The notes beneath the pieces are model-generated. The model ran no database searches, was not told the origin of the DNA, and was given only the letters and a program-made list of their open reading frames with translations. 64,000 nt of DNA, from contig JAFZLL010000051.1 of NCBI GenBank assembly GCA_017551505.1, forward strand, positions 1-64,000, read 5' to 3'. The position numbers and the translations under genes were made by a program. Below are positions 1 through 64,000 of this stretch, piece after piece; positions within the stretch are counted from its first letter, which is position 1; each line of letters starts with the position of its first letter. Source of the DNA: Eubacteriaceae bacterium (lineage in GTDB: Bacteria > Bacillota > Clostridia > Eubacteriales > Anaerofustaceae).

Positions 1-25
1 GATCAGTTAAAAAAGGACGAGGCAT

Positions 26-1309
26 TTGCCCGCAGCAGATGACATGAGATTCTTTATTTTTACATTGGGCTGCAAGGTCAACCTCTGCGACAGCGAAACG
101 ATAGCATCCCGTCTGATGTCTGCCGGAATGGATCGCTGTGACAGACCCGAAGAGGCAGATCTCATCATCATCAATACCTGTGCAGTCACTGCGGAAAGCG
201 AAAGGAAATCCCGCAATTCGATCAGACATTACGCGTCGGTCAACCCGGATGCGCTCATCGCTGTGGGCGGATGCTGGACAAGAGTGGGAGGCAGGGAAGA
301 GATATCTGGGGGACCGGATTATATATGCTTCAAACAGACTGACGCAGAAGAAGCCGCTGCGTTCCTTCTTGCCAAGCTGAAGGAGCGCGGCTTCATTCCC
401 GGTGAAGAGGGTGGTCAGTACAGGGAAGGCATCTACCGCCAATCCCGTACCAGAGCTTCACTGAAAATACAGGACGGATGTAACCGGTTCTGTACCTACT
501 GTATAATCCCATATGCCAGAGGCAGGCTGTCCAGCATGGATGCCGATTTCATAAGGACATCCTGTGATCAGCTGGCCGGGGAAGGGTTCAAGGAGGTCGT
601 TCTGACCGGTATACATATCGCCTCATATTCCTTTGGGGAAAAGACGCTCACTGACGCCGTCGAGGAGGCCTCCCGTTCGGCCATCAGCCGCATTCGCCTT
701 GGTTCTCTGGAACCGGTTTTCGTGGATGAGGATTTTGCGGCGAGGACTGCAGCCACAGGCAAGCTATGCCCTCATTTCCACCTCTCCCTGCAAAGCGGGA
801 GCACGGAGGTATTGAAAAGGATGCACCGCCGATATACGAGGGAGGAATACATTGAAAGTGTCCGCATTCTGCGCAACTATTTCCCGGATGCCTCCTTCAC
901 CACTGACATAATCGTCGGATTCCCAGGGGAGAGCGAGGAGGAATTCATGGAGAGTGTGAGCATCGTGGAAGAGGTTGGCTTTGCCCACGTGCACGTATTC
1001 CCGTTCTCACCACGCAGAGGCACTCCCGCTGCCGAGATGCCTTTCCAATTGACAAGAGCTCAAAAGCACGACAGAGTGCTCAGACTCATGGAAGTTTCGG
1101 AAAAAACAGGCACAGAAGTCAAAAAAAAGCTGATTGGGCGAACGTTGAATGTCCTTCCAGAATATGTTAACAGCAGCGGTCTCTATGAGGGATACAGTGA
1201 AAACTATATCCGATGCGTTTTCTCTTCAGTAATAGAATGCATTAATGAGATCGTTCCGGTGAAAGCCGTGTCTCTTGAAGGCGAGAGTTTATATTGCGAA
1301 AAAGTATGA
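26..1309 (+). CDS. mtaB: tRNA t6A37 C2-methylthiotransferase MtaB
   Basis: Radical-SAM methylthiotransferase that converts t6A to ms2t6A at position 37 of ANN-decoding tRNAs. The N-terminal UPF0004 domain carries three cysteines, in TLGCKVN, NTCAV and GGC. The central radical-SAM motif CNRFCTYC (CxxxCxxC) lies near residue 150. The length of 427 residues is normal. The TTG at 26 is chosen because AAGGA at 13-17 lies 8 bases upstream; the ATG at 44 gives a more family-like N terminus but has no ribosome binding site at a usual distance. The t6A substrate would be made by tsaE/tsaB/tsaD, found 54 kb away in this window. Sibling MiaB/RimO enzymes are less likely, since MtaB is the one with the TLGCKVN opening. 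Confidence 0.92.
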   Translation: MPAADDMRFFIFTLGCKVNLCDSETIASRLMSAGMDRCDRPEEADLIIINTCAVTAESERKSRNSIRHYASVNPDALIAVGGCWTRVGGREEISGGPDYICFKQTDAEEAAAFLLAKLKERGFIPGEEGGQYREGIYRQSRTRASLKIQDGCNRFCTYCIIPYARGRLSSMDADFIRTSCDQLAGEGFKEVVLTGIHIASYSFGEKTLTDAVEEASRSAISRIRLGSLEPVFVDEDFAARTAATGKLCPHFHLSLQSGSTEVLKRMHRRYTREEYIESVRILRNYFPDASFTTDIIVGFPGESEEEFMESVSIVEEVGFAHVHVFPFSPRRGTPAAEMPFQLTRAQKHDRVLRLMEVSEKTGTEVKKKLIGRTLNVLPEYVNSSGLYEGYSENYIRCVFSSVIECINEIVPVKAVSLEGESLYCEKV

Positions 1310-1407
1310 AAATAAATAGATTTAACCGGAATCTTAAGTGACTCCCTTAACATGCGGTCAGAGGATCGTGCCGTATGGGAACCAAAGAGAAGAGACTGCG
1401 TTGAATG

Positions 1408-1449
1408 AGAATAGATCATGGCGACTGATACGCCATGATCTATTCTTTT
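1408..1449. terminator. Bidirectional terminator between convergent genes
   Basis: A 16-bp perfect stem, 1408-1423 with 1431-1446, around a 7-base loop. It is followed by a T-rich tail on the plus strand and faced by A-rich sequence for the minus strand. It sits between mtaB (plus) and the aminotransferase (minus). Confidence 0.8.
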
Positions 1450-2632
1450 AATACTGTCTCTTGCTAAGTTCAGCATATTCTTCAGCAGCATTCAAGAAGT
1501 AATCGATGTCATCTTCATTATTGAATCCACCCAGTGATACTCTGATGTAGATTTTGCTGGAACGGCTTAAGGCGATGTTCTTCGAGCGGAAGAACTCAAA
1601 CATCTTCTGCGGATCTTCCGGCTTCATCGCAATGATTCCCAGATGCTCCGCACCGTTTTCAGGGGTGATAAGAGGATACCTGAGCTGTTTAAGCCCGGAA
1701 TAGAGTTTCTCGTAGAGCTTCATGATTTCTTCGTAGATATTTTCGACGCCCCTTTCAAAGATGATTTCAAGAGCGTCGTGAAGAACATAGATGCCCGGAT
1801 TATCAAGCGAGCTGTTTTCCATCTTGCGGGCGTTCTCCTCATCCTTGCATATGATCTTCCATCCATCTTTGGTTTTGGTGATGTCTGTACAGAACCCAGC
1901 TGCCACATATGTCGGATGGACCTTTCTGAGAAGTTCTCTGGAATATGCCGTGAAAGCGATGCTGATAACGGAATTCAATCCTTTATATCCAGCGGCGTTG
2001 ACGGCTGAAACATGCCATTTTCTCATGTCAAACGGTTCAAGGCCAAGGCTCTGGATCGCGTCAACAATCAGGTAAATCCCTCTTTCGTGGCACATGTTGC
2101 CAAGTTTCTCCAGATCGATGCGATAGCCATTCTTGGATTGAACATGGCTTACGAGAATCATTCTTGTGTTCTCGTCAGCGAGGGCGATCAGTTCTTCAGA
2201 TAGAATCTTTTCGTCTTTTCTGGTGGGAAGAACCTTTACTTCGATTCCTCTTGTCTCTGCAGCTCTTAATGCCGGCATGAATACAGATTCATGTTCTATC
2301 TCGGCAGTTATGATGTTATCGTTTTTCTCAAATTCAAAGCCCTGCAGGATCGCGTTGAGTCCTTCGTTGGTGTTACGGGTAAAGGCAATAAGATCAGCGC
2401 TTTCCGCATTAACCAGCCTGCGGATCAATTCTCTTGTCTCATCTGCAACGATGAAGTGCGATAACCTTCCCGGACCCCCTCTTTCGACGTTAACGGCGGC
2501 ATTATTCCAGTCACTGAAATATTTTTCCATGGCCTTGATGCCAAAGAGCGTGCTTCCGCAGTCATAAGCCTGATCGAGATAGACGCAGTGATTGCATGCA
2601 TAAAACAGCTTACGGTATTCTTCTTTGTTCAT
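1448..2632 (-). CDS. Class V aminotransferase (cysteine desulfurase-like), PLP enzyme
   Basis: Fold-type I PLP enzyme related to cysteine desulfurases and isopenicillin N epimerases. Visible features are SHVQSKNGYR (His stacking on PLP), VDAIQSLG (Asp and Gln contacting PLP) and AAGYKGL, whose Lys is the likely Schiff-base residue. The ATG at 2632 is preceded by GGAAAGGA at 8 bases; a longer reading to 2680 lacks a site and would run into the upstream gene. It begins 4 bases after the ornithine-cyclodeaminase-family gene ends, so the two form an operon. There is no SufU/IscU partner nearby, so a dedicated Fe-S desulfurase role is not supported. The substrate is unknown. Confidence 0.8.
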   Translation of the reverse strand: MNKEEYRKLFYACNHCVYLDQAYDCGSTLFGIKAMEKYFSDWNNAAVNVERGGPGRLSHFIVADETRELIRRLVNAESADLIAFTRNTNEGLNAILQGFEFEKNDNIITAEIEHESVFMPALRAAETRGIEVKVLPTRKDEKILSEELIALADENTRMILVSHVQSKNGYRIDLEKLGNMCHERGIYLIVDAIQSLGLEPFDMRKWHVSAVNAAGYKGLNSVISIAFTAYSRELLRKVHPTYVAAGFCTDITKTKDGWKIICKDEENARKMENSSLDNPGIYVLHDALEIIFERGVENIYEEIMKLYEKLYSGLKQLRYPLITPENGAEHLGIIAMKPEDPQKMFEFFRSKNIALSRSSKIYIRVSLGGFNNEDDIDYFLNAAEEYAELSKRQY

Positions 2633-2636
2633 GGTA

Positions 2637-3581
2637 TCAATCCTTTCCCAATACATAATCGGCAGCGGCGAGATCTTCAACAGCCATTCCTAATGATTCA
2701 AAGATCGTAATCTGATCAGCGGATGTCCGTCCTTCTATCTTTCCGCAAAGAAGCTCTCCAACGGTTCCCAAAAGGTGTCCTTCGCTTATAAGTCCTTCTT
2801 TCAGCGGAAAGAGGAAATCTCCGCTTTCATTCATTACGGATTCAACGCTGTCGCAGTAGAAGCGGCTTCTAATAACGAGATCTGAAGGCAGTTCCCTGGC
2901 ATCCTTGGAACAGGCACCGACCGCATTGATGTGACATCCCTTCTTTATCCAGCCGCTTTCCAGAACAGGGGTTTTGGAAGAGGTAAGAGTACAGACGATG
3001 TCGGCCGTTTCAACAGCTTGTTTTACCGATGAACAGGCTATGACGTTAACGCCGTATCTTTCGGAGGCATCTTTGGCAAAGCTTTGGGCTTTTTCGCTGA
3101 TCTGATCAAAGACCCGTATTTCCGTCAGATCTCTGATTTCCTTTATTGCGGCAAGATGTGACCATCCCTGATGTCCGCATCCTATCAAGGCAAGCACTGA
3201 AGCAAACGGACTTGCGAGCACATCGGTCGCGACGGCGCTGCAGGCTCCGGTTCTGATACCTGTGACAGACATCGCATCGACCAGGCCTTTCAGGCTGCCT
3301 GTTTCACCGTCAAAGACAAGAATTTCTCCCTGATGAGAAGGCAAGTTACGCCTATAATTTGAAGGGTAGACGCTGAGGATCTTTGCGCCGAAGAAGCTGT
3401 TGAAATCAGCGGGCATGACTCCCATGACGTTTCCTGTTGAAAGCGCAAAGACCGCGCGCAAATACTGTTTGCTTTTCCCGTTTTCCAAATCGATGAAAGT
3501 CTGTCTCATCAGATTTACGCATTCTTTTGCGTTTAGTCTCGCGTTTACGTCTTCTGCAGTTAATGAGCGAACAGAGTTCAT
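2637..3581 (-). CDS. Ornithine cyclodeaminase / mu-crystallin family dehydrogenase
   Basis: NAD(P)-dependent enzyme of the OCD/mu-crystallin family (ornithine cyclodeaminase, alanine dehydrogenase, ketimine reductase, SbnB). The Rossmann glycine motif is GCGHQGWSH near residue 134. Before it comes the family substrate motif around TGIRTGACS, whose Arg binds carboxylate; near the C terminus is GTVGELLCGKIEGR. The length of 314 residues is normal. The ATG at 3581 follows an AGGTG-type site. It is the first gene of a two-gene minus-strand operon with the class V aminotransferase. The pair suggests small amino-acid synthesis or turnover, but the substrate cannot be read from sequence. Confidence 0.82.
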   Translation of the reverse strand: MNSVRSLTAEDVNARLNAKECVNLMRQTFIDLENGKSKQYLRAVFALSTGNVMGVMPADFNSFFGAKILSVYPSNYRRNLPSHQGEILVFDGETGSLKGLVDAMSVTGIRTGACSAVATDVLASPFASVLALIGCGHQGWSHLAAIKEIRDLTEIRVFDQISEKAQSFAKDASERYGVNVIACSSVKQAVETADIVCTLTSSKTPVLESGWIKKGCHINAVGACSKDARELPSDLVIRSRFYCDSVESVMNESGDFLFPLKEGLISEGHLLGTVGELLCGKIEGRTSADQITIFESLGMAVEDLAAADYVLGKD

Positions 3582-3755
3582 AAAGACACCTCATTTCTTT
3601 ATACATAATTCTACCTTAAAACGGTACTGATAAAATGAGAACTGAAAGATTATTAATAAACAAACCATCCGCAAACGACCGGCGGAAATGCTATGCGAAA
3701 CGTTATTGATATTATGATCGTATGTTGCTTCTCAACCGGCTTCATATTTGATTTT

Positions 3756-3908
3756 TTAGGACGTATCCATGATGAACTCTTCTTTGCCGTGGATTTTGAC
3801 GTCAGGGAAGATGTCATAGTTTTCCGGATCGTCAAACGGATTGGCATCATGGTTTTCCAGCATATGCTGACGCTTGGGAAATGTATTGTTCATTCCGGAA
3901 GGATCCAT
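3756..3908 (-). CDS. Possible small protein, 50 aa
   Basis: An open frame running from the ATG at 3908 to the TAA at 3756, in the gap between the OCD-family gene and the HIT gene. The peptide is acidic and Asn/Asp/Pro-rich (for example NPFDDPENYDIFPD) with no membrane segment or cysteines. Codon use resembles that of the neighbours, and a stop lies eight codons upstream, so it is not the tail of a longer frame. No clear Shine-Dalgarno precedes the ATG. I do not recognise the family. It could be a real small gene, a degraded remnant, or chance. Confidence 0.3.
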   Translation of the reverse strand: MDPSGMNNTFPKRQHMLENHDANPFDDPENYDIFPDVKIHGKEEFIMDTS

Positions 3909-3982
3909 GTCTATCTCAAACGAGATTTTTTACTGTAAAATAGTATGGTAAAATAGATCATAAACTGGAAACGAGGTGGATT

Positions 3983-4324
3983 ATGGACGATTGTTTGTTC
4001 TGCAGGATAGTGGCAGGGGAGATCCCTTCCGATAAGGTATACGAGGATGAATATGTGCTTGCTTTCAAGGATATCGACCCCCAGGCACCTGTGCATGTGC
4101 TCATTATTCCCAAGAAGCATTACGATAACGTTCTTTCTGTTCCCGCAGGCGACGATATTATGGAGAAGATTAATGAAGCCGTCAGGATCGTTGCTGAAAA
4201 ATGCAGCGTTGACAAAACAGGATTCAGGGTCATCACAAACTGCGGTGAAGATGCCGGGCAGTCTGTTAAACATCTGCATTTCCATCTGATGGGCGGGCGT
4301 GTCCTGACTTGGCCCGCGGGCTGA
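3983..4324 (+). CDS. HIT family (Hint-type) nucleotide hydrolase
   Basis: Histidine-triad protein of the Hint branch, which hydrolyses purine nucleoside phosphoramidates and acyl-adenylates. The triad HLHFHLMGG is near the C terminus (about residue 99), and an N-terminal CLFCRIVAGEIP motif is typical of bacterial Hint. The length of 113 residues is normal. GAGGTG lies 5 bases before the ATG. The physiological substrate is usually unknown in this family. Confidence 0.93.
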   Translation: MDDCLFCRIVAGEIPSDKVYEDEYVLAFKDIDPQAPVHVLIIPKKHYDNVLSVPAGDDIMEKINEAVRIVAEKCSVDKTGFRVITNCGEDAGQSVKHLHFHLMGGRVLTWPAG

Positions 4325-4349
4325 AAAGTTAAATATCTTTAATTATTCA

Positions 4350-4377
4350 TTGACTTAACCTCACCGTTTGATATAAT
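4350..4377 (+). promoter_or_regulatory. Sigma-A promoter for rpsU
   Basis: TTGACT at 4350-4355 and TATAAT at 4372-4377, spaced by 16 bases. A short hairpin (4385-4400) with a four-base loop lies in the leader between this promoter and the rpsU ribosome binding site. Confidence 0.75.
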
Positions 4378-4429
4378 TAATTGTCCTTCTTCTAAGAAGG
4401 GCTAAACCAATGCAGAGGAGGTGTTGAAA

Positions 4430-4609
4430 GTGTCTGAAGTCAAAGTGCGCGAAGGAGAATCTCTGGAAAGCGCTCTCAAAAGGTTCAAAAAGAAGACTGC
4501 ATTGGCAGGCATAATGGCCGAGATCAGAAAGAGGGAGCATTACGAAAAGCCCAGCGTCAGATTAAAGAAAAAATCCGAGGCTGCCAGAAAGAAGAGAAAC
4601 AAGAGATGA
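4430..4609 (+). CDS. rpsU: 30S ribosomal protein S21
   Basis: Small basic protein (59 residues) of the 30S subunit. The family pattern [20 protein letters not shown] opens the protein and a Lys/Arg-rich tail closes it. The GTG at 4430 is chosen because AGGAGG at 4416-4421 lies 8 bases upstream and because it gives the standard S21 N terminus; a GTG at 4421 overlaps the ribosome binding site. It has its own promoter and a strong terminator. Confidence 0.95.
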
Positions 4610-4615
4610 TCTTTC

Positions 4616-4649
4616 ATCTTCCGCTTGAATCCAAGCGGAAGATTTTTTT
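4616..4649 (+). terminator. Rho-independent terminator of rpsU
   Basis: A 12-bp stem, 4616-4627 with 4632-4643, around a 4-base loop, followed by six T residues. Confidence 0.9.
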
Positions 4650-4660
4650 AGAGAGGGAAC

Positions 4661-5101
4661 ATGAAAAAAAAGACGGCGGTCTCCGCCTGCCTGATAGGAA
4701 CCGACTGCAAGTATTCAGGCGGAAATAATCTGAGTGTGAAGGTCATTAAATATCTGGAAGATAAGGAATATATCACCGTCTGCCCAGAGTGCAGAGGAGG
4801 GCTTTCGGTACCTCGTATGCCATGCGAAATCAGAGTGGCGGACGGGGTCCGGCGCGTTTTTTCCTCCGATGGAATTGAATATACTGATGAATACTACAAA
4901 GGAGCTGAAAAGGAACTGGAGGCGATCCGCTCATTCGGCGCTGCGGAATGCATTTTGAAGGAGAATAGTCCTTCCTGCGGTGTCCACCGCATTTACGACG
5001 GAACATTTTCCTCCGTAATCATCCCGGGAAGCGGAATCGCAGCGGAGATGTTCATGAAAGCGGGAATATGCGTTCTCAGCGATGAAGACATCCCGGACTG
5101 A
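4661..5101 (+). CDS. DUF523 family protein
   Basis: A member of the DUF523 (YbbK-like) family; its biochemical role is not established. It shows the family cysteine pattern: SACLIG near residue 8 with a following Cys, CPECRGG near residue 41, and KENSPSCG near residue 100. This suggests metal or Fe-S binding. The length of 146 residues is typical. It lies directly after the rpsU terminator with a GAGAGGG site before the ATG, so it needs its own transcript or readthrough. Confidence 0.88.
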   Translation: MKKKTAVSACLIGTDCKYSGGNNLSVKVIKYLEDKEYITVCPECRGGLSVPRMPCEIRVADGVRRVFSSDGIEYTDEYYKGAEKELEAIRSFGAAECILKENSPSCGVHRIYDGTFSSVIIPGSGIAAEMFMKAGICVLSDEDIPD

Positions 5102-5140
5102 CGATCCTTTTTCGTATTTCATTTAGCTTTTGTATCGTGC

Positions 5141-5169
5141 AGGTCTCCTCTTTTCAGGGGAGACCTTTT
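5141..5169 (+). terminator. Terminator after the DUF523 gene
   Basis: An 8-bp stem, 5141-5148 with 5159-5166, ending in four T residues. Confidence 0.75.
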
Positions 5170-5458
5170 GATAGGTGAGGCAGTTCCTTTAAACAGTGAA
5201 ACAACATAAGACATTCTTGAAAAGCAATTATCATTACTTGAAACGATATCGTCATGAATACCATGTCAGGAACAAAGAGACTGGGTTTATGTATTAACAT
5301 GGAATGTCGGGAAGTATGCAGGTATGACCGAATCGGAGGCTTTATGCGTCTGATGAATTGGTCAGGTAGAACTGTCTGGGCTCCTTATAAGACGATGGAA
5401 AATGCTGCCCGAGCATGCATGGCGGCCATGATCTGAAAAGATTCATTCAGAAAAGTGG
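5170..5458. other. Intergenic stretch without a supported gene
   Basis: Between the DUF523 terminator and the aspartate-kinase terminator I see no convincing gene. A 60-codon plus-strand frame (5254-5436) has no ribosome binding site and no family pattern. Confidence 0.5.
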
Positions 5459-5498
5459 AAAGAAAAGGAATGGCTTGACTTGAGGATCAGGCCATTCC
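5459..5498 (-). terminator. Terminator after the aspartate kinase gene
   Basis: On the minus strand GGAATGGC (5498-5491) pairs with GCCATTCC (5474-5467), followed by a T-rich run. Confidence 0.65.
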
Positions 5499-5540
5499 CT
5501 GAAAAGCATAAAGAGTTCTGATGATGCAGTATTCCAGTTG

Positions 5541-6539
5541 TCAGGATTCAAAGTAACATTCCATCAAGGTCTTATGCAGCATCGCGACAGCATCTGCCGC
5601 ACCCGCGGTGTCAGTCAGGAATGAATATGCGATTCCTTCTATCCGGACATCTGCAGCCGAAATTCCGTTTTTTTCGATAGCGGAAGCTATCAGGCTGCTT
5701 TCTTCCGATGCATCGGGGAGCATGAATACCGTTATCCTTGTCATGTTTCCTTCTTCGGATTTTGCAATACCGAGAAATGGCATGTCCGATATCGTTTCAG
5801 TGCCTATGATTGTATGCGGTGTGCTCCTCTCCTTTGTCGTATTCATCACGCAGAGGGGGACCTGCCCCTGTTTGGCATGTGTCACTGCTCTCGGATGCAG
5901 GACTTTCGCTCCAGATCTTGCCATGGCAAGTACATCGTCATAGCTGAGCTGCTCGAGCAGTCGGGTCCCCTCGACGCTGTTTGGGTCCGCGCTGAATACA
6001 CCATCCACGTCTGTGTATATCTCCACGGCTTCAGAACACAGATACCTGCCGAGAGCTGCCGCAGTAGTATCGCTGCCGCCCCTGCCCAGGGTAAGTATCT
6101 CACCCATTTCGTTCATCCCCTGGAAACCTGCCACGACAGGCACTTTCCCCTGACTCAGTATTTCATCCAATCTGGAAGTGTCGATCCTGATTATTTCTGC
6201 GTCACCGAATCTGTCGTCGGTAAGGATGCCTGCCTGAAAGCCTGTCATCGGATAGGCGTCAATCCCTTTTGTCTTTAGGTCCTCGCTGACCACGACAGTA
6301 GAGATCACCTCTCCGCACGAGATGAGCAGATCCGAAGAACGTTTGTCCGCCCTTTCCTTTTCTATGATCGAGAAAAGAGAATCTGTGGCGTATGGGGACG
6401 GGTAGCGCCCCATTGCTGAGACGACTATGACAGGAATTGCTCCTTGGGCAAGGACATCCCTGGCTTTTTTTGCGATCATTTCTCTTTTCTCTGCAGTATT
6501 AACGCTCGTGCCGCCGTATTTCTGTACTATAGTTTTCAT
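5541..6539 (-). CDS. Aspartate kinase with a short C-terminal regulatory part
   Basis: Phosphorylates aspartate in the first step of lysine, threonine and methionine synthesis. The amino-acid-kinase domain starts with IVQKYGGTSV and includes LTLGRGGSDTTAAALG near residue 150 and YTDVDGVFSADP near residue 175. The whole protein is 332 residues; monofunctional aspartokinases usually have about 400 with two ACT domains. After the kinase part only about 85 residues remain, room for a single ACT-like unit, so allosteric control may differ. The start at 6539 has GGAG 6 bases upstream. It is last in the rpsO-pnp-dut direction, 152 bases after dut. Confidence 0.9.
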   Translation of the reverse strand: MKTIVQKYGGTSVNTAEKREMIAKKARDVLAQGAIPVIVVSAMGRYPSPYATDSLFSIIEKERADKRSSDLLISCGEVISTVVVSEDLKTKGIDAYPMTGFQAGILTDDRFGDAEIIRIDTSRLDEILSQGKVPVVAGFQGMNEMGEILTLGRGGSDTTAAALGRYLCSEAVEIYTDVDGVFSADPNSVEGTRLLEQLSYDDVLAMARSGAKVLHPRAVTHAKQGQVPLCVMNTTKERSTPHTIIGTETISDMPFLGIAKSEEGNMTRITVFMLPDASEESSLIASAIEKNGISAADVRIEGIAYSFLTDTAGAADAVAMLHKTLMECYFES

Positions 6540-6691
6540 TTTCAGCTCCGTTATTGTATGAAAGCAGGTCAGGCTGTTTCTTCAGATGTTCACTTTTCGG
6601 GATTTTTGAACAGAAACATGGCGGAAAGCTTCCTCGTTTTTCACTAAGGCATATTTCCGCCACCCTATAAGGCATTTCATTTTCATATAGT

Positions 6692-7135
6692 CTATCGGTT
6701 CCCCGTATGGCCGAAGCCGCCGGCTCCTCGTTCAGTATCATCCAGAGTTTCTTTGGCGTTAAACTCTGCTTTGACGTATTCACAGAACACCATCTGGGCG
6801 ATCTTTTCTCCCGGAGAGACTGTATAAGGCTCATTCGAGATATTCGTGATGATCACGCTGATCTCACCACGGTAGTCACTGTCGATGGTTCCGATGCCGT
6901 TGGCAACGACGATGCCGTGTTTCAGTGTCATGCCGCTTCTTGATCGTATCTGCGCTTCAATCCCTTCCGGCATCTCTATAAAGATACCTGTTGGGATGGC
7001 TGTTATCTCCCTCGGGTTTATTACGATTTCACCTGCTATGTTTGCTCTCAGATCGACCCCCGAAGAGCCCGGGGTGGCATACGAAGGAGCGGGGTAGGGA
7101 GACAGGTTCACTATCCCCACCGAAGTCTTATTCAT
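6692..7135 (-). CDS. dut: dUTP diphosphatase
   Basis: Trimeric dUTPase that hydrolyses dUTP to dUMP, keeping uracil out of DNA and feeding thymidylate synthesis. All five family motifs are present: GSSGVDLRA, an Ile/Pro strand segment, [16 protein letters not shown] (catalytic Asp), and the C-terminal Gly-rich GAGGFGHTG. The length of 147 residues is normal. The start overlaps the end of pnp by 8 bases (ATGAATAA), so translation is probably coupled. Confidence 0.96.
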
Positions 7136-9320
7136 TTCCCTTACTGCCTGTATTTCCTCTGCCGTTATTGTTCCTGCTGCCGTTACGGTTCCCGCTGTTG
7201 CTGCTGTTTCTCCTTGGCTTTTCCTCTGTTGAAGCTCCGGCCTTCTGCGGGAGCAGAGCCTTGCGAGAAAGATTGATCCTGCCCTGTTTGTCGATTTCGA
7301 CGGCTTTGACCTCTATCTCGTCTCCGACCTTGACCACATCTTCCACCTTTTCGACTCTCTCGTTTGCCAGCTTGGAGATATGGACCAACCCTTCCTTGCC
7401 ATTGGGCATCATTACCATTGCGCCTATAGGAAGTATCCTGGTTACCTTGCCTGTGAATACCATTCCGACTTCTATATCCCGCACTATGTTCTCGATCATC
7501 TCCAAAGCCCTGGCAGCTGCTTTGGCGTCGGAGGATGCCACGTATACAGTGCCGTCGTCTTCGATATCGATGGTTGCTCCTGTCTCGGCAATTATCCCGT
7601 TGATGACCTTGCCGCCGCTGCCGATGACTTCCCTGATCTTGTCCACAGGGATTGTGATAGTCGTAATCCTCGGTGCGTATTCGGAGAGCTCGGCCCTGGG
7701 CTTGTCGATGACTGCGAGCATCTTGTCCAGTATATAAAGCCTGCCTTCCCTCGCCCTCTCCAGGGCTGTCGTGAGGATGTCCGCGTCGATGCCGTGTATC
7801 TTTATATCCATTTGGATAGCGGTGATGCCCATTGCTGTTCCCGCGACCTTGAAGTCCATATCTCCGTAAAAGTCTTCCATGCCCATGATATCGCTGAGTA
7901 CGGTGACCTTCTCGTCAGTCTTGACCAGTCCCATTGCTATTCCCGCCACCGGTGCCTTGATGGGAACGCCGGCGTCCATGAGCGCCAGGGTGCTTCCGCA
8001 AATCGATGCCTGGGAAGAGGAACCGTTTGAACTCAGGACTTCAGATACGATCCTTATCGTATATGGGAATTCTTCAGTGGAAGGAATGACGGGCAGAAGG
8101 GCTCTCTCGCCCAGTGCGCCGTGTCCGATCTCTCTTCTTCCGGCACTGCGGAAGGCTCCGGTCTCGCCTGTGGAGAAGGGCGGGAAGTTGTAATGGTGTA
8201 TGAATCTCTTGTTGGTCTCTTCGGTAAGACCGTCCAGGAGCTGATCCTCTTTCAGAGTTCCCAGAGTAAGTGATGACATGACCTGGGTCTGGCCTCTGGT
8301 AAACAGTCCGCAACCGTGGACCCTCTTCAATTTGCCTACCTCGCAGGAGATGGGGCGGATTTCCTCCGGGGTCCGCCCGTCTGGGCGGAATCCTTCGTCA
8401 TTTATCTGCTTCCTGACGAGTTCCCTCAGTATCTTTTCCGCGATCTCGTTTATATCCATGACGTTATCCGGGAAGAGAACGGAGTATTTTTCGTTCAACA
8501 GAGCCTTGACTTCGTCGATGCTGTCTGTGCGAGCCTTCTTGTCAGGCTCGTGCAGTGCTTTGTCGAACATCTCTGCCGCTTCGTCGTGCATTGCCTCCGC
8601 CAATTCCTCACTGGGGCGGTAGTATTTGAGAACTGCCTTCGGCTTATTGACTACGGCAATGATCTCCTCTTCGAATTCGATGATCTTCTTGATCGCTTCA
8701 TGGGCAAAGAAGATAGCTTTGACCATAGTATCTTCGCTGACTTCATTTGCACCGGCTTCCAACATGAGAACTGCGTCTTTAGTACCTGCAACCGTGAGGT
8801 TCAGTACGCTCTGCTCCTTCTGTGCACTGGTGGGCATGAGGACGAATTCTCCGTCTATCATGCCGACATTCACTCCGGCCACAGGACCGTCGAAGGGAAT
8901 GTCCGATATGCATAGGGCGATGGATGAGCCGATCAGTCCGGCTATCTGCGGCAGGTTGTCGTATTCCACGCTCATGATCGTACATACGACCTGGACTTCA
9001 TTTCTGAATCCTTTGTCGAACAACGGGCGTATGGCTCTGTCGATCAGGCGGGCATTGAGCGTGGCGTTGTCGCTGGCTCTGCCCTCCCTTTTGAGGAATC
9101 CTCCGGGGATCTTGCCCGCTGCGTAAAGCTTTTCTTCATAGTTTACAGTCAGGGGGAAGAAATCCTGCCCCTCTCTGGCTGTCTTGGACATACATGCGGT
9201 GACCAGTACGCTCGTGTCCCCGTAAGAGATCAGCAGGCTTCCGTTACACAGCTGTGCGAGCTCCCCGGTCTCGACCACGAGCGGTCTTCCCGCAAGGTCG
9301 GTTCTAAATACTTGTTTCAA
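7128..9320 (-). CDS. pnp: Polyribonucleotide nucleotidyltransferase (PNPase)
   Basis: 3'-5' phosphorolytic exoribonuclease of mRNA turnover. Two RNase PH domains are separated by an alpha-helical domain. The second PH domain carries the [13 protein letters not shown]-type stretch (here with REIGHG), followed by KH ([12 protein letters not shown], about residue 565) and S1 (about residue 625) RNA-binding domains. The C-terminal tail is low-complexity Asn/Gly/Arg/Ser. The length of 730 residues is normal. The start is a TTG at 9318-9320 with GGAGG 9 bases upstream. It follows rpsO, the classical rpsO-pnp order, although an intrinsic terminator lies between them. Confidence 0.97.
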
Positions 9321-9345
9321 TCTGATTTTCCTCCGTGATTACCTA

Positions 9346-9625
9346 AAAAGAGGCTTCCGTAACCTGAATACGGGCAACTTTTAAGCAAATATATATACTC
9401 GTCAATATTACCACCAATATGCTGTTTTATGAAGAATTATCCGCTAATTAATCCCATATCCCGAGTAAAAAGAGCTATATCCCGGGCCACAGGCTAAAAG
9501 ACCGTTACGTTCCGTTATGAACGGCATCCGTTCGCTGTCTTACGGGGCACTCATCGTTACAGAACTGAAACTGGCTGCAACAGTACATGGATGCATCTGC
9601 TTCATTACTATGGGCCATATTTGAA
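9346..9625. other. rpsO-pnp intergenic region, possible pnp leader
   Basis: No gene is visible. Toward pnp there is a short inverted repeat at 9519-9533 (6-bp arms, 3-base loop), with further copies of a CCGTT element just beside it at 9502-9515. In many bacteria the pnp leader is a structured target for PNPase/RNase III autoregulation; whether that applies here is only a guess. Confidence 0.35.
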
Positions 9626-9660
9626 ATAAAGAACGGCGCAACCGAAAGTTGCGCCGTTTC
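9626..9660 (-). terminator. Terminator between rpsO and pnp
   Basis: An 11-bp perfect GC-rich stem (9632-9642 with 9648-9658) around a 5-base loop. On the minus strand it is followed by CTTTATTT. It would separate rpsO from pnp, at least in part. Confidence 0.85.
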
Positions 9661-9734
9661 TTTAAGTACTTTTCTGAATTCTGTCAGAAAGCTTTTGCTT
9701 CCTCCCGCTTATACGCAGGAAACCATTATCGATA

Positions 9735-9992
9735 TTACTTTCTGAGTCCCAGTGATTCGATGAGCTTACGGTAGGCTTCGATGTCCTGTTTCATCAGGTA
9801 GTTGAGAAGCCTTCTTCTTTTGCCGACCATTTTGAGAAGCCCCATCCTGGAATGGTTGTCCTTGGGATTCTCCTTCAGGTGCCCGTTGAGCAGGTTGATC
9901 CTCGCTGTCAGGATAGCTACCTGAACTTCGGGTGAGCCTGTGTCGCCTTCATGTTTGCCGTATTTTTCGGCAATCTGCTGTCTATCGATCAT
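9735..9992 (-). CDS. rpsO: 30S ribosomal protein S15
   Basis: Primary 16S rRNA-binding protein of the 30S platform, 85 residues. It contains the [11 protein letters not shown] segment, the [10 protein letters not shown] helix and the [22 protein letters not shown] region that contacts rRNA. The ATG at 9992 is set by AGGAGG 5 bases upstream; a longer reading to 10034 only translates the leader. It has a promoter at 10075-10102 and a leader that can fold against its own ribosome binding site. Confidence 0.97.
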
Positions 9993-9996
9993 ATTT

Positions 9997-10062
9997 CCTC
10001 CTGTATGGATAGATATCCGCCGCTGACCGGACACGCGCTGGAGGAGCGCCGAATCAGGTCAG
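9997..10062 (-). promoter_or_regulatory. Candidate S15 autoregulatory leader (rpsO 5' UTR)
   Basis: In the mRNA, CUGACC (10062-10057 read on the minus strand) pairs with GGUCAG (10028-10023), enclosing a hairpin with a 5-bp stem (10049-10045 with 10039-10035) whose 5-base loop is CCUCC (10044-10040). That loop is an exact complement of GGAGG in the rpsO Shine-Dalgarno at 10002-9997. A loop-SD pseudoknot would block initiation. Ribosomal protein S15 represses its own mRNA through structured leaders in several bacteria. Confidence 0.5.
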
Positions 10063-10074
10063 GGTAGCTTAAAA

Positions 10075-10102
10075 ATTATATCACCTTTCTATGGCTAAGC
10101 AA
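10075..10102 (-). promoter_or_regulatory. Promoter for rpsO
   Basis: On the minus strand TTGCTT (10102-10097), a 16-base spacer and TATAAT (10080-10075). Transcription would begin near 10068, giving a leader of about 76 bases. Confidence 0.65.
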
Positions 10103-10116
10103 GCTTTTTTGCCAAT

Positions 10117-11616
10117 TTATAGGTCATAAAGATCGGTATATTTTTCCGTAAGGTAATCGGTGAAGTAATGGGGATCGAATTCCTCGCCGCAGGCCATCTT
10201 CAGCAGGTCTCCGGGATCATACATGCGGCAGTGCTGGTAGATGCGTTCAGTCAGCCATCCTGTAACTCTGGAAATATCTCCCTTTGCAACATCTGCTGTC
10301 ACGTCAAAGTCCTTCTTCATATGGTAGAGCATCTGCGCGCCGTATGCAGAGCCGAGTGCATATGAGGGGAAGTAACCTATGCTGCCTCCGGACCAGTGTG
10401 AATCCTGAAGTACGCCGTTCCTGTCGTCCGGTACGTCTACTCCGAGATATTCTTTCATCTTTTCGTTCCAGAGCTCCGGCAGATCCTTGACTTCAGCCTT
10501 TCCGGACATCACCGCTTTTTCGATCTCGTAGCGCACCATGATATGCAGGGGGTATGTCAGCTCGTCTGCGTAAATCCTTATGAGAGATGGTTCGCTTTTG
10601 TTTATCGCCCTGTAAAAGTCCTCTGCAGTGTGTCCTGCTGTCTGTTCCGGGAATATCTCGCTGAGCTTCGGGAAGATATAGCCTATAAATTCCCTGCTGC
10701 GCCCGATGAGGTTCTCGTAAAAACGGGACTGGCTTTCATGGATGCTCATCGAACTCCCTCCAGCTATGGCCGTTCCTTCGTATTTCTCTCCTGCATGAAG
10801 CTCGTACAGAGCGTGGCCTCCTTCATGGATCACCGAGTACATCGAACGGGTAAAATCGTTCAGATGGTAATGTGTGGTGATGCGGACGTCCTTCTTGTTG
10901 AAGCCTGTAGTGAAGGGATGTTCTGTCTCACCTATAATGCAGTGGGTCTTGTCGATTCCTATCACATCCATAAGGTAGGAAGAGAACTCCCTCTGCTTAT
11001 CGATGGGGTAGGCCAGATTCACGAAATCGGAATCGATCTGTTCTTTTTCGGAAATCTGCTTGATCAGCGGAACAATCTTTTCCCTCAATCCGGAGAAGAA
11101 CTTGTCCAGCATCTCCTTGTTCATGCCTTTTTCGTATCTGTCGAGCAGTACGTCGTATGGATCCTCGTCAGGCTTATAGTATTTGGCGAAACGCTTGTTG
11201 GAATCAAAGATCTCCTGCAGCAGAGGCTCGAAGGAAGCGAAGTCGCTGTTTTCCTTAGCTTTGTGCCATACCGCGTCAGCGTCATTGAGAAGCATACGGT
11301 AGCGTACGTATTCGTCTGCGGGGATGCTCCTCGTGTATTCGTTCCTTTTGTCGAATTCGGTCACCTCCCTGGCAGTAAGCTCGTCAAGTTCGTCCAGATG
11401 TTCTTTCAGATATGCGACTGCCTGCTGGGTCTTTTCTCCGGCTGTGAGGTCATAGGTATAGCGCGAAAGTATACCCATCGATTTGCCTCTGCCTTCAGCG
11501 GAATCAGAAGGCGCTGTAGTAAGTGCGTCATACGACATGATGCCCATGGCGTGCTGGAATGCGTGGAGTTTCTCCACAACGTCCCTAAAATCTTTTTTGG
11601 CTGTTTCAAGATCCAT
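10117..11616 (-). CDS. M32 family metallocarboxypeptidase
   Basis: Zinc carboxypeptidase of family M32 (Taq carboxypeptidase type), which removes C-terminal residues from peptides. The zinc motif is HEGGH (about residue 266), where many relatives have HEFGH; the downstream HESQSRFYENLIGRS stretch supplies the third metal ligand. The length of 499 residues is normal. AGGAGG lies 5 bases before the ATG at 11616. It starts 18 bases after nagA stops, so the two are probably co-transcribed. No signal peptide is present, so it is cytoplasmic. Confidence 0.94.
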   Translation of the reverse strand: MDLETAKKDFRDVVEKLHAFQHAMGIMSYDALTTAPSDSAEGRGKSMGILSRYTYDLTAGEKTQQAVAYLKEHLDELDELTAREVTEFDKRNEYTRSIPADEYVRYRMLLNDADAVWHKAKENSDFASFEPLLQEIFDSNKRFAKYYKPDEDPYDVLLDRYEKGMNKEMLDKFFSGLREKIVPLIKQISEKEQIDSDFVNLAYPIDKQREFSSYLMDVIGIDKTHCIIGETEHPFTTGFNKKDVRITTHYHLNDFTRSMYSVIHEGGHALYELHAGEKYEGTAIAGGSSMSIHESQSRFYENLIGRSREFIGYIFPKLSEIFPEQTAGHTAEDFYRAINKSEPSLIRIYADELTYPLHIMVRYEIEKAVMSGKAEVKDLPELWNEKMKEYLGVDVPDDRNGVLQDSHWSGGSIGYFPSYALGSAYGAQMLYHMKKDFDVTADVAKGDISRVTGWLTERIYQHCRMYDPGDLLKMACGEEFDPHYFTDYLTEKYTDLYDL

Positions 11617-11634
11617 AATATCCTCCTGTGTTAT

Positions 11635-12780
11635 TTATATTTGAGGGAATGCCGTTATTCCCGATGTTATCGTCGCGTATACCGAACAGTCTCTGCGGAG
11701 TATCACTATGTCCGCGTCTTTCCCCTCTTCCAGGCTCCCTTTGCGGTTTCTGACGCCTGCGATTGCCGCAGGGTTAGCGGTAAGAAGCGGCAGCGCTTCT
11801 TCCAGTGACAGTCCCGCAAAGCTCATGAGATTGGCGAGTGCCCTGTCCATCGTCAGTACACTGCCTGCCCTTGTTCCGTCATGCAGCATAGCGTCAGGGC
11901 CTTTTACTGTAACGGCTCTTCCTGCGAGAACATATTCGCCATCCTGCATCCCCGCTGCCTGCATACTGTCCGTAACTGCTGCTATGCGGCTCAAACCCAT
12001 GCATTTTAGTGCGATCCTGACGGCGGAAGGATCTGCGTGACGGCCGTCGCATATAAGCTCGCATGTCAGGTTACTGTCAGAGGCTGCTCCGAGTATTCCC
12101 GGCCCCCTGTGATGAAATGGAGCCATAGCATTGAACAGATGGGTCACGCTCTTTGCACCAGCTTTGTTTGCCGTTATCGCCGTCAGATAATCAGCACCGC
12201 TGTGCCCGATGGCAAAGGTCAGACGGGAAGAGTACTTCTCTATCAGACTGATTGCACCGGGCAGTTCAGGAGCAATGGTCATATACCGTACGGCTCCTTC
12301 CCCGGCTTCGAGGTATTCCTCAAAAAGCTCCTGATCCGGATTTCTTAATTTTCCGGCATCGATAGCTCCGGCGTGGTCTGCAGAAAGGAAAGGTCCTTCC
12401 AGATGGATACCGAGTATTTCGGATCCGATGCCCGTCTTCTGCATCTCATTGCGCCACACTCTGATGGCTCTTATCGTGTTTTCTCTGCTGTCGGCTGCTA
12501 TGGTGGCAAAAAAAGCTGTCACTCCGGCTGAGGCGAAGAAACGGCGTATCTTTTCCGCGCCTTCTTCATCCGCGGAGTTAACGTCTATGCCGGCTCCGCC
12601 GTGGGTGTGTATGTCTATAAAACCCGGGCAGACATACCCGCCCTCTGCATCGATCGTTCCCGCATTGTCTGCAACAGAGGATGCGATCTTTCCTCCCGAT
12701 ATGCAAAGGTCTTTTCTAACAAATCCGCCGGATGAATATACCAGCCCATTTTTGATGATGAGATCGGCTAGGCTTGCCAT
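11635..12780 (-). CDS. nagA: N-acetylglucosamine-6-phosphate deacetylase
   Basis: Amidohydrolase that removes acetate from GlcNAc-6-phosphate during amino-sugar and cell-wall recycling. Motifs are GFIDIHTHGGAG (metal-binding HxH near residue 57), LGIHLEGPFL with the catalytic-site Glu, the GHSGA and THLFNAM histidines, and AVTDSMQAAG with the conserved Asp. The length of 381 residues is normal. The ribosome binding site is weak. No nagB is next to it; the partner here is an M32 peptidase. It is divergent from the VWA module. Confidence 0.93.
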   Translation of the reverse strand: MASLADLIIKNGLVYSSGGFVRKDLCISGGKIASSVADNAGTIDAEGGYVCPGFIDIHTHGGAGIDVNSADEEGAEKIRRFFASAGVTAFFATIAADSRENTIRAIRVWRNEMQKTGIGSEILGIHLEGPFLSADHAGAIDAGKLRNPDQELFEEYLEAGEGAVRYMTIAPELPGAISLIEKYSSRLTFAIGHSGADYLTAITANKAGAKSVTHLFNAMAPFHHRGPGILGAASDSNLTCELICDGRHADPSAVRIALKCMGLSRIAAVTDSMQAAGMQDGEYVLAGRAVTVKGPDAMLHDGTRAGSVLTMDRALANLMSFAGLSLEEALPLLTANPAAIAGVRNRKGSLEEGKDADIVILRRDCSVYATITSGITAFPQI

Positions 12781-12855
12781 GTTTTTATTCTATCACACAT
12801 ACCTCTTTTATTTATATAATTGCTGTGCATGGATCTCGTGGGCGGATTCTTTCAC

Positions 12856-12884
12856 TTGAAAACGGCATGATCATGTTGTATAAT
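12856..12884 (+). promoter_or_regulatory. Consensus promoter with almost no leader before the VWA gene
   Basis: TTGAAA at 12856-12861 and TATAAT at 12879-12884, spaced by exactly 17 bases. The expected start site (about 12890-12892) lies only 2-4 bases before the ATG at 12894, and there is no Shine-Dalgarno, so the transcript would be leaderless. Confidence 0.7.
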
Positions 12885-12893
12885 ACTTAAGAT

Positions 12894-14240
12894 ATGGACG
12901 TTACGGATAAAACCCGCAGGCTATGCGAAGAAATACTGAATATGTGCCGTGCCAACCTCTTCATAAAGCTGAGGTACCTTGATATAGCTATATTCAATTT
13001 TGAATTCCTCTGCGATGAGTTTACCGATACCGTCGCCGGCGACGGAGTGAACTACCACTACAACCCCGAATATATTTTCGCTTCTTATAAAAAGGGCAGG
13101 GGAAAAGTCGCCGCGGACTACCTGCACTGTGTGCTGCACTTTGTTTTTAAGCACCCCTTTGTGTCACCTTCAATAGACCGGCGGCTGTGGAACCTTTCCT
13201 GCGATATAGCCTCGGAGACCATCGCTGCATCAATAGGGATAGACGACAACGAGCCGGAGAGACGTGAGGAAGAAAAAGCCGCCTCGGAAAAGATAAGATC
13301 CGTTACAGGTCTGATTACCGCAGAAAAAGTGTATGACTACTTTCATACCACTCCGGTCACTGAGGACGAGCTGGTCAGTCTGGAGGAGCTTTTTACGCGC
13401 GATTCCCACGAGCTCTGGTATCCCGAAGAGGACAGGAGCAAAAGCGAAGGGAACGGCAGTGAGAAGAACGAGACCGGCGGAGGAGGAATGCCGAGCCTGA
13501 CCGAACAGGAATGGGAGGATATCAGCCGCCGCGTTCAGATCGATCTGGAAAGCGACAGCGATAGGTACGGAGACGCTGCGGGAGGTATCGTTCAGAATAT
13601 CGAGGAGGTCACCCGCGACAAAGTCGATTATTCCTCTTTTTTAAGGAAATTTGCCCGCAGGCGTGAAAGGATGAAAATAAACGAGGACGAGTTTGATTAT
13701 ATCTTCTACAGCTACGGGCTGCAACTCTACCAGAATATGCCATTAATAGAACCGTTGGAATACAAGGAGATCGATCAGATCAGCGAATTCGTGATCGCTA
13801 TAGATACTTCCGGAAGCTGTCACGGCAAGACTGTGCAGCAATTCCTCAACAAGACCTATTCGATCCTGATGGACACCGAAAGCTTTTTCACAAAGGTGAA
13901 TATCCATATCATTCAGTGTGACGCGGCTGTACAGAACGATTACAAGATCACTTCCAGAAAAGAATTCGATGACTATATCAGAGATATGCCGCTGTCCGGA
14001 TTCGGGGGCACTGATTTCCGTCCCGTGTTCGAGTACACGGACAGGATGATTGAAAACAAAGAGCTCAAACGCCTCAACGGGCTCATATACTTCACCGACG
14101 GCAGAGGCCGCTTTCCTCAGAAGGCGCCTGCTTATCCGGTGGCTTTCATCTTTGTAGAAGAGAATAAGAAAAAACCGGAGGTCCCTCCCTGGGCGATGCA
14201 GCTGGTGCTCACCGAAGGAGACATAGCGAACTTAAGATGA
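12894..14240 (+). CDS. VWA-like domain protein, DUF2201/COG3864-type
   Basis: Cytoplasmic protein of 448 residues with the two-domain plan of the DUF2201 family: an N-terminal predicted metallopeptidase-like domain and a C-terminal von Willebrand A-like domain. The VWA metal site (MIDAS) looks intact: DTSGS near residue 304, GGTDF near 370 and FTDGRG near 400. In the N-terminal domain the expected HExxH reads HCVLH (His78, Cys79, His82), so the catalytic Glu is missing. A charged, low-complexity linker lies around residues 175-205. The stop overlaps the start of the LRR gene by 4 bases, and a MoxR ATPase follows, the usual partner of VWA proteins. Confidence 0.82.
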   Translation: MDVTDKTRRLCEEILNMCRANLFIKLRYLDIAIFNFEFLCDEFTDTVAGDGVNYHYNPEYIFASYKKGRGKVAADYLHCVLHFVFKHPFVSPSIDRRLWNLSCDIASETIAASIGIDDNEPERREEEKAASEKIRSVTGLITAEKVYDYFHTTPVTEDELVSLEELFTRDSHELWYPEEDRSKSEGNGSEKNETGGGGMPSLTEQEWEDISRRVQIDLESDSDRYGDAAGGIVQNIEEVTRDKVDYSSFLRKFARRRERMKINEDEFDYIFYSYGLQLYQNMPLIEPLEYKEIDQISEFVIAIDTSGSCHGKTVQQFLNKTYSILMDTESFFTKVNIHIIQCDAAVQNDYKITSRKEFDDYIRDMPLSGFGGTDFRPVFEYTDRMIENKELKRLNGLIYFTDGRGRFPQKAPAYPVAFIFVEENKKKPEVPPWAMQLVLTEGDIANLR

Positions 14241-15886
14241 GCGATTTCGTTTTCAATGGCAGCGTCATAGTTTCCTATTCGGGTACCGCTTCCTCAATAG
14301 TCATTCCTGAAGGCGTGACAGGGATCGCCGCCGAAGCTTTCCGTCGAAACAAAGCCATCACGAGCATAGCGATGGCAAAAAGTGTTGAGATCATCGGCGA
14401 AGGTGCATTCAACGGCTGCGAGAACCTCGAGAGGGTATCGTTGTGGGGCGGTGTTAAGGAGATATACAGGGAGGCTTTTGCCAATTGCCGCTCCTTAAGA
14501 GAGGTGAATATTCCCCGCCACTTGGAAAAACTGGGGGCTTTTGCCTTTTATAATTGCCGCGGTCTCAAAAACGTGACTCTTCCCAGAACCCTTGCGGAAT
14601 TGGGGAAGAGCGCCTTCGAGGCATGCAGGGGGCTGACCCAGCTGACTGTATCCCAAGGGATAACAGCCCTTCCGGAAAGAGCGTTTTACGGATGCCCGTC
14701 ACTTTCCATCGTAAACCTGCCGGAAGGCCTCACGACTATAGGAGTGGAGTGTTTTTCAGGCTGCCGCAAACTGGATGGGATAGTCTTTCCCCAGTCCCTG
14801 ACGCTTATCGACCGCCAAGCGTTTTTCGACTGTGTAGGGCTTTCTTCCCTTAAGATATCCAATCCTTCTATGATCATTGGCCCCGGTGCATTTGCCGGAT
14901 GCGTATCACTCAAGGAGGTCAGTCTCCCTGAGCAGGGCTGTCGCATATCCTCAAAAGCGTTCAAGGACTGCATAGGTCTTAGAGACGACAGGGGGCTGGT
15001 GACCGTTAACGGCACGGTCTTTTCCTACTATGGTGCGGAAGCGTATTACGAAGTCCCTGACGGTATAAAAGAGATCGGAGACGAGGCTTTTGACGGCTGC
15101 ACTACCATCCACAGGATAGATCTTCCCGACACCGTCAGGCGGATTGGAGAGAATGCCTTCCGCGGATGCGTCAATATGAAGAGCATCAATGTCCCGTCCT
15201 CGCTGAAAAGGATCGCCTCAACCGCTTTTGAGGGCTGCTGCCCGGAGAAACTGATAATGCCCGACGACAGCCAGGTCGGACTGCGCGACATAGGCATGCT
15301 GAGGTTCCTAAATCTGAACGGCGACCCGTTCTTGGACTTCGACGCTCTTGCTGAGAATATCTGGCAGTTCACTGATAGCTCCGTAAAACGAGATATCCTA
15401 TCGGAGCTTTTTGAAAGGAGAGAGTCCCTTAAGGATTCTTCCGTGGAAAAATGCGAGGATCTCATGATGCGGTATTCTGTATACATCGACGACGCCAAGG
15501 GCGTATGTGCGCTTTTGGAAGACGGGGGCAGGTTCATAGACCCAGCATGCTATGCGGCGCTGGCTGCTGACTATTCTTCGGCAGAGGCAAGCGCGGCTAT
15601 ACTCAAGTACCTTGCTGCCAGAGGAAAAGAAGTGTACGAATTGAAGGAAGATATCATGACTCCGGGCAAATGCTGCGTTATGGTGCTCTTCGACAATATG
15701 GAAACAGTCAAATGCAACAGCTCCGTTCAGGTACGTGTAGGGGACAGTGTCGAGGCGGATGGCCGATACGAGGGAATCAGGGGCAGAGTTGTTCAGATAG
15801 TGAACGACTCGCAGAAATCACGCTACAGACTGCCTGATATACTCAGGGCTTACAGGATAAGCTATACAGCAGACATGGAATTATAA
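14237..15886 (+). CDS. Cytoplasmic BspA-type leucine-rich repeat protein
   Basis: 549 residues. Roughly residues 15-255 and 270-345 are a tandem array of about 12 LRR_5 (BspA/TpLRR) units of about 23 residues with the pattern of a hydrophobic strand, then AF, then xxC, then L. The remaining 200 residues have no recognisable repeat and end in a small beta-rich part (EGIRGRVVQIV). There is no signal peptide or anchor, unlike most BspA-like proteins, so it should act inside the cell. It is translationally coupled to the VWA gene (ATGA overlap) and lies 13 bases before the MoxR gene. It may be a binding scaffold or substrate adaptor. Confidence 0.8.
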   Translation: MSDFVFNGSVIVSYSGTASSIVIPEGVTGIAAEAFRRNKAITSIAMAKSVEIIGEGAFNGCENLERVSLWGGVKEIYREAFANCRSLREVNIPRHLEKLGAFAFYNCRGLKNVTLPRTLAELGKSAFEACRGLTQLTVSQGITALPERAFYGCPSLSIVNLPEGLTTIGVECFSGCRKLDGIVFPQSLTLIDRQAFFDCVGLSSLKISNPSMIIGPGAFAGCVSLKEVSLPEQGCRISSKAFKDCIGLRDDRGLVTVNGTVFSYYGAEAYYEVPDGIKEIGDEAFDGCTTIHRIDLPDTVRRIGENAFRGCVNMKSINVPSSLKRIASTAFEGCCPEKLIMPDDSQVGLRDIGMLRFLNLNGDPFLDFDALAENIWQFTDSSVKRDILSELFERRESLKDSSVEKCEDLMMRYSVYIDDAKGVCALLEDGGRFIDPACYAALAADYSSAEASAAILKYLAARGKEVYELKEDIMTPGKCCVMVLFDNMETVKCNSSVQVRVGDSVEADGRYEGIRGRVVQIVNDSQKSRYRLPDILRAYRISYTADMEL

Positions 15887-15899
15887 GGGGAGGCTGAAG

Positions 15900-17411
15900 A
15901 TGAACATCAAACAGGCAAAGGACCAGGTGGAAAACGCTATACGCGCATATCTCAGGAAAGACCGCTTCGGCAGGTATCTGATACCGTCGGAAAAACAGCG
16001 CCCGCTGTTCATAGTCGGGCCTTCTGGCATCGGCAAAACGGCAATCGTACGCCAGACTGCGAGCAAGATGGGCATAGCTCTCGTGACTTACTCGATGACC
16101 CACCATACCAGGCAGAGCGCCATCGGGCTGCCTTATATCGTCAAGAAGAATTACGGGGGCAGAGAATACTCGGTATCTGAATACACGATGAGTGAGATCA
16201 TCGCGGCTGTATATGATGCGATGGAAGAAACAGGTCTGAAGGAAGGCATCCTCTTCCTGGATGAGATCAACTGTGTATCCGAAACTCTTGCTCCGGCGAT
16301 GTTGCAGTTCCTGCAGTACAAGGTGTTTGGCAGGCACAGGGTCCCGGATGGCTGGGTGGTAGTTACCGCAGGCAACCCTCCCGAATATAACGATTCCGTC
16401 CGCGAATTTGACATAGTGACTCTGGATCGTCTCAAGATCATCAATGTCGAGGCGGATCTGAATGTATGGAAGCAGTATGCCTACGAAAAGGCAGTCCACG
16501 GTTCGATCATGGCATATCTGGAAGTAAGGAAGTCGGATTTCTATATCTTCGAATCCACTCCCGAAGGAAAGAGCTTCGTTACAGCCAGAGGCTGGGAGGA
16601 CCTTTCCGATATGATAAAGCTCTATGAGCTGTTGGACATACCGGTGGACTTCGACCTTATCAGTCAGTACATACAGAACAAGAAAACGGCAAAGGATTTC
16701 GCCGTCTATTACGAGCTCTACCGCAAGTATTCCGCGGATTACAGGGTAGGGGAGATACTTTCCGGCAATGCTTCCCAGTCGATAAGATCAACTCTGCGTC
16801 GCGCGAGGTTCACGGAAAGGCTCTCCCTTCTGGGTCTGCTCATCGATGATATCTCCGCCAGCTGCAGGGAACTTGCTTCCCTTAAGTCGCTGCTCTCGGA
16901 ACTGTACCCTATGCTCATGCAGATCAGGGAGGCATCCATGTCAGGAAGTGAGACTTCCTCCCTGCTTGAAGAGAAGATCAACGCACTTAACGAAAAGGTC
17001 ATGACGCTCAACAAGGCCGGAATACTCACCAAGGAAGAGAGCGATATGCTGTCTTCAGCCAGGGAGTTCTTGGAGGACTGCATGAAAGCGGTCTCTTTCG
17101 GCAATTTCGCCGACGAAGCTTCGCGCTTCCAAACCGTTCGCGACGCTTTCTCCAAAAAGATCGAAGAAAAAAATGCCCTCGTTAAGGAGATAGGCATCAA
17201 GATGGAGAATATGTTCGCTTTCCTGGAAGACGTATTCGGTGAGGGCCAGGAGATTCTGGTGGCTGTCAGCGAGCTCACCGCAAACCCGTACAGCGCTGTA
17301 TATATCGCTTCCTACGGCTGCGAGAGCTATTCGAAACACAATAAGGAACTGCTCTTCTTTGAAAGAGAGATAGAATTGGCAAGCCAGGCTGACGAGATCA
17401 GCGAGATATAA
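15900..17411 (+). CDS. MoxR-family AAA+ ATPase
   Basis: 503-residue AAA+ ATPase. The Walker A GPSGIGKTA is at about residue 39, the Walker B GILFLDEIN at about 113 and the sensor-1 region VTAGNPPEYN at about 157. The C-terminal 200 residues are helical and partly coiled coil, longer than in a minimal MoxR. MoxR ATPases act with VWA proteins to remodel or activate target complexes, and the upstream gene supplies such a partner. GGGGAGG lies 7 bases before the ATG. It is the third gene of the VWA-LRR-MoxR unit; its target is unknown. Confidence 0.85.
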   Translation: MNIKQAKDQVENAIRAYLRKDRFGRYLIPSEKQRPLFIVGPSGIGKTAIVRQTASKMGIALVTYSMTHHTRQSAIGLPYIVKKNYGGREYSVSEYTMSEIIAAVYDAMEETGLKEGILFLDEINCVSETLAPAMLQFLQYKVFGRHRVPDGWVVVTAGNPPEYNDSVREFDIVTLDRLKIINVEADLNVWKQYAYEKAVHGSIMAYLEVRKSDFYIFESTPEGKSFVTARGWEDLSDMIKLYELLDIPVDFDLISQYIQNKKTAKDFAVYYELYRKYSADYRVGEILSGNASQSIRSTLRRARFTERLSLLGLLIDDISASCRELASLKSLLSELYPMLMQIREASMSGSETSSLLEEKINALNEKVMTLNKAGILTKEESDMLSSAREFLEDCMKAVSFGNFADEASRFQTVRDAFSKKIEEKNALVKEIGIKMENMFAFLEDVFGEGQEILVAVSELTANPYSAVYIASYGCESYSKHNKELLFFEREIELASQADEISEI

Positions 17412-17423
17412 AGATAGTATCGG

Positions 17424-18044
<621 letters not shown>

Positions 18045-18072
18045 CATGAAGCTTTATAGATGGGATCGATTC

Positions 18073-18164
18073 GGAGAAGTACTCAAGTGGCCGAAGAGGC
18101 GCCCCTGCTAAGGGTGTAGACCGTTAATAGCGGTGCGAGGGTTCAAATCCCTCCTTCTCCGCCA
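18073..18164 (+). tRNA. tRNA-Ser (GCT)
   Basis: Class II tRNA with a 7-bp acceptor stem (GGAGAAG with CTTCTCC), a long variable arm and the T-loop GTTCAAATC. The anticodon loop CTGCTAA gives anticodon GCT, reading AGC/AGU. CCA is encoded at 18162-18164. Confidence 0.95.
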
Positions 18165-18176
18165 TTATCATTAGCA

Positions 18177-18198
18177 AACGGCTGAAGGCCGTTTTTTT
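18177..18198 (+). terminator. Terminator after tRNA-Ser
   Basis: AACGGC (18177-18182) pairs with GCCGTT (18188-18193), followed by a T run. Confidence 0.75.
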
Positions 18199-18286
18199 GT
18201 CCGCCGCTGATAGAATTCGGCACAAATGTGTCTTTGCGGTTGCTACATGGGCAGATAACCTGTATTATAATCTCAGAGGTCGTAGG

Positions 18287-19006
18287 TTGGGAAAACTAAG
18301 ATACCGCACGGAACTGAAATATCTCATAGATCTGAAGGAATACGCCGTCCTTAAGAGCGGCCTTTCCGCCGCCTTCAAGCGTGACCCGTATTCTCTTGAG
18401 AACGGAGGGTACGGCATACGCAGCCTTTATTTTGACGACGTCTACGATACGGATTATTTCACAAAGCTCTCCGGAGTGCTGGAAAGAAAGAAATACCGCA
18501 TCAGGATGTACAACAACGATCCGTCCCTGATCAAGCTTGAGAAGAAAGTCAAGGTCAACAACGCTTCATATAAGCTTTCCACCACGATAACTAGGGAACA
18601 GGCGGAGAGCATGATCTCCGGGGATTACGGTTTCATGCTGGACAGTGACAACGAGCTGCTCAATGAGATCTACGTCGCCAATGCGCACAGGGTCCTGCGC
18701 CCAAGCGTAATAACCGATTATTTCCGTGAGGCATTCATCTATGAGCCGTTCAACGTACGCATAACCTTTGACGAGCATCTGGCAACGGGGCTTATGAGCG
18801 ACGACTTCTTCCTTCCTGATCTCTCTCTGCTGCCGGTGACTTCACCGTCACAGATGATCCTGGAAGTCAAATATGACGAGGCACTGCCTACGGTGGCCAA
18901 GGATCTGCTGAGCTGCGTGGATAAGACAGTCATAGCCGTCTCAAAGTTTACGGCTTGTAAAAGATATATAGCCTTGAATGGCTGGGAGGTAGAAAAATGG
19001 GGATAA
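18287..19006 (+). CDS. VTC domain protein (polyphosphate polymerase-like)
   Basis: 239-residue protein with a VTC/CYTH-like triphosphate-tunnel fold, the catalytic domain of eukaryotic polyphosphate polymerase Vtc4. The charged strands that line the tunnel are visible: RYRTELKYL, RSLYFDD, RKKYRIRMY, KLEKKVK, DYFREAF, RITFDEHL and LEVKYDEALP. The TTG at 18287 is chosen because AGAGGT lies 6 bases upstream and because it gives a family-like N terminus; a longer reading begins inside the tRNA terminator. It overlaps the next gene (DUF4956) by 10 bases and heads the VTC-DUF4956-CotH set. Activity on ATP is likely but unproven. Confidence 0.85.
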   Translation: MGKLRYRTELKYLIDLKEYAVLKSGLSAAFKRDPYSLENGGYGIRSLYFDDVYDTDYFTKLSGVLERKKYRIRMYNNDPSLIKLEKKVKVNNASYKLSTTITREQAESMISGDYGFMLDSDNELLNEIYVANAHRVLRPSVITDYFREAFIYEPFNVRITFDEHLATGLMSDDFFLPDLSLLPVTSPSQMILEVKYDEALPTVAKDLLSCVDKTVIAVSKFTACKRYIALNGWEVEKWG

Positions 19007-19674
19007 AGGATATCTTCAACAAACAACTATTCGATGAATACATGACCCTGAACGCTCAGATCACACCTAAGCTCATGCTGGTGACTTTGGCAGTCGTTGC
19101 AGGACTCGTCCTGCTCCTGCTGGTCGTGTACAGGCTCACTTTCAAAGGGGCGCTCTATTCTTCGTCTTATGCGATTTCCATGCTCCTTTCAGCCATGGTG
19201 ACCGCGCTTATCATTATGCCGATATCATCAAACATCGCACTTTCAATAGGCACCGGCGGCGTATTGTCGATGGTGCGCTATCGTACTGCCGTGAAGGATC
19301 CCCGGGATATCGCCTTCATGTTCTGGGCTGTAGCTATAGGACTGACATGCGGGATCGGATTCTTTCTGGTCGCACTTGTCGGATCCGTTTTCATCGGCGC
19401 CCTGATCATCGTGGCCGACCTGCTGGCCAACCTTTCCAAGGGCGTCTCGCCCTGCGTGGCGGTGATACGCCTGTCCGACTCTTCTGCGGTAGAAATGGTA
19501 AAGAAGATCCTGAGTTCCTCGAATATCAAGTCGATAACACTCAATAACGACACTACCGAGGTCACTATGGAGCTTAAAAAGCTCCCCGGCCAAAAGGCAC
19601 TGAATGCCCTCAAGGCAAGCGACAAGGTCATAAATACTGCCTTCATCAAATATAACGGAGATCTGGCTTTATAA
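18997..19674 (+). CDS. DUF4956 integral membrane protein
   Basis: 225 residues. Four to five transmembrane segments span roughly residues 22-46, 52-75 and 95-145, followed by a cytoplasmic domain of about 80 residues with an SSNIKSITLNNDTTEVTMEL-type alpha/beta pattern. A conserved loop, SMVRYRTAVKDPRDIAFMFW, lies between segments. DUF4956 proteins are repeatedly found beside VTC and CotH genes. Here the gene overlaps the VTC gene and ends 1 base before the CotH gene, so the three are one transcription unit. It may pass or house the product of the VTC enzyme; that is inference. Confidence 0.82.
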   Translation: MGIKDIFNKQLFDEYMTLNAQITPKLMLVTLAVVAGLVLLLLVVYRLTFKGALYSSSYAISMLLSAMVTALIIMPISSNIALSIGTGGVLSMVRYRTAVKDPRDIAFMFWAVAIGLTCGIGFFLVALVGSVFIGALIIVADLLANLSKGVSPCVAVIRLSDSSAVEMVKKILSSSNIKSITLNNDTTEVTMELKKLPGQKALNALKASDKVINTAFIKYNGDLAL

Positions 19675-19675
19675 T

Positions 19676-22243
19676 ATGCAGTCTGACAACAAAGCTAATA
19701 ACAGCAAAGGAAATAAGGTTAGGACGGTCTCTTCGCCCGTTAAAAAAGTCCGTACAGTAAGGAAGAGCGCCTCTTCCCGCACGAAGCTTTTCATCAAAGC
19801 CACCATGGTGGTCTTCCTTTTCGTTGTCCTTGGCCTGATCCTCACTAAATCACCCAACGGGACCTCCGAGGTTCCCGAATACCGGATGAGCGTAATCATC
19901 AGTGAGGTCTGCTCTTCAGGCCAGAAGTCGCTTTATGACGATGACGGGGATTTCTCAGATTATATCGAGCTGTACAATACTACAGACGAGGATATAGACC
20001 TGACAGGATGGTATCTTTCGGATAATCCCGCAAAACTGAGGAAATACGTTATCCCTTCCTGCACTATTAAAAGCGGAGAGTATTTGATAATCTTTGCTTC
20101 CGGCAAGAATAAGAGCACGGGGTATATCCACTCGAATTTCAAGCTTTCGGAAGGGGAATTACTGTCGCTCTATTCCCCGGGACTGGTAAAGGCGGATTCC
20201 GTCACTGTTCCTCATATGCCGGACAATATGTCCTACGGACGGGATCATGAAGACATCACCAAATGGAAATATTTTACAGTTCCTACACCAGGGCTCCCGA
20301 ATAAGACAAAGGGCTTTGAAAGTATCGAAGAAGCGGCCGGCCGTAAAGGCGGGCCGTTAATTATCAGTGAGGCGGTCAGCGCCGTTACGGGCGGAGAAGA
20401 CTGGATAGAGATCGCCAATATCAGCGGCGAGGATGTGGATCTCACGGGATGGTATCTCTCCGACAGCTTCAACAAGCCTCAGAAATGGGCTTTCCCCGAT
20501 GGAACCAGGATCTCTGCGAACGGTTATCTCATCGTTTACGCATCAGGTCGGTTCAACCGTGTGGAAGGGGAGATCAACGCTACTTTTAAGCTGGACAAAT
20601 ACGATGAGGAGATAGTCATTTCCTGGGGAAATGTCGTGATGGACGTAATGGAATACGGGGTCATGCGTGCCGATACATCGATCGGAATCATCAGTGCTGA
20701 CGATCCTCGCAAAGTCTATTACACTACTCCTTCTCCCGGGAAGGCCAACGGTGAAGGTATCGCGGGCTTTTCTCCCCAGGTCTTTTTCCGCAACCCTACG
20801 GGACAGTACAAGGACAGCGTTACCGTCGATCTGTTCTGCCTTGAGCCGGGCGCGGTGATCCACTATACGCTGGACGGCTCCCGCCCGACAAGTCAATCCA
20901 AAGTCTATACCGGTCCTTTCGAAGTCACCGCCAATGCAACGGTCAGGGCTATGTCCGTGATGGATGGACGTCTGGACAGCTATATCACCACAGCCAATTA
21001 TCTGATCAATACACACCATGCCCTGCCTATAGTATTCATAGCATCGGAGCCGAATAACTTTTTTAACGGCGGCATCTATAACAGCATATATTCGGACAGA
21101 CGCAGGGTCCCGGTCAACGTTACACTGCTGGAGACAGACGGTTCCGGTTTCAGCGAGGACGCCACGATCAATAAACATGGCAATATGACCGTTTTTGAAG
21201 CGAAAAAATCCATGAGCGTCAACTTTACGGAGACCGTCGGGCATTCTCGGATCGAATATGACCTGTTCCCCGATGATGATACAAGGGCAAAGGATTTCGG
21301 GAATTTCCTCCTTCGTTCCGGAGGAAACGACTGGGACGACCTGATGATCAAAGACGGTGTGCTCCAAACGCTGGGTGCTACTCAGATGGATCTGGATTAT
21401 CAGGGTTTCCGCCCGTGCGTCGTTTATATCAACGGCCAGTACTGGGGTCTGTATAACATCAGGGAAAAGGAGAATGAGGAGTACCTCAGCAGCTACTACG
21501 ATATCAACGAAAAGAATGTCGATATCATATCCTTCGGCCACGGGGTCCATTCCGGCTCATATACGGAATACTGGAAATTCATCGGATTTATCCGTAGCGC
21601 AGACCTGAACAACGCGGACAACTGGAAGCGTGTAGAGAGTATGATGGATGTGGACAATATGATCGACACCTACCTCATGCATATATACTACTCGAATTTT
21701 GATACGGTCAACCTGAAATGGTGGCGTGAGAATAAGGAAGGCGCTAAATGGCGCTGGTTCACCTACGACCTGGATTATGCGATCTATGTACCGGCACAGA
21801 ACAACCTGCAGCTGATCACAAACCCTGCCGGCCACGGTGTCAATAACTATTTCGATTCATCGCTAATATACAACCTGATGAAATCCAATTATTTCAGACA
21901 GAGGTTCCTGGAACGGCTATCCAGTTACTGGCCGACGATCTTCAATACTGATCAGATTCTCACATACTGGTATTCCCGTTTCGAAGAGATAGCTCCTGAG
22001 GTGAACGACAATCTGAAAAGATGGAACATCAGCCGTGCCCATTTCCAGTCTGAAGCTCATCAGGCCTATGATTTCCTCTGCCGCCGTCCGGAGCTTTTCC
22101 GCCAGATGGTCAAGAATTATTTCGGTTTATCCGATGCTCAGCTCAACAAGCTTCTCCCCAAGCAGACGGTGACAGTTAAGGAGATGGATGTCCTGAAGGT
22201 CATAGACGAGGCGGAGGAACGCGTGAAGAACGGACAGCAGTAG
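19676..22243 (+). CDS. Membrane-anchored CotH kinase-like protein with lamin-tail domains
   Basis: 855 residues. A basic N-terminal tail is followed by one transmembrane segment (about 36-57), which places the rest outside. Two lamin-tail domains (about 70-185 and 225-345) share the pattern DLTGWYLSD. A chitobiase-C-like beta domain (about 365-440; YTLDGSRPT) follows. The CotH domain (about 455-780) has KHGNMTVFEAKKSM, VYINGQYWGLYNIREK and WRWFTYDLDYAIY, the last holding candidate metal-binding Asp residues. CotH of Bacillus is a spore-coat protein kinase with an atypical kinase fold. The substrate here is unknown, and the VTC/DUF4956 neighbours suggest a link to polyphosphate or cell-surface assembly. 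Confidence 0.85.
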   Translation: MQSDNKANNSKGNKVRTVSSPVKKVRTVRKSASSRTKLFIKATMVVFLFVVLGLILTKSPNGTSEVPEYRMSVIISEVCSSGQKSLYDDDGDFSDYIELYNTTDEDIDLTGWYLSDNPAKLRKYVIPSCTIKSGEYLIIFASGKNKSTGYIHSNFKLSEGELLSLYSPGLVKADSVTVPHMPDNMSYGRDHEDITKWKYFTVPTPGLPNKTKGFESIEEAAGRKGGPLIISEAVSAVTGGEDWIEIANISGEDVDLTGWYLSDSFNKPQKWAFPDGTRISANGYLIVYASGRFNRVEGEINATFKLDKYDEEIVISWGNVVMDVMEYGVMRADTSIGIISADDPRKVYYTTPSPGKANGEGIAGFSPQVFFRNPTGQYKDSVTVDLFCLEPGAVIHYTLDGSRPTSQSKVYTGPFEVTANATVRAMSVMDGRLDSYITTANYLINTHHALPIVFIASEPNNFFNGGIYNSIYSDRRRVPVNVTLLETDGSGFSEDATINKHGNMTVFEAKKSMSVNFTETVGHSRIEYDLFPDDDTRAKDFGNFLLRSGGNDWDDLMIKDGVLQTLGATQMDLDYQGFRPCVVYINGQYWGLYNIREKENEEYLSSYYDINEKNVDIISFGHGVHSGSYTEYWKFIGFIRSADLNNADNWKRVESMMDVDNMIDTYLMHIYYSNFDTVNLKWWRENKEGAKWRWFTYDLDYAIYVPAQNNLQLITNPAGHGVNNYFDSSLIYNLMKSNYFRQRFLERLSSYWPTIFNTDQILTYWYSRFEEIAPEVNDNLKRWNISRAHFQSEAHQAYDFLCRRPELFRQMVKNYFGLSDAQLNKLLPKQTVTVKEMDVLKVIDEAEERVKNGQQ

Positions 22244-22295
22244 CTGATCCGATGTAATAAGGAAAAGGGCGGCAGATTACCAGCCCAAGAATATA

Positions 22296-22324
22296 GCCAT
22301 CTGGTTCCAACCAGATGGCCTTTT
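22296..22324 (+). terminator. Terminator after the CotH gene
   Basis: A 9-bp stem, 22296-22304 with 22311-22319, followed by CTTTT. Confidence 0.75.
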
Positions 22325-22374
22325 CAAAAACAAGGATATTTACAGTCTATTTTTAAAGTGTTCAGAGCTGTTTT

Positions 22375-23451
22375 TTATATCGCCAGGACTGTCAGTTCTT
22401 TGGGGTATGCGTTAAGCACCCTGCAACCTGTTTCTGTAACGAGGACAAGATCCTCGATACGTACTCCGTAATCACCGGGCAGATATATACCTGGTTCGCA
22501 GGAGAATGTCATCCCCGGCTCCGCGATCCAGTCGCTTGAAGAGGATACGTCCCCGTATTCATGTTCGGTAAGACCAATGAAATGCCCAAGGCGATGTGTG
22601 AAGTATTTGCCGTAGCCGGCCTTTGTGATTATATCCCTTGCTGTTTTATCTATATCTGACAGACGGACTCCCGGGCGGATCATTTCTTCCGCGGCCAGAT
22701 TCGCTTCCAGAACGGTATTATATACTTCCTTCTGCTTGTCGGTTGGCGGTGCGGTAAAGAAGGTCCTTGTCATGTCAGAACAATAGCCGTCATATTTCCC
22801 CCCCACATCGAAAAGCACGCACTGTCCTTTAGTCAGAACAGATCTGCCGGGTCCGTGATGAGGATCAGCTGCGTTCATACCGAAAGAAACGATTGGGGAG
22901 AATGAAACGCCCTGGGCTCCTTCCTCCTTGTATATATCCGGTATAAGGGAAGCTATCTGGCTTTCCGTGAGCCCTTCCTTGACCAACAGTGTGAAGCGTC
23001 CCATTGCGCGGTCGTTGATCTCAGAGGACTTTATCATTGCTTCCTGTTCATCTGGAGCTTTTACTGCTCTCACCAGGTCAACGTTTCCCGACGCATTTAC
23101 ATATCCTGAAGCGGCATTTTTCTCCATAAGGCTGATGAGAAAACGCGACGGCATGTCCTTGTCGATCCCCAGCGTCTCGTTTTCGTTGATAAAAGGCACC
23201 ATAAGCGAAACGGCGTCATCCGAGTCGTTGTAGTAAACTGTCTCCCAAGGTCCGTTTTTTGCAGTGAATAATTCGTTCAGAAAGAGGACCGGTTTTTCGC
23301 CGCGTCGCAGCAGCAGCGCCAGCATTCTTTCACCGGGATATATCCTCTGCCCTGTGAGGTAGTATATGCTCATCGGATCGCTGACTGCCATCTGCATGAG
23401 CCCATTTTTCTTCATTCGCGCCATCACGCGTTCCAGTCTGTCGCTGTTCAC
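22375..23451 (-). CDS. Xaa-Pro aminopeptidase-like M24 peptidase
   Basis: M24B metallopeptidase (creatinase/prolidase fold), 358 residues. After the N-terminal creatinase-like domain come the five metal ligands: DVGGKYDGYCSDMTR (two Asp), HRLGHFIGL (His), CEPGIYLPG (Glu) and VRIEDLVLV (Glu). The GTG at 23451 is chosen because AGGAGG lies 7 bases upstream; a longer frame to 23508 has no ribosome binding site. It stands alone, convergent with the CotH unit. Prolidase and aminopeptidase P cannot be told apart by eye. Confidence 0.9.
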   Translation of the reverse strand: MNSDRLERVMARMKKNGLMQMAVSDPMSIYYLTGQRIYPGERMLALLLRRGEKPVLFLNELFTAKNGPWETVYYNDSDDAVSLMVPFINENETLGIDKDMPSRFLISLMEKNAASGYVNASGNVDLVRAVKAPDEQEAMIKSSEINDRAMGRFTLLVKEGLTESQIASLIPDIYKEEGAQGVSFSPIVSFGMNAADPHHGPGRSVLTKGQCVLFDVGGKYDGYCSDMTRTFFTAPPTDKQKEVYNTVLEANLAAEEMIRPGVRLSDIDKTARDIITKAGYGKYFTHRLGHFIGLTEHEYGDVSSSSDWIAEPGMTFSCEPGIYLPGDYGVRIEDLVLVTETGCRVLNAYPKELTVLAI

Positions 23452-23764
23452 TTGTTTTCCTCCTGTGCAGTGTATTTTCATGTTTATCTTGAATGTATTA
23501 TACTCCATAATCCGGGAGTCGAAAGACCCGGTTGGGGAAAAAAGCTTAAATAGACCGCTTCCCGGATGGTCATATCCATGGCTTGGATAAATATGTTACG
23601 GATAACTTCTCTAATATTGAGCAGTACACGTGATACTTCTGTGTCACTGCGGCTGAAGCTCATTTCCGGGCTGTTTTATAAGAGGATTATCATATGATTA
23701 AAAACGTAGCCAACATTATCAGCAGAATATATACTGTTTCATAGGATTAAGGAGCCTGATTCTT

Positions 23765-24157
23765 ATGAGAAGGACTAGATTCATTTCCGTTGCAATCTTT
23801 GCGGCACTTCTTATGACTGCAGCGGGCTGCGCCGGCAGATATCGATTGGATCTGCCCGTCGAGAGCAATGCAGAGGAAAGCAGCATATGGGCTGTTAAGT
23901 CAATGGAAGTGGAGATAAACGGGAAAACCGTGGAGATCTCCGGGCAACTGGAAAACATATCGGGAAAAGCACTGAGCTTTATCGATATGAATGTGACTTT
24001 GCTTGACTGTTCTGGCGCGATCATAGGATCAGGAGATGCACACATCCTTTTTGAAACAGCTGTCGATGACGGGAACTCAGCAGACTACCGTATAACGATA
24101 AATAATATCCGCCGTCCGGAAGATATCTGCGAAGTGGATATGATTTTTTTTGAATGA
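23765..24157 (+). CDS. Lipoprotein with FxLYD-like domain
   Basis: 130 residues. An N-terminal signal ends in the lipobox MTAAGC (Cys at about residue 21), so the mature protein is lipid-anchored outside the membrane. The rest is a single beta-sandwich-like unit (EISGQLENISGKALSFIDM, then VTLLDCSGAIIGSG) matching the FxLYD pattern of Firmicute and archaeal surface proteins. AAGGAG precedes the ATG. Function is not known. It is a single gene closed by a bidirectional terminator. Confidence 0.75.
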   Translation: MRRTRFISVAIFAALLMTAAGCAGRYRLDLPVESNAEESSIWAVKSMEVEINGKTVEISGQLENISGKALSFIDMNVTLLDCSGAIIGSGDAHILFETAVDDGNSADYRITINNIRRPEDICEVDMIFFE

Positions 24158-24167
24158 GTTATCATAT

Positions 24168-24219
24168 AAAAGCTCCTCTCAGAAGGTCGGGACACCCGGC
24201 TTCATGGGAGGAGCTTTTT
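24168..24219. terminator. Bidirectional terminator (lipoprotein / valS)
   Basis: AAAAGCTCCTC at 24168-24178 pairs with GAGGAGCTTTT at 24208-24218, around an internal GC-rich hairpin. A/T tracts lie at both ends, serving both convergent genes. Confidence 0.8.
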
Positions 24220-24222
24220 GTA

Positions 24223-26859
24223 TTATTCGTAAATGCTCAGACTTTTCATCACTTCTTCAAGAAGAGCACTGAAGGAAGCAAGTTTTTCCTTTTCCTTGGC
24301 TATGACATTTTCCGGTGCCTTGGAGATGAATTGTGGATTGTTCAGTTTGCTGTTCGTAACTTCAATCTTTTTCTCGAGATCTGCTTTTTCCTTATTCAGC
24401 CTATCGATCTCCTTTTGCTTATCGATGAGTGAATCCAAAGGAATCAGATATTTGGCTGTATTTGTGACCACGGTGAGCGCATTGTCACCTGATGTATCCT
24501 TGTCCGCAAAAGTGACCTCGCTGCAGTAGGCAAGCTTTGCAAAAATGTCCTCGCTGCCGGCGTAGATGCTCTCTTTCCCTTCGTTGGGGATGATAAAGAG
24601 GGGTGCCTTCTTGCCCAGAGGAATATTCATCTTGGCTCTTGCATTCCTTATGCCCCTGATACCATCGATGATCTCGGACACCTCTTCCTGTTCTGCGGGG
24701 AAGGAATTCATCTCGTCGTATTCAGGCCATTTTGCTATGATGAGCGGTGACTCGCCATCTGTCAGGTGAGAGTATATCTCCTCCGTGATGAAGGGCATGA
24801 ACGGGTGGAGCAGCTTGAGTATCAGTGTGAATACATCGAACAGAGTCTGCTGCGCTGCATGCTTTGCGTTCATGTCGTCGCCGTAGAGACGGCTCTTGGT
24901 GAATTCTATGTACCAGTCGCAGAACTCGCTCCATACGAAGTTGTAAAGTTTCTCGAGCGCGATACCGAGCTCGTATTTTTCCATATTCACGGTCACCTGG
25001 GATACCATCTCGTTGGCACGTGAGATTATCCATTTGTCGATGTTGGTGAGGTAGTTCCTTGCGGCTTCCCTGTCATTTTTAAAGTCGGTGAGGTTCATCA
25101 TTATGAACCTGGCGGCGTTGTTGATCTTGTTGCAGAAGTTGCGGCTCGCCTCAGCCTTGTCGGGGATCCATCTGGCGTCGTTGCCCGCCGAGTTTCCTGT
25201 CACAAGAGTAAAACGCACAGCATCAGCACCGTAGGTCTCTACTGCCTCTATGGGATCCACCCCGTTGCCCAGGGATTTGCTCATCTTACGGCCAAGTTCA
25301 TCCCGGATGATTCCGTTGATGTAGACATGATGGAAGGGCGGCTTTCCGAGATATTCGATGCCGGAAAAGATCATCCTCGCGACCCAGAAGAAGATGATGT
25401 CAGGCCCGGTGACCAGCACGTCGTTCGGATAGAACTTCGCGAGGTCTTCGGTGTCGTGCGGCCAACCTAAAGTGGAGAATGGCCAAAGCGCCGAGGAGAA
25501 CCAGGTGTCAAGAACATCCTCATCCTGATGGAAGGAACTGCAGCCGCATTCAGGGCATTTCTCGGGGATTTCTCCCGCGACTGCTATATGACCGCAGCTG
25601 TCGCAATAATATGCGGGGATCCTGTGCCCCCACCACAGCTGGCGCGAAATGCACCAGTCCTTTATATTGTACATCCAGTTGAAGTAGATCTTCTTGAACC
25701 TGTCGGGCACGAAAGTGACTTCGCCGTCCTCTACGGCCTTTATGGCCGGCTCTGCCAGCTTCTTCATGCTCACGAACCACTGGAGTGAAGTGATCGGTTC
25801 TACTGTTGTGTGGCAACGGTAGCAGGTGCCTACGTTGTGCACGTGCTTCTCTGTCTTTTCCAGTGCCCCTGTCTCCGTCAGGTCCCTGATGATCCTTTCC
25901 CTTGCCTCGTATCTGTCCAGACCGCAGTATTTTCCGCCGTTCTCATTGACCACCGCCTCATCGTCAAAGATGCGTATCTGCTCAAGGCCGTGGCGCTGGC
26001 CTACCTCAAAGTCGTTGGGGTCGTGGCATGGGGTGATCTTCACGCATCCGGTTCCGAATGAGGTGTCCACGTAGTCGTCCGCTATGATGGGTATCCTGCG
26101 TCCTACAAGAGGCAGGACCGCAAACTTCCCGACGATGTCCGCATATCTTTCGTCATCAGGGTTCACCGCCACTGCAGTGTCTCCGAGCATCGTCTCAGGA
26201 CGGGTAGTGGCGACGGTCACGAACTTGTCTGTGCCTTCGATCGGATATTTGATGTACCACAGGCTGCCATCCTGTTCCTCGTATTCGACTTCAGCATCGG
26301 ATAAAGCTGTCCTGCAGCTGGGGCACCAGTTGATGATCTTGCTGTCCCTGTAAATAAGGCCCTTGTCGTAAAGGCGCTTGAAAGCCTCATGTACGGCCTC
26401 GTTGCAGCCTTCATCCAGAGTGAAGCGCTCCCTGCTCCAGTCGCAGGACGCACCTATGGTTCTGGACTGTTCGGCGATCCTTTTACGGTATTTGTTCGCC
26501 CATTCCCAAGCCCTCACCATAAATCCCTCGCGGCCTATATCCAGCTTGGTCCTGCCCTCGGTCTGGTAGATGTTGTCGATGACCTTTACCTCCGTGGCGA
26601 TACTGGCATGGTCCTCTCCGGGCAGCCAGAGTGCAGCATATCCCTGCATACGTTTGTAGCGGATCAGGATATCCTGCAGTGTAAAGCAGAAGGCGTGTCC
26701 AATGTGCAGCTGGCCGGTGATATTCGGCGGCGGCATCATTATCGTGTAGGGCTTGCCTGAAGGATTGACCTCCGGCCGGAAATAACCGCCCTTTTCCCAC
26801 ATCGCATAGATGCGTTTTTCCACTTCCTTCGGGTCGTAGTTTTTGTTTAATTCTTTCAT
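24223..26859 (-). CDS. valS: Valyl-tRNA synthetase
   Basis: Class Ia aminoacyl-tRNA synthetase, 878 residues. The HIGH signature is in PPPNITGQLHIGHA (about residue 44) and the KMSKS signature in GRKMSKSLGN (about 525). The zinc-like CDSCGH...CPECG pair follows the editing (CP1) domain, and a C-terminal coiled coil (about 810-878) is typical of ValRS. The ATG at 26859 has GGGAGG 5 bases upstream; the longer frame to 26907 starts inside the leader. Expression is controlled by the T-box leader directly upstream. Confidence 0.98.
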   Translation of the reverse strand: MKELNKNYDPKEVEKRIYAMWEKGGYFRPEVNPSGKPYTIMMPPPNITGQLHIGHAFCFTLQDILIRYKRMQGYAALWLPGEDHASIATEVKVIDNIYQTEGRTKLDIGREGFMVRAWEWANKYRKRIAEQSRTIGASCDWSRERFTLDEGCNEAVHEAFKRLYDKGLIYRDSKIINWCPSCRTALSDAEVEYEEQDGSLWYIKYPIEGTDKFVTVATTRPETMLGDTAVAVNPDDERYADIVGKFAVLPLVGRRIPIIADDYVDTSFGTGCVKITPCHDPNDFEVGQRHGLEQIRIFDDEAVVNENGGKYCGLDRYEARERIIRDLTETGALEKTEKHVHNVGTCYRCHTTVEPITSLQWFVSMKKLAEPAIKAVEDGEVTFVPDRFKKIYFNWMYNIKDWCISRQLWWGHRIPAYYCDSCGHIAVAGEIPEKCPECGCSSFHQDEDVLDTWFSSALWPFSTLGWPHDTEDLAKFYPNDVLVTGPDIIFFWVARMIFSGIEYLGKPPFHHVYINGIIRDELGRKMSKSLGNGVDPIEAVETYGADAVRFTLVTGNSAGNDARWIPDKAEASRNFCNKINNAARFIMMNLTDFKNDREAARNYLTNIDKWIISRANEMVSQVTVNMEKYELGIALEKLYNFVWSEFCDWYIEFTKSRLYGDDMNAKHAAQQTLFDVFTLILKLLHPFMPFITEEIYSHLTDGESPLIIAKWPEYDEMNSFPAEQEEVSEIIDGIRGIRNARAKMNIPLGKKAPLFIIPNEGKESIYAGSEDIFAKLAYCSEVTFADKDTSGDNALTVVTNTAKYLIPLDSLIDKQKEIDRLNKEKADLEKKIEVTNSKLNNPQFISKAPENVIAKEKEKLASFSALLEEVMKSLSIYE

Positions 26860-26869
26860 CTTACCTCCC

Positions 26870-27107
26870 TTTACGAATTCCGCGGTAATAAAAAACCGCG
26901 AAATCAACGGGACGGATTGCTCCGCGGTACCACCCGTTTTAATTCACGGCGAATTCACTCGTGGGCTTAACGCGCCTTACACGCCTTTTCAGGTCAGCTC
27001 CTGCGCGACGTTCGGCAAGTATCCCGGGAGCTCTCGCACCGGCGTCTCCTCTCTGGACGGGAATTCCAGCTTACTCTTCGCATTCAACGCTGTATTAATA
27101 TATTGTC
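26870..27107 (-). promoter_or_regulatory. T-box riboswitch upstream of valS (Val, specifier GUC)
   Basis: On the minus strand the invariant T-box GGGTGGTACCGCG is at 26934-26922. A terminator stem (ACCGCG with CGCGGT) and T run follow at about 26910-26890. Upstream, Stem I carries an AGTA motif near its base and a GAAC-GUC segment whose GUC (27009-27007) is the likely valine specifier codon. Uncharged tRNA-Val would stabilise the antiterminator and allow valS transcription. Confidence 0.92.
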
Positions 27108-27136
27108 ATTATAGCTTCGGCAAAAGGATTTGTCAA
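27108..27136 (-). promoter_or_regulatory. Consensus promoter for the T-box-valS transcript
   Basis: On the minus strand TTGACA (27136-27131), a 17-base spacer and TATAAT (27113-27108). Confidence 0.85.
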
Positions 27137-27145
27137 TCTTTAATC

Positions 27146-27174
27146 TTGCATACAAAAGCCGCCAAAGGTATAAT
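27146..27174 (+). promoter_or_regulatory. Promoter for the divergent lipoprotein gene
   Basis: TTGCAT (27146-27151), a 17-base spacer and TATAAT (27169-27174). Its -35 box lies only 9 bases from the -35 box of the valS promoter on the other strand. Confidence 0.75.
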
Positions 27175-27192
27175 CAAAAACAGGTAAAGAAC

Positions 27193-28623
27193 GTGAGAAA
27201 GAAGATCGCTGTCCTTATAGTATTGACGCTGCTCGCTTTCGGTCTCACCGCATGCGCTGCAGAGGGAATGGGCATAAATTACAGTGAGATTTACAGTGTG
27301 GACTGTGAGTATTATTTTTATGTGCCCAAACGATACGAAGACAGCATCTCCAACCTCGGGTACTACGATACAGTCATCGTCCGGTTTACCAACAACGTCC
27401 ATGCTCTCATCAATGCAGAGGAGTATTATTCAAAGCTTACCGCCGAGCAAAGAGGAGGCTATAAAGAGAACGAATTCACTATTGGCTCACCGGCTGTCGA
27501 TGCAACGTTCAATAACAAAGATTACATAGAGGTCTTTTTCAATAACTATTTCAAGTCCATCAGTTCGTATACTTACCGCAGCCAGATCAGCCAGGAGGAG
27601 TTCAATGGTCAGAAGTACTGGACCTGCCGCTGCTATTCCTTCTATTCGGGCTACAACCCTGATAATGACGATTTTGGCAGTAAATTCAAGGGTGAAACAA
27701 AAGCATATTACACGATACATAACGGCAAGACCTACTTTATAAACGTGACATCCACCGGAGGCACCTTCATAGACGACTGCCTGGAAGCCAATAGATTCAT
27801 GGAAAACTTCCATGTCGGCATAAGACTCAGAAAGACGGTCTATTATGCTTGGGCTGTTTCGGTATTTGCAGTTCTCATGGATATCATATTCCTGTTCTCC
27901 GTCTTCTTCAGACTTGAATGGGAGCCTCTGTATCCAGTAAACGAGCCTTCACTGAACATGTTGTCGGATGGATACACCCTTCTGCCTTTTACGAATGGCA
28001 TTACCGGCTATTTCAGTCTGCAACGCGTGAAACAGGGTATTTCTGCAGACGCTCTTCTGGAACGCAAAGGTACAGAGTCAGCCGGGCAGGCTGCACTTGA
28101 TGGACTGGAGTACAGATCATTTACCGGGTATGTCGATGAAGCCATGGGCAGGACGAGCAAATCGTTGATCAGAGCTCCTCTTACCGACAGGGATCTGAAG
28201 AGTGCTTTTGCGGAAAATGCCAAGATGCCGCCCCGGCATATCGAGATTGCGCAGATCACGGATGAACCGTACGAGGCGTCTGTTTCTTCCCTTACCGCCG
28301 TAAGTATCGGAATGCGATTCTGCGATGCGGTCTTTTCTGCCTCTAAGAATACGGCGGCTGCCGGCAGATCTTTGGGAAAGGCTGCGTCAAGAGGTATCAG
28401 AACCATTACTTCCGCAGTCAGGCGCTGTCTTGTTTCCGTGAAGACCAGACTGAAAGGAGCCTATTACTCTCGGAAGATCAGCGAAGAGGATGTACGCAAA
28501 GCCGAGTACCTGACATGGCTCAGCAGTTTGGGGGAGAAGAATTCCTTTGGCAACCTTATCGACAGGGTGATGCTGCGTACGTTCTCAAGCAACGTGGACG
28601 ATATCCTTGAGCGTTATATTTGA
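27193..28623 (+). CDS. Lipoprotein with an internal membrane segment, unknown function
   Basis: 476 residues. It starts at a GTG placed 18 bases after the -10 box; an upstream frame start at 27130 lies before the promoter and is excluded. The N-terminal signal ends in the lipobox LTAC. An extracellular part of about 190 residues with many aromatic residues is followed by one transmembrane segment (about 217-240) and a 230-residue cytoplasmic region containing a Ser/Ala/Arg-rich stretch. I recognise no family. The topology (lipid anchor outside plus a transmembrane pass to a cytosolic domain) is unusual and suggests a sensor-like or scaffold role. Confidence 0.7.
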   Translation: MRKKIAVLIVLTLLAFGLTACAAEGMGINYSEIYSVDCEYYFYVPKRYEDSISNLGYYDTVIVRFTNNVHALINAEEYYSKLTAEQRGGYKENEFTIGSPAVDATFNNKDYIEVFFNNYFKSISSYTYRSQISQEEFNGQKYWTCRCYSFYSGYNPDNDDFGSKFKGETKAYYTIHNGKTYFINVTSTGGTFIDDCLEANRFMENFHVGIRLRKTVYYAWAVSVFAVLMDIIFLFSVFFRLEWEPLYPVNEPSLNMLSDGYTLLPFTNGITGYFSLQRVKQGISADALLERKGTESAGQAALDGLEYRSFTGYVDEAMGRTSKSLIRAPLTDRDLKSAFAENAKMPPRHIEIAQITDEPYEASVSSLTAVSIGMRFCDAVFSASKNTAAAGRSLGKAASRGIRTITSAVRRCLVSVKTRLKGAYYSRKISEEDVRKAEYLTWLSSLGEKNSFGNLIDRVMLRTFSSNVDDILERYI

Positions 28624-28627
28624 GGAC

Positions 28628-28668
28628 ACAACGGTCTGCTCCGCGATACAGGGCGGGCCGTTGTTTTA
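28628..28668 (+). terminator. Possible terminator / leader hairpin
   Basis: ACAACGG (28628-28634) pairs with CCGTTGT (28658-28664), followed by TTT. It lies between the lipoprotein stop and the ribosome binding site of the next gene. Confidence 0.5.
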
Positions 28669-28682
28669 ATTGGAGGGTTATT

Positions 28683-29552
28683 ATGAAATTGGGGATCATA
28701 GATATCGGATCGAATACAATCAAGGCATATCTTTATGATACAGCCGATGAAGCGCTGGCTCCTGTATGCCGGGTCTCATTCTACGCTATGCTCTCTTCAC
28801 ATGTGGCAAATGGGGCTATCGACAGCGAGGGCCTTTCAGTATTGGCTGAAAGCTGCATCAAATGCCGTGACTTCCTTCTTGAGAATGGAGCAGATGAGAT
28901 TCGTGCCTACGCCACGGAGGCTTTGAGGAGTGCATCGAACAAGGTTGAAGCCGTTCAACTGCTCAAAGAAGAGACAGGCATCATACCCGATATCCTGACC
29001 AGGGAACAGGAAGCAGAATGCGATGCGATCAGCCTTATGTATTTTTCCGGCAAGACCGAAGGCATCGGAATGGACATCGGCGGGGGAAGCGGACAGATAT
29101 TTGAGTATAAGGACGGCAAGGCGGGCAGATCCATCAGCGCACCGATAGGGGCCCTGGCTTTGAAAAACAGGTTCGTGTCTTCGGATATCCCAGTCCCTGA
29201 AGAACTGGGAAAAATCGACAGTTTCGTAAGAGGCTTTCTGGATGTGTTTGGCAGCATCACCGTCCCCGAGATAGACGTAATGGGCGGCAGCGCATCCAGC
29301 GTTACAGGTGTCCTGGCGGACGGAGATGGAAAAGTATCCTTAGAAGATCTTGATGATTTTATCGTTTCCGTCATTGGGCGAAGTGATGCCTTCGAGTATA
29401 TTTCATCCTTTGCCGGAGGAAGGGAAACGACGCTTATCCCTGGACTTGAGGTTATCAGGGCATGCGGGGAATGGTTTCGCGCTTCTTCAGTCAGGATATT
29501 CCTGAGCGGTTCAAGAGAAGGGTATATAATAAAAAACGGCTATTTGGGATAA
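28683..29552 (+). CDS. Ppx/GppA phosphatase family protein
   Basis: 289-residue ASKHA-fold protein of the exopolyphosphatase / (p)ppGpp phosphohydrolase family. It contains the phosphate-1 loop IIDIGSNTIKAYLYD at the N terminus, the catalytic-site REQEAECDA near residue 113, and the second phosphate loop GIGMDIGGGSGQIFE near 133. This is the minimal two-subdomain form without the extra C-terminal HD domain of long Ppx. GGAGG lies 6 bases before the ATG at 28683. Polyphosphate and pppGpp are both possible substrates. A VTC polymerase-like gene is 10 kb away, so polyphosphate turnover is plausible but not shown. Confidence 0.88.
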   Translation: MKLGIIDIGSNTIKAYLYDTADEALAPVCRVSFYAMLSSHVANGAIDSEGLSVLAESCIKCRDFLLENGADEIRAYATEALRSASNKVEAVQLLKEETGIIPDILTREQEAECDAISLMYFSGKTEGIGMDIGGGSGQIFEYKDGKAGRSISAPIGALALKNRFVSSDIPVPEELGKIDSFVRGFLDVFGSITVPEIDVMGGSASSVTGVLADGDGKVSLEDLDDFIVSVIGRSDAFEYISSFAGGRETTLIPGLEVIRACGEWFRASSVRIFLSGSREGYIIKNGYLG

Positions 29553-29559
29553 TAGCCGT
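29530..29559 (-). terminator. Terminator after the MATE gene
   Basis: On the minus strand a 9-bp stem (29559-29551 with 29544-29536) is followed by a run of T. It overlaps the last codons of the convergent Ppx/GppA gene. Confidence 0.75.
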
Positions 29560-29580
29560 CTGTACATATCGATTGAGTGT

Positions 29581-30960
29581 CTACTCGTTTTCAGCCGAGG
29601 CTTCGCCCCGGCTGATTGCATGGTATTTCCTTTTTGTGATCAGTATGGCTGTCAGACACATGACAAGCGTCATGAGGTCGGTCACCGGATAGGTCCACCA
29701 GACGCCTTCGATCCCCATACCGAAAGTGTAGACCAGAGCAAAGAGCGTCACGATGACGAAAACTGTATTTTTGAGTATTGTCATGACTGTCGCTGTTTTT
29801 GATTTATCCACAGCCTGGTAGAAAGCCAGTACGCAGTGAGCTACCGATGTGATCGGCATCGTGATGAGGTTTATCCTCGTCGCGTGCACTGCCATATCTA
29901 TGAAATCTTTCTCGGAGTTGTTAATCACCATTACGATCTCCTCGCAGAACACGATGCATATAGCGGTGGCGATCAGTCCGAACAGAGTTCCGAGGAAGAT
30001 GCCGTATTTGAGAGTTTTCATCACCCGGTCTGTCTTGCCGGCGCCGTGATTGTAGCCGATGATGGGCGTGATTGCATTGGCGACTCCATAGATTACGAGC
30101 CAGACGAAATTTATTATCGTAAACATAGTTCCCATTGCAGCGATTGCTGTAGTGCCCCCCAGGGAACGCAACGTCCGGTTAAGGAAGATCGAAGTCAGCG
30201 CCCAGGCGCTTTCAGTAAAAAAGAAAGGTATTCCTGTACGGAAAAGGTGCCCGAACTCACTGAAACTGAACTCCATCCGGGTCAGCTTCAGATCCAGCTT
30301 GGAGGATGGGCGCAGAAAATGAGTCAGGTATACTGCGCTGGAACTGGCCAGAGCGATTCCCGTTGCAAGTGCGGCACCGGTCATCTTCATCCCGAATCCG
30401 TCTAAGAAGACGAATTTCAGCATGATGTTCACTGCCGTTGTCGCGGCTGTCGCGTAGATCACGACTTTGACATTCGCGTCGTTACGCACGAACCTGCTCA
30501 TTATCGTATTGAAGCAGTCAAATACAAGAAACGCCATACGAATGCGGATATATGGTATACCAAATGGCAGAGCTTCCTCGGTGCAACCAAACAGAAGGCA
30601 AAGTTCCTCGGTGAATAACATTACAGCTGCTGCCGTGACTATGACGGTGGCCATTGCCGAAACGACAGTCATGTAGAACATGTTGCGTGCTTTTTCGTTC
30701 TCGCCTTCACCCAACAGGATAGCGTTCAGCGTACAGCCGCCTGAGGCAAACAAAACTTCAAAAGCCCATATCCATGAGATGATCGAGGCGGTCGAATTGA
30801 CCGCGGCAAGCCCGACTGAACCTATATACCGTCCGATGAATATCGAATCAATCACTGAGTGGAGGGCTTCCACCACCATCGACAGCACTGAAGCTACGAT
30901 AAAATGCCGCATCAGTTTGCCGATAGGGTCGTTCTTCAGATCAATCTGTTTTGTTTTCAT
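29581..30960 (-). CDS. MATE family efflux transporter
   Basis: 459 residues with about 12 hydrophobic segments in two pseudo-repeats. The first half opens with the characteristic GRYIGSVGLAAVNSTASII segment and the second half has GGTTAIAAMGTMFTI, the matching position in the repeat. MATE proteins export cationic drugs or metabolites using Na+ or H+ gradients; the substrate is unknown. The start overlaps the end of rsfS by 20 bases, so the two genes are co-transcribed and probably translationally coupled. Confidence 0.93.
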   Translation of the reverse strand: MKTKQIDLKNDPIGKLMRHFIVASVLSMVVEALHSVIDSIFIGRYIGSVGLAAVNSTASIISWIWAFEVLFASGGCTLNAILLGEGENEKARNMFYMTVVSAMATVIVTAAAVMLFTEELCLLFGCTEEALPFGIPYIRIRMAFLVFDCFNTIMSRFVRNDANVKVVIYATAATTAVNIMLKFVFLDGFGMKMTGAALATGIALASSSAVYLTHFLRPSSKLDLKLTRMEFSFSEFGHLFRTGIPFFFTESAWALTSIFLNRTLRSLGGTTAIAAMGTMFTIINFVWLVIYGVANAITPIIGYNHGAGKTDRVMKTLKYGIFLGTLFGLIATAICIVFCEEIVMVINNSEKDFIDMAVHATRINLITMPITSVAHCVLAFYQAVDKSKTATVMTILKNTVFVIVTLFALVYTFGMGIEGVWWTYPVTDLMTLVMCLTAILITKRKYHAISRGEASAENE

Positions 30961-31309
30961 TTACTTCATTAGCCCTTTTTGTCAGGAATTTGCCGTCTGC
31001 CCAGAGTTTCTCCAGATCGTAGCGACGCCTTTCATCGTCTATGAATATATGAACGATAATATCGCCGTAATCAGCGAGGATCCATTTGCCGTCATCATAT
31101 CCTTCCATACCGATCAAACGCATCTCGCCTGATGATTTTTCTCTTAGATACTCTGCGCAGCTCCGGGCATTGCGTTCGTTTGCGGCCGTGCCTATGATGA
31201 ATTCATCCATGTCCCCGGTTAACCCCGTAAGATCGATCACGGTGATGGACCGGATATCCCTTTCTTCCAAATAGCCTAATAATATATCGGTTTTTTCGGT
31301 TATTTCCAT
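30941..31309 (-). CDS. rsfS: Ribosomal silencing factor RsfS
   Basis: 122-residue RsfS/Iojap protein that binds ribosomal protein uL14 and blocks subunit joining under starvation. The core shows TVIDLTGLTGDMDEFIIGTA near residue 24, MEGYDDGKWILADYGDIIVHIF near 75 and a C-terminal RRRYDLEKLWAD. The ATG at 31309 has GAGGA 5 bases upstream; a longer frame to 31456 lacks support. The usual nadD/yqeK neighbours are absent; it is paired with a MATE transporter instead. Confidence 0.95.
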   Translation of the reverse strand: MEITEKTDILLGYLEERDIRSITVIDLTGLTGDMDEFIIGTAANERNARSCAEYLREKSSGEMRLIGMEGYDDGKWILADYGDIIVHIFIDDERRRYDLEKLWADGKFLTKRANEVNENKTD

Positions 31310-31524
31310 ATAGTCCTCTTTAATGCTTCTAAATCTGTTTCTCATTTTATCAGATAATAGCGGTTTTGCGCACGGAAAGTTCCCTTTTGTTGAGGCATTC
31401 CGCGGATCATCCCTTAGGCCTGCAGCACCGGACCTCAAGGATGAGGAAATTAGCATTCAAACCTACCAAAGGAAGGCTAAAGATGATATGATGTATCCGG
31501 CATATCCTGTCATGGAGGAGAAAA

Positions 31525-33492
31525 ATGTTAAAGAAGTTCACGGCGTTTCTTGTTGCACTTGCAATAGCAATGAACCTTGTCATATATATCCCGAATAACG
31601 ATGCTTACGCTGAGGAAAACCAGGAGGGAGAGGTCGTCGTGCTGACCGGCAATCCGGAAGACATCCTGACTGACCCCAACTTCAATCTGACGGAAAATGT
31701 CGACCCTACCGTGCTGAGCGAATGGTACGCCAGCGAGGTGGACGTGCCAGACTCATCCCTAAAGAAGGCCCTTGTAACAGCTTCTCATTCCAGAACCCTT
31801 ACAGTGGCGGCGATGTTTTCACTGCCGTCCACCCTTAACCTGAGCGGACTGAATATTTCGTCCTTAAAGGGTATGGAATATGCGCTTAACGTCAAGAAAC
31901 TGATCATATCAAATAACAAGATCACCACACTGGAACCGCTCTCCAACCTGTATAACCTCGAATACTTGGATTATTCGAACAATCAGGTGAAAATGGTGCC
32001 TTCGTTCGCATTCACATCACGCAGACTGCTCTACGTGGACGGACGGAATAACTCCTCCGCAGGCATCTCTGCACCGAAGGGACCGTACAGTGTGCTCCAG
32101 AGCCTTTATCTGGACAACAACCAGATTACCGCAGTTCCAGACATCTCGTTCTGCAAAGCGCTGACCACACTGTCCCTGAATAACAATGCTCTGGACAACT
32201 TCCCCGCCAGCATAGCGGCACTTTCAGGGCTTAAGGATCTTGGTCTGTCACACAACAAGATTTCCATCCTGACAGATATCTCTGCGATGAGCTCACTGAA
32301 TACTCTGAACCTGGATAATAACAATATGACGGAGTTTCCGCTGGGTCTAAGCGGTCTGACATCCCTCACGTACCTGGCGCTGAACAATAACGAGCTCTCT
32401 TCGATCCCTGATGAGATATCGGGCATGAAGGCGCTGGAAACGCTGATCCTGTACCAGAACAGACTTACAGGGCTGAACGCCGGGCTCGCAGAGCTGCATT
32501 CCCTGAATACGCTGGATGTTTCCCTGAACAACATCAATACGGAAGGGAATGAAGAGCTGATCAATACCCTTGCTTCAAATGTTGAGTCATTTTATTATAA
32601 ACTGCAGCTGCCGGTCTTTAATCTTGCTTTGTATGAGGATCGTGAAGCCCCCGGCGGAAAGCTGGTATGGTCCGACATCGAAGACACGAACGTGGAAGGA
32701 GAAGGCAGCTACACGATAACCGGATTCCTCATAGAGCGCATTGAGGAAACGATATCTGATGATGAGGGCGGCGAAGAGACTGAATCTCAGGGAACAACGA
32801 CCGGTACCGTCGTCCCGAAAGTCAATGTGTATACCACTGTCGGCGAAGTCGGAGGCAATATCCGCGAATTCGTGGACCAGACCGCCGTTCCGGATGTTAA
32901 CTATACTTTCAAGGTCACTGCGTATATCTCCGTTATATACCAGAACGGTAATACCGCGGAGATCACCGATTTCAGGACCGTCAACACGAAGGATATCCAG
33001 ATCGTCAGCAATGTGACCGACCTGATGAAGTATATCGGCGTGATCATGGCGCTTTGTCTGCTCATGGTAGTAGTCATTCTGGTCGCGAACAAGCTGAAAG
33101 CCCGCAAACATATTAAACAGTCCGACAAGAAGGGGAATAAGAATGCCGGTGACGGCACGGCACCTTCTGATGAGACAGGGAAATCCCGCCAGCAGAGAAC
33201 GAACGTACAGCATAAACCGCAGACAAGGAAAGAAAGCAGCCGGAATAAGCAGCCTGTTTCTTCATCTGCTCTGGAGAAGGGCGTCAAGAAGAGGGATGTT
33301 ATCAGTGCCTGGGATGATGTGGGCAGGCTGGATGACGAGATCGACAAGCTCCTTTCCGATGACACTTCAGTTGGTGAAACCATCAGGAACGATGCTCCCG
33401 CTGAGGCGGGTCCTGGCAAAGGGAACAAGCCCGATACCGGCGGTGAAGTACCGAATGTCTCAGCGCAGGAAGGTCAAAATACCGATGAATAG
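31525..33492 (+). CDS. Secreted, membrane-anchored leucine-rich repeat protein
   Basis: 655 residues. A signal peptide (about 1-29, cleavage after DAYA) precedes a linker of about 60 residues and some nine LRRs of internalin-like type (about 95-345; LxxLxLxxNxIT). A fibronectin-like beta region with a Glu/Gly-rich insert follows (about 365-490). One transmembrane segment (about 503-525) and a basic Lys/Gln/Arg-rich cytoplasmic tail of 130 residues end the protein. GGAGG lies 6 bases before the ATG. The final 8 bases overlap the HAD gene. It is probably a surface adhesion or sensing protein with an intracellular tail; the ligand is unknown. Confidence 0.82.
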   Translation: MLKKFTAFLVALAIAMNLVIYIPNNDAYAEENQEGEVVVLTGNPEDILTDPNFNLTENVDPTVLSEWYASEVDVPDSSLKKALVTASHSRTLTVAAMFSLPSTLNLSGLNISSLKGMEYALNVKKLIISNNKITTLEPLSNLYNLEYLDYSNNQVKMVPSFAFTSRRLLYVDGRNNSSAGISAPKGPYSVLQSLYLDNNQITAVPDISFCKALTTLSLNNNALDNFPASIAALSGLKDLGLSHNKISILTDISAMSSLNTLNLDNNNMTEFPLGLSGLTSLTYLALNNNELSSIPDEISGMKALETLILYQNRLTGLNAGLAELHSLNTLDVSLNNINTEGNEELINTLASNVESFYYKLQLPVFNLALYEDREAPGGKLVWSDIEDTNVEGEGSYTITGFLIERIEETISDDEGGEETESQGTTTGTVVPKVNVYTTVGEVGGNIREFVDQTAVPDVNYTFKVTAYISVIYQNGNTAEITDFRTVNTKDIQIVSNVTDLMKYIGVIMALCLLMVVVILVANKLKARKHIKQSDKKGNKNAGDGTAPSDETGKSRQQRTNVQHKPQTRKESSRNKQPVSSSALEKGVKKRDVISAWDDVGRLDDEIDKLLSDDTSVGETIRNDAPAEAGPGKGNKPDTGGEVPNVSAQEGQNTDE

Positions 33493-34138
33493 AATCAGAT
33501 GCGCCGTATTTGATTTTGACGGGACTGTAGCCGATACAAAATACAGCGTGATGGATTCTGCGAGACACGCGCTTAAGCATTTCGGATACGATGCATCCGA
33601 GGAGGAGCTCAGGCGGTTTATCGGACCAACGCTATGGTATTCCTTTTCGACATATTACGGTATAAAGGATAAAGAATGCGATGAAGCGGTGCGTATTTAC
33701 CGCGAGTATTATGCTGCTGAAGGCATTAAAAGGGCGAGATTGTACGAAGGCATCGTGGATGCTGTAAACGAGCTTAAGGCTCTCGGTGTAAAGACTGCAG
33801 TCGCTACCGTACGCGAGGAAAATAGCCTGCTGCAGAATTTCTCCGTCCTCGGCATAAACGGTATTTTCGATGCCTATGCCGGAAGCCTGGCAAACGGGGA
33901 ACGTTCTGATAAAGCGGAACTTATAACCGTTGCCCTTGAAAGGTTACATGTCGCAGAAGCATGGGATGCTGTCGTCATAGGGGACTCGCATACAGACTGC
34001 GAAGGAGCCAATGCAGTTGGATGCGGATTCATCGCCGCTTTGTATGACAGGGATATCTCTGAGTTCGGGGGACTGGATATAAGCATGAAGGCATATGAGC
34101 CGCTTGATATAGTATCAATCATTTCAGGGCTGATCTGA
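33485..34138 (+). CDS. HAD-superfamily phosphatase (phosphoglycolate phosphatase-like)
   Basis: 217-residue HAD hydrolase. Motif I is FDFDGTVADT with the nucleophile Asp at the start, motif II is the TVREE threonine region near residue 100, the motif III Lys is near 140, and motif IV is VIGDSHTDCEGA near 160. A cap domain lies after motif I, as in Gph-like enzymes. The ATG at 33485 is preceded by GGAAGG and overlaps the LRR gene stop by 8 bases. The substrate is not predictable. The coupling with a surface LRR protein is curious, but may reflect only compact packing. Confidence 0.85.
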   Translation: MNRIRCAVFDFDGTVADTKYSVMDSARHALKHFGYDASEEELRRFIGPTLWYSFSTYYGIKDKECDEAVRIYREYYAAEGIKRARLYEGIVDAVNELKALGVKTAVATVREENSLLQNFSVLGINGIFDAYAGSLANGERSDKAELITVALERLHVAEAWDAVVIGDSHTDCEGANAVGCGFIAALYDRDISEFGGLDISMKAYEPLDIVSIISGLI

Positions 34139-34160
34139 CCTGACTTGCTTTCAGACACAT

Positions 34161-34194
34161 GCCATGGGACGAAGACATGTTCCATGGCTTTTTT
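34161..34194 (+). terminator. Terminator after the HAD gene
   Basis: GCCATGG (34161-34167) pairs with CCATGGC (34182-34188), with further pairing inside, followed by six T residues. Confidence 0.8.
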
Positions 34195-34211
34195 GGATGT
34201 ATTTCGATTAT

Positions 34212-34235
34212 AAAAAAGAAGCCTTTAAGGCTTCT
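34212..34235 (-). terminator. Terminator of the tRNA operon
   Basis: On the minus strand AGAAGCCT (34235-34228) pairs with AGGCTTCT (34224-34217), followed by a T run. It closes the Gly-Arg-His-Gln tRNA transcript. Confidence 0.8.
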
Positions 34236-34247
34236 GGATGATCTGTA

Positions 34248-34322
34248 TGGCAGGGGTAGTAGGATTCGAACCTACGGATCACGGAGTCAGAGTCCGTTGC
34301 CTTACCGCTTGGCGATACCCCT
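34248..34322 (-). tRNA. tRNA-Gln (CTG)
   Basis: Acceptor AGGGGTA with TACCCCT, encoded CCA at 34250-34248, and anticodon loop CTCTGAC giving CTG. It is the last gene of the tRNA operon. The window also encodes glnS. Confidence 0.92.
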
Positions 34323-34336
34323 GTATCGGGTTAATA

Positions 34337-34413
34337 TGGGGTGGGATGAGGGATTCGAACCCTCGATCTTCGGATCCACAATCCGACGCTTTGACCAGCT
34401 AAGCCAATCCCAC
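34337..34413 (-). tRNA. tRNA-His (GTG)
   Basis: Acceptor GTGGGAT with ATCCCAC, anticodon loop TTGTGGA giving GTG, and encoded CCA. A G precedes the mature 5' end, consistent with the extra G-1 of tRNA-His. Confidence 0.93.
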
Positions 34414-34420
34414 CATATAG

Positions 34421-34497
34421 TGGCGCGCCAGAGAGGACTCGAACCTCCGACACACGGCTTAGAAGGCCGTTGCTCTATCCAACTGAGCTACTGGCAC
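34421..34497 (-). tRNA. tRNA-Arg (TCT)
   Basis: Acceptor GTGCCAG with CTGGCGC, anticodon loop CTTCTAA giving TCT, T-loop GTTCGAGTC and encoded CCA. Confidence 0.93.
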
Positions 34498-34501
34498 TCA
34501 A

Positions 34502-34575
34502 TGGAGCGGGTGAAGGGGATCGAACCCTCGCAACCAGCTTGGAAGGCTGGGGCTCTACCACTGAGCTACACCCGC
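34502..34575 (-). tRNA. tRNA-Gly (TCC)
   Basis: Acceptor GCGGGTG with CACCCGC, anticodon loop CTTCCAA giving TCC, T-loop GTTCGATCC and encoded CCA. It is the first gene of the operon, directly after the promoter. Confidence 0.94.
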
Positions 34576-34584
34576 GACTGTTAA

Positions 34585-34613
34585 AGTATATGATAAATGT
34601 TCGATGTTGTCAA
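34585..34613 (-). promoter_or_regulatory. Promoter of the tRNA operon
   Basis: On the minus strand TTGACA (34613-34608), a 17-base spacer and TATACT (34590-34585), about 10 bases before the tRNA-Gly 5' end. Confidence 0.8.
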
Positions 34614-34634
34614 GTTTGTGCCGGTAAAATTCGA

Positions 34635-35486
34635 TTATTCTTCCGGCAGGGCTTCCCCCTCTTCGCGCACATCAGCGTCTGTGCCATCCTCAGGTGATTC
34701 CTCATCCTCGCCGGTCCCGTCTTCCGCCTCTTCGCTTGAATTGTTGGTATCCTTCATTTCAGCGTCTTCCGTTATGGCAGGGCTTGCTGTTTCTTCCTCT
34801 ATGACCTCGGCAATGATCTGTTCTTCATCATCGGTTGTTTCATCCGCTTCTATGAGCGCATCTGCTCTTTCATAGTCCTGGGATGTATCAGTTTTCCCTG
34901 ATTTGCTGTCCTTGTGCAAGGATTCGGGCTGCTTTGCCTTTTTCTCCTGCCGAACGGATTTCAGGAAGAATCCGGTTATCAGAGCGGCTCCTCCAAGGCA
35001 TGTGAGCACTAGGCCGATGATCTTGACGGAGGCGAATATGATATTCCTTAGGAAATACAGACCTGCGCCGAGAAGAGCTTCGATGCCTGCCGTAACAGTC
35101 TCCTTATACCTTTTGGGATTTCCTATAAGCGAAGAGATGACGAGCAGCGCCCCCCGGACGAATGCCCAAAGGCAGAGTATACCGTAAATAACGATTCCTG
35201 CGACGGTCTGCGAGAGATAAGCGCTGATCAGGAATATACCGCAGGCGATATTTACGAGACCTGCTATGAGCGAGAACTTCCATGATGAAGAATCGTCCTT
35301 GTATTTTATCGCCGCGATGATGTCTGTGGCTCCAAGAATTATTACTATCACGGCGATCGCTATGAGCCCTGCTCTGATCAGCATGCCTGGGAAGAATGCC
35401 ATCATTATTCCTATGAGTACCCCTGCGGAGCCCGCCAGCACGAGCAGCAGCCATGTCAGAGGGTTATTCTTTTTCTCGTTTTCCAT
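34635..35486 (-). CDS. DUF308/HdeD-like membrane protein with an acidic tail
   Basis: 283 residues. Six hydrophobic segments in three pairs (about residues 10-180) match the DUF308 (HdeD) family, with the repeated GxxxIxxGIxxxxxP pattern. The last 100 residues are hydrophilic and dominated by Glu, Asp, Ser and Thr, a tail not present in short HdeD proteins. GGAGG precedes the ATG by 6 bases. The function of the family in Firmicutes is unknown; E. coli HdeD relates to acid resistance. It is followed by the tRNA operon on the same strand, but that has its own promoter. Confidence 0.8.
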   Translation of the reverse strand: MENEKKNNPLTWLLLVLAGSAGVLIGIMMAFFPGMLIRAGLIAIAVIVIILGATDIIAAIKYKDDSSSWKFSLIAGLVNIACGIFLISAYLSQTVAGIVIYGILCLWAFVRGALLVISSLIGNPKRYKETVTAGIEALLGAGLYFLRNIIFASVKIIGLVLTCLGGAALITGFFLKSVRQEKKAKQPESLHKDSKSGKTDTSQDYERADALIEADETTDDEEQIIAEVIEEETASPAITEDAEMKDTNNSSEEAEDGTGEDEESPEDGTDADVREEGEALPEE

Positions 35487-35568
35487 GATTATCCTCCGAT
35501 TGGTTCAATTGTAGCATCAAAGGCAGGCAAATACAATCTCAGGCGCTTCATTTCATACCTCCCATGCA

Positions 35569-35597
35569 TTGACTTTAAATCTATCGTAATGTAAAAT
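35569..35597 (+). promoter_or_regulatory. Promoter for the T-box-ileS transcript
   Basis: TTGACT (35569-35574), a 17-base spacer and TAAAAT (35592-35597). Confidence 0.75.
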
Positions 35598-35603
35598 ACC
35601 TTT

Positions 35604-35828
35604 TAAAGGCTGTGAAAAAGAGAGTACCGTAAGATATGCGTACAGAGAGTCTCTGGATGCTGGAAAGAGGCCGCATTGCTCACGGGAAGATCACTTTGGA
35701 GCCTGCCGGCAGAACTGAGTAAGCCGGCACGTTACCCTCGTTACGGGACAGAGTGGGTTTTACTTGTAAAACCAAGAACGGGTGGTACCGCGGAGTATTT
35801 CGTCCTGTAAAACACAGGACTTTTTTAT
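35604..35828 (+). promoter_or_regulatory. T-box riboswitch upstream of ileS (Ile, specifier AUC)
   Basis: The invariant GGGTGGTACCGCGG is at 35780-35793. A terminator hairpin (35802-35808 with 35814-35820) and a T run at 35821-35826 follow. Stem I begins near 35615 (AGAGAGTACC). The specifier bulge reads GGAAG-AUC with AUC at 35690-35692, an isoleucine codon. Uncharged tRNA-Ile would favour the antiterminator. Confidence 0.93.
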
Positions 35829-35844
35829 TAATTCGGAGGTCTAT

Positions 35845-38800
35845 ATGGCATTTAAAGAACTTGAGAAAGGAAACGTCAACGAGAACGAAAAACAGGTCAG
35901 CGAGTATTGGGACAAGATAGATATACTGAAACGAACGCTCGATGTCAGGGAAGGGAATCATAATTTCGTATTTTACGAAGGCCCGCCGACAGCAAATGGA
36001 AAGCCGGGCATCCATCACGTGCTGGCCAGAACACTGAAAGACGCCGTAAATAAATACCACACGATGACTGGATACAGAGTCGTACGCAAAGCCGGATGGG
36101 ATACTCACGGACTCCCTGTTGAGATCGAAGTGGAGAAGAAACTCGGCATGAGCGGGAAGGGGGATATCGAAAAATACGGTATCAGTGAATTCTGCGATAA
36201 ATGCCGTGAGTCTGTATTCTCCTACGAGGAGCTCTGGAGGAACATGACGAAGCGCATGGGGTATTTCATCGACCTCGACAATCCCTACATCACTCTGGAT
36301 AACGATTATATAGAGACCGAGTGGTGGATACTGAATCAGTTCTTCACAAAAGGCTTCATGTACGAAGGCTATAAGATCCTTCCTTACTGCCCCCGCTGCG
36401 GGACCGGACTTGCATCACACGAAGTAGCCCAGGGCTACAAAATGATAAAGAGCGACACTGTATATGTCCCGTTTAAGGTCAAGGACAAAGACGAGTATAT
36501 ACTTGCATGGACGACTACTCCGTGGACGCTGGCTGCCAACGTGGCTCTGTGCGTCAATCCCGGAGTAGATTATGTCAGGGCGGTAAATAACGGTAAGGTA
36601 TATATCCTTGCCGAAGCGCTCCTTGACACAGTCCTTACAGGCGAATACGAGGTCATCGGCCGCATGAAGGGGAGTGAGCTGGAGAATATGGAATATGAAC
36701 AGCTGATGCCTTTCGTGAAAGTTGATGGCAAGGCTTTCTACGTCACCCTGGGCGACTACGTTTCCACTGAAGACGGAACTGGAGTCGTACATATCGCACC
36801 GGCTTTCGGCGAGGATGACTTTGCTCTGGGACAGAAATACGGTCTTCCTGTCGTATGCCCTGTCGACCTGTCCGGAAAATACACCGAGACTCCCTGGGCG
36901 GGGATGTTCGTCATGGACGCTGACGAAAAGATCGTCGAATATCTTAAGAACGAAGGCAAACTGTATAAAAAGCAGAAGATGGAGCATAATTATCCTCACT
37001 GCTGGAGATGCAAGACTCCGTTGCTTTATTATGCGAAGCCGAGCTGGTATATCGCGACGACCAAGTACAAGGACGATATCATTGCCGCGAACAAAACAGT
37101 CAACTGGTTCCCGAGCTTCGTAGGTGAGAAGCGGTTCGGCAACTGGTTGGAAAACATGAAGGATTGGGCGATCTCCCGCAACCGCTATTGGGGCACGCCT
37201 CTGAATATCTGGAAGTGCTCATGCGGGCACGTCGAGTCCATAGGATCCCGCGAAGAACTTGTTTCCAAGGCTATCGAACCGATAGACATGACCATCGAGC
37301 TGCACAGACCCTATGTAGACGAAGTGCATATTAAATGCCCTGAATGCGGAGGAACGATGAGCAGGGTGTCCGACGTTATCGACTGCTGGTTCGATTCCGG
37401 AAGCATGCCTTTCGCTCAATACCATTACCCGTTCGGGGACAGCGCTGTCTTTGAGGACCAGTATCCGGCAGATTTCATCTGCGAAGGCATCGACCAGACG
37501 AGAGGGTGGTTCTATTCATTGCTGTGCATATCGACTTTCCTGAAGAACAGGGCGCCTTATAAGAATGTCCTGGTCAACGACCTTATCCTCGACAGCAACG
37601 GCCAGAAAATGAGCAAGAGCAAGGGCAATACTGTGGATCCCTTCGAGCTTTTTGATAAATACGGCGCAGACGCGCTCAGATGGTACCTGCTGTACGTTTC
37701 GCCTGCGTGGACGCCGACGAGATTCGATGAGGAAGGCCTGAAGGAGGTCATAAGCAAGTTCTTCACAACATTCAAGAATTCTTATTCGTTCTTTGCCCTC
37801 TATGCTAACGCTGACGGGATCAATCCGAAGGAATTTCTTGATACACCGCTGAAAGAGGACATTGACCTGTGGATGATGAGCGTCTATAACAGCCTCGTCA
37901 AGGAAGTTACAGCTGATATGGAGGAATACGACGCCACCAAGGCTGTTCGCGCCATCCAAGAATTCGTAAATGAAAATCTTTCCAACTGGTATATCCGCCG
38001 CAACAGGAGAAGATTCTGGGAAAGCGGATTGACGGAAAGCAAGAAAGCAGTATTCGCTGTGACCTATAAAGTGCTTGAAGGCGTATGCCGCCTTGCCGCA
38101 CCATTTGCACCTTATATCACAGAGGAGATATACAGGGATCTGACCGGGAATGAGAGCGTTCACTGCGCATCCTATCCGGTATCAGACCAGAGCATGATCA
38201 ATCCAGCCAGTGAGAAACGCATGGAAACAGTGCGTACTCTCGTCTCACTTGGCCGCAGCGCAAGAGAAGATGCCAAACTGAAAGTCAGGCAGCCTCTTCA
38301 GGAAGCTATCGTAGACGCTGCCCTGAAGCCCCAGATTGAGCAGATGATCGGGCTCATAGCCGAGGAACTCAATGTGAAGAATGTCGTCTTCAAGGATGAC
38401 CTTACTGATCTGATGGATTTCGTCATAAAGCCAGACTTTAAGGTCTGCGGTAAGCTGCTCGGGGCTAAGGTTAAGCTTCTGAGCCAGTATCTTGCAGGAT
38501 GCAACGCCCCTGAGCTTTTAAAGGACGTTTCCGACGGCGGTACAGCAGTGGTGAAATTGGACGGGGAGACAGTGAACGTGACCAAAGATATGCTGGATGT
38601 ACGTATCTCTGCAAAAGAAGGCTTTGACGTTCAGATGCAGAACAACCTGTTCATGGTGCTGAACACCAATCTTACAGATGAGCTTCTCAGCGAAGGGTAC
38701 GCCCGTGAGATCGTTTCTAAAGTCCAGCAGATAAGGAAGAACAGCGGTTATGACGTAAGCGACCGTATCGACCTGTTCATCTATTCGGGCGATACTATCA

Positions 38801-38934
38801 GTAAAGCCATTAAGGAGAACGAAGAGTATATTAAAGAGGAAACGCTTGCTTTATCCATCGTATTGGGCGAGACAGACGGGGAAAAAGTCAGCCTGAACGG
38901 ACAGGAAGCGGTAATAAAAACTGTCAGAAAATAG
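35845..38934 (+). CDS. ileS: Isoleucyl-tRNA synthetase (IleRS2, eukaryote-like type)
   Basis: Class Ia synthetase of 1029 residues. The first signature is GPPTANGKPGIHHVLART (HHVL instead of HIGH), the form found in the eukaryote-like IleRS2 branch; KMSKS appears as GQKMSKSKGN near residue 597. The editing domain includes LAWTTTPWTLAANVAL near 210. The C terminus lacks the cysteine zinc finger of the common bacterial type. IleRS2 enzymes are often naturally resistant to mupirocin; that is family knowledge, not shown here. The ATG at 35845 has GGAGG 6 bases upstream. It is controlled by the T-box leader. Confidence 0.97.
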   Translation: MAFKELEKGNVNENEKQVSEYWDKIDILKRTLDVREGNHNFVFYEGPPTANGKPGIHHVLARTLKDAVNKYHTMTGYRVVRKAGWDTHGLPVEIEVEKKLGMSGKGDIEKYGISEFCDKCRESVFSYEELWRNMTKRMGYFIDLDNPYITLDNDYIETEWWILNQFFTKGFMYEGYKILPYCPRCGTGLASHEVAQGYKMIKSDTVYVPFKVKDKDEYILAWTTTPWTLAANVALCVNPGVDYVRAVNNGKVYILAEALLDTVLTGEYEVIGRMKGSELENMEYEQLMPFVKVDGKAFYVTLGDYVSTEDGTGVVHIAPAFGEDDFALGQKYGLPVVCPVDLSGKYTETPWAGMFVMDADEKIVEYLKNEGKLYKKQKMEHNYPHCWRCKTPLLYYAKPSWYIATTKYKDDIIAANKTVNWFPSFVGEKRFGNWLENMKDWAISRNRYWGTPLNIWKCSCGHVESIGSREELVSKAIEPIDMTIELHRPYVDEVHIKCPECGGTMSRVSDVIDCWFDSGSMPFAQYHYPFGDSAVFEDQYPADFICEGIDQTRGWFYSLLCISTFLKNRAPYKNVLVNDLILDSNGQKMSKSKGNTVDPFELFDKYGADALRWYLLYVSPAWTPTRFDEEGLKEVISKFFTTFKNSYSFFALYANADGINPKEFLDTPLKEDIDLWMMSVYNSLVKEVTADMEEYDATKAVRAIQEFVNENLSNWYIRRNRRRFWESGLTESKKAVFAVTYKVLEGVCRLAAPFAPYITEEIYRDLTGNESVHCASYPVSDQSMINPASEKRMETVRTLVSLGRSAREDAKLKVRQPLQEAIVDAALKPQIEQMIGLIAEELNVKNVVFKDDLTDLMDFVIKPDFKVCGKLLGAKVKLLSQYLAGCNAPELLKDVSDGGTAVVKLDGETVNVTKDMLDVRISAKEGFDVQMQNNLFMVLNTNLTDELLSEGYAREIVSKVQQIRKNSGYDVSDRIDLFIYSGDTISKAIKENEEYIKEETLALSIVLGETDGEKVSLNGQEAVIKTVRK

Positions 38935-39079
38935 TCTTGCACGGGAAGATATATCGGCATCGTTCTTTTCTGTGCAGATCATCCATATGAAGGTTTTGCA
39001 GGACTGGCAATATGTTAACAGCCTGTGCCTGCAAATATAACTATACGGATACAATTTTATACAAAGGGGTCTAACTGAT

Positions 39080-40540
39080 ATGGATAATCCAAATTCAGGC
39101 AATAACAACGATTATACGATCAGGATCGTCGATCTGATCTGGTATATCCTCTCAAAATGGCGTTCTATCGTCATATCGATGCTGATCTTTGCGCTCACTG
39201 TGGCTGCGCTTGGCTACTGCATGAATGTAAAGACCAATAAATCGATGCGCACTAGAGAGTACTATATCCAGCGTCTGAATGAGTCATCAGAGCATTCACA
39301 GGAGGAGATAGAAAAACTCGATGTGCTGGCCAGGATCATCTCAAGGCACAATGAGCTGGTCGAAGGGCAGAATCAGTATTTCCAGAGTTCGATCTTAGCG
39401 CATATGGACTGGATGAATGTAGTGACTGCTACCTCTTCATATCGAGTGGATCTGAATACGAAAGCGGATATTGCCGAGCTCTATATTTTGGCGGACGCCT
39501 TCAGCAGCAGGCTCAATTCGGAAGAATTCCTCGCCGATGCTGCCGAAAAACTCGGAACTGAGCCTAAATATCTTGATGAGCTGTTCAGTACACGGTACGT
39601 TATACCTCAGCCTTCTTCATCCGTTGATAATTCCAACGGGTTCAAAACGGTGATAATCTATCTGAGTGTCAAGGGCATGGACCGCGAATTCTGCGATAAA
39701 GTGCTTGCGGAAGGAGATCGGATGGTAGACCAGATCAGCGGTGAACTCAGCAGTTCTGTCACGGAGAATACTGCAAGCTATATCCGAACGGTATTCAACA
39801 CTGTCAGGGATAAAAGTATAAGGGACGCTCAGCAAGAAGAAGAGAAATCATATAATGCACAGGTTACACAGGTGAACAATCTTCTGTCAGGGCTTACGAA
39901 AGCCGAAAAGCAGTATGTGGAAGCAATCGCGAAATTGTCAGAAGAACAGAGTGAAGAGCCTGTCCAATTCATCAATCGATTGGCAATTATAAAATACTTT
40001 GTTGTCGGCCTGATCCTTGGCGGGTTCGCCGGCGCAGCATTTCATGCCGCGATGTATGTTCTTGGAAATGCCGTCAGGAATCCGTTCGCCCTGGAGGACA
40101 TGCACGGGGTCAGGACTTATTTAAGGGAAGCAGATATCGGGAAACGCAGGTGGCCGGACGGAATAATATACAAGGCAAGATATAATCAGGACAAGGTATT
40201 TGAAAGCGGCAATCTATTCGAAATACTGGGAGCCGAACTGTCTGCACAGGCGAAAAAGGAAGGACTGAAAAAGATTCTGGTCACAGGGACAGAGCTCGCT
40301 GAAGAAGATGAGGAGCTCATCGACGGTCTTAGAGCATTCATGGCCGGAAATGGCGTTGAAGTGATCAGCGGTAAAGATATCATGTATTCTCAGGAGCTTA
40401 TCGAAGCTTCTGAGGACGCAGATGCCGCTGTGGTCATGGAAAGAGCAGGGCATTCCAACTATCATAAAGTGCAAAAGGAAATGGAATTCATGAAGTTCCA
40501 CAAGCTCCCTGTCCTGGCAGGGATCATGACGGTCGAATAA
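39080..40540 (+). CDS. Wzz-like membrane protein with a degenerate BY-kinase-like C-terminal domain
   Basis: 486 residues. The first transmembrane segment (about 28-47) and second (about 311-332) flank an extracytoplasmic helical/coiled-coil region, as in Wzz/YveK polysaccharide co-polymerases. The last 130 residues resemble the nucleotide-binding fold of bacterial tyrosine kinases: the strand KKILVTGTEL stands where the P-loop should be but has no GKS/T, and the VVMERAGHSNYHKVQKEM strand-helix matches their end. There is therefore probably no ATPase activity. No polysaccharide genes adjoin it. An AAGGGG site precedes the ATG. It is a single-gene unit closed by a terminator. Confidence 0.7.
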   Translation: MDNPNSGNNNDYTIRIVDLIWYILSKWRSIVISMLIFALTVAALGYCMNVKTNKSMRTREYYIQRLNESSEHSQEEIEKLDVLARIISRHNELVEGQNQYFQSSILAHMDWMNVVTATSSYRVDLNTKADIAELYILADAFSSRLNSEEFLADAAEKLGTEPKYLDELFSTRYVIPQPSSSVDNSNGFKTVIIYLSVKGMDREFCDKVLAEGDRMVDQISGELSSSVTENTASYIRTVFNTVRDKSIRDAQQEEEKSYNAQVTQVNNLLSGLTKAEKQYVEAIAKLSEEQSEEPVQFINRLAIIKYFVVGLILGGFAGAAFHAAMYVLGNAVRNPFALEDMHGVRTYLREADIGKRRWPDGIIYKARYNQDKVFESGNLFEILGAELSAQAKKEGLKKILVTGTELAEEDEELIDGLRAFMAGNGVEVISGKDIMYSQELIEASEDADAAVVMERAGHSNYHKVQKEMEFMKFHKLPVLAGIMTVE

Positions 40541-40580
40541 GTCGATTGTGCATCAGGTTGTCAAAGGACTGGATTCTTTA

Positions 40581-40611
40581 AGCGGCAGATTGCTTTCTGC
40601 CGCTCTTTTTT
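40581..40611 (+). terminator. Terminator after the Wzz-like gene
   Basis: GCGGCAGA (40582-40589) pairs with TCTGCCGC (40596-40603), followed by TCTTTTTT. Confidence 0.9.
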
Positions 40612-40754
40612 AAATAGTAAGATCCCCTTAGTTGCCTGTCGGATCATGATAGAGCGTGATGTCTGATTTTCATTTGCATAATAATATGACCTCCTGGTCT
40701 GCTTATATAGTATAATGAAAAAGGTATATGTTATAGATTCGAAAGGAAGAAGAA

Positions 40755-41189
40755 ATGAAGTACTTTATTTTCCAGAGGCAGAAGGATTCCGATCAGGAAT
40801 TCATAAGTGATTTCGATAATATGACTCTCACAGGCGAACTGAATGAAGCTCAGCAGGTCGCTGAAAACGAGCTTGAGTTCATTGATACAGCCTTTCTGCA
40901 TCAGCAGGGTTTTTTCGAGATGGATACCGATCTTCTGAAAGTGGCATTCGATCCGTCAAAATGGTATCGCCCGAACCTTAAGGGATTGAAACCGACGGGA
41001 AAGTCAGGCGATGCGGTCTTGGGGAATACCGGAATAACCGGTACTAAAAAGAATGCTTTCGGAAGCGACACGGAAACAAATCATCGGACAGTCAAAAGCT
41101 CCTCCGGCACCGGCGTTGGCCGCAGTTTCGGCCCAGGTGGGCGCGGTAAAGGCCCCGGTACCGGAAATCGCGGGGGCAGCAGAGGATAG
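40755..41189 (+). CDS. Hypothetical protein with a Gly/Ser-rich tail
   Basis: 144 residues. The first 90 residues are acidic and aromatic (YFIFQRQK, ELEFIDTAFLHQQGFFEMDTDLLKVAF), without signal peptide or membrane segments. The last 50 residues are low-complexity Gly, Ser, Arg and Thr. A GGAAG site precedes the ATG, and TATAAT about 45 bases upstream could be its -10 box. It ends 7 bases before the start of the methyltransferase gene. I do not recognise the family. Confidence 0.6.
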   Translation: MKYFIFQRQKDSDQEFISDFDNMTLTGELNEAQQVAENELEFIDTAFLHQQGFFEMDTDLLKVAFDPSKWYRPNLKGLKPTGKSGDAVLGNTGITGTKKNAFGSDTETNHRTVKSSSGTGVGRSFGPGGRGKGPGTGNRGGSRG

Positions 41190-41196
41190 TCGCGAA

Positions 41197-41865
41197 TTGA
41201 AACTGTTTTTAGAAGCCGTTTTCAAAGTCGCGTTCGGCTTTGCGATGCTGGCTGCCCTTCTGTTTGTGCCGGCAGGTACATTGAATTATCCGGGAGCTTG
41301 GCTGATGCTTGGCCTGCTTTTTGTCCCAATGATAATCATTGGCTCTGTTCTTTTCTTAAAAGCGCCAGATCTGCTCGCCAGGAGGCTGAATACCAAGGAA
41401 CAGAACGTGGCTCAGCGGAAGGTTTTAAGCTTTTCACTGGTTCTTTTCCCAGCTATGCTCATTCTGTCCGGTCTTGACTTCAGGTTCAGTATGTCTCGCC
41501 TCCCCGGCTGGATATCCCCTGTTGCCGGAACGGTGTTCCTGATCGGCTACCTGCTTTATGCCGAAGTCCTCAGGGAAAACGCATATCTGTCCAGAACTGT
41601 CGAGGTACAGCAAGGACAGAAGCTCATCGATAAAGGAGCATACGGAGTGGTCCGCCATCCGATGTACGCTGCCACGATATTGATGTTCGTCTCAATGCCG
41701 CTGGTCCTCGGCTCGTTTTGGGCTTTTCTGCTGATGCTCGTGTGCTACCCTGTGATCATAGCCTTCCGTATCAGGGATGAGGAAAAGACTCTTGCAGAGG
41801 GTCTCGAAGGCTATTTGGATTATATGAAAAGAGTGAAGTACAGGATATTGCCCTATATCTGGTAA
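41197..41865 (+). CDS. Isoprenylcysteine carboxyl methyltransferase-like membrane protein
   Basis: 222-residue membrane protein of the ICMT/PEMT superfamily. Five or six hydrophobic segments precede the SAM-binding signature GAYGVVRHPMYAA near residue 148, and the C-terminal part has RIRDEEKTLAEGLEGY, typical of the family. The TTG at 41197 is chosen because AGAGGA lies 10 bases upstream and because it gives the usual MKLFLEA-type N terminus; a frame start at 41053 would overlap the previous gene by 137 bases and has no site. Bacterial ICMT-like proteins methylate unknown substrates. It precedes the FGGY kinase by 21 bases. Confidence 0.8.
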   Translation: MKLFLEAVFKVAFGFAMLAALLFVPAGTLNYPGAWLMLGLLFVPMIIIGSVLFLKAPDLLARRLNTKEQNVAQRKVLSFSLVLFPAMLILSGLDFRFSMSRLPGWISPVAGTVFLIGYLLYAEVLRENAYLSRTVEVQQGQKLIDKGAYGVVRHPMYAATILMFVSMPLVLGSFWAFLLMLVCYPVIIAFRIRDEEKTLAEGLEGYLDYMKRVKYRILPYIW

Positions 41866-41886
41866 ATATACTGCAGGGAGGAGACA

Positions 41887-43458
41887 ATGGAGAATCCTTT
41901 GATACTTGCCTTTGACGTAGGCACGCAGAACGTTAGGGCGATGCTCATCGATAACCACGGAAATGTCGAGGATATCGAGAAAATAACCTACGATAGTCCT
42001 TATTATTCTAAGGAAACCGGCTGGGCTGAACAATCCTGCGATTATTATTGGGATAATATGTGTCATGCAAGCCGTGTCTTAAGGTCCAGGAACGAACAGG
42101 CTTATGCCTCCCGTCTGATAGGAGTGACGCTCACTGCTATACGCGATACGATAGTCTGCGTGGATAAAAAGTATGAACCGCTGAGGGATGCTATACTCTG
42201 GGTCGATAATCGCCAGACGGAATATGACAGGGATTTTCCTTTGTTCCTGAGGCTGATTTACAAGATCACGGGAATGTATAAGACTGCCTGTGCGCAGCGT
42301 GCTTCATCCGCCTGCAACTGGATCATGAATCACGAGAGTGAACTCTGGAAAAAGACGCATAAGCTGATGATGCTTCCTGGCTACCTCACCTGCCGTCTTA
42401 CGGGAAATCCGGCGGACAGCACCGCGAACATGATCGGACATATTCCCTTCGATGCCCGTACCTTCGACTGGATGAAAAAGGGAGACATCAAGCGCAAGGT
42501 CTTCGATATACCGAATTCAAAGCTGGTGGATCTGGTGGATCCCGGCAGTCTTCTTGGCGGAATCACCGGGGAGGCTTCTCTGGATACAGGCATACCGGAA
42601 GGCATGCCTGTCTATGCCACAGGCAGCGATAAGGGATGCGAAACGCTGGGACTTTCAGTGACATCCATGGAAAAGGCTTCCTTAAGCTTCGGTACTACGG
42701 CCACAGTGCAGATGACCACCAGGGATTATATCGAACCGCAGCGCTTTATCCCGCCTTTTCCTGCTGTTATCAAAGGCTTTGTGAACCCGGAGGTAGAGAT
42801 CAACAGGGGCTACTGGCTGGTAAACTGGTTCCTGAAGGAATTTGCCGAGGACAAGATTGAGGAAGCAAAGGAAAAAGGCGTAGACCCCGAAGATATCCTT
42901 AATTCACAGCTGAATGATGTGCCTCCCGGAAGCGGTGGCCTCATTTCCCAGCCATATTTTACTCCGGGTCTCAATAATCCTCTTGCGAAGGGTGCCGTCA
43001 TAGGTTTTTCGGACGATGTCACCAAGGCGCATCTTTACCGTTCGATCATAGAAGGCATCAATTTTGCCCTGATAGAAGGCCTGAAGAGCATTGAGAAGAG
43101 CGCCAATGTCAAGGTAACGGAGCTGTATGCCGCCGGAGGCGGATCAAAAAGCGATGAGATACTCCAGATCACTGCCGATATGTTCGGAAGACCGGTCAAG
43201 CGCATACAGACATCGGAGGCTGCCGGGCTCGGCGCGGCGATGATAGGTTTCAACGCCGCAGGGGTCTTTGAGAGCATCGAGGATGCCGTCGAGAAAATGG
43301 TCCACATAAAAGATACTTTTGAACCCGACGAGAAGGTTCATGAAATCTACGAAGCGCTGTATTCCGGTGTGTTCGTGAAGATCCTTGGCAGGCTGACCCC
43401 GCTTTATCAGAAAGAAAAAGAACTTGAACGCCGGTTTATGCCCGGGGAAGGAAAATAG
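41887..43458 (+). CDS. FGGY-family carbohydrate kinase
   Basis: 523-residue sugar kinase of the FGGY family (xylulokinase, glycerol kinase and relatives). The N-terminal phosphate loop is FDVGTQNVRAML, the substrate region has WVDNRQTEYD, ATGSDKGCETLG and a SFGTTATVQ phosphate-2 region lie in the middle, and the C-terminal domain has AAGGGSKSDEILQITADMF with the adenosine-binding glycines. GGAGG precedes the ATG. The substrate cannot be read from sequence. udk follows 3 bases after the stop. Confidence 0.88.
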   Translation: MENPLILAFDVGTQNVRAMLIDNHGNVEDIEKITYDSPYYSKETGWAEQSCDYYWDNMCHASRVLRSRNEQAYASRLIGVTLTAIRDTIVCVDKKYEPLRDAILWVDNRQTEYDRDFPLFLRLIYKITGMYKTACAQRASSACNWIMNHESELWKKTHKLMMLPGYLTCRLTGNPADSTANMIGHIPFDARTFDWMKKGDIKRKVFDIPNSKLVDLVDPGSLLGGITGEASLDTGIPEGMPVYATGSDKGCETLGLSVTSMEKASLSFGTTATVQMTTRDYIEPQRFIPPFPAVIKGFVNPEVEINRGYWLVNWFLKEFAEDKIEEAKEKGVDPEDILNSQLNDVPPGSGGLISQPYFTPGLNNPLAKGAVIGFSDDVTKAHLYRSIIEGINFALIEGLKSIEKSANVKVTELYAAGGGSKSDEILQITADMFGRPVKRIQTSEAAGLGAAMIGFNAAGVFESIEDAVEKMVHIKDTFEPDEKVHEIYEALYSGVFVKILGRLTPLYQKEKELERRFMPGEGK

Positions 43459-43461
43459 AAT

Positions 43462-44085
43462 ATGGAAGACAGACCACTGGTCATTGGCATCGCGGGAGGA
43501 AGCGGAAGCGGAAAATCCACGATCACAGAAAGGATAAAGGAACAGTTCCCTGACAATGTCGCTGTGATATGCCACGACAACTATTATAAATCCCATGACG
43601 ATATGCCGCTTGAAGACAGGGCGAAGATAAATTACGACCATCCGGACGCATTCGATACTTTCCTGATGGTAGAAGACCTAAAAAAACTGAAGGAATGGCA
43701 GACTGTCGAGATACCGACTTATTCATATATCGTACACAACAGGCTGGAGGAGACCATTACCGTGGAACCGAAGGATGTCATCCTTGCCGAAGGGATCCTG
43801 CTCTTCGAAGACGAGGCCATGCGCGACCTCATCGATATAAAGATCTTCGTGGATGCCCCTGCAGACCTGAGGTTTATACGAAGGATGCTTAGGGATGTCA
43901 ACGAGAGAGGCCGCACGCTCGACAGCGTGGTCAGCCAGTATATCACCACCGTCAAACCTATGCACGATAAGTTCGTCGAACCGACAAAGGATTTCGCCGA
44001 TATCATCGTCACCGGCGGAGGATTCAACGAAATCGCCATCGACATCATCTCATCCAAGGTCGCGGCGTGGGTCGGAAGGAAATAA
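43462..44085 (+). CDS. udk: Uridine kinase
   Basis: 207-residue uridine/cytidine kinase of pyrimidine salvage. The Walker A is GIAGGSGSGKST at about residue 11. CHDNYYKSHDDM near 32 and NYDHPDAFD near 50 are the typical uridine kinase motifs, followed by the PTYSYIVHNR substrate loop and the ILAEGILLFEDEAMRDL strand. GGAAGG precedes the ATG. It lies between the FGGY kinase and the M20 peptidase with very short gaps, so it is probably in an operon. Confidence 0.95.
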   Translation: MEDRPLVIGIAGGSGSGKSTITERIKEQFPDNVAVICHDNYYKSHDDMPLEDRAKINYDHPDAFDTFLMVEDLKKLKEWQTVEIPTYSYIVHNRLEETITVEPKDVILAEGILLFEDEAMRDLIDIKIFVDAPADLRFIRRMLRDVNERGRTLDSVVSQYITTVKPMHDKFVEPTKDFADIIVTGGGFNEIAIDIISSKVAAWVGRK

Positions 44086-44092
44086 GGGTGAT

Positions 44093-45535
44093 ATGTTGAC
44101 GGCATTATATATTTTTTCAGCGCTGATGGCGGCATTTCTGCTGGTCGTACTGGCGCGGGCCGCGATGTTCAGGCCCGTGCAGAAGCCTGCGGCAGGCGAA
44201 GAGGAAGTGGATATAGATCCGGACAGGACGGTAAATGACCTGAGGGAGATGGTGCGCTGCAAGACCGTTTCCTACACAGATGAATCCTTGGAGGATAAGA
44301 GCCAGTTCGACTCCTTTAAGGAGCTGCTCAAAAAACTGTATCCTGCAGTTAATGAACACGCAGAGCTGAGTTATCCTTCAAGGACCGGTATCCTATACCG
44401 CATCCGAGGCAAAAGCGGTTCTGCACACGCTGCGGTCTTCATGGCGCATTATGACGTCGTCCCGGCCGATGAGGGATCATGGGAAAAGCCTGCTTTCGAT
44501 GGGGTCATCGAGGATGGATTCCTGTGGGGCAGAGGAACACTGGATACCAAGACGACATTATGCGGAACGATGGAAGCTGCTGAATACCTACTGTCCAATG
44601 GATTTATTCCGGAAAACGATATCTATTTGGCCTTTTCCGGAGAAGAGGAGATTGCGGGTCCGACTGCTTCAGATATCGCAAAGTCTCTGAAGGCGGGCGG
44701 TGTGGAGATCGATTTCGTCATTGATGAGGGCGGCGCTGTCGTCGAAGGAGTATTCCCGGGTGTAAAAGGACCATGCGCGCTTGTCGGCATAAGTGAAAAG
44801 GGCATCATGGATGCGGAATTCCGCCTGAAATCCAGCGGTGGTCACGCATCAGCTCCTCCGGCGCATACTATAGTAGGTGAAATGGCCAAGGCCATATGCA
44901 ATATAGAGGACAATCCGTTCAGAATGCAGCTGACCAAGGCTGTTTCTGAAATGTTCGATACTCTCGGACGCCGATCGACCTTCCTTTACAGGATCATTTT
45001 CGCCAACTTATGGTGTTTCAGATGGGTGCTCGACATGATCTGCCGTAAGAGCGGAGGAGAGCTTAATGCGCTTGTGCGGACAACCGCGGCCTTCACCATG
45101 ACCAAGGGAAGTCTGGCTTCCAATGTCCTGCCGAACGAGGCGGTGGCGGTTGCGAATCTCAGGCTCTGCGGGGAGGATACCGCAGAGTCCGCGCTTGCTT
45201 ATCTGAGGGATAAGGCCGGCAACGACAAGATCGAGGTCAGCATGCTGCATGGCACAGACCCAAGCCCTGTTTCACTTACAGAAGGGCCGGCATGGGAAAA
45301 GCTCTGCAGAGCCATCTCTCAGACATGGAACGACGCTGTGATTTCACCTTATATGATGATCGCCGCAAGCGATTCACGTTATTACTCCCTGATAAGCGAT
45401 AAGGTCTACAGGTTCTCATGCATGGCTTTGTCCAAGGAGGAAAGGGGGCTCATCCATGGCAATAATGAGCGAATACCGCTGCAGAAGATCACCGAGACCG
45501 CAAAATTCTATGTTAGGCTTATAAAACAGTTCTAA
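44093..45535 (+). CDS. M20 family metallopeptidase with N-terminal membrane anchor
   Basis: 480 residues. An N-terminal transmembrane segment (about 4-24) is followed by an M20 peptidase like carboxypeptidase S/PM20D1. The zinc ligands and catalytic residues are in AHYDVVPA (His and Asp), WGRGTLDTK (Asp bridge), FSGEEEIAG (catalytic Glu and ligand) and IDEGGAV. The dimerisation lid starts near SSGGHASAP. The ATG at 44093 lies 7 bases after the udk stop; a longer frame from 43895 runs inside udk. The substrate may be an N-acyl amino acid or a small peptide. Confidence 0.88.
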   Translation: MLTALYIFSALMAAFLLVVLARAAMFRPVQKPAAGEEEVDIDPDRTVNDLREMVRCKTVSYTDESLEDKSQFDSFKELLKKLYPAVNEHAELSYPSRTGILYRIRGKSGSAHAAVFMAHYDVVPADEGSWEKPAFDGVIEDGFLWGRGTLDTKTTLCGTMEAAEYLLSNGFIPENDIYLAFSGEEEIAGPTASDIAKSLKAGGVEIDFVIDEGGAVVEGVFPGVKGPCALVGISEKGIMDAEFRLKSSGGHASAPPAHTIVGEMAKAICNIEDNPFRMQLTKAVSEMFDTLGRRSTFLYRIIFANLWCFRWVLDMICRKSGGELNALVRTTAAFTMTKGSLASNVLPNEAVAVANLRLCGEDTAESALAYLRDKAGNDKIEVSMLHGTDPSPVSLTEGPAWEKLCRAISQTWNDAVISPYMMIAASDSRYYSLISDKVYRFSCMALSKEERGLIHGNNERIPLQKITETAKFYVRLIKQF

Positions 45536-45542
45536 ACAGACG

Positions 45543-45570
45543 GAACGCCGGGGTTTTCCCGGCGTTCTTC
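45543..45570 (+). terminator. Terminator after the M20 peptidase
   Basis: A 10-bp GC-rich stem, 45543-45552 with 45558-45567, followed by TTCT. Confidence 0.75.
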
Positions 45571-45593
45571 TGATATACTTCTTTTACAGTTGG

Positions 45594-45836
45594 TCAGTTT
45601 TGGCCCTGAGACGGGATAAGTTCATTTATCCTGTTCTCTATCACGTCCAGCTTTTTGTTCATCTCCTCGGCAGCATTAGTAATGGATCCGTATTCCACAG
45701 GGGAATGGATCGTATATTCCTTCAGTTTTGCGGCCGCCTCTTCAGTTTTTTGGTGCTTGTCTGTCAGATAAAAGCAGCCTGCCATTATGGCAATCGCGAG
45801 AAGAAACAGCACGTAGTTATTGAATTTCCTTCTCAT
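45594..45836 (-). CDS. Small membrane or lipoprotein, 80 aa
   Basis: 80 residues. The basic N terminus and hydrophobic segment end in AIMAGC, a plausible lipobox, although the stretch could also be a single transmembrane anchor. The rest is a helical, charged region with heptad-like spacing (NAAEEMNKKLDVIENRINEL). It overlaps the previous gene by 4 bases, so translation is coupled. It is third in the operon with the E2-like protein. No family is recognised. Confidence 0.6.
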   Translation of the reverse strand: MRRKFNNYVLFLLAIAIMAGCFYLTDKHQKTEEAAAKLKEYTIHSPVEYGSITNAAEEMNKKLDVIENRINELIPSQGQN

Positions 45837-46273
45837 TGATCCTCGGTCTGAGCCTCCGTTTCATTTGGCTGCTGGAGATCGGCGAGTTTTTCTTCCAGTT
45901 TCTTTACCCTTGCTCTCAGCTCCTCAATGGTCTTCGTATAATTGGCGAATTGTTCGTTGTAGTCAGCTTCCAGGTCAAGTATCTCGTTTTCCTGAGATGA
46001 GATAGTCTCCATCTGCTTTGCAATCACCGTTTCGTATTTGGGGATGAGCCAGTAATTGACACCCAGAAACCATCCTGCGTTTATGATTATCACCAAGAAC
46101 AATGCGAAAAAGAAATTGACGCCCTTTTTGACTATGATCTTCCCGCCTTTTCCCTGTGTGCTGCGCCTGTTTGAGTATTCCTGTCCAGTCGGTTCTTTAA
46201 TATCCTCGTCGGGAGCGGAAGGAATATCGTTGTTCAGACTCATCTCGATATCGTAATTTGCATTTTCAGCCAT
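45833..46273 (-). CDS. Membrane protein with a coiled-coil extracellular part
   Basis: 146 residues from the ATG at 46273, chosen because AGGA lies 7 bases upstream; an ATG at 46300 has no good site. A Ser/Asp/Gly-rich cytoplasmic N terminus is followed by a basic segment and one transmembrane helix (about 52-75). The remainder is a long coiled coil (ETISSQENEILDLEADYNEQ and ELRARVKKLEEKLADLQ) with an acidic tail. It overlaps the next gene by 4 bases. The layout resembles septum-associated single-pass coiled-coil proteins, but it is not recognisably one of them. Confidence 0.65.
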   Translation of the reverse strand: MAENANYDIEMSLNNDIPSAPDEDIKEPTGQEYSNRRSTQGKGGKIIVKKGVNFFFALFLVIIINAGWFLGVNYWLIPKYETVIAKQMETISSQENEILDLEADYNEQFANYTKTIEELRARVKKLEEKLADLQQPNETEAQTEDQ

Positions 46274-46306
46274 GAACGTGTCCTCATTGTTCTCCGTCAT
46301 TTGTAT

Positions 46307-47185
46307 TTATTCGTCGGCCTTTCTGTGATAATGCCAGTTCTCTTCCTTTGGGAAATCGCGGTTGATCACTGTGGGCGGAACTTCAAGCAGCGACGGATTT
46401 TTCAGGTAAGCCTTCATTTTTGCGAAAGCTGCGGCAAAGTATGCCCCGTCGGCGACGCGCTCATCCATTACAACTCCTATTGGGATGCACTTTTCACCGT
46501 CGATGTTGCCGTCAGGATCGCGCTTCAATACCTCTCGGGTATTGCCCATGGCCAGGAATATGCTGGTTGTACCGAAGTTATAGATGTGGTGATAAATGTG
46601 GTTCGTACGTATGCTGGCCAGGTTTGTTATCGAAAAGCTGACGTGAAATGGGCTCGCTTCTATCAAGGCTCTTGGAAGTAGGTTGTGTTTATCCAGCCAC
46701 CTGAAGAGGAATGTTCCAATCTCAAGCAGCCACTGCTGGCTGAGCAGCAGGCTGATAATCTTATCCGTAGTGTTGGTCTCACCTTCCTGGCGGTTCTGGT
46801 CGACATATGAATCTATGACCTTCTGCACGTCGAAAACAGTGTCCTCGAATTCGAAGTACATCTTGTTCATAGTGCCTTCCAGTTTTCCGGGCTTCATGAC
46901 GACCATTCCGACGCACAGTTCATTTCTGGCGTATATCTTCTTATTGACGATGAACCTGTTAAGCGCCGGGTATTCAGCCATGGCGCGGATTGTTGCGGCT
47001 ATGATCACGCTCATATGGGATATCCTGCAGTTTTCCTTGCGCTTGGCATTGATGTAACTCTGTATGGGCTCCATGGGGATATCGATCGTTATCATGTTCA
47101 TGGCGTCGCTTCGCTCACGCAGGAAATAAGGCATGATAGTATACATCGGGTCTATTCTCTTTAATCGTTTTCCGTCTTTTCTCAT
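46307..47185 (-). CDS. E2-like (chloramphenicol acetyltransferase fold) protein lacking the catalytic His
   Basis: 292 residues with the fold of 2-oxoacid dehydrogenase E2 catalytic domains, but without lipoyl or E1/E3-binding domains. The family motif DHRxxDG appears as DERVADG (about residue 240), so the active-site His is a Glu. The IEASPFHVSFSITNLASI region carries the preceding conserved strand. The ATG at 47185 has GGAGG 5 bases upstream; a start at 47200 has no such site. The protein may be a binding or structural relative. It heads an operon with two small membrane proteins. Confidence 0.75.
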   Translation of the reverse strand: MRKDGKRLKRIDPMYTIMPYFLRERSDAMNMITIDIPMEPIQSYINAKRKENCRISHMSVIIAATIRAMAEYPALNRFIVNKKIYARNELCVGMVVMKPGKLEGTMNKMYFEFEDTVFDVQKVIDSYVDQNRQEGETNTTDKIISLLLSQQWLLEIGTFLFRWLDKHNLLPRALIEASPFHVSFSITNLASIRTNHIYHHIYNFGTTSIFLAMGNTREVLKRDPDGNIDGEKCIPIGVVMDERVADGAYFAAAFAKMKAYLKNPSLLEVPPTVINRDFPKEENWHYHRKADE

Positions 47186-47200
47186 TTCTGCCTCCGGCAT

Positions 47201-47447
47201 TCATTGTCTGCAGATATATTATAATAAAGTTTCAAAAATTGGAAGTATTTTCTGTTTCTTTCCTGCGGATTACCCGAACGAATCCCGGTCTGACTGAAAA
47301 GATAAAATAAACAGCATATTCCGGATATAAAGCAGCAGTGTGTCACGAAAGTCAGGGCTTTGGCCATGGAACAGGATGTGAGTTTGACTGACCCGCAGTG
47401 CCCTGTATCCGGAAATAACAGCAGAGGAGGTGATTAGGGTTAAAGTG
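47201..47447. other. Intergenic stretch without a supported gene
   Basis: Between the E2-like gene and the small plus-strand frame I see no gene. It contains an AGGAGG at 47425-47430 that could serve the following small frame, but at an unusually long distance. Confidence 0.4.
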
Positions 47448-47603
47448 ATGGTCGGGGAGTGTATGAACATGATAATAGGTAATAAGAAAATTTATCTTAT
47501 CCGGGAAGCGGACAGTCGCATCATTTTTACGGATACGAGGAAAAGACTGGGGAAGAGTGCGCCAGACGAGATACTCAGCGATACAGAAAATGAATGGCTG
47601 TGA
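47448..47603 (+). CDS. Possible small protein, 51 aa
   Basis: An open frame from the ATG at 47448 to the TGA at 47601. It begins with a hydrophobic strand (MIIGNKKIYLIREAD, from the third Met) and ends in an acidic tail (DEILSDTENEWL); codon use is gene-like. AGGAGG lies 17 bases before this ATG; in-frame GTG codons at 47445 and 47430 are alternatives. I do not recognise the family. It could be a real small protein or part of a degraded gene. Confidence 0.35.
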   Translation: MVGECMNMIIGNKKIYLIREADSRIIFTDTRKRLGKSAPDEILSDTENEWL

Positions 47604-47764
47604 TCCTTTCTCTCAAAATCCTTTAGCCCGCATTGGCCCTCGGAGTGACCTGGAAGCTTTTTGATCCCCGACAATTCTGAATGCTACGGCTTTTCTTGCA
47701 AGAGGGGACATATGCTGATAGAATTACTACACACTCCTAATCTTAATCGAAAGCAGGTAATCAA

Positions 47765-48946
47765 ATGAAAAAGACTTGTGTGACTTCACGAGGGATCATA
47801 ACGCCAATTTTCAAACAAGGCGATAATCTTGCCTTTGAGATAGTCAAGAGCATCTGTGAAGCGGCGGACGAGGAAGGCTTTGCGCTTCACGACGGAGATA
47901 TCGTCGGCGTAACTGAATCTGTACTGGCACGCACACAGGGCAACTACGCCACTGTGGAACAGATCACTAAGGATATTATGCGTAAATTCGGAGGGGCAGA
48001 AATCGGCGTCGTCTTCCCAATCATGTCCCGCAACCGTTTTTCCATCCTCTTGAAAGCCTTCGCCAAAGGCGCGGAGAAGGTATATGTGCAGCTTTCCTAT
48101 CCATGTGACGAAGTGGGCAATGAACTGATCTCGATAGACTACATGGATGAAAAAAACGTCGACCCTTATGCGCAGAATTTTGATGAAAAGACCTTCCGGG
48201 CTGTTTTCGGATACCACACAAAACATAGGTTCACGGGAATAGATTATATAGAATACTATAAGAGCCTGGCGGATAATATCGAGATAATCTTCTCGAATGA
48301 TCCGACATATGTTCTTAACTACACAAAGAACGTTCTGTCCTGCGATATCCATTCGAGAGAGAGGACTAAGAGAAGACTCAAAGCTGCAGGCGCTGCTCTT
48401 GTTTACGGGATGGACGACATATTATCCGAGAGCGTGGAAGGAAGCGGGTATAATCCGGAATATGGTCTGCTGGGTTCCAATAAGGCCACCGAGGAAAAAG
48501 TCAAGCTTTTCCCGAGGGATGCGGAGATCTTTGCGGATGAACTGCAGAAGCTGCTTCTTGAAAAGACCGGTAAGCGCATGGAGGTCTTGGTATACGGTGA
48601 CGGATGTTTCAAGGATCCGGTTGGCGGCATCTGGGAACTTGCTGATCCGGTCGTATCCCCCGGATTTACTGACAGACTCAATGGAACCCCTAATGAATTG
48701 AAGATAAAGTACTTTGCCGATAATGAGTATTCCGGTCTCACTGGACAGGAATTGGAAGAAGCCATGAAGAAGGCTATAAAGGAAAAAGAGAGCGATCTCG
48801 TCGGAAATATGGTCTCTGAAGGAACCACGCCGCGCAGATATACCGACCTTCTTGGGAGTTTGTGCGACCTTACAAGCGGGAGCGGGGACAGAGGGACTCC
48901 TGTAGTCCTTGTACAGGGCTACTTTACGAATTATGCAACTGAGTAA
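47765..48946 (+). CDS. Coenzyme F420-0:L-glutamate ligase-like (CofE) protein
   Basis: 393 residues. The N-terminal half matches the F420 ligase (CofE/FbiB) fold: HDGDIVGVTESVLARTQGNY and VFPIMSRNRFSILLKAFAKG, with the central GYNPEYGLLGSN region and GDGCFKDPVGGIWELADPVVSPGF downstream. True CofE adds glutamates to F420-0. Such proteins are common in Clostridia, which are not known to make F420, so the substrate is probably different. It overlaps the DUF2804 gene by 14 bases, a two-gene operon. Confidence 0.75.
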   Translation: MKKTCVTSRGIITPIFKQGDNLAFEIVKSICEAADEEGFALHDGDIVGVTESVLARTQGNYATVEQITKDIMRKFGGAEIGVVFPIMSRNRFSILLKAFAKGAEKVYVQLSYPCDEVGNELISIDYMDEKNVDPYAQNFDEKTFRAVFGYHTKHRFTGIDYIEYYKSLADNIEIIFSNDPTYVLNYTKNVLSCDIHSRERTKRRLKAAGAALVYGMDDILSESVEGSGYNPEYGLLGSNKATEEKVKLFPRDAEIFADELQKLLLEKTGKRMEVLVYGDGCFKDPVGGIWELADPVVSPGFTDRLNGTPNELKIKYFADNEYSGLTGQELEEAMKKAIKEKESDLVGNMVSEGTTPRRYTDLLGSLCDLTSGSGDRGTPVVLVQGYFTNYATE

Positions 48947-49976
48947 AGAACAGCATGCTCTTGTTCCAGGGGCATTATTAAATGAAAAAGGTGAGCTGAA
49001 TGAGGCCGGATACGCCAAATCGCTTATAAGGGAATACGACAGGAAAGCAATAAAGGCTCCTGCACTGCGCATAAAGGAATGGGATTATTACTGCATAACG
49101 AACGATGACTATGCTGTCGCTCTGACCATCGATGACAATTCGTACATGGGCCTGGATTCCATATCCTTCATGGATCTTAAATCGGGGACGAGCATCACTC
49201 GTAGCCCGATGCAGCTGCTTACACTCGGCAAAAAAGCATTGCCATCCTCTTCGGATGAAGGCGATATCTACTCTGAAGGCAAAGGATATTTCGTGAGTTT
49301 TGTAAATAAACGCAGCGAGCGGACCATTACCGCGCACATGGATGACTTTTCGGGTAAAGAGGCGATAGACGTCGATATCGCCCTGTACGATTTCCCGTCT
49401 GAATCCATGGTCATCGCCACGCCTTTTGCGGGAGCCCCAAAAGCTTTTTACTATAATCAGAAGATCAACTGTATGAGGGCAAAAGGCATTGTCAGGATAG
49501 GCGGCACGGAATATGATTTTGATGGAAATGATTCCTTTGGCGTGCTTGACTGGGGCAGAGGTGTTTGGACCTACAGCAATACCTGGTACTGGAGCAGTCT
49601 TAGCTGCGCCATTGACAGTATAAAGTTTGGTTTTAATCTGGGATACGGGTTCGGGGATACATCAGCTGCATCTGAAAATATGCTCTTCTTTGACGGAAAG
49701 GCGCACAAACTGGGAAAGGTAGTGTTTGATATCCCGTCAATGCAGGGAAAAGATGATTTCATGTCCGTATGGACCATAAAAGATGATGAGGATAGACTGG
49801 AGCTGAAAATGGAACCGATTCTGAACCGGTCCTCGCTTACGGATTTCAAGTTTCTGAAAAGTGATCAGAATCAGGTTTTCGGAAGATTCTCCGGCAGAGC
49901 AGTTCTGGACGACGAAACTGAGGTAGTTATACGTGGCAAAACGGGTTTTGCGGAGAAAGTTACAAACAAGTGGTGA
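48933..49976 (+). CDS. DUF2804 family protein
   Basis: 347 residues of the DUF2804 family, whose function is unknown. The fold looks all-beta: repeated strand pairs with conserved DWGRGVWTYSNTWYW (about 210) and FGFNLGYGFGDTS near 235. No signal peptide or membrane segments are present. The ATG at 48933 overlaps the end of the CofE-like gene by 14 bases; a start at 48909 would overlap further and lacks a site. The gene pair suggests a joint cytoplasmic task, not identified. Confidence 0.8.
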   Translation: MQLSKEQHALVPGALLNEKGELNEAGYAKSLIREYDRKAIKAPALRIKEWDYYCITNDDYAVALTIDDNSYMGLDSISFMDLKSGTSITRSPMQLLTLGKKALPSSSDEGDIYSEGKGYFVSFVNKRSERTITAHMDDFSGKEAIDVDIALYDFPSESMVIATPFAGAPKAFYYNQKINCMRAKGIVRIGGTEYDFDGNDSFGVLDWGRGVWTYSNTWYWSSLSCAIDSIKFGFNLGYGFGDTSAASENMLFFDGKAHKLGKVVFDIPSMQGKDDFMSVWTIKDDEDRLELKMEPILNRSSLTDFKFLKSDQNQVFGRFSGRAVLDDETEVVIRGKTGFAEKVTNKW

Positions 49977-49989
49977 TCGTAGATTACTT

Positions 49990-50013
49990 AGGCGGGCTTC
50001 GCCCCGCTTTTTT
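49990..50013 (+). terminator. Terminator after the DUF2804 gene
   Basis: GCGGG pairs with CCCGC around a short loop, followed by six T residues. Confidence 0.75.
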
Positions 50014-50045
50014 ATTTGCAATATTTTGTATAAAACGTTGCAAAT
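50014..50045. repeat. AT-rich inverted repeat
   Basis: ATTTGCAA (50014-50021) and its complement TTGCAAAT (50038-50045) lie 16 bases apart in a strongly AT-rich stretch before the decarboxylase-like remnant. It could be an operator for a dimeric regulator or simply AT-rich chance. Confidence 0.35.
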
Positions 50046-50110
50046 AAAATATATGGCATATTATAAAATCGAATATACAATATAAAATCCAATTTAGAAG
50101 GGAGGATAAA

Positions 50111-50631
50111 ATGGATAAGGATATTGAAGTGCTGCGTCAGGAACGCGAGCAGGTCGCCAAGGATGTACGTCGCGGGATAATCCCGAAGAGAGTGCCCGTA
50201 AGAGACAGCCTGAGCCTTGAGCTGCTTATTGAATATTCGGGCAAGGATCTGCTCACCACACAGTATCATTATAACTACGAAGAGTGTGTTGAGATTATGG
50301 AAAAAGCACAGGAGATCGTACGCGGCGATAACTTCGGTGCTGCATTTGCACGTAACCCTGTAGCGGCAATGCTGATAAAGGGCAAAACGAATTTTATGAG
50401 TAAATCAGGATTCATACAGCACCCAGAGACCTGTGTGATGGAAGAGGATGAATATGACGAGCTCATCGCCGACCCGGAAACCTTTATCGGCAAAAAGATT
50501 ATCCCGCGCAAAGCAGAGATGTATTCCGTCAGCCCCATGACCTTATCCCGGCTGAACGGGTCATCCCCTATATGAAGGAAGCCTACGAGAAATATGTCAG
50601 CCTGGTTCCTTATCCGAAGTTCGGGATGTAG
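50111..50631 (+). pseudogene. Truncated uroporphyrinogen decarboxylase-like gene
   Basis: The first 137 residues resemble the N terminus of the uroporphyrinogen-decarboxylase/corrinoid methyltransferase-like family found in Clostridia (GIIPKRVPV, FMSKSGFIQHPET, EYDELIADPETFIGKKIIPRK). Intact members have about 350-420 residues. The frame then changes into 17 unrelated residues and stops at 50575. A second frame carries a family-like C terminus (ERVIPYMKEAYEKYVSLVPY) to a TAG at 50629-50631. This fits an internal deletion joining the two ends out of frame. GGGAGG before the ATG is intact, so a short peptide may still be made. Confidence 0.6.
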
Positions 50632-50662
50632 CGATGCTTATCGCGTGACGGTTAAGTCAAAC

Positions 50663-50690
50663 ACAGCCCCAATATATGCGGGGCTGTTTA
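50663..50690 (+). terminator. Terminator after the decarboxylase-like remnant
   Basis: ACAGCCCC (50663-50670) pairs with GGGGCTGT (50680-50687), followed by TTTATT. Confidence 0.8.
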
Positions 50691-50748
50691 TTATTTTAAG
50701 CCGTCATATATGCTAATATGTAATCAATAATACGCAAAGGAGCGCTTA

Positions 50749-51696
50749 ATGAAACTGCTTGTATTCGATCTCGGAGGTTCTTCAATAAAAGCCGGTATCG
50801 TTGACGAAAACTATAACCTGACTGATAAAAGAAAATTCGCAGTAAGGGGGGACAGTGTGGAGACACTGCTGGAGGATGGAGTGGAGATGCTGGATCAAAT
50901 ATCTACTCCCGAGCAGTTCGTCAAAGCGATGCTGGCTATAAAGGAAGACATGCTGACTGAGGCGGATGGCATTGGCTTTTCGGTCAACTTTCCTTTCGAT
51001 AACGCCACGGGAAACGCCTACAACGGTGGAGCGGCCAACCGCTATCTCAATAATACAAATCTTTACGAGGCTTTCAGAAGAGAGACCGACCTGCCCATAA
51101 GTGCGGATAATGACGGCAAATGCCTGTTGCTGGCGGAGGTGGAAGCAGGCTGCCTGAAAGGCCAGCAGAACGCCATTGCCCTCGGTTTTGGAACTGGCAT
51201 ATCCTGCGGCATACTTGCGGGGGGCATGGTCGTGCGCGGAGAGCATTTCTGCTCCAACGAGGTATGCCCGATAATCATAAATGATGTAGAAAAACCGCAG
51301 GTGCAGGATCTATGGGTAGCCGCGGCTTCTCTGCCGACTATGCTTAGGAAACTGGCTGAGGCTCTTGGACGCGCCGAGAACGAGGTGAACGGCTTCGTCG
51401 CCTTCGACCTCTTTGAAAAAGGGGAGTATCTGGAATACCTGAAAGAGATGTGCGGGCATATCGCCATCCAAATATACAATTTTCAACTGATTCTGGATCC
51501 CGGCGCTTTTGCGATAGGCGGCGGCATCGCAGCCCATAAGCTATTCGTCGATACTATTCAGGAAGAGATCGACAGGCTTCATGACGGAATGAGTTTTGGA
51601 GCCAACTACAAGCCTGAGGTACGGCAGGCTAAATTTCTGAGCGATTCCAATCTGATCGGAGCTGCTGCTGCATTCCGCCGTCTATACAATGTCTGA
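50749..51696 (+). CDS. ROK family protein (sugar kinase-like)
   Basis: 315 residues of the ROK family. The phosphate loop is FDLGGSSIKAGIVD at the N terminus, with DNDGKCLLLAE near residue 121 (catalytic Asp) and GFGTGISCGILAGG near 144. The cysteine-rich zinc motif of classical ROK glucokinases is missing or altered: CSNEVCP stands near residue 168. The start has AAGGAG. No helix-turn-helix is present, so it is a kinase-type, not a repressor-type, ROK. Sugar specificity cannot be told from sequence. Confidence 0.87.
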   Translation: MKLLVFDLGGSSIKAGIVDENYNLTDKRKFAVRGDSVETLLEDGVEMLDQISTPEQFVKAMLAIKEDMLTEADGIGFSVNFPFDNATGNAYNGGAANRYLNNTNLYEAFRRETDLPISADNDGKCLLLAEVEAGCLKGQQNAIALGFGTGISCGILAGGMVVRGEHFCSNEVCPIIINDVEKPQVQDLWVAAASLPTMLRKLAEALGRAENEVNGFVAFDLFEKGEYLEYLKEMCGHIAIQIYNFQLILDPGAFAIGGGIAAHKLFVDTIQEEIDRLHDGMSFGANYKPEVRQAKFLSDSNLIGAAAAFRRLYNV

Positions 51697-51745
51697 AACA
51701 GTATTCCTTAATGAACTATGCTATTGTAAGAGCATAACATCCTGC

Positions 51746-51777
51746 AAAAGCCTCCACTCATGACAGTGGAGGCTTTT
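51746..51777. terminator. Bidirectional terminator (ROK / hslO)
   Basis: AAAAGCCTCCACT (51746-51758) pairs with AGTGGAGGCTTTT (51765-51777), with A and T tracts at the ends. Confidence 0.9.
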
Positions 51778-51780
51778 CGA

Positions 51781-52665
51781 TTATTGGTCTGCTGAAGCGT
51801 TGTTGTAGAGTTCTTTTAGTTCCTGAGGCGTAAATTCGTAGGCTTTATTGCAGAAATGGCACCTCGTCTCTACAGGCTTGCCTTCATCGATCATTTCCTG
51901 TATATCATTTTTTCCCAAGGACACGATGCCGCTGGCGAATCTTTCCTTGGAACAGGTACATTCGTATCTGGTTTCATGCTCAGAGAGAATATCGTATTCC
52001 ATACCCTTGAGTATCTGGTCAAGGATCTCTTTGTTGCCGGTATTCTTGGCGATAAGAAGAGAGATGCTCTCCATTGCCTGGATGTTCTCTTCTATCGCGG
52101 GGATCAGGCTCTGGTCTGCGAATGGCATCAGCTGAAGCAAAAAGCCTCCTGCTGAGACGATATCAAACTCGTCATCGACCCTCACTCCCAAGGCGCAGAC
52201 GGTAGGAATCTGTTCGCTTTTCGCATAGTATTCTGCGATATCCACGGCGATCTCGGATGTGGCAAGTTCGCATATGCCCACATAAGGCTCTTTTGTCCCT
52301 GTATCCCTTATCACATAAAGCAGGCCTTTTCCAACAGCTTTCCCGACATCCAGTTTGCCATTCTCATTTAACGGAAGCTCGGCCGTTGGGTGCGCAACGT
52401 AGCCGCGCACATTCCCGCCCGATTCCCCGACACAGACTATAGAGCCCAATGGGCCGTCTCCTTTGATCTGCAGGGTCAGAGAGTCCGTCTCGTTCTTTAA
52501 TGTAGAGCACATAAGGGAGGCGGCGGTTAAAGATCTGCCCAACGCGGCGCTTGCTGTCTTTGATGTGCGGTGTATCAGCCTTGCTTCCCGAACGATATCC
52601 GTGGAATCTTCCAGTAATACCCTGATGCTGCCGTCCCGGGTCAGTGCATCCGTTAAAGTGCCCAT
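51781..52665 (-). CDS. hslO: 33 kDa chaperonin Hsp33
   Basis: Redox-activated holdase that protects proteins during oxidative stress. The C-terminal zinc switch is complete: CTC near residue 233 and CHFC near 266 (CxC...CxxC). The N-terminal domain has GRSLTAASLMCSTLK and GPLGSIVCVGESGGNVRGYV. The length of 294 residues is normal. It starts 1 base after the homocysteine methyltransferase gene ends, so it is the last gene of the uppP-HMT-hslO operon. Confidence 0.96.
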   Translation of the reverse strand: MGTLTDALTRDGSIRVLLEDSTDIVREARLIHRTSKTASAALGRSLTAASLMCSTLKNETDSLTLQIKGDGPLGSIVCVGESGGNVRGYVAHPTAELPLNENGKLDVGKAVGKGLLYVIRDTGTKEPYVGICELATSEIAVDIAEYYAKSEQIPTVCALGVRVDDEFDIVSAGGFLLQLMPFADQSLIPAIEENIQAMESISLLIAKNTGNKEILDQILKGMEYDILSEHETRYECTCSKERFASGIVSLGKNDIQEMIDEGKPVETRCHFCNKAYEFTPQELKELYNNASADQ

Positions 52666-52666
52666 C

Positions 52667-53536
52667 CTATGCCCTCACTTTTTCAGTGAATCTGGACAGG
52701 CATTTTTCATCCGTTCCGCAGCAGCCTCCCAGGATACGCACTCCGTCCAAAAATACTTCATACAGTTCGTCCGCATAATCCTCAGGACTCATCTCGTAGG
52801 TGGTTGTCTCTCCGTTATGAACAGGCTGTCCTCTGTTTGGCTTGGCAAGCACGGGCTGAGTACTCAGTTCGCGGAATTCTTTTATAAGCGGCAGCATTTC
52901 CCTTGGAGTGATGAAGCAATTGAGCCCTGCAGCTAAAGGCTTTAATTCATTGACTACACCGGCATATTTTTTCAGATCTTCTCCGCACCAGGATTTGCCG
53001 CTGGCATCAAAGGCCATTGATGTCATAATCGGCAAGTCGCTGTTGTCTCTTACGGCATTAATCGCCGCTTTGATCTCATCGCTCATCCCGATAGTCTCGA
53101 TAAATACGCAGTCAGGGCTGAATTCTTTTGCGATCCGCACTTGTCGTGAGTACAGTGCATAGCATTTTTCGTATGGGAATAATCCATCCTCGTTATTAAA
53201 GGAATACCCGCTCGGACTCATGTCGAACAGTATGTACGTGTCCGTGAAACCTTCGGCAGCCGCTCTGGCATTATTGAAAGCAGCCTTTATGATCTCTTCC
53301 ATGGTAAAGCCGCTGCTCTGTACCGTTTCCTCCGTCAGATTGAAAGTGTTTGTCAGAAGGGCCATGCTGCCTGCCTCCAGATACGATCTCTGGATTTTCT
53401 GTATCACTTCCGGATGTTCTATATTGGCCGCCTGTATGCGGTTCTGGTCGATGCCCTCCGAAATTGCCCTTACGCCCATTGAGCCGTCAAGTATCAACAG
53501 CTCGTTGTTTTTTACCAGTTCACTGATGCTTCTCAT
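52667..53536 (-). CDS. Homocysteine S-methyltransferase family protein
   Basis: 289-residue zinc methyltransferase domain of the homocysteine/betaine methyltransferase family. The zinc cysteines are in GLNCF (about residue 208) and GGCCG (about 272). The N-terminal motif ILDGSMGVRAI and central YILFDMSPSGY are typical. This is only the Hcy domain, without folate or cobalamin domains, so the methyl donor is unknown (S-methylmethionine or another). GGGGAG precedes the ATG. The start overlaps the end of uppP by 4 bases. Confidence 0.88.
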   Translation of the reverse strand: MRSISELVKNNELLILDGSMGVRAISEGIDQNRIQAANIEHPEVIQKIQRSYLEAGSMALLTNTFNLTEETVQSSGFTMEEIIKAAFNNARAAAEGFTDTYILFDMSPSGYSFNNEDGLFPYEKCYALYSRQVRIAKEFSPDCVFIETIGMSDEIKAAINAVRDNSDLPIMTSMAFDASGKSWCGEDLKKYAGVVNELKPLAAGLNCFITPREMLPLIKEFRELSTQPVLAKPNRGQPVHNGETTTYEMSPEDYADELYEVFLDGVRILGGCCGTDEKCLSRFTEKVRA

Positions 53537-54363
53537 ATTCTCCCCATTCCCAGAAGTACGATCAGTCCTATGGCCCAGCAGTATACCGAAAATCCCATCA
53601 GACCGCCCTTCTGTACGATTTTTTTAAAGAGTATTATTGATAGATATCCACTGACTAAAGCGGCAAAAAAGCCCACAAGGCATGGAAATATGGAAATCGT
53701 TCTGATAGCTTGTGTAATATCGCCGATCTTCAAGACAACGCTTCCGGCGATAGTCGGCAGTGCGAGCAGAAAAGAAAATTCCAGAGCGTCCTCTTTTTTC
53801 AGCCCCATCACAACGCCTCCGGTCATCGTCGTCCCGGAGCGGGAAAGTCCGGGCATGATGGCGCACATCTGGAACAGTCCCACGACAAAGGATTTTACGA
53901 CACCTATGTCGCCAAGCTCTCCTGTCGTGTGTTCACTGAGTTTTTCCGCGAGGCACAGCACGAATCCGGTCAGCAGCAGCATCAGCCCCACCACCGGCAG
54001 TTTCAGGAAAAGGGAATCCACCAGGTCGTCCAGCAATACGCCTGCTACACCGGCAGGTATGCAGCCGATTATGATATAAAAGATATAGCGTCGGTATTTG
54101 TTTTCCTTCAGCCCAGCGCCTTTGCGTGTAAATACATCCCTCAGCATAAGGAAAAATTCCCTGATCATGCCGATGACAGTCTGTGAATATGCAGCCACAA
54201 TGGCAAAGAACGTGGCAGCATGCAGAAGGATGTCAAAAGCCAGGTTATTTTCCGATATCCCGAACATGGTCTGGGCGATCACCAGATGACCGGAACTGCT
54301 GACCGGCAGGAATTCCGTGATGCCCTGTATCAGGCCCAGTATAAGTCCTTCCAAAATGCTCAT
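53533..54363 (-). CDS. uppP: Undecaprenyl-diphosphatase UppP
   Basis: Integral membrane phosphatase that recycles undecaprenyl diphosphate for peptidoglycan synthesis and confers low-level bacitracin resistance. The signatures are GITEFLPVSSSGHL near residue 15 and PGLSRSGTTMTGG near 165; seven or eight membrane segments follow the usual plan. The ATG at 54363 has GGAGG 5 bases upstream; a TTG at 54375 lies within that site. It heads the operon with the homocysteine methyltransferase and hslO. Confidence 0.96.
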   Translation of the reverse strand: MSILEGLILGLIQGITEFLPVSSSGHLVIAQTMFGISENNLAFDILLHAATFFAIVAAYSQTVIGMIREFFLMLRDVFTRKGAGLKENKYRRYIFYIIIGCIPAGVAGVLLDDLVDSLFLKLPVVGLMLLLTGFVLCLAEKLSEHTTGELGDIGVVKSFVVGLFQMCAIMPGLSRSGTTMTGGVVMGLKKEDALEFSFLLALPTIAGSVVLKIGDITQAIRTISIFPCLVGFFAALVSGYLSIILFKKIVQKGGLMGFSVYCWAIGLIVLLGMGRI

Positions 54364-54495
54364 TGTGTCCTCCAAACGGTATAATACATTTTAGCACAAC
54401 CGATTTGATATGCATTATCTGTTTTTCTTTCTTCAGCCGGCTTTTGTACACAGTGGTCTGTATCCGGGCTCAGTATATGTTCTTCATGCTGATTG

Positions 54496-54536
54496 GCGCG
54501 GCTGGTCTTGATAAATATGTGTAACTTGCCGCGCCG
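54496..54536. repeat. GC-rich inverted repeat in the uppP-tsaE intergenic region
   Basis: GGCGCGGC (54496-54503) and GCCGCGCC (54529-54536) are perfect 8-bp arms around a 25-base AT-rich loop, between two divergent genes. It could be a hairpin or an operator; no T run follows. Confidence 0.4.
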
Positions 54537-54581
54537 CCTATGAAAAAGGCGTTCCTGATGCTACAATTTATCCGGTAGACT

Positions 54582-55049
54582 ATGTATAAAAAGGAATTTA
54601 TATCAAGGAATCTGGAGGATACGGCGAAGGTGGGAAACGCCATCGCCGGGATACTGGAGAAGGGAGATACGGTCGCGCTTTACGGTGATATGGCCAGCGG
54701 CAAAACCGCCCTTTCCCGGTTTATTTTCGAAGCAAAGGGCTTTGCCGCCGGCTTTTCGAGCCCTACCTACGCAATTATCAATGAATATACTGATTCTCAG
54801 GGCGGTAAAGCCTATCATATCGATGCTTACCGGCTCTCATCCGCTGAGGAACTGCTTTATGCAGGGGTTGACGAATTGACCGATGCCGTTCTAACCGTCA
54901 TTGAGTGGGCGGATATAGTCGAGGAAGCTATCCCGGAGGACTCAACAAAAGTCCATATATATAAAACTGACGACATCAACGCTCGCCGGTTGGAAATCTA
55001 CGTTGACAGCAGCGATAAGCTCGCTAAACTGAATGAGGCCCTGGAATGA
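54582..55049 (+). CDS. tsaE: tRNA t6A synthesis ATPase TsaE
   Basis: 155-residue P-loop ATPase of the threonylcarbamoyl-adenosine (t6A) machinery. The Walker A is YGDMASGKTALSRF at about residue 34, followed by SPTYAIINEYT, YHIDAYRL and VIEWADI, all typical of TsaE. The start ATG at 54582 has only a weak ribosome binding site. Its end overlaps tsaB by 4 bases, opening the tsaE-tsaB-rimI-DUF1461-tsaD operon. Confidence 0.95.
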   Translation: MYKKEFISRNLEDTAKVGNAIAGILEKGDTVALYGDMASGKTALSRFIFEAKGFAAGFSSPTYAIINEYTDSQGGKAYHIDAYRLSSAEELLYAGVDELTDAVLTVIEWADIVEEAIPEDSTKVHIYKTDDINARRLEIYVDSSDKLAKLNEALE

Positions 55050-55741
55050 AGATACTTGCGATAGATACTTCTACGATAGCCGCTTCGGCGGCCGTTATGG
55101 ATGAGGATAAGCTCTGCGGCGAATTTATGACTGACCTGAAGCTTAAGCATTCCGAGAAACTGATGTTCCTGATAGACGGGCTGCTTGAAAATCTCAGGAT
55201 GAACATCAATGACATCGATGCGTTCGCCTGCGGTAAAGGTCCTGGCTCCTTTACCGGCTTGAGGATCGCTGCGGCGGCAGTCAAAGGCCTGGCTCAGCCC
55301 GGCAATAAGCCGATCATCGGAGTGTCTTCTCTGGCAGCCTGCGCCTACGCACAGATAAGCAGAGAGGATGAATGCATCATACCCATTTTCGACGCCCAAA
55401 GGGAAGAAGTCTATACCGGAATCTATACTCATGACCGTACAGGGTTTTCGTGCATTGCTCCGGACTGCATCAGAAACGCGGAAGAGTATTTTGCCTCTCT
55501 GGAAGAAAAAGGAGGGAAATACATATTCTGCGGAGATGGCGTATTAAAGTACATGGAGATGATAAAAAGCCAGCTTGGAGAAAAGGCGGCTTTTTCGGGG
55601 AATGAGCTGCTCATGCCGCGTGCCTCGATGGTCGCATCCCTGGCTTTGCGGCAGTTTGAAGAAGGGCAGCATGATAATTATCAGACCTTTATGCCCGAGT
55701 ATATCAGGGGCACGGACGCTCAGGTGTTTATAAAGAAATGA
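55046..55741 (+). CDS. tsaB: t6A synthesis protein TsaB
   Basis: 231-residue ASKHA-fold partner of TsaD. The N terminus ILAIDTSTIAASAAVM and the CGKGPGSFTGLRI segment near residue 67 are characteristic. It lacks the metal-binding HxxxH of TsaD, as TsaB always does. It overlaps tsaE upstream and rimI downstream by 4 bases each, so translation is coupled. Confidence 0.95.
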   Translation: MKILAIDTSTIAASAAVMDEDKLCGEFMTDLKLKHSEKLMFLIDGLLENLRMNINDIDAFACGKGPGSFTGLRIAAAAVKGLAQPGNKPIIGVSSLAACAYAQISREDECIIPIFDAQREEVYTGIYTHDRTGFSCIAPDCIRNAEEYFASLEEKGGKYIFCGDGVLKYMEMIKSQLGEKAAFSGNELLMPRASMVASLALRQFEEGQHDNYQTFMPEYIRGTDAQVFIKK

Positions 55742-56211
55742 CAGAATACAGGATCGTAAGAGCGAACATTTTACATCTTGTCGGTATCGACCGTATTGAA
55801 AAAGCCTGTTTCCCGATTCCTTGGAGTACCGACCTTCTGTTGAATTCCATCCTCAGCGATGAATACAGTACGTTTGTCGCAGTTTCGGGAAAGAAAGTGA
55901 TCGGTTTCGGGATCATGATGAAAAACTACGACGAAGCCCACATCATGAATGTGGCGGTCGATTCAGGTTATCGTCGTGCCGGCGTGGGCAGTGCTGTGAT
56001 GGAGGCGTTGATAGATGAAAGCAGGCGCTGGGGCATCTATGACGTCACGTTGGAGGTGAGAGCCTCAAACGCGGGAGCGATTGCTCTTTACGAAAAATAC
56101 GGGTTCCGCACGGAAGGCGTGCGCAGGGAGTATTATTCCGATAACCATGAAGATGCGCTGATCATGTGGCTGCATCTCGATAAGGGTGAACACAATGAAG
56201 ACAATTGTTAA
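55738..56211 (+). CDS. rimI: RimI-like N-acetyltransferase
   Basis: 157-residue GNAT acetyltransferase. The acetyl-CoA loop is DSGYRRAGVGSAVMEAL near residue 77, and the C-terminal KYGFRTEGVRREYYSDNHEDALIM is the typical RimI ending. E. coli RimI acetylates the S18 N terminus. Its position between tsaB and tsaD is a common Firmicute order. The start overlaps tsaB by 4 bases. Confidence 0.93.
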   Translation: MTEYRIVRANILHLVGIDRIEKACFPIPWSTDLLLNSILSDEYSTFVAVSGKKVIGFGIMMKNYDEAHIMNVAVDSGYRRAGVGSAVMEALIDESRRWGIYDVTLEVRASNAGAIALYEKYGFRTEGVRREYYSDNHEDALIMWLHLDKGEHNEDNC

Positions 56212-56878
56212 GATCATAATCATATTGCTTCTTTCGGTCGTGATCCTTTCAGACTGTGCTCTTTTCGGTCTTCTGATGACCACTGACGATGATCTCTTTT
56301 ATGAAAAGCAGTTCAAGAGGCAGGATATCGCGGAAGAAACAGGCTTGGATTTCGATATCCTGATGCAGGTCAACGACGAGGTGCAGGATTATCTGAATGC
56401 CAAACGCGCTGATCTCGTTGTCTACGCGGAAAGATACGGTGAGAACACTCTGATTTTCAATGAGAATGAACAATCGCACATGAAGGATGTCAGAGACCTT
56501 TATTCGGCTTTTAAATGGTTTGGCGGAGGATGCGTCCTGTTCACGCTCTGCGTATTCTATTTCATTGTGAGAAAGAAGGATCGCTCACTGGCAGGAGCAG
56601 TCATGTCCGCATGCGGAGGAGCTTTTGCACTTCCTGTTCTTTTCGTTGCTTTTTTCGATAAGGCTTTCGTCATTTTCCATCATCTTTTTTTCGAAGGCGA
56701 CACATGGCTGTTCGACCCGGATACCAATATAATTGTCAATATCTATACATGGGAATTCTTCATTGAATTCGTGACGAGAGTAGGAGTCTACGCTGTGGCT
56801 ATGGGCCTAATCATTTTCCTGTCCGCAGCTTATTTCAGAAGAGAATACAGACCGGAGAAGGAGGCAGGGAAAAAATGA
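56195..56878 (+). CDS. DUF1461 (TIGR01906-type) integral membrane protein
   Basis: 227 residues with four transmembrane segments (about 4-26, 108-128, 134-155 and 195-220). A long extracytoplasmic loop lies between the first two. The HHLFFEGDTWLFDPD stretch near 162 is the family hallmark. The ATG at 56195 is preferred over a GTG at 56186 because GGG lies 8 bases upstream. It overlaps rimI by 17 bases and tsaD by 4 bases. Function is unknown; its place inside the t6A operon is the only clue. Confidence 0.82.
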   Translation: MKTIVKIIIILLLSVVILSDCALFGLLMTTDDDLFYEKQFKRQDIAEETGLDFDILMQVNDEVQDYLNAKRADLVVYAERYGENTLIFNENEQSHMKDVRDLYSAFKWFGGGCVLFTLCVFYFIVRKKDRSLAGAVMSACGGAFALPVLFVAFFDKAFVIFHHLFFEGDTWLFDPDTNIIVNIYTWEFFIEFVTRVGVYAVAMGLIIFLSAAYFRREYRPEKEAGKK

Positions 56879-57876
56879 GCGGTATTACCATACTGGCTAT
56901 AGAATCCTCGTGCGACGAGACCTCTGCGGCTGTGATCGAAGATGGTGATCTTCTTTCCAACATAGTGTTTTCACAGATAGATATCCATACAAAATACGGC
57001 GGGGTCGTCCCTGAAATAGCTTCGCGAAGCCATCTTGAAAAAGTCACCGCAGTAACCGATGAGGCGCTGGATAAAGCAGGAAAGACGCTTGAGGATCTCT
57101 CCGCTGTCGCGGTCACCTGCGGGCCGGGTCTTGTAGGGGCTCTGCTTGTGGGGGTTTCTTACGCCAAAGCACTGTCTTATTCACTTGGATGCAGGCTCAT
57201 AGGCGTAAACCATATGCGCGGACATATCGGAGCGGCTTTTCTTGCCGGAGCCCAGCCTCCATGCCTGATGCTTGTCGTATCGGGCGGTCATACTATGATC
57301 GTCAGAGCCGATTCGTACAGCGATTTTACTCTTTTGGGATCCACAAGAGATGATGCTGCCGGAGAAGTCTTCGATAAGGTCGCGCGTGTGGTCGGCTTGG
57401 GTTATCCCGGAGGACCAAAGCTCGATAAGGCTGCCGAAGGAGGAAATGAGGATTATCTTGTCATCCCCAGGGCGATGCTGAACGAGGATAATTATGACTT
57501 CAGCTTCAGCGGGATCAAAAGCGCCGTGCTGAATCACATCAATGCGGCGAAGATGAAAAATGAACCTATCGATGTATCAGGCGTTTGCGCGTCTTTCAGA
57601 AGATGCGTCTGCGATATATTGGTGGGAAAGACGATGAGGGCTGCCAAAAACGAAGGGATAAACCGCATCGCTGTCTGCGGAGGGGTTGCCAGCAACTCCC
57701 TGCTGAGAAAAATGCTGATCGAAGCATGTGGGCAGAACGGATATGATCTCACTATCCCCGATGCGTCTTTGTGTTCTGATAATGCCGGCATGATCGCCGT
57801 ATCGGCTTATCACCAGTATCTGTCGGGGGATTTCGCGTCCCTTGACTTGAATGCTTCGCCATCGCTTTCTCTCTGA
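56875..57876 (+). CDS. tsaD: tRNA N6-threonylcarbamoyladenosine synthase TsaD
   Basis: Transfers the threonylcarbamoyl group to A37 of ANN-decoding tRNAs. 333 residues. The N terminus ILAIESSCDETSAAVIEDG and the metal ligands in HMRGHIGAA near residue 109 are typical, followed by VSGGHTMI and the FDKVARVVGLGYPGGP nucleotide loop near 164. SFSGIKSAV and GGVASNSLLR complete the family pattern. It is the last gene of the operon, overlapping DUF1461 by 4 bases. Confidence 0.97.
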   Translation: MSGITILAIESSCDETSAAVIEDGDLLSNIVFSQIDIHTKYGGVVPEIASRSHLEKVTAVTDEALDKAGKTLEDLSAVAVTCGPGLVGALLVGVSYAKALSYSLGCRLIGVNHMRGHIGAAFLAGAQPPCLMLVVSGGHTMIVRADSYSDFTLLGSTRDDAAGEVFDKVARVVGLGYPGGPKLDKAAEGGNEDYLVIPRAMLNEDNYDFSFSGIKSAVLNHINAAKMKNEPIDVSGVCASFRRCVCDILVGKTMRAAKNEGINRIAVCGGVASNSLLRKMLIEACGQNGYDLTIPDASLCSDNAGMIAVSAYHQYLSGDFASLDLNASPSLSL

Positions 57877-57979
57877 ATAATTGAACAAAGGTCTATTATC
57901 TGAAGTTTAATCTGTCCTGGCAGACAATCCGGCTTCATATGTGATATAATATTCCAAATATACAGAAAGGAGGTCACAT

Positions 57980-59104
57980 ATGAAGTCGTTGTTTTATTAT
58001 CTGTTATTCGCTCTGGGATTCCTGATTGGATACAACATGGGAGAAAGCCTTTTCGGACTGGAAGCCGTCTCGGCATTTATGCTGAAGTATTTTCCCGAAA
58101 CGGCTGCGCATGTCCTGATGTGCAGTACATGCGGTATATTATTAGGCATCATTTTTATTATTATCATTCCACGTATCATCAAAGTATTCTCAGAATCCCT
58201 GGAACAGTGGATCGCAAGCCTGAAGGGTGTATCGATGATCCAGCTTATTATTGCTGTCGTATTCATCATCATAGCACTGCTGATCTCCTCCCTCATCTGC
58301 GTGCCTATTTATAAGATCGATATGCCGGATGTCATCAAGGCTCTCCTGGCGGTCATAGTATATGTGGGACTGACATACGGAGCTGTGCTTCTGGCCTTCA
58401 ACCGGGGTGCGGAGATCGAAACGGCCATCAAAGGGATCGTTGTCAGGGCAGAAAACAGTGAAAGGTCCAGGAGTCAGAAAAGAAAGAGTTCCGTGATCCC
58501 GAAAATACTGGATACCAGTGTCATCATCGATGGAAAGATCTACGACATATTAAAGACAGGGTTCATCGACGGACCTATCGTCATCTCTACACTTGTGGTA
58601 GAGGAGCTCCAGTATATCGCCGACTCCTCAGATGCCCTTAAGCGCAATCGCGGCCGCAGGGGTCTGGATATACTGAACCTTATCCAGAAGGAACTGCCAT
58701 TGGAGGTCATAGTCAGCGATAATAATTACGATGATATCCCAGATGTGGATAATAAGATCATCCGCTTGACCAAGAACATGAAAGGGAAGGTCATAACCAA
58801 TGATTACAACCTCAATAAGGTAGCGGAGATTATGGGCGTTGAGGTCCTGAACATAAACGAACTTGCAAACGCGGTCAAGACGGTCGTCCTTCCAGGCGAA
58901 GAACTGAGGATTCATGTGCTCCGTGAAGGCAAGGAGGATCGCCAGGGGGTCGCATATCTGGACGACGGCACAATGATTGTCGTTGAGGATGGAAAAGGAT
59001 TGATAGGAAAGGATATAACCGCCACAGTGACCAGCGTACTGCAGACCAGCGCCGGAAAGATGGTATTCGTCAGACCGAGCTCAGTAACGGCGGCAGGAGA
59101 ATAG
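57980..59104 (+). CDS. PIN/TRAM domain membrane protein (YacL-like)
   Basis: 374 residues. Four transmembrane segments (about 4-24, 43-64, 90-113 and 118-138) are followed by a cytoplasmic PIN nuclease domain (about 168-290) with the acidic site [29 protein letters not shown] and [13 protein letters not shown]-terminal TRAM domain (about 295-365) likely binds RNA. This architecture is conserved in Firmicutes, often near ispD/ispF; here it is near tsaD and a YbaK gene. Its RNA target is unknown. AAGGAGG precedes the ATG. Confidence 0.92.
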
Positions 59105-59106
59105 TT

Positions 59107-59589
59107 ATGTCAATAGATACAGTGAAGGAGTATTTCGCTTCATTTGGAAGGGAAGGGGATGTTCTTGAATTCACTGTCTCCAGCGCAACCGTGGAACTGG
59201 CTGCAAAAGCAGTCGGTGTCGCTAATGCCAGGATTGCAAAGTCACTTTCTTTCATGAAAGGCGATGACCCAATAATCGTTGTAGTCGCTGGGGACGCACG
59301 TGTGGATAATCACAAATTCAAGGAGAGATTCGGCTGCAAGGCCAAGATGCTCACCTCTGAACAGGTTATCGAGCTCATTGGGCATAATGTAGGCGGAGTT
59401 TGTCCGTTCTCGATAAAAGACGGTGTGCAGACCTATCTGGATATTTCCATGAAACGTTTTGAAACTGTGTTCCCCGCATGCGGCAGTTCCAACAGCGCAA
59501 TCGAGCTGACCTGTGAAGAACTTGAGAAATATGCCCAGAATTTCGTTTCATGGGTGGATGTCTGCAAAGACTGGATGCGGGACGAATAG
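59107..59589 (+). CDS. YbaK/EbsC family aminoacyl-tRNA deacylase
   Basis: 160-residue editing-domain protein related to YbaK and the ProRS INS domain, which clears misacylated tRNAs. ARIAKSLSFMK near residue 40 carries the conserved Lys, GDARVDNHKFKERFG the middle, and GGVCPFSIKDGVQTYLD near 97 the substrate pocket. The C-terminal CGSSNSAIELTCEEL is typical. It starts 2 bases after the PIN gene stops, so the two are co-transcribed. Which tRNA it edits (Cys-tRNA-Pro, Ala-tRNA-Pro or others) is unknown. Confidence 0.9.
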   Translation: MSIDTVKEYFASFGREGDVLEFTVSSATVELAAKAVGVANARIAKSLSFMKGDDPIIVVVAGDARVDNHKFKERFGCKAKMLTSEQVIELIGHNVGGVCPFSIKDGVQTYLDISMKRFETVFPACGSSNSAIELTCEELEKYAQNFVSWVDVCKDWMRDE

Positions 59590-59617
59590 ATCGATCACTC
59601 GTCATAGACATGGCAAT

Positions 59618-59648
59618 GCCTCCGAATCAGAATGGTTCGGAGGCGTTT
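59618..59648 (+). terminator. Probable terminator after the YbaK gene
   Basis: GCCTCCGAA (59618-59626) pairs with TTCGGAGGC (59636-59644). The T tail is short (GTTTA), so efficiency is uncertain. The rest of 59649-59848 holds nothing I can identify. Confidence 0.5.
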
Positions 59649-59848
59649 ACTATATCTCTCTTAAGGCGCATCAGTATTCACTGTACCATTATGACGAACA
59701 CGATGTGTCAAGGTGTTTGATATTAGGTGTATGTGAAGAAATGCTGACCATTGGATATGCTGTCAGTTTGTTCTTCGTTTCCGCCGGTCTTGCTCCGCAT
59801 TATGGTTTGCCTTGCCCGTTTATTATGCCTTTAATTCAGGCTGTCAGT

Positions 59849-61072
59849 TCAGATGAAGATTTTCGCAAGACTTTCCGGATCGTTATCGTAGAAGTCCTTC
59901 AGATACATCAGGCACATATACAGTGGAAGCGACAGATTGGGATCCGAGAGATACTCGAAACAATCAGTAAGAGCCTTCTCGTTCAGCTTCCCGTTGCTGA
60001 CCACCCTGAATTTTATTATCTTATTCTGTTGTTCCTTCTTTTCCGGCTGGATCTCCTTGCTGTCCATGTTCAGCTTCGAGACGGAAATGAATTCAGGCTT
60101 TCCTGCCTGTTCGAGCCACCTGTAGAAACCGATCACTTTGCTTACGGTCACCTCTGCCATTGCGGATCCTGTCTCTTCAGACAGCTCCCTTTTCGTGGAA
60201 TAGCTTATCAGTTCCTTGAAGGTGAGCGTACGGTTATTGTCAAAATCGCTCCAATCAGCGCTTCCCGATCCTGAAGGGACGATGAGACCCGGTGAGGAAT
60301 CCGAATGGTTGCCCTGCAGCTGGAAGAAAAGATATCCATCCTTGGTTACCGCGAGCGTCGAAATGCCTATCTCATTGCTGAAGCACCGGTACGGGAACTT
60401 TATGTCCATGCTCGTACAGCCCTTTGCAGGGAATAGATCCACACCATCGTCACCGACCAGTTTCTGGCTGAAAATCCTGTTCGTCAGGAATGAATTGTAG
60501 TACGAGCCTTTTGAGACAAGGAACAAATCTTTGTCGATGAAATCACCGCTGAAGCACAGTTTTTCATCATTACTGAAGAGCCTGTCCTCGGCTACAGTCC
60601 TCCTGTAATGTCTGGTTAGGAATGGGAGCAGCGCATCGAAATTCTTTTCTATGTACGTATTCACGACGGCTGTTGCGTCTGTGTCCTCTTCTACATTCAG
60701 ATCATTGTTTCTTATCCATTCGTTGAGCTGTCTGTTGATCCCTGCGGTACCGTGGCTGGTCCGTATGACTTCAAGGCCTTCTCTCTCATCGATGAATCTG
60801 GAGAAATCGATGCTTTCTGATGGAAAAATGTATTCTTCAAGACCGTTCTTGCTGTAATACTCCAATAGATCGTGAAGGGCCGAATATGCCTGCCATATTA
60901 TGTTCATGAACACAGAAAGAAAAAGAACGATGAATGATGCTGGTTTGGGCTCCTCGATGAAGCTTATGACACCGTAGACAAGAATGGCGATATCCGTGAA
61001 GAGCACTGCTCCGTTGAATTTTTTGTTGATGAATCCGTATCTCGTATAACTGATAAAGTTCTTGATCTTCAT
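59849..61072 (-). CDS. Membrane-anchored protein with a Nudix-like C-terminal domain
   Basis: 407 residues. Two hydrophobic segments near the N terminus (about 22-38 and 45-65) form a hairpin anchor. A middle region of about 170 residues has no recognisable family. The C-terminal part has a beta segment VTKDGYLFFQLQ near 245 and then a Nudix-box-like helix: Glu, seven residues, then RELSEETG (about 290-306), matching E-x7-REUxEExGU but with Arg in place of the leading Gly. The catalytic Glu residues are present, so pyrophosphohydrolase activity is possible. It stands alone, downstream of and on the same strand as glnS only by position. The substrate is unknown. Confidence 0.65.
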   Translation of the reverse strand: MKIKNFISYTRYGFINKKFNGAVLFTDIAILVYGVISFIEEPKPASFIVLFLSVFMNIIWQAYSALHDLLEYYSKNGLEEYIFPSESIDFSRFIDEREGLEVIRTSHGTAGINRQLNEWIRNNDLNVEEDTDATAVVNTYIEKNFDALLPFLTRHYRRTVAEDRLFSNDEKLCFSGDFIDKDLFLVSKGSYYNSFLTNRIFSQKLVGDDGVDLFPAKGCTSMDIKFPYRCFSNEIGISTLAVTKDGYLFFQLQGNHSDSSPGLIVPSGSGSADWSDFDNNRTLTFKELISYSTKRELSEETGSAMAEVTVSKVIGFYRWLEQAGKPEFISVSKLNMDSKEIQPEKKEQQNKIIKFRVVSNGKLNEKALTDCFEYLSDPNLSLPLYMCLMYLKDFYDNDPESLAKIFI

Positions 61073-61221
61073 TTTTTTCTCAGGGGTATATTTCTGCCGT
61101 TTATTACTGATCCAGGTTTCAGGATATCCCTGCAGTATCTAAGAAATAATGGACTCCATGTATATCCGTCCATAGCTTACGCGTATGAATAATACGATCC
61201 TGTTCATTGCGCGCGATATGC

Positions 61222-61258
61222 AAAAATGCCTGCTTTGCCGTATCAGGTAAAGCAGGCA
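61222..61258 (-). terminator. Terminator after glnS
   Basis: On the minus strand TGCCTGCTTT (61258-61249) pairs with AAAGCAGGCA (61236-61227), followed by five T residues. Confidence 0.8.
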
Positions 61259-61271
61259 GAATCCAGTCAGT

Positions 61272-62930
61272 TTATTTTTCCGGTCTCCATCCGCTCTTCA
61301 TGTCAGCGGTCCGGTTAAATACCAGGTGATCCGGTGTGGAATATTTCGTGTCTACACAGAAATATCCGTTGCGGACAAACTGGAAACGGTCTTCGGGCTG
61401 TGCCCCTTTTATGCTGATCTCGGCAAAGCCGTTATCGATAACCAGGGAATCCGGATTGATGTTGTCCATGAAGTTCGATGAATTTCCACCCTCTTTAAGA
61501 AGAGGATAGAGCATATGCAGTTCCACAGGAACATTTTCCTGCGCATCCACCCAGTGAATGGTGCCTTTGACCTTGCGCGCGTTGAAACCGCTGCCGGACT
61601 TTGTCTCAGGGTCATAAGTGCATATCACTTCGGTTATCGTGCCGTTCTCATCTTTTTTAAATCCGGTGCATTTGACGAAGTATGCACCCATCAGTCTGAC
61701 CTCATTGCCCGGGAAAAGGCGGTAATACTTCTTTGGAGGCACCTCTTCGAAGTCGCTCCTGTCTATGTATAAATGTTTTGAGAAAGGAACCTTGCGGGTG
61801 TCCGAATTCTCGTCATCCATCCTGTAGGGCACATCGAGGTATTCTCTACCGTCCTCCGGATAATTCTCTATCGTGAGTTTCAGGGGATCTACGACTGCCA
61901 TTACCCTGGCAGAAGTGGCTAAAAGATCTTCCCTTACGAAGTATTCGAACTGCCCCATCTCTATAGTGGAATCAGCCTTTGACACACCTATATTCGCCAT
62001 GAAATTCCTTATTGCCATGGGAGTCACGCCGCGCCGCCTGAGGCCGCACAGAGTGACCAGCCTGGGGTCATCCCAACCGTCCACTATCCCGGCAGCAACC
62101 AGTTGTTTGATATAACGCTTGCTTGTTATGGCTCCGGAAATGTTCAGCCTTGCGAATTCTATCTGGCGGGGATGTTTGGCTTTGAAATCGTCAAGGTTGT
62201 CGAGGACCCAGTTGTACAGCGGCCTGTGATCCTCGAACTCCAGAGAACACAGGGAATGGGTGATCTTCTCAATCGCGTCTTCGATCGGATGGGCATAGTC
62301 GTACATTGGATATATGCACCACATATCGCCGGTGTGGGGATGCGTGGCTTCCACTATCCTGTAGATGACAGGGTCTCTCATGTTCATATTCGGACTAGCC
62401 ATGTCTATTTTAAGGCGCAGCACTCTCTCACCGGGGGCGTATTTGCCCTCTTTCATTTCTATGAACAGCTTTCTGCTTTCTTCAATGCTTCTGTTCCTGT
62501 AAGGGCTCTCCTTCCCCGGCTCCTTCAGCGTGCCGCGCGAGGCTTTAATCTCGTCGGCGGTCTGGTCGTCTACGTAGGCCAGCCCTTTATCTATCAGTTC
62601 GAGGGCGTATTCGTACATCTGAGGGAAATAATCGGAGGCATAATACAGTCCGTCCCATTTGAAGCCGAGCCATTCGACATCCCTTTTGATCGCTTCAGTA
62701 AAGACAGTGTCCTCTTTCTCGGGGTTCGTATCATCATATCTGATGTTGGTTTTGGCTCCGTACTTTTCCTTCACGGAAAAATTGATGCATATGGCTTTTG
62801 CATGGCCTATATGCAGGTATCCATTCGGCTCCGGTGGAAAACGTGTGGCGAGTTCGTCTGCCGAGTATATGCCGTTTTCGATATCCCTGTCTATCTCGCT
62901 GAAAATAAAATTGCTTGAATTATCCGCCAT
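61272..62930 (-). CDS. glnS: Glutaminyl-tRNA synthetase
   Basis: Class Ib synthetase, 552 residues. The HIGH signature is PEPNGYLHIGHAKAI near residue 27, and the KMSKS-like segment is GAITSKRYIK near 255. Two C-terminal beta-barrel anticodon-binding domains (about 325-540) follow. The ATG at 62930 has GGGGG 9 bases upstream. Most Clostridia make Gln-tRNA by the GatCAB route or have GlnRS; the gene here is complete. The window also carries tRNA-Gln (CTG). Confidence 0.97.
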   Translation of the reverse strand: MADNSSNFIFSEIDRDIENGIYSADELATRFPPEPNGYLHIGHAKAICINFSVKEKYGAKTNIRYDDTNPEKEDTVFTEAIKRDVEWLGFKWDGLYYASDYFPQMYEYALELIDKGLAYVDDQTADEIKASRGTLKEPGKESPYRNRSIEESRKLFIEMKEGKYAPGERVLRLKIDMASPNMNMRDPVIYRIVEATHPHTGDMWCIYPMYDYAHPIEDAIEKITHSLCSLEFEDHRPLYNWVLDNLDDFKAKHPRQIEFARLNISGAITSKRYIKQLVAAGIVDGWDDPRLVTLCGLRRRGVTPMAIRNFMANIGVSKADSTIEMGQFEYFVREDLLATSARVMAVVDPLKLTIENYPEDGREYLDVPYRMDDENSDTRKVPFSKHLYIDRSDFEEVPPKKYYRLFPGNEVRLMGAYFVKCTGFKKDENGTITEVICTYDPETKSGSGFNARKVKGTIHWVDAQENVPVELHMLYPLLKEGGNSSNFMDNINPDSLVIDNGFAEISIKGAQPEDRFQFVRNGYFCVDTKYSTPDHLVFNRTADMKSGWRPEK

Positions 62931-63139
62931 TTCAATCATCCCCCTCATATGTATATAAAGTATATTATACAATATTGCCCGATTTTTTCAACCGTAGTAT
63001 TACAAAAAACGCATTTGTTCGAATTAACGATAGTTATGATGGATATTTATAGTATACTGGACAGGCGTCAAAGGATTTAACCACATTTATCGTTGATCAG
63101 CATCGTCTGTTTTGCATCAACCTAGGAGTGGAGATTATT

Positions 63140-64000
63140 ATGAGCATAATGGTCTTAAACAGCGGCAGCTCCTCCCTGAAATTCAAGATATTCGAGGAGG
63201 GCACTCTGGATGAAGAAGCCGCAGGTGTCATAGAACGTATAGGCCTGCCTTCTGCGACCATAAGGTACAGAACGCGGTATCTGACCACTGAGTATAAAAA
63301 ATACATTCCGGATCATGAGACGGGCCTTATGGAGGCACTTTCGCTCCTTACCGATGAGAACTCCGGATTGCTGAAAGATATCTCGGGGATCACCGCTGTC
63401 GGTCACAGAGTGCTGCACGGCGGAGACAGATTCACAAAAAGCGTCCTTATAGACAACGATGTAATCGGGGCAATCGAGGAATGCATCCCCTTCGGACCTC
63501 TTCATAATCCAGCTAATCTGTTGGGCATCCGTGCATGTCTCGATATGCTTCCTGGAGTGCCTCAGACGGCGGTCTTCGACACGGCTTTCCATGCCACTGT
63601 CCCCGTATATGCCAATACCTTCGCCATTCCCTATGAGTATTCGGAAAAGTATAAGATCCACAAGTTCGGCTTCCACGGGACTTCCCATCGCTATGTTGCC
63701 CTTAAAGCTGCGGAAATGACAGGCAGGGAAGACCTGAGAATCATTTCATGCCATCTCGGTAACGGATGCAGCATGGCCGCAGTAAAGGGAGGAGTCAGCC
63801 TGGATACCACGATGGGTCTCACTCCTTTGGATGGGCTCATGATGGGGACACGCAGCGGTTCCGTCGATCCGTCTGTTCTGCAGCTGTTGTGCGACAGAGA
63901 ATCATTAAGCATAGACGGAGTCATCAAAATGCTCAACAATCAGAGCGGGCTCTTCGGTGTCTCCGGCGTATCGGGTGATTTCCGACATGTCATGGAGGCC
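63140..64000 (+). CDS. ackA: Acetate kinase (5' part, runs off the window)
   Basis: Converts acetyl phosphate and ADP to acetate and ATP, the energy-yielding end of acetogenic fermentation. 287 residues are visible. The N terminus MSIMVLNSGSSSLKFKIFE holds the signature. Further motifs are GHRVLHGGD near 91, FDTAFHATVP (catalytic Asp) near 145, KFGFHGTSHRYVA near 175 and CHLGNGCSMAAV near 205. The full enzyme has about 400 residues, so roughly 110 are missing past the edge. The ATG has GGAG upstream. Confidence 0.96.
   Translation, partial: MSIMVLNSGSSSLKFKIFEEGTLDEEAAGVIERIGLPSATIRYRTRYLTTEYKKYIPDHETGLMEALSLLTDENSGLLKDISGITAVGHRVLHGGDRFTKSVLIDNDVIGAIEECIPFGPLHNPANLLGIRACLDMLPGVPQTAVFDTAFHATVPVYANTFAIPYEYSEKYKIHKFGFHGTSHRYVALKAAEMTGREDLRIISCHLGNGCSMAAVKGGVSLDTTMGLTPLDGLMMGTRSGSVDPSVLQLLCDRESLSIDGVIKMLNNQSGLFGVSGVSGDFRHVMEA

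Follow-up and report, generated by a model that had tools for sequence, protein, structure and literature searches.

A Clostridia operon of MoxR, VWA and LRR genes as a candidate three-part remodelling machine with an exchangeable recognition protein

The window analysed here is a stretch of 64,000 nucleotides, positions 1 to 64,000 of contig JAFZLL010000051.1 of a Eubacteriaceae bacterium (GCA_017551505.1). Positions 12894-17411 hold three genes that lie head to tail on the + strand, in the order VWA, LRR and MoxR, with the following features:

12856..12884, + strand: sigma-70-type promoter TTGAAA-N17-TATAAT, ending 9 bases 5' of the ATG, a layout shared with congener L045
12894..14240, + strand: VWA protein gene, 448 aa, with an N-terminal zincin-like domain and a C-terminal DUF2201 VWA domain (Pfam; AF2 model; Foldseek)
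13125..13154, + strand: HxxxHxxxxH motif (H78, H82, H87), with C79 at the position of the catalytic Glu (alignment of relatives)
13782..14213, + strand: VWA domain with complete MIDAS (DTSGS 304-308, T373, D402; Pfam, alignment of relatives)
14237..15886, + strand: LRR protein gene, BspA-type LRR_5, 549 aa (ORF list; Pfam)
14264..15271, + strand: LRR region, about 12-13 repeats of 23 residues (Pfam; repeat count)
15335..15628, + strand: predicted helical region, residues 367-464, at the position of the family helical domain, with homology not demonstrable (AF2 fragment)
15629..15883, + strand: C-terminal beta-rich tail, HAS-barrel-like, below the Pfam cut-off
15900..17411, + strand: MoxR-like AAA+ ATPase gene, 503 aa, with a C-terminal extension of ~200 residues (Pfam; alignment)
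16017-16040, + strand: Walker A (alignment of relatives)
16248-16265, + strand: Walker B (alignment of relatives)

The ATG of the LRR gene overlaps the VWA stop codon as ATGA, a 4-base overlap, and the 13-base gap between the LRR and MoxR genes contains ggggagg, confirming the tight coupling of three genes described in an earlier sequence-only reading of this DNA. The consensus promoter noted in that reading matches 11 of 12 consensus positions, a quality reached by six sites in the 64 kb. L045, the sole congener with the operon, has proteins 55-70% identical to those of the window (66% for VWA) and carries TTGAAT and TATAAT with a spacer of 17, also 9 bases from the ATG; because the layout and this distance are kept despite the protein divergence, the promoter is probably real. 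The operon transcript is probably nearly leaderless, as the -10 element lies only 9 bases before the ATG in both genomes. Shortly 3' of the trio (18197-22243, + strand), VTC-domain, DUF4956 and CotH-kinase/lamin-tail genes stand in a row.

The VWA protein contains both a DUF2201_N putative metallopeptidase domain and a DUF2201 VWA-like domain by Pfam, which together with a full MIDAS place it among the DUF2201 VWA-like co-chaperones. The MIDAS residues D304, S306, S308, T373 and D402 are all present and are invariant across 33 relatives, in agreement with its earlier description as a MIDAS-bearing protein. The AF2 model (pLDDT 85) has a VWA fold, matched by Foldseek to integrin I domains, VWF A2 and Rpn10, and a PDB sequence search found no relative of the protein. 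The VWA domain sits at the C-terminus with nothing beyond it, leaving no C-terminal effector. The zincin-like N-terminal domain had been overlooked in the sequence-only reading. Within it H78, H82, D104, E108, D170 and H172 are invariant in the 33 relatives and H87 is nearly so, and the HExxH glutamate of zincin metallopeptidases, which follows the first histidine, is replaced in the window by C79. This glutamate is absent from all 33 relatives and all 78 readable named loci (0/111 in total), whereas ordinary DUF2201 relatives keep it (13/13 cellular and 71/72 readable viral loci), as does the borderline relative L222, which has no LRR gene beside it (HEVLH). This distribution indicates that loss of the glutamate accompanies gain of the third gene. 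The domain would most likely act as a metal-structured binding domain rather than as a protease.

The MoxR protein is matched by the Pfam families AAA_5 (39.6 bits against a cut-off of 22) and AAA, and its AAA+ core is complete, with Walker A (GPSGIGKT), Walker B (ILFLDE) and sensor 1 (AGN) conserved across 31 relatives. Among named MoxR models the nearest is bpMoxR, which scores 21.6 bits on the window protein, under its cut-off of 27, and which matches every one of the 31 members with E<0.01. A conserved THHTRQSAxGLP...EYTMSEII stretch falls, by sequence alignment only, at the place of the helix 2 insert of the MoxR core. A PDB sequence search with this protein returned generic AAA+ proteins only.

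The third protein of the window is recognised by Pfam and NCBIfam as LRR only (LRR_5, E 5e-90 in Pfam). Its reading as a cytoplasmic LRR protein of about 12 repeats is upheld: 12-13 repeats were counted and no signal peptide, hydrophobic N-terminus or membrane segment was found, so that it lacks the signal peptide or anchor of a secreted BspA-like adhesin. Pfam and PADLOC revealed no enzymatic or toxin domain in it. Residues 367-464 are predicted to be all-helical (regional pLDDT 66-88, with 61 for the whole AF2 fragment), at the position where relatives carry the helical domain described below. The profile of that domain gave 0.3 bits on the window protein, under shuffled controls, and hhalign comparison of the two was weak (E 0.004, probability 8%); assignment of the domain by sequence was rejected on these grounds, and one alignment-based match was circular, as the alignment includes the window protein. 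Judged from its position and a low-confidence model, the region may be a divergent or replaced docking region. Foldseek with the C-terminal fragment gave nothing meaningful, and the HAS-barrel-like tail occurs among trio proteins only in the window and L045.

The same genome (a 1.56 Mb draft) encodes a second close VWA protein, also missed earlier, in a cluster on contig C57 ordered LRR-VWA-LRR-LRR-MoxR (L004), with VWA and MoxR proteins 48% and 51% identical to those of the window and three LRR proteins. LRR_5 occurs in only three places in this genome, two of which are the VWA/MoxR clusters. The remaining LRR_5 ORF, of about 400 aa (L005, about 9545-10749, contig C38), is solitary, adjoins metK and a radical-SAM gene and by eye lacks the helical domain. 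A 151-aa helical protein is encoded directly 3' of the C57 MoxR gene (L004:3515-3970), and a divergently oriented gene for a NACHT/STAND-like ATPase of 544 aa lies by the cluster (L004:52-1686).

In 63 genomes of the order and 393 of the class, 34 close loci were found, and in 29 of them the VWA gene is accompanied by an LRR gene. In 26 of these 29 the LRR gene lies directly beside VWA, MoxR or another LRR gene; it is one gene away in L076 and 5-6 kb away in L073 and L074. A scan of GTDB species genomes returned more than 580 relatives, and among the best 80 loci, 51 had enough flank to judge, 46 of them with an LRR gene or linked helical domain. Carriers include Oscillospiraceae, Lachnospiraceae, Ruminococcus flavefaciens, Mogibacterium, Faecalicatena contorta, Pseudoflavonifractor capillosus and Alkalibacter mobilis, and elsewhere in the phylum, outside this class, four loci also have the trio. 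Five related loci (L067, L129, L141, L165 and L181) showed no third gene beside VWA and MoxR. The LRR-less pair of L129 (5089-7483) is close to CRISPR type III-looking genes (CARF-like and Cas6-like, by eye).

Ordinary DUF2201 loci differ in this respect. None of 18 cellular ones from the same order and class sample has an adjacent LRR gene (in L089 a large LRR ORF lies about 6 kb off), and among 80 viral loci with an ordinary DUF2201 VWA, 52 have MoxR and none has an LRR gene or helical domain. The sequence-only reading had proposed the LRR gene as an unusual third partner, a proposal that would fall if the gene were missing beside most orthologous pairs. It is indeed missing beside the distant, ordinary DUF2201/MoxR pairs, but it stands beside most VWA loci of this clade, where the frequencies above, the second cluster and the co-transfer described below establish the trio as a conserved unit. 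Clostridia are rich in BspA-type LRR genes, and the relatives commonly have LRR_5 genes, so that such genes might have come to lie beside MoxR/VWA pairs by chance. This is refuted by the comparative data and has next to no probability, given that 29/34 and 46/51 loci stand against 0/18 adjacent and 0/80 in ordinary pairs, and that two of the three LRR_5 places in the genome are at VWA/MoxR pairs.

Gene order within the module is variable, the LRR gene lying before, between or after the VWA and MoxR genes, and at least 35 changes of arrangement are required on a FastTree tree of VWA. That the genes have stayed linked through so many rearrangements speaks most strongly for their functioning together. 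Apart from promiscuous transporters and clade-specific genes, no further conserved neighbour that could be a client or effector was found in 119 loci, and no PADLOC model of a known defence system fits. Carriage by phages or plasmids was considered and rejected, as neither plasmids nor IMG/VR contain close VWAs. The only close VWAs labelled as phage come from seven short unannotated 'Bacteriophage sp.' human fecal contigs (MT837836.1, MT839739.1, MT837937.1, MT836813.1, MT835935.1, MT838983.1 and MT837993.1), which are probably bacterial fragments deposited as phage.

Most third-gene proteins have in common an unannotated helical domain of ~75 residues, identified with iterated profiles (113 ORFs, pooled set) and missed by the sequence-only reading. 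In most cases it forms the C-terminal part of the protein, but L054 has it at the N-terminus and L068 in the interior. Ankyrin repeats come before it in L148 and L179, as does DUF4132 in L138, whereas in L176 and L194 it is followed by DUF6273; in L069 it stands alone in an LRR-less protein in the place of the third gene. The 393 class genomes include 22 with the domain and 28 with a close VWA, the latter a patchy distribution; 21 have both, seven VWA only, one the domain only and 364 neither (Fisher p 7e-28). A PDB sequence search with the domain gave faint ankyrin-like similarity. The domain represents an unannotated family that marks the third subunit.

One motor can be accompanied by as many as four LRR genes, or more. 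Loci with several of them, such as L066 and L004, would suit one motor with many clients, and known MoxR/VWA pairs activate partner complexes (PMC9976466), as expected if the LRR protein were a client or effector that MoxR and VWA fold, load or switch and that then acts elsewhere. We regard this as unlikely, though it deserves some weight: the window LRR protein contains no enzymatic or toxin domain that was found, and exchange of LRRs for unrelated binding repeats is more recognition-like, with the functions of DUF4132 and DUF6273 unknown.

The module also moves between genomes. Ruminococcus flavefaciens YRD2003 and XPD3002 (L144 and L152) share a ~6.5-kb trio block that is about 99.6% identical except for LRR patches of 63-80%, starting within the upstream LRR gene and stopping just past the MoxR stop codon, with both flanks unrelated. 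The recA regions of these strains are only 74% identical, indicating that the module was exchanged recently. Between the two, 4 substitutions separate the MoxR proteins and 7 the VWA proteins, while the LRR protein has about 217 in the first 500 codons and about 5 in the last 450, making these near-identical modules, which differ mainly in LRR patches, a natural allele swap. No tRNA gene was found in the 21-kb stretches that contain the L144 module (L144:6101-12911) and its L152 counterpart. L140 and L218 likewise share a module-sized block, 87% identical, that ends at the MoxR stop codon. The LRR protein is the least conserved in all six locus pairs compared and MoxR the most or equal most, giving a conservation rank of MoxR > VWA > LRR. 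The C-terminal part of the third protein is not uniformly constant, as the C-terminal 110 residues are more variable than the LRRs in L052/L053 and L073/L074. Nearly all windows of the alignments have dN/dS <1, so that exchange of segments together with relaxed or diversifying change is what the data show, and positive selection is left unproven.

These features also bear on whether the operon, in the manner of NorQ/NorD or RavA/ViaA, encodes a fixed chaperone for the maturation of a single cellular complex, in which the LRR protein would be an unchanging subunit. The architecture of motor and VWA protein equals that of MoxR/VWA maturation pairs (PMC9976466), but such a role is improbable considering that the 119 loci share no conserved neighbouring client, that only 28/393 class genomes carry the close VWA, that the third genes are multiple and exchangeable and that module transfer is accompanied by LRR change.

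Linkage, reshuffled order, co-occurrence, block transfer, LRR-focused change, loss of the glutamate and the intact MIDAS and Walker motifs, all seen at the sequence level, argue instead for a three-part, ATP-driven MoxR/VWA protein-remodelling machine whose third protein serves as an exchangeable adaptor for recognition, the reading that we favour as reasonably likely. The MoxR protein would form the ATPase ring, and the VWA protein would cap this ring and relay the motor movement via its MIDAS metal site. The helical C-terminal part would dock the third protein onto the VWA/MoxR pair, and the LRR solenoid, or elsewhere the ankyrin, DUF6273 or DUF4132 regions, would select the target. Ring formation, docking, the order of action and the target are predictions of this scheme; by analogy, motor and cap probably work as in NorQ/NorD, with target choice given by the third protein. 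The earlier suggestion of target recognition by LRRs is thereby partly supported, since the LRR protein is the fastest-evolving in 6/6 pairs and multi-copy and its LRRs are exchangeable. The trio as a whole would be an accessory cassette that spreads horizontally as a unit while its recognition part changes.

A more specific and tentative possibility, rather less likely than the adaptor reading itself, is that the trio serves Clostridia as a mobile system for surveillance inside the cell. Exchangeable LRR or ankyrin receptors would dock via the helical domain on the shared MoxR/VWA motor and recognise proteins that are foreign or come from rivals. It would then be a bacterial counterpart of LRR immune receptors, with ATP-driven remodelling rather than a toxin as output. 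MoxR/VWA motors are found everywhere and their target choice is mostly unknown, whereas here the choice appears to lie in a separate, exchangeable gene, which could be swapped and assayed in bacteria that are common in gut and rumen, among them the cultured species Ruminococcus flavefaciens, Faecalicatena contorta and Alkalibacter mobilis.

No paper joining LRR proteins to MoxR/VWA operons was found in the open-licence literature, and the trio resembles several known systems in part. It has the LRR_5 repeats of BspA-type LRR surface proteins, but differs from them in lacking a signal peptide, in its operon with a cytoplasmic AAA+ motor and in the extra helical domain of most relatives. With NorQ/NorD, CbbQ/CbbO and RavA/ViaA it shares an AAA+ protein, here predicted to form a ring, and a VWA co-chaperone with a MIDAS. 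NorQ/NorD, in which one VWA protein plugs the hexamer pore by a VWA finger and the MIDAS contacts the client, provides the structural template (PMC9976466). Those systems have two components, a fixed metabolic client and no exchangeable repeat subunit, unlike the trio. Pairs of a DUF2201 metallopeptidase-vWA protein and MoxR have been described in jumbo phages, without an LRR partner, and proposed to be active peptidases (PMC7824862). These and the ordinary bacterial pairs have the same VWA Pfam domains and an adjacent MoxR (PMC7824862), but they keep HExxH, lack an LRR neighbour and, in cellular loci, have a MoxR of ~370 aa, while the trio has lost the glutamate in 111/111 and possesses a longer MoxR (~500 aa) as well as a third gene.

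The trio is closest in plan to the MoxR-vWA ternary conflict systems, six of which have been described: VMAP, iSTAND, FtsH and beta-propeller (PMC7159879), and iSTAND2 and TERNS3 (PMC8195603). Like them it combines a MoxR ATPase, a vWA protein and a system-defining third component, with repeat or superstructure domains and with bpMoxR as the nearest named MoxR model. It differs in that its DUF2201-type VWA protein has a zincin-like N-domain but no C-terminal effector, and in that its third component is an LRR protein, unlike those of the VMAP, iSTAND, FtsH, TERNS3 and beta-propeller systems. The hosts also differ, the trio being found in Bacillota and the ternary conflict systems, by their published description, mainly in phyla other than this one, with enrichment in multicellular bacteria. 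The trio lacks the third components of VMAP, iSTAND, FtsH and TERNS3 and has no PADLOC hit. As its third component fits none of the named systems, and as it does consist of MoxR, vWA and a third gene conserved as a unit, in keeping with the broad definition, we file the trio as a variant of the MoxR-vWA ternary kind.
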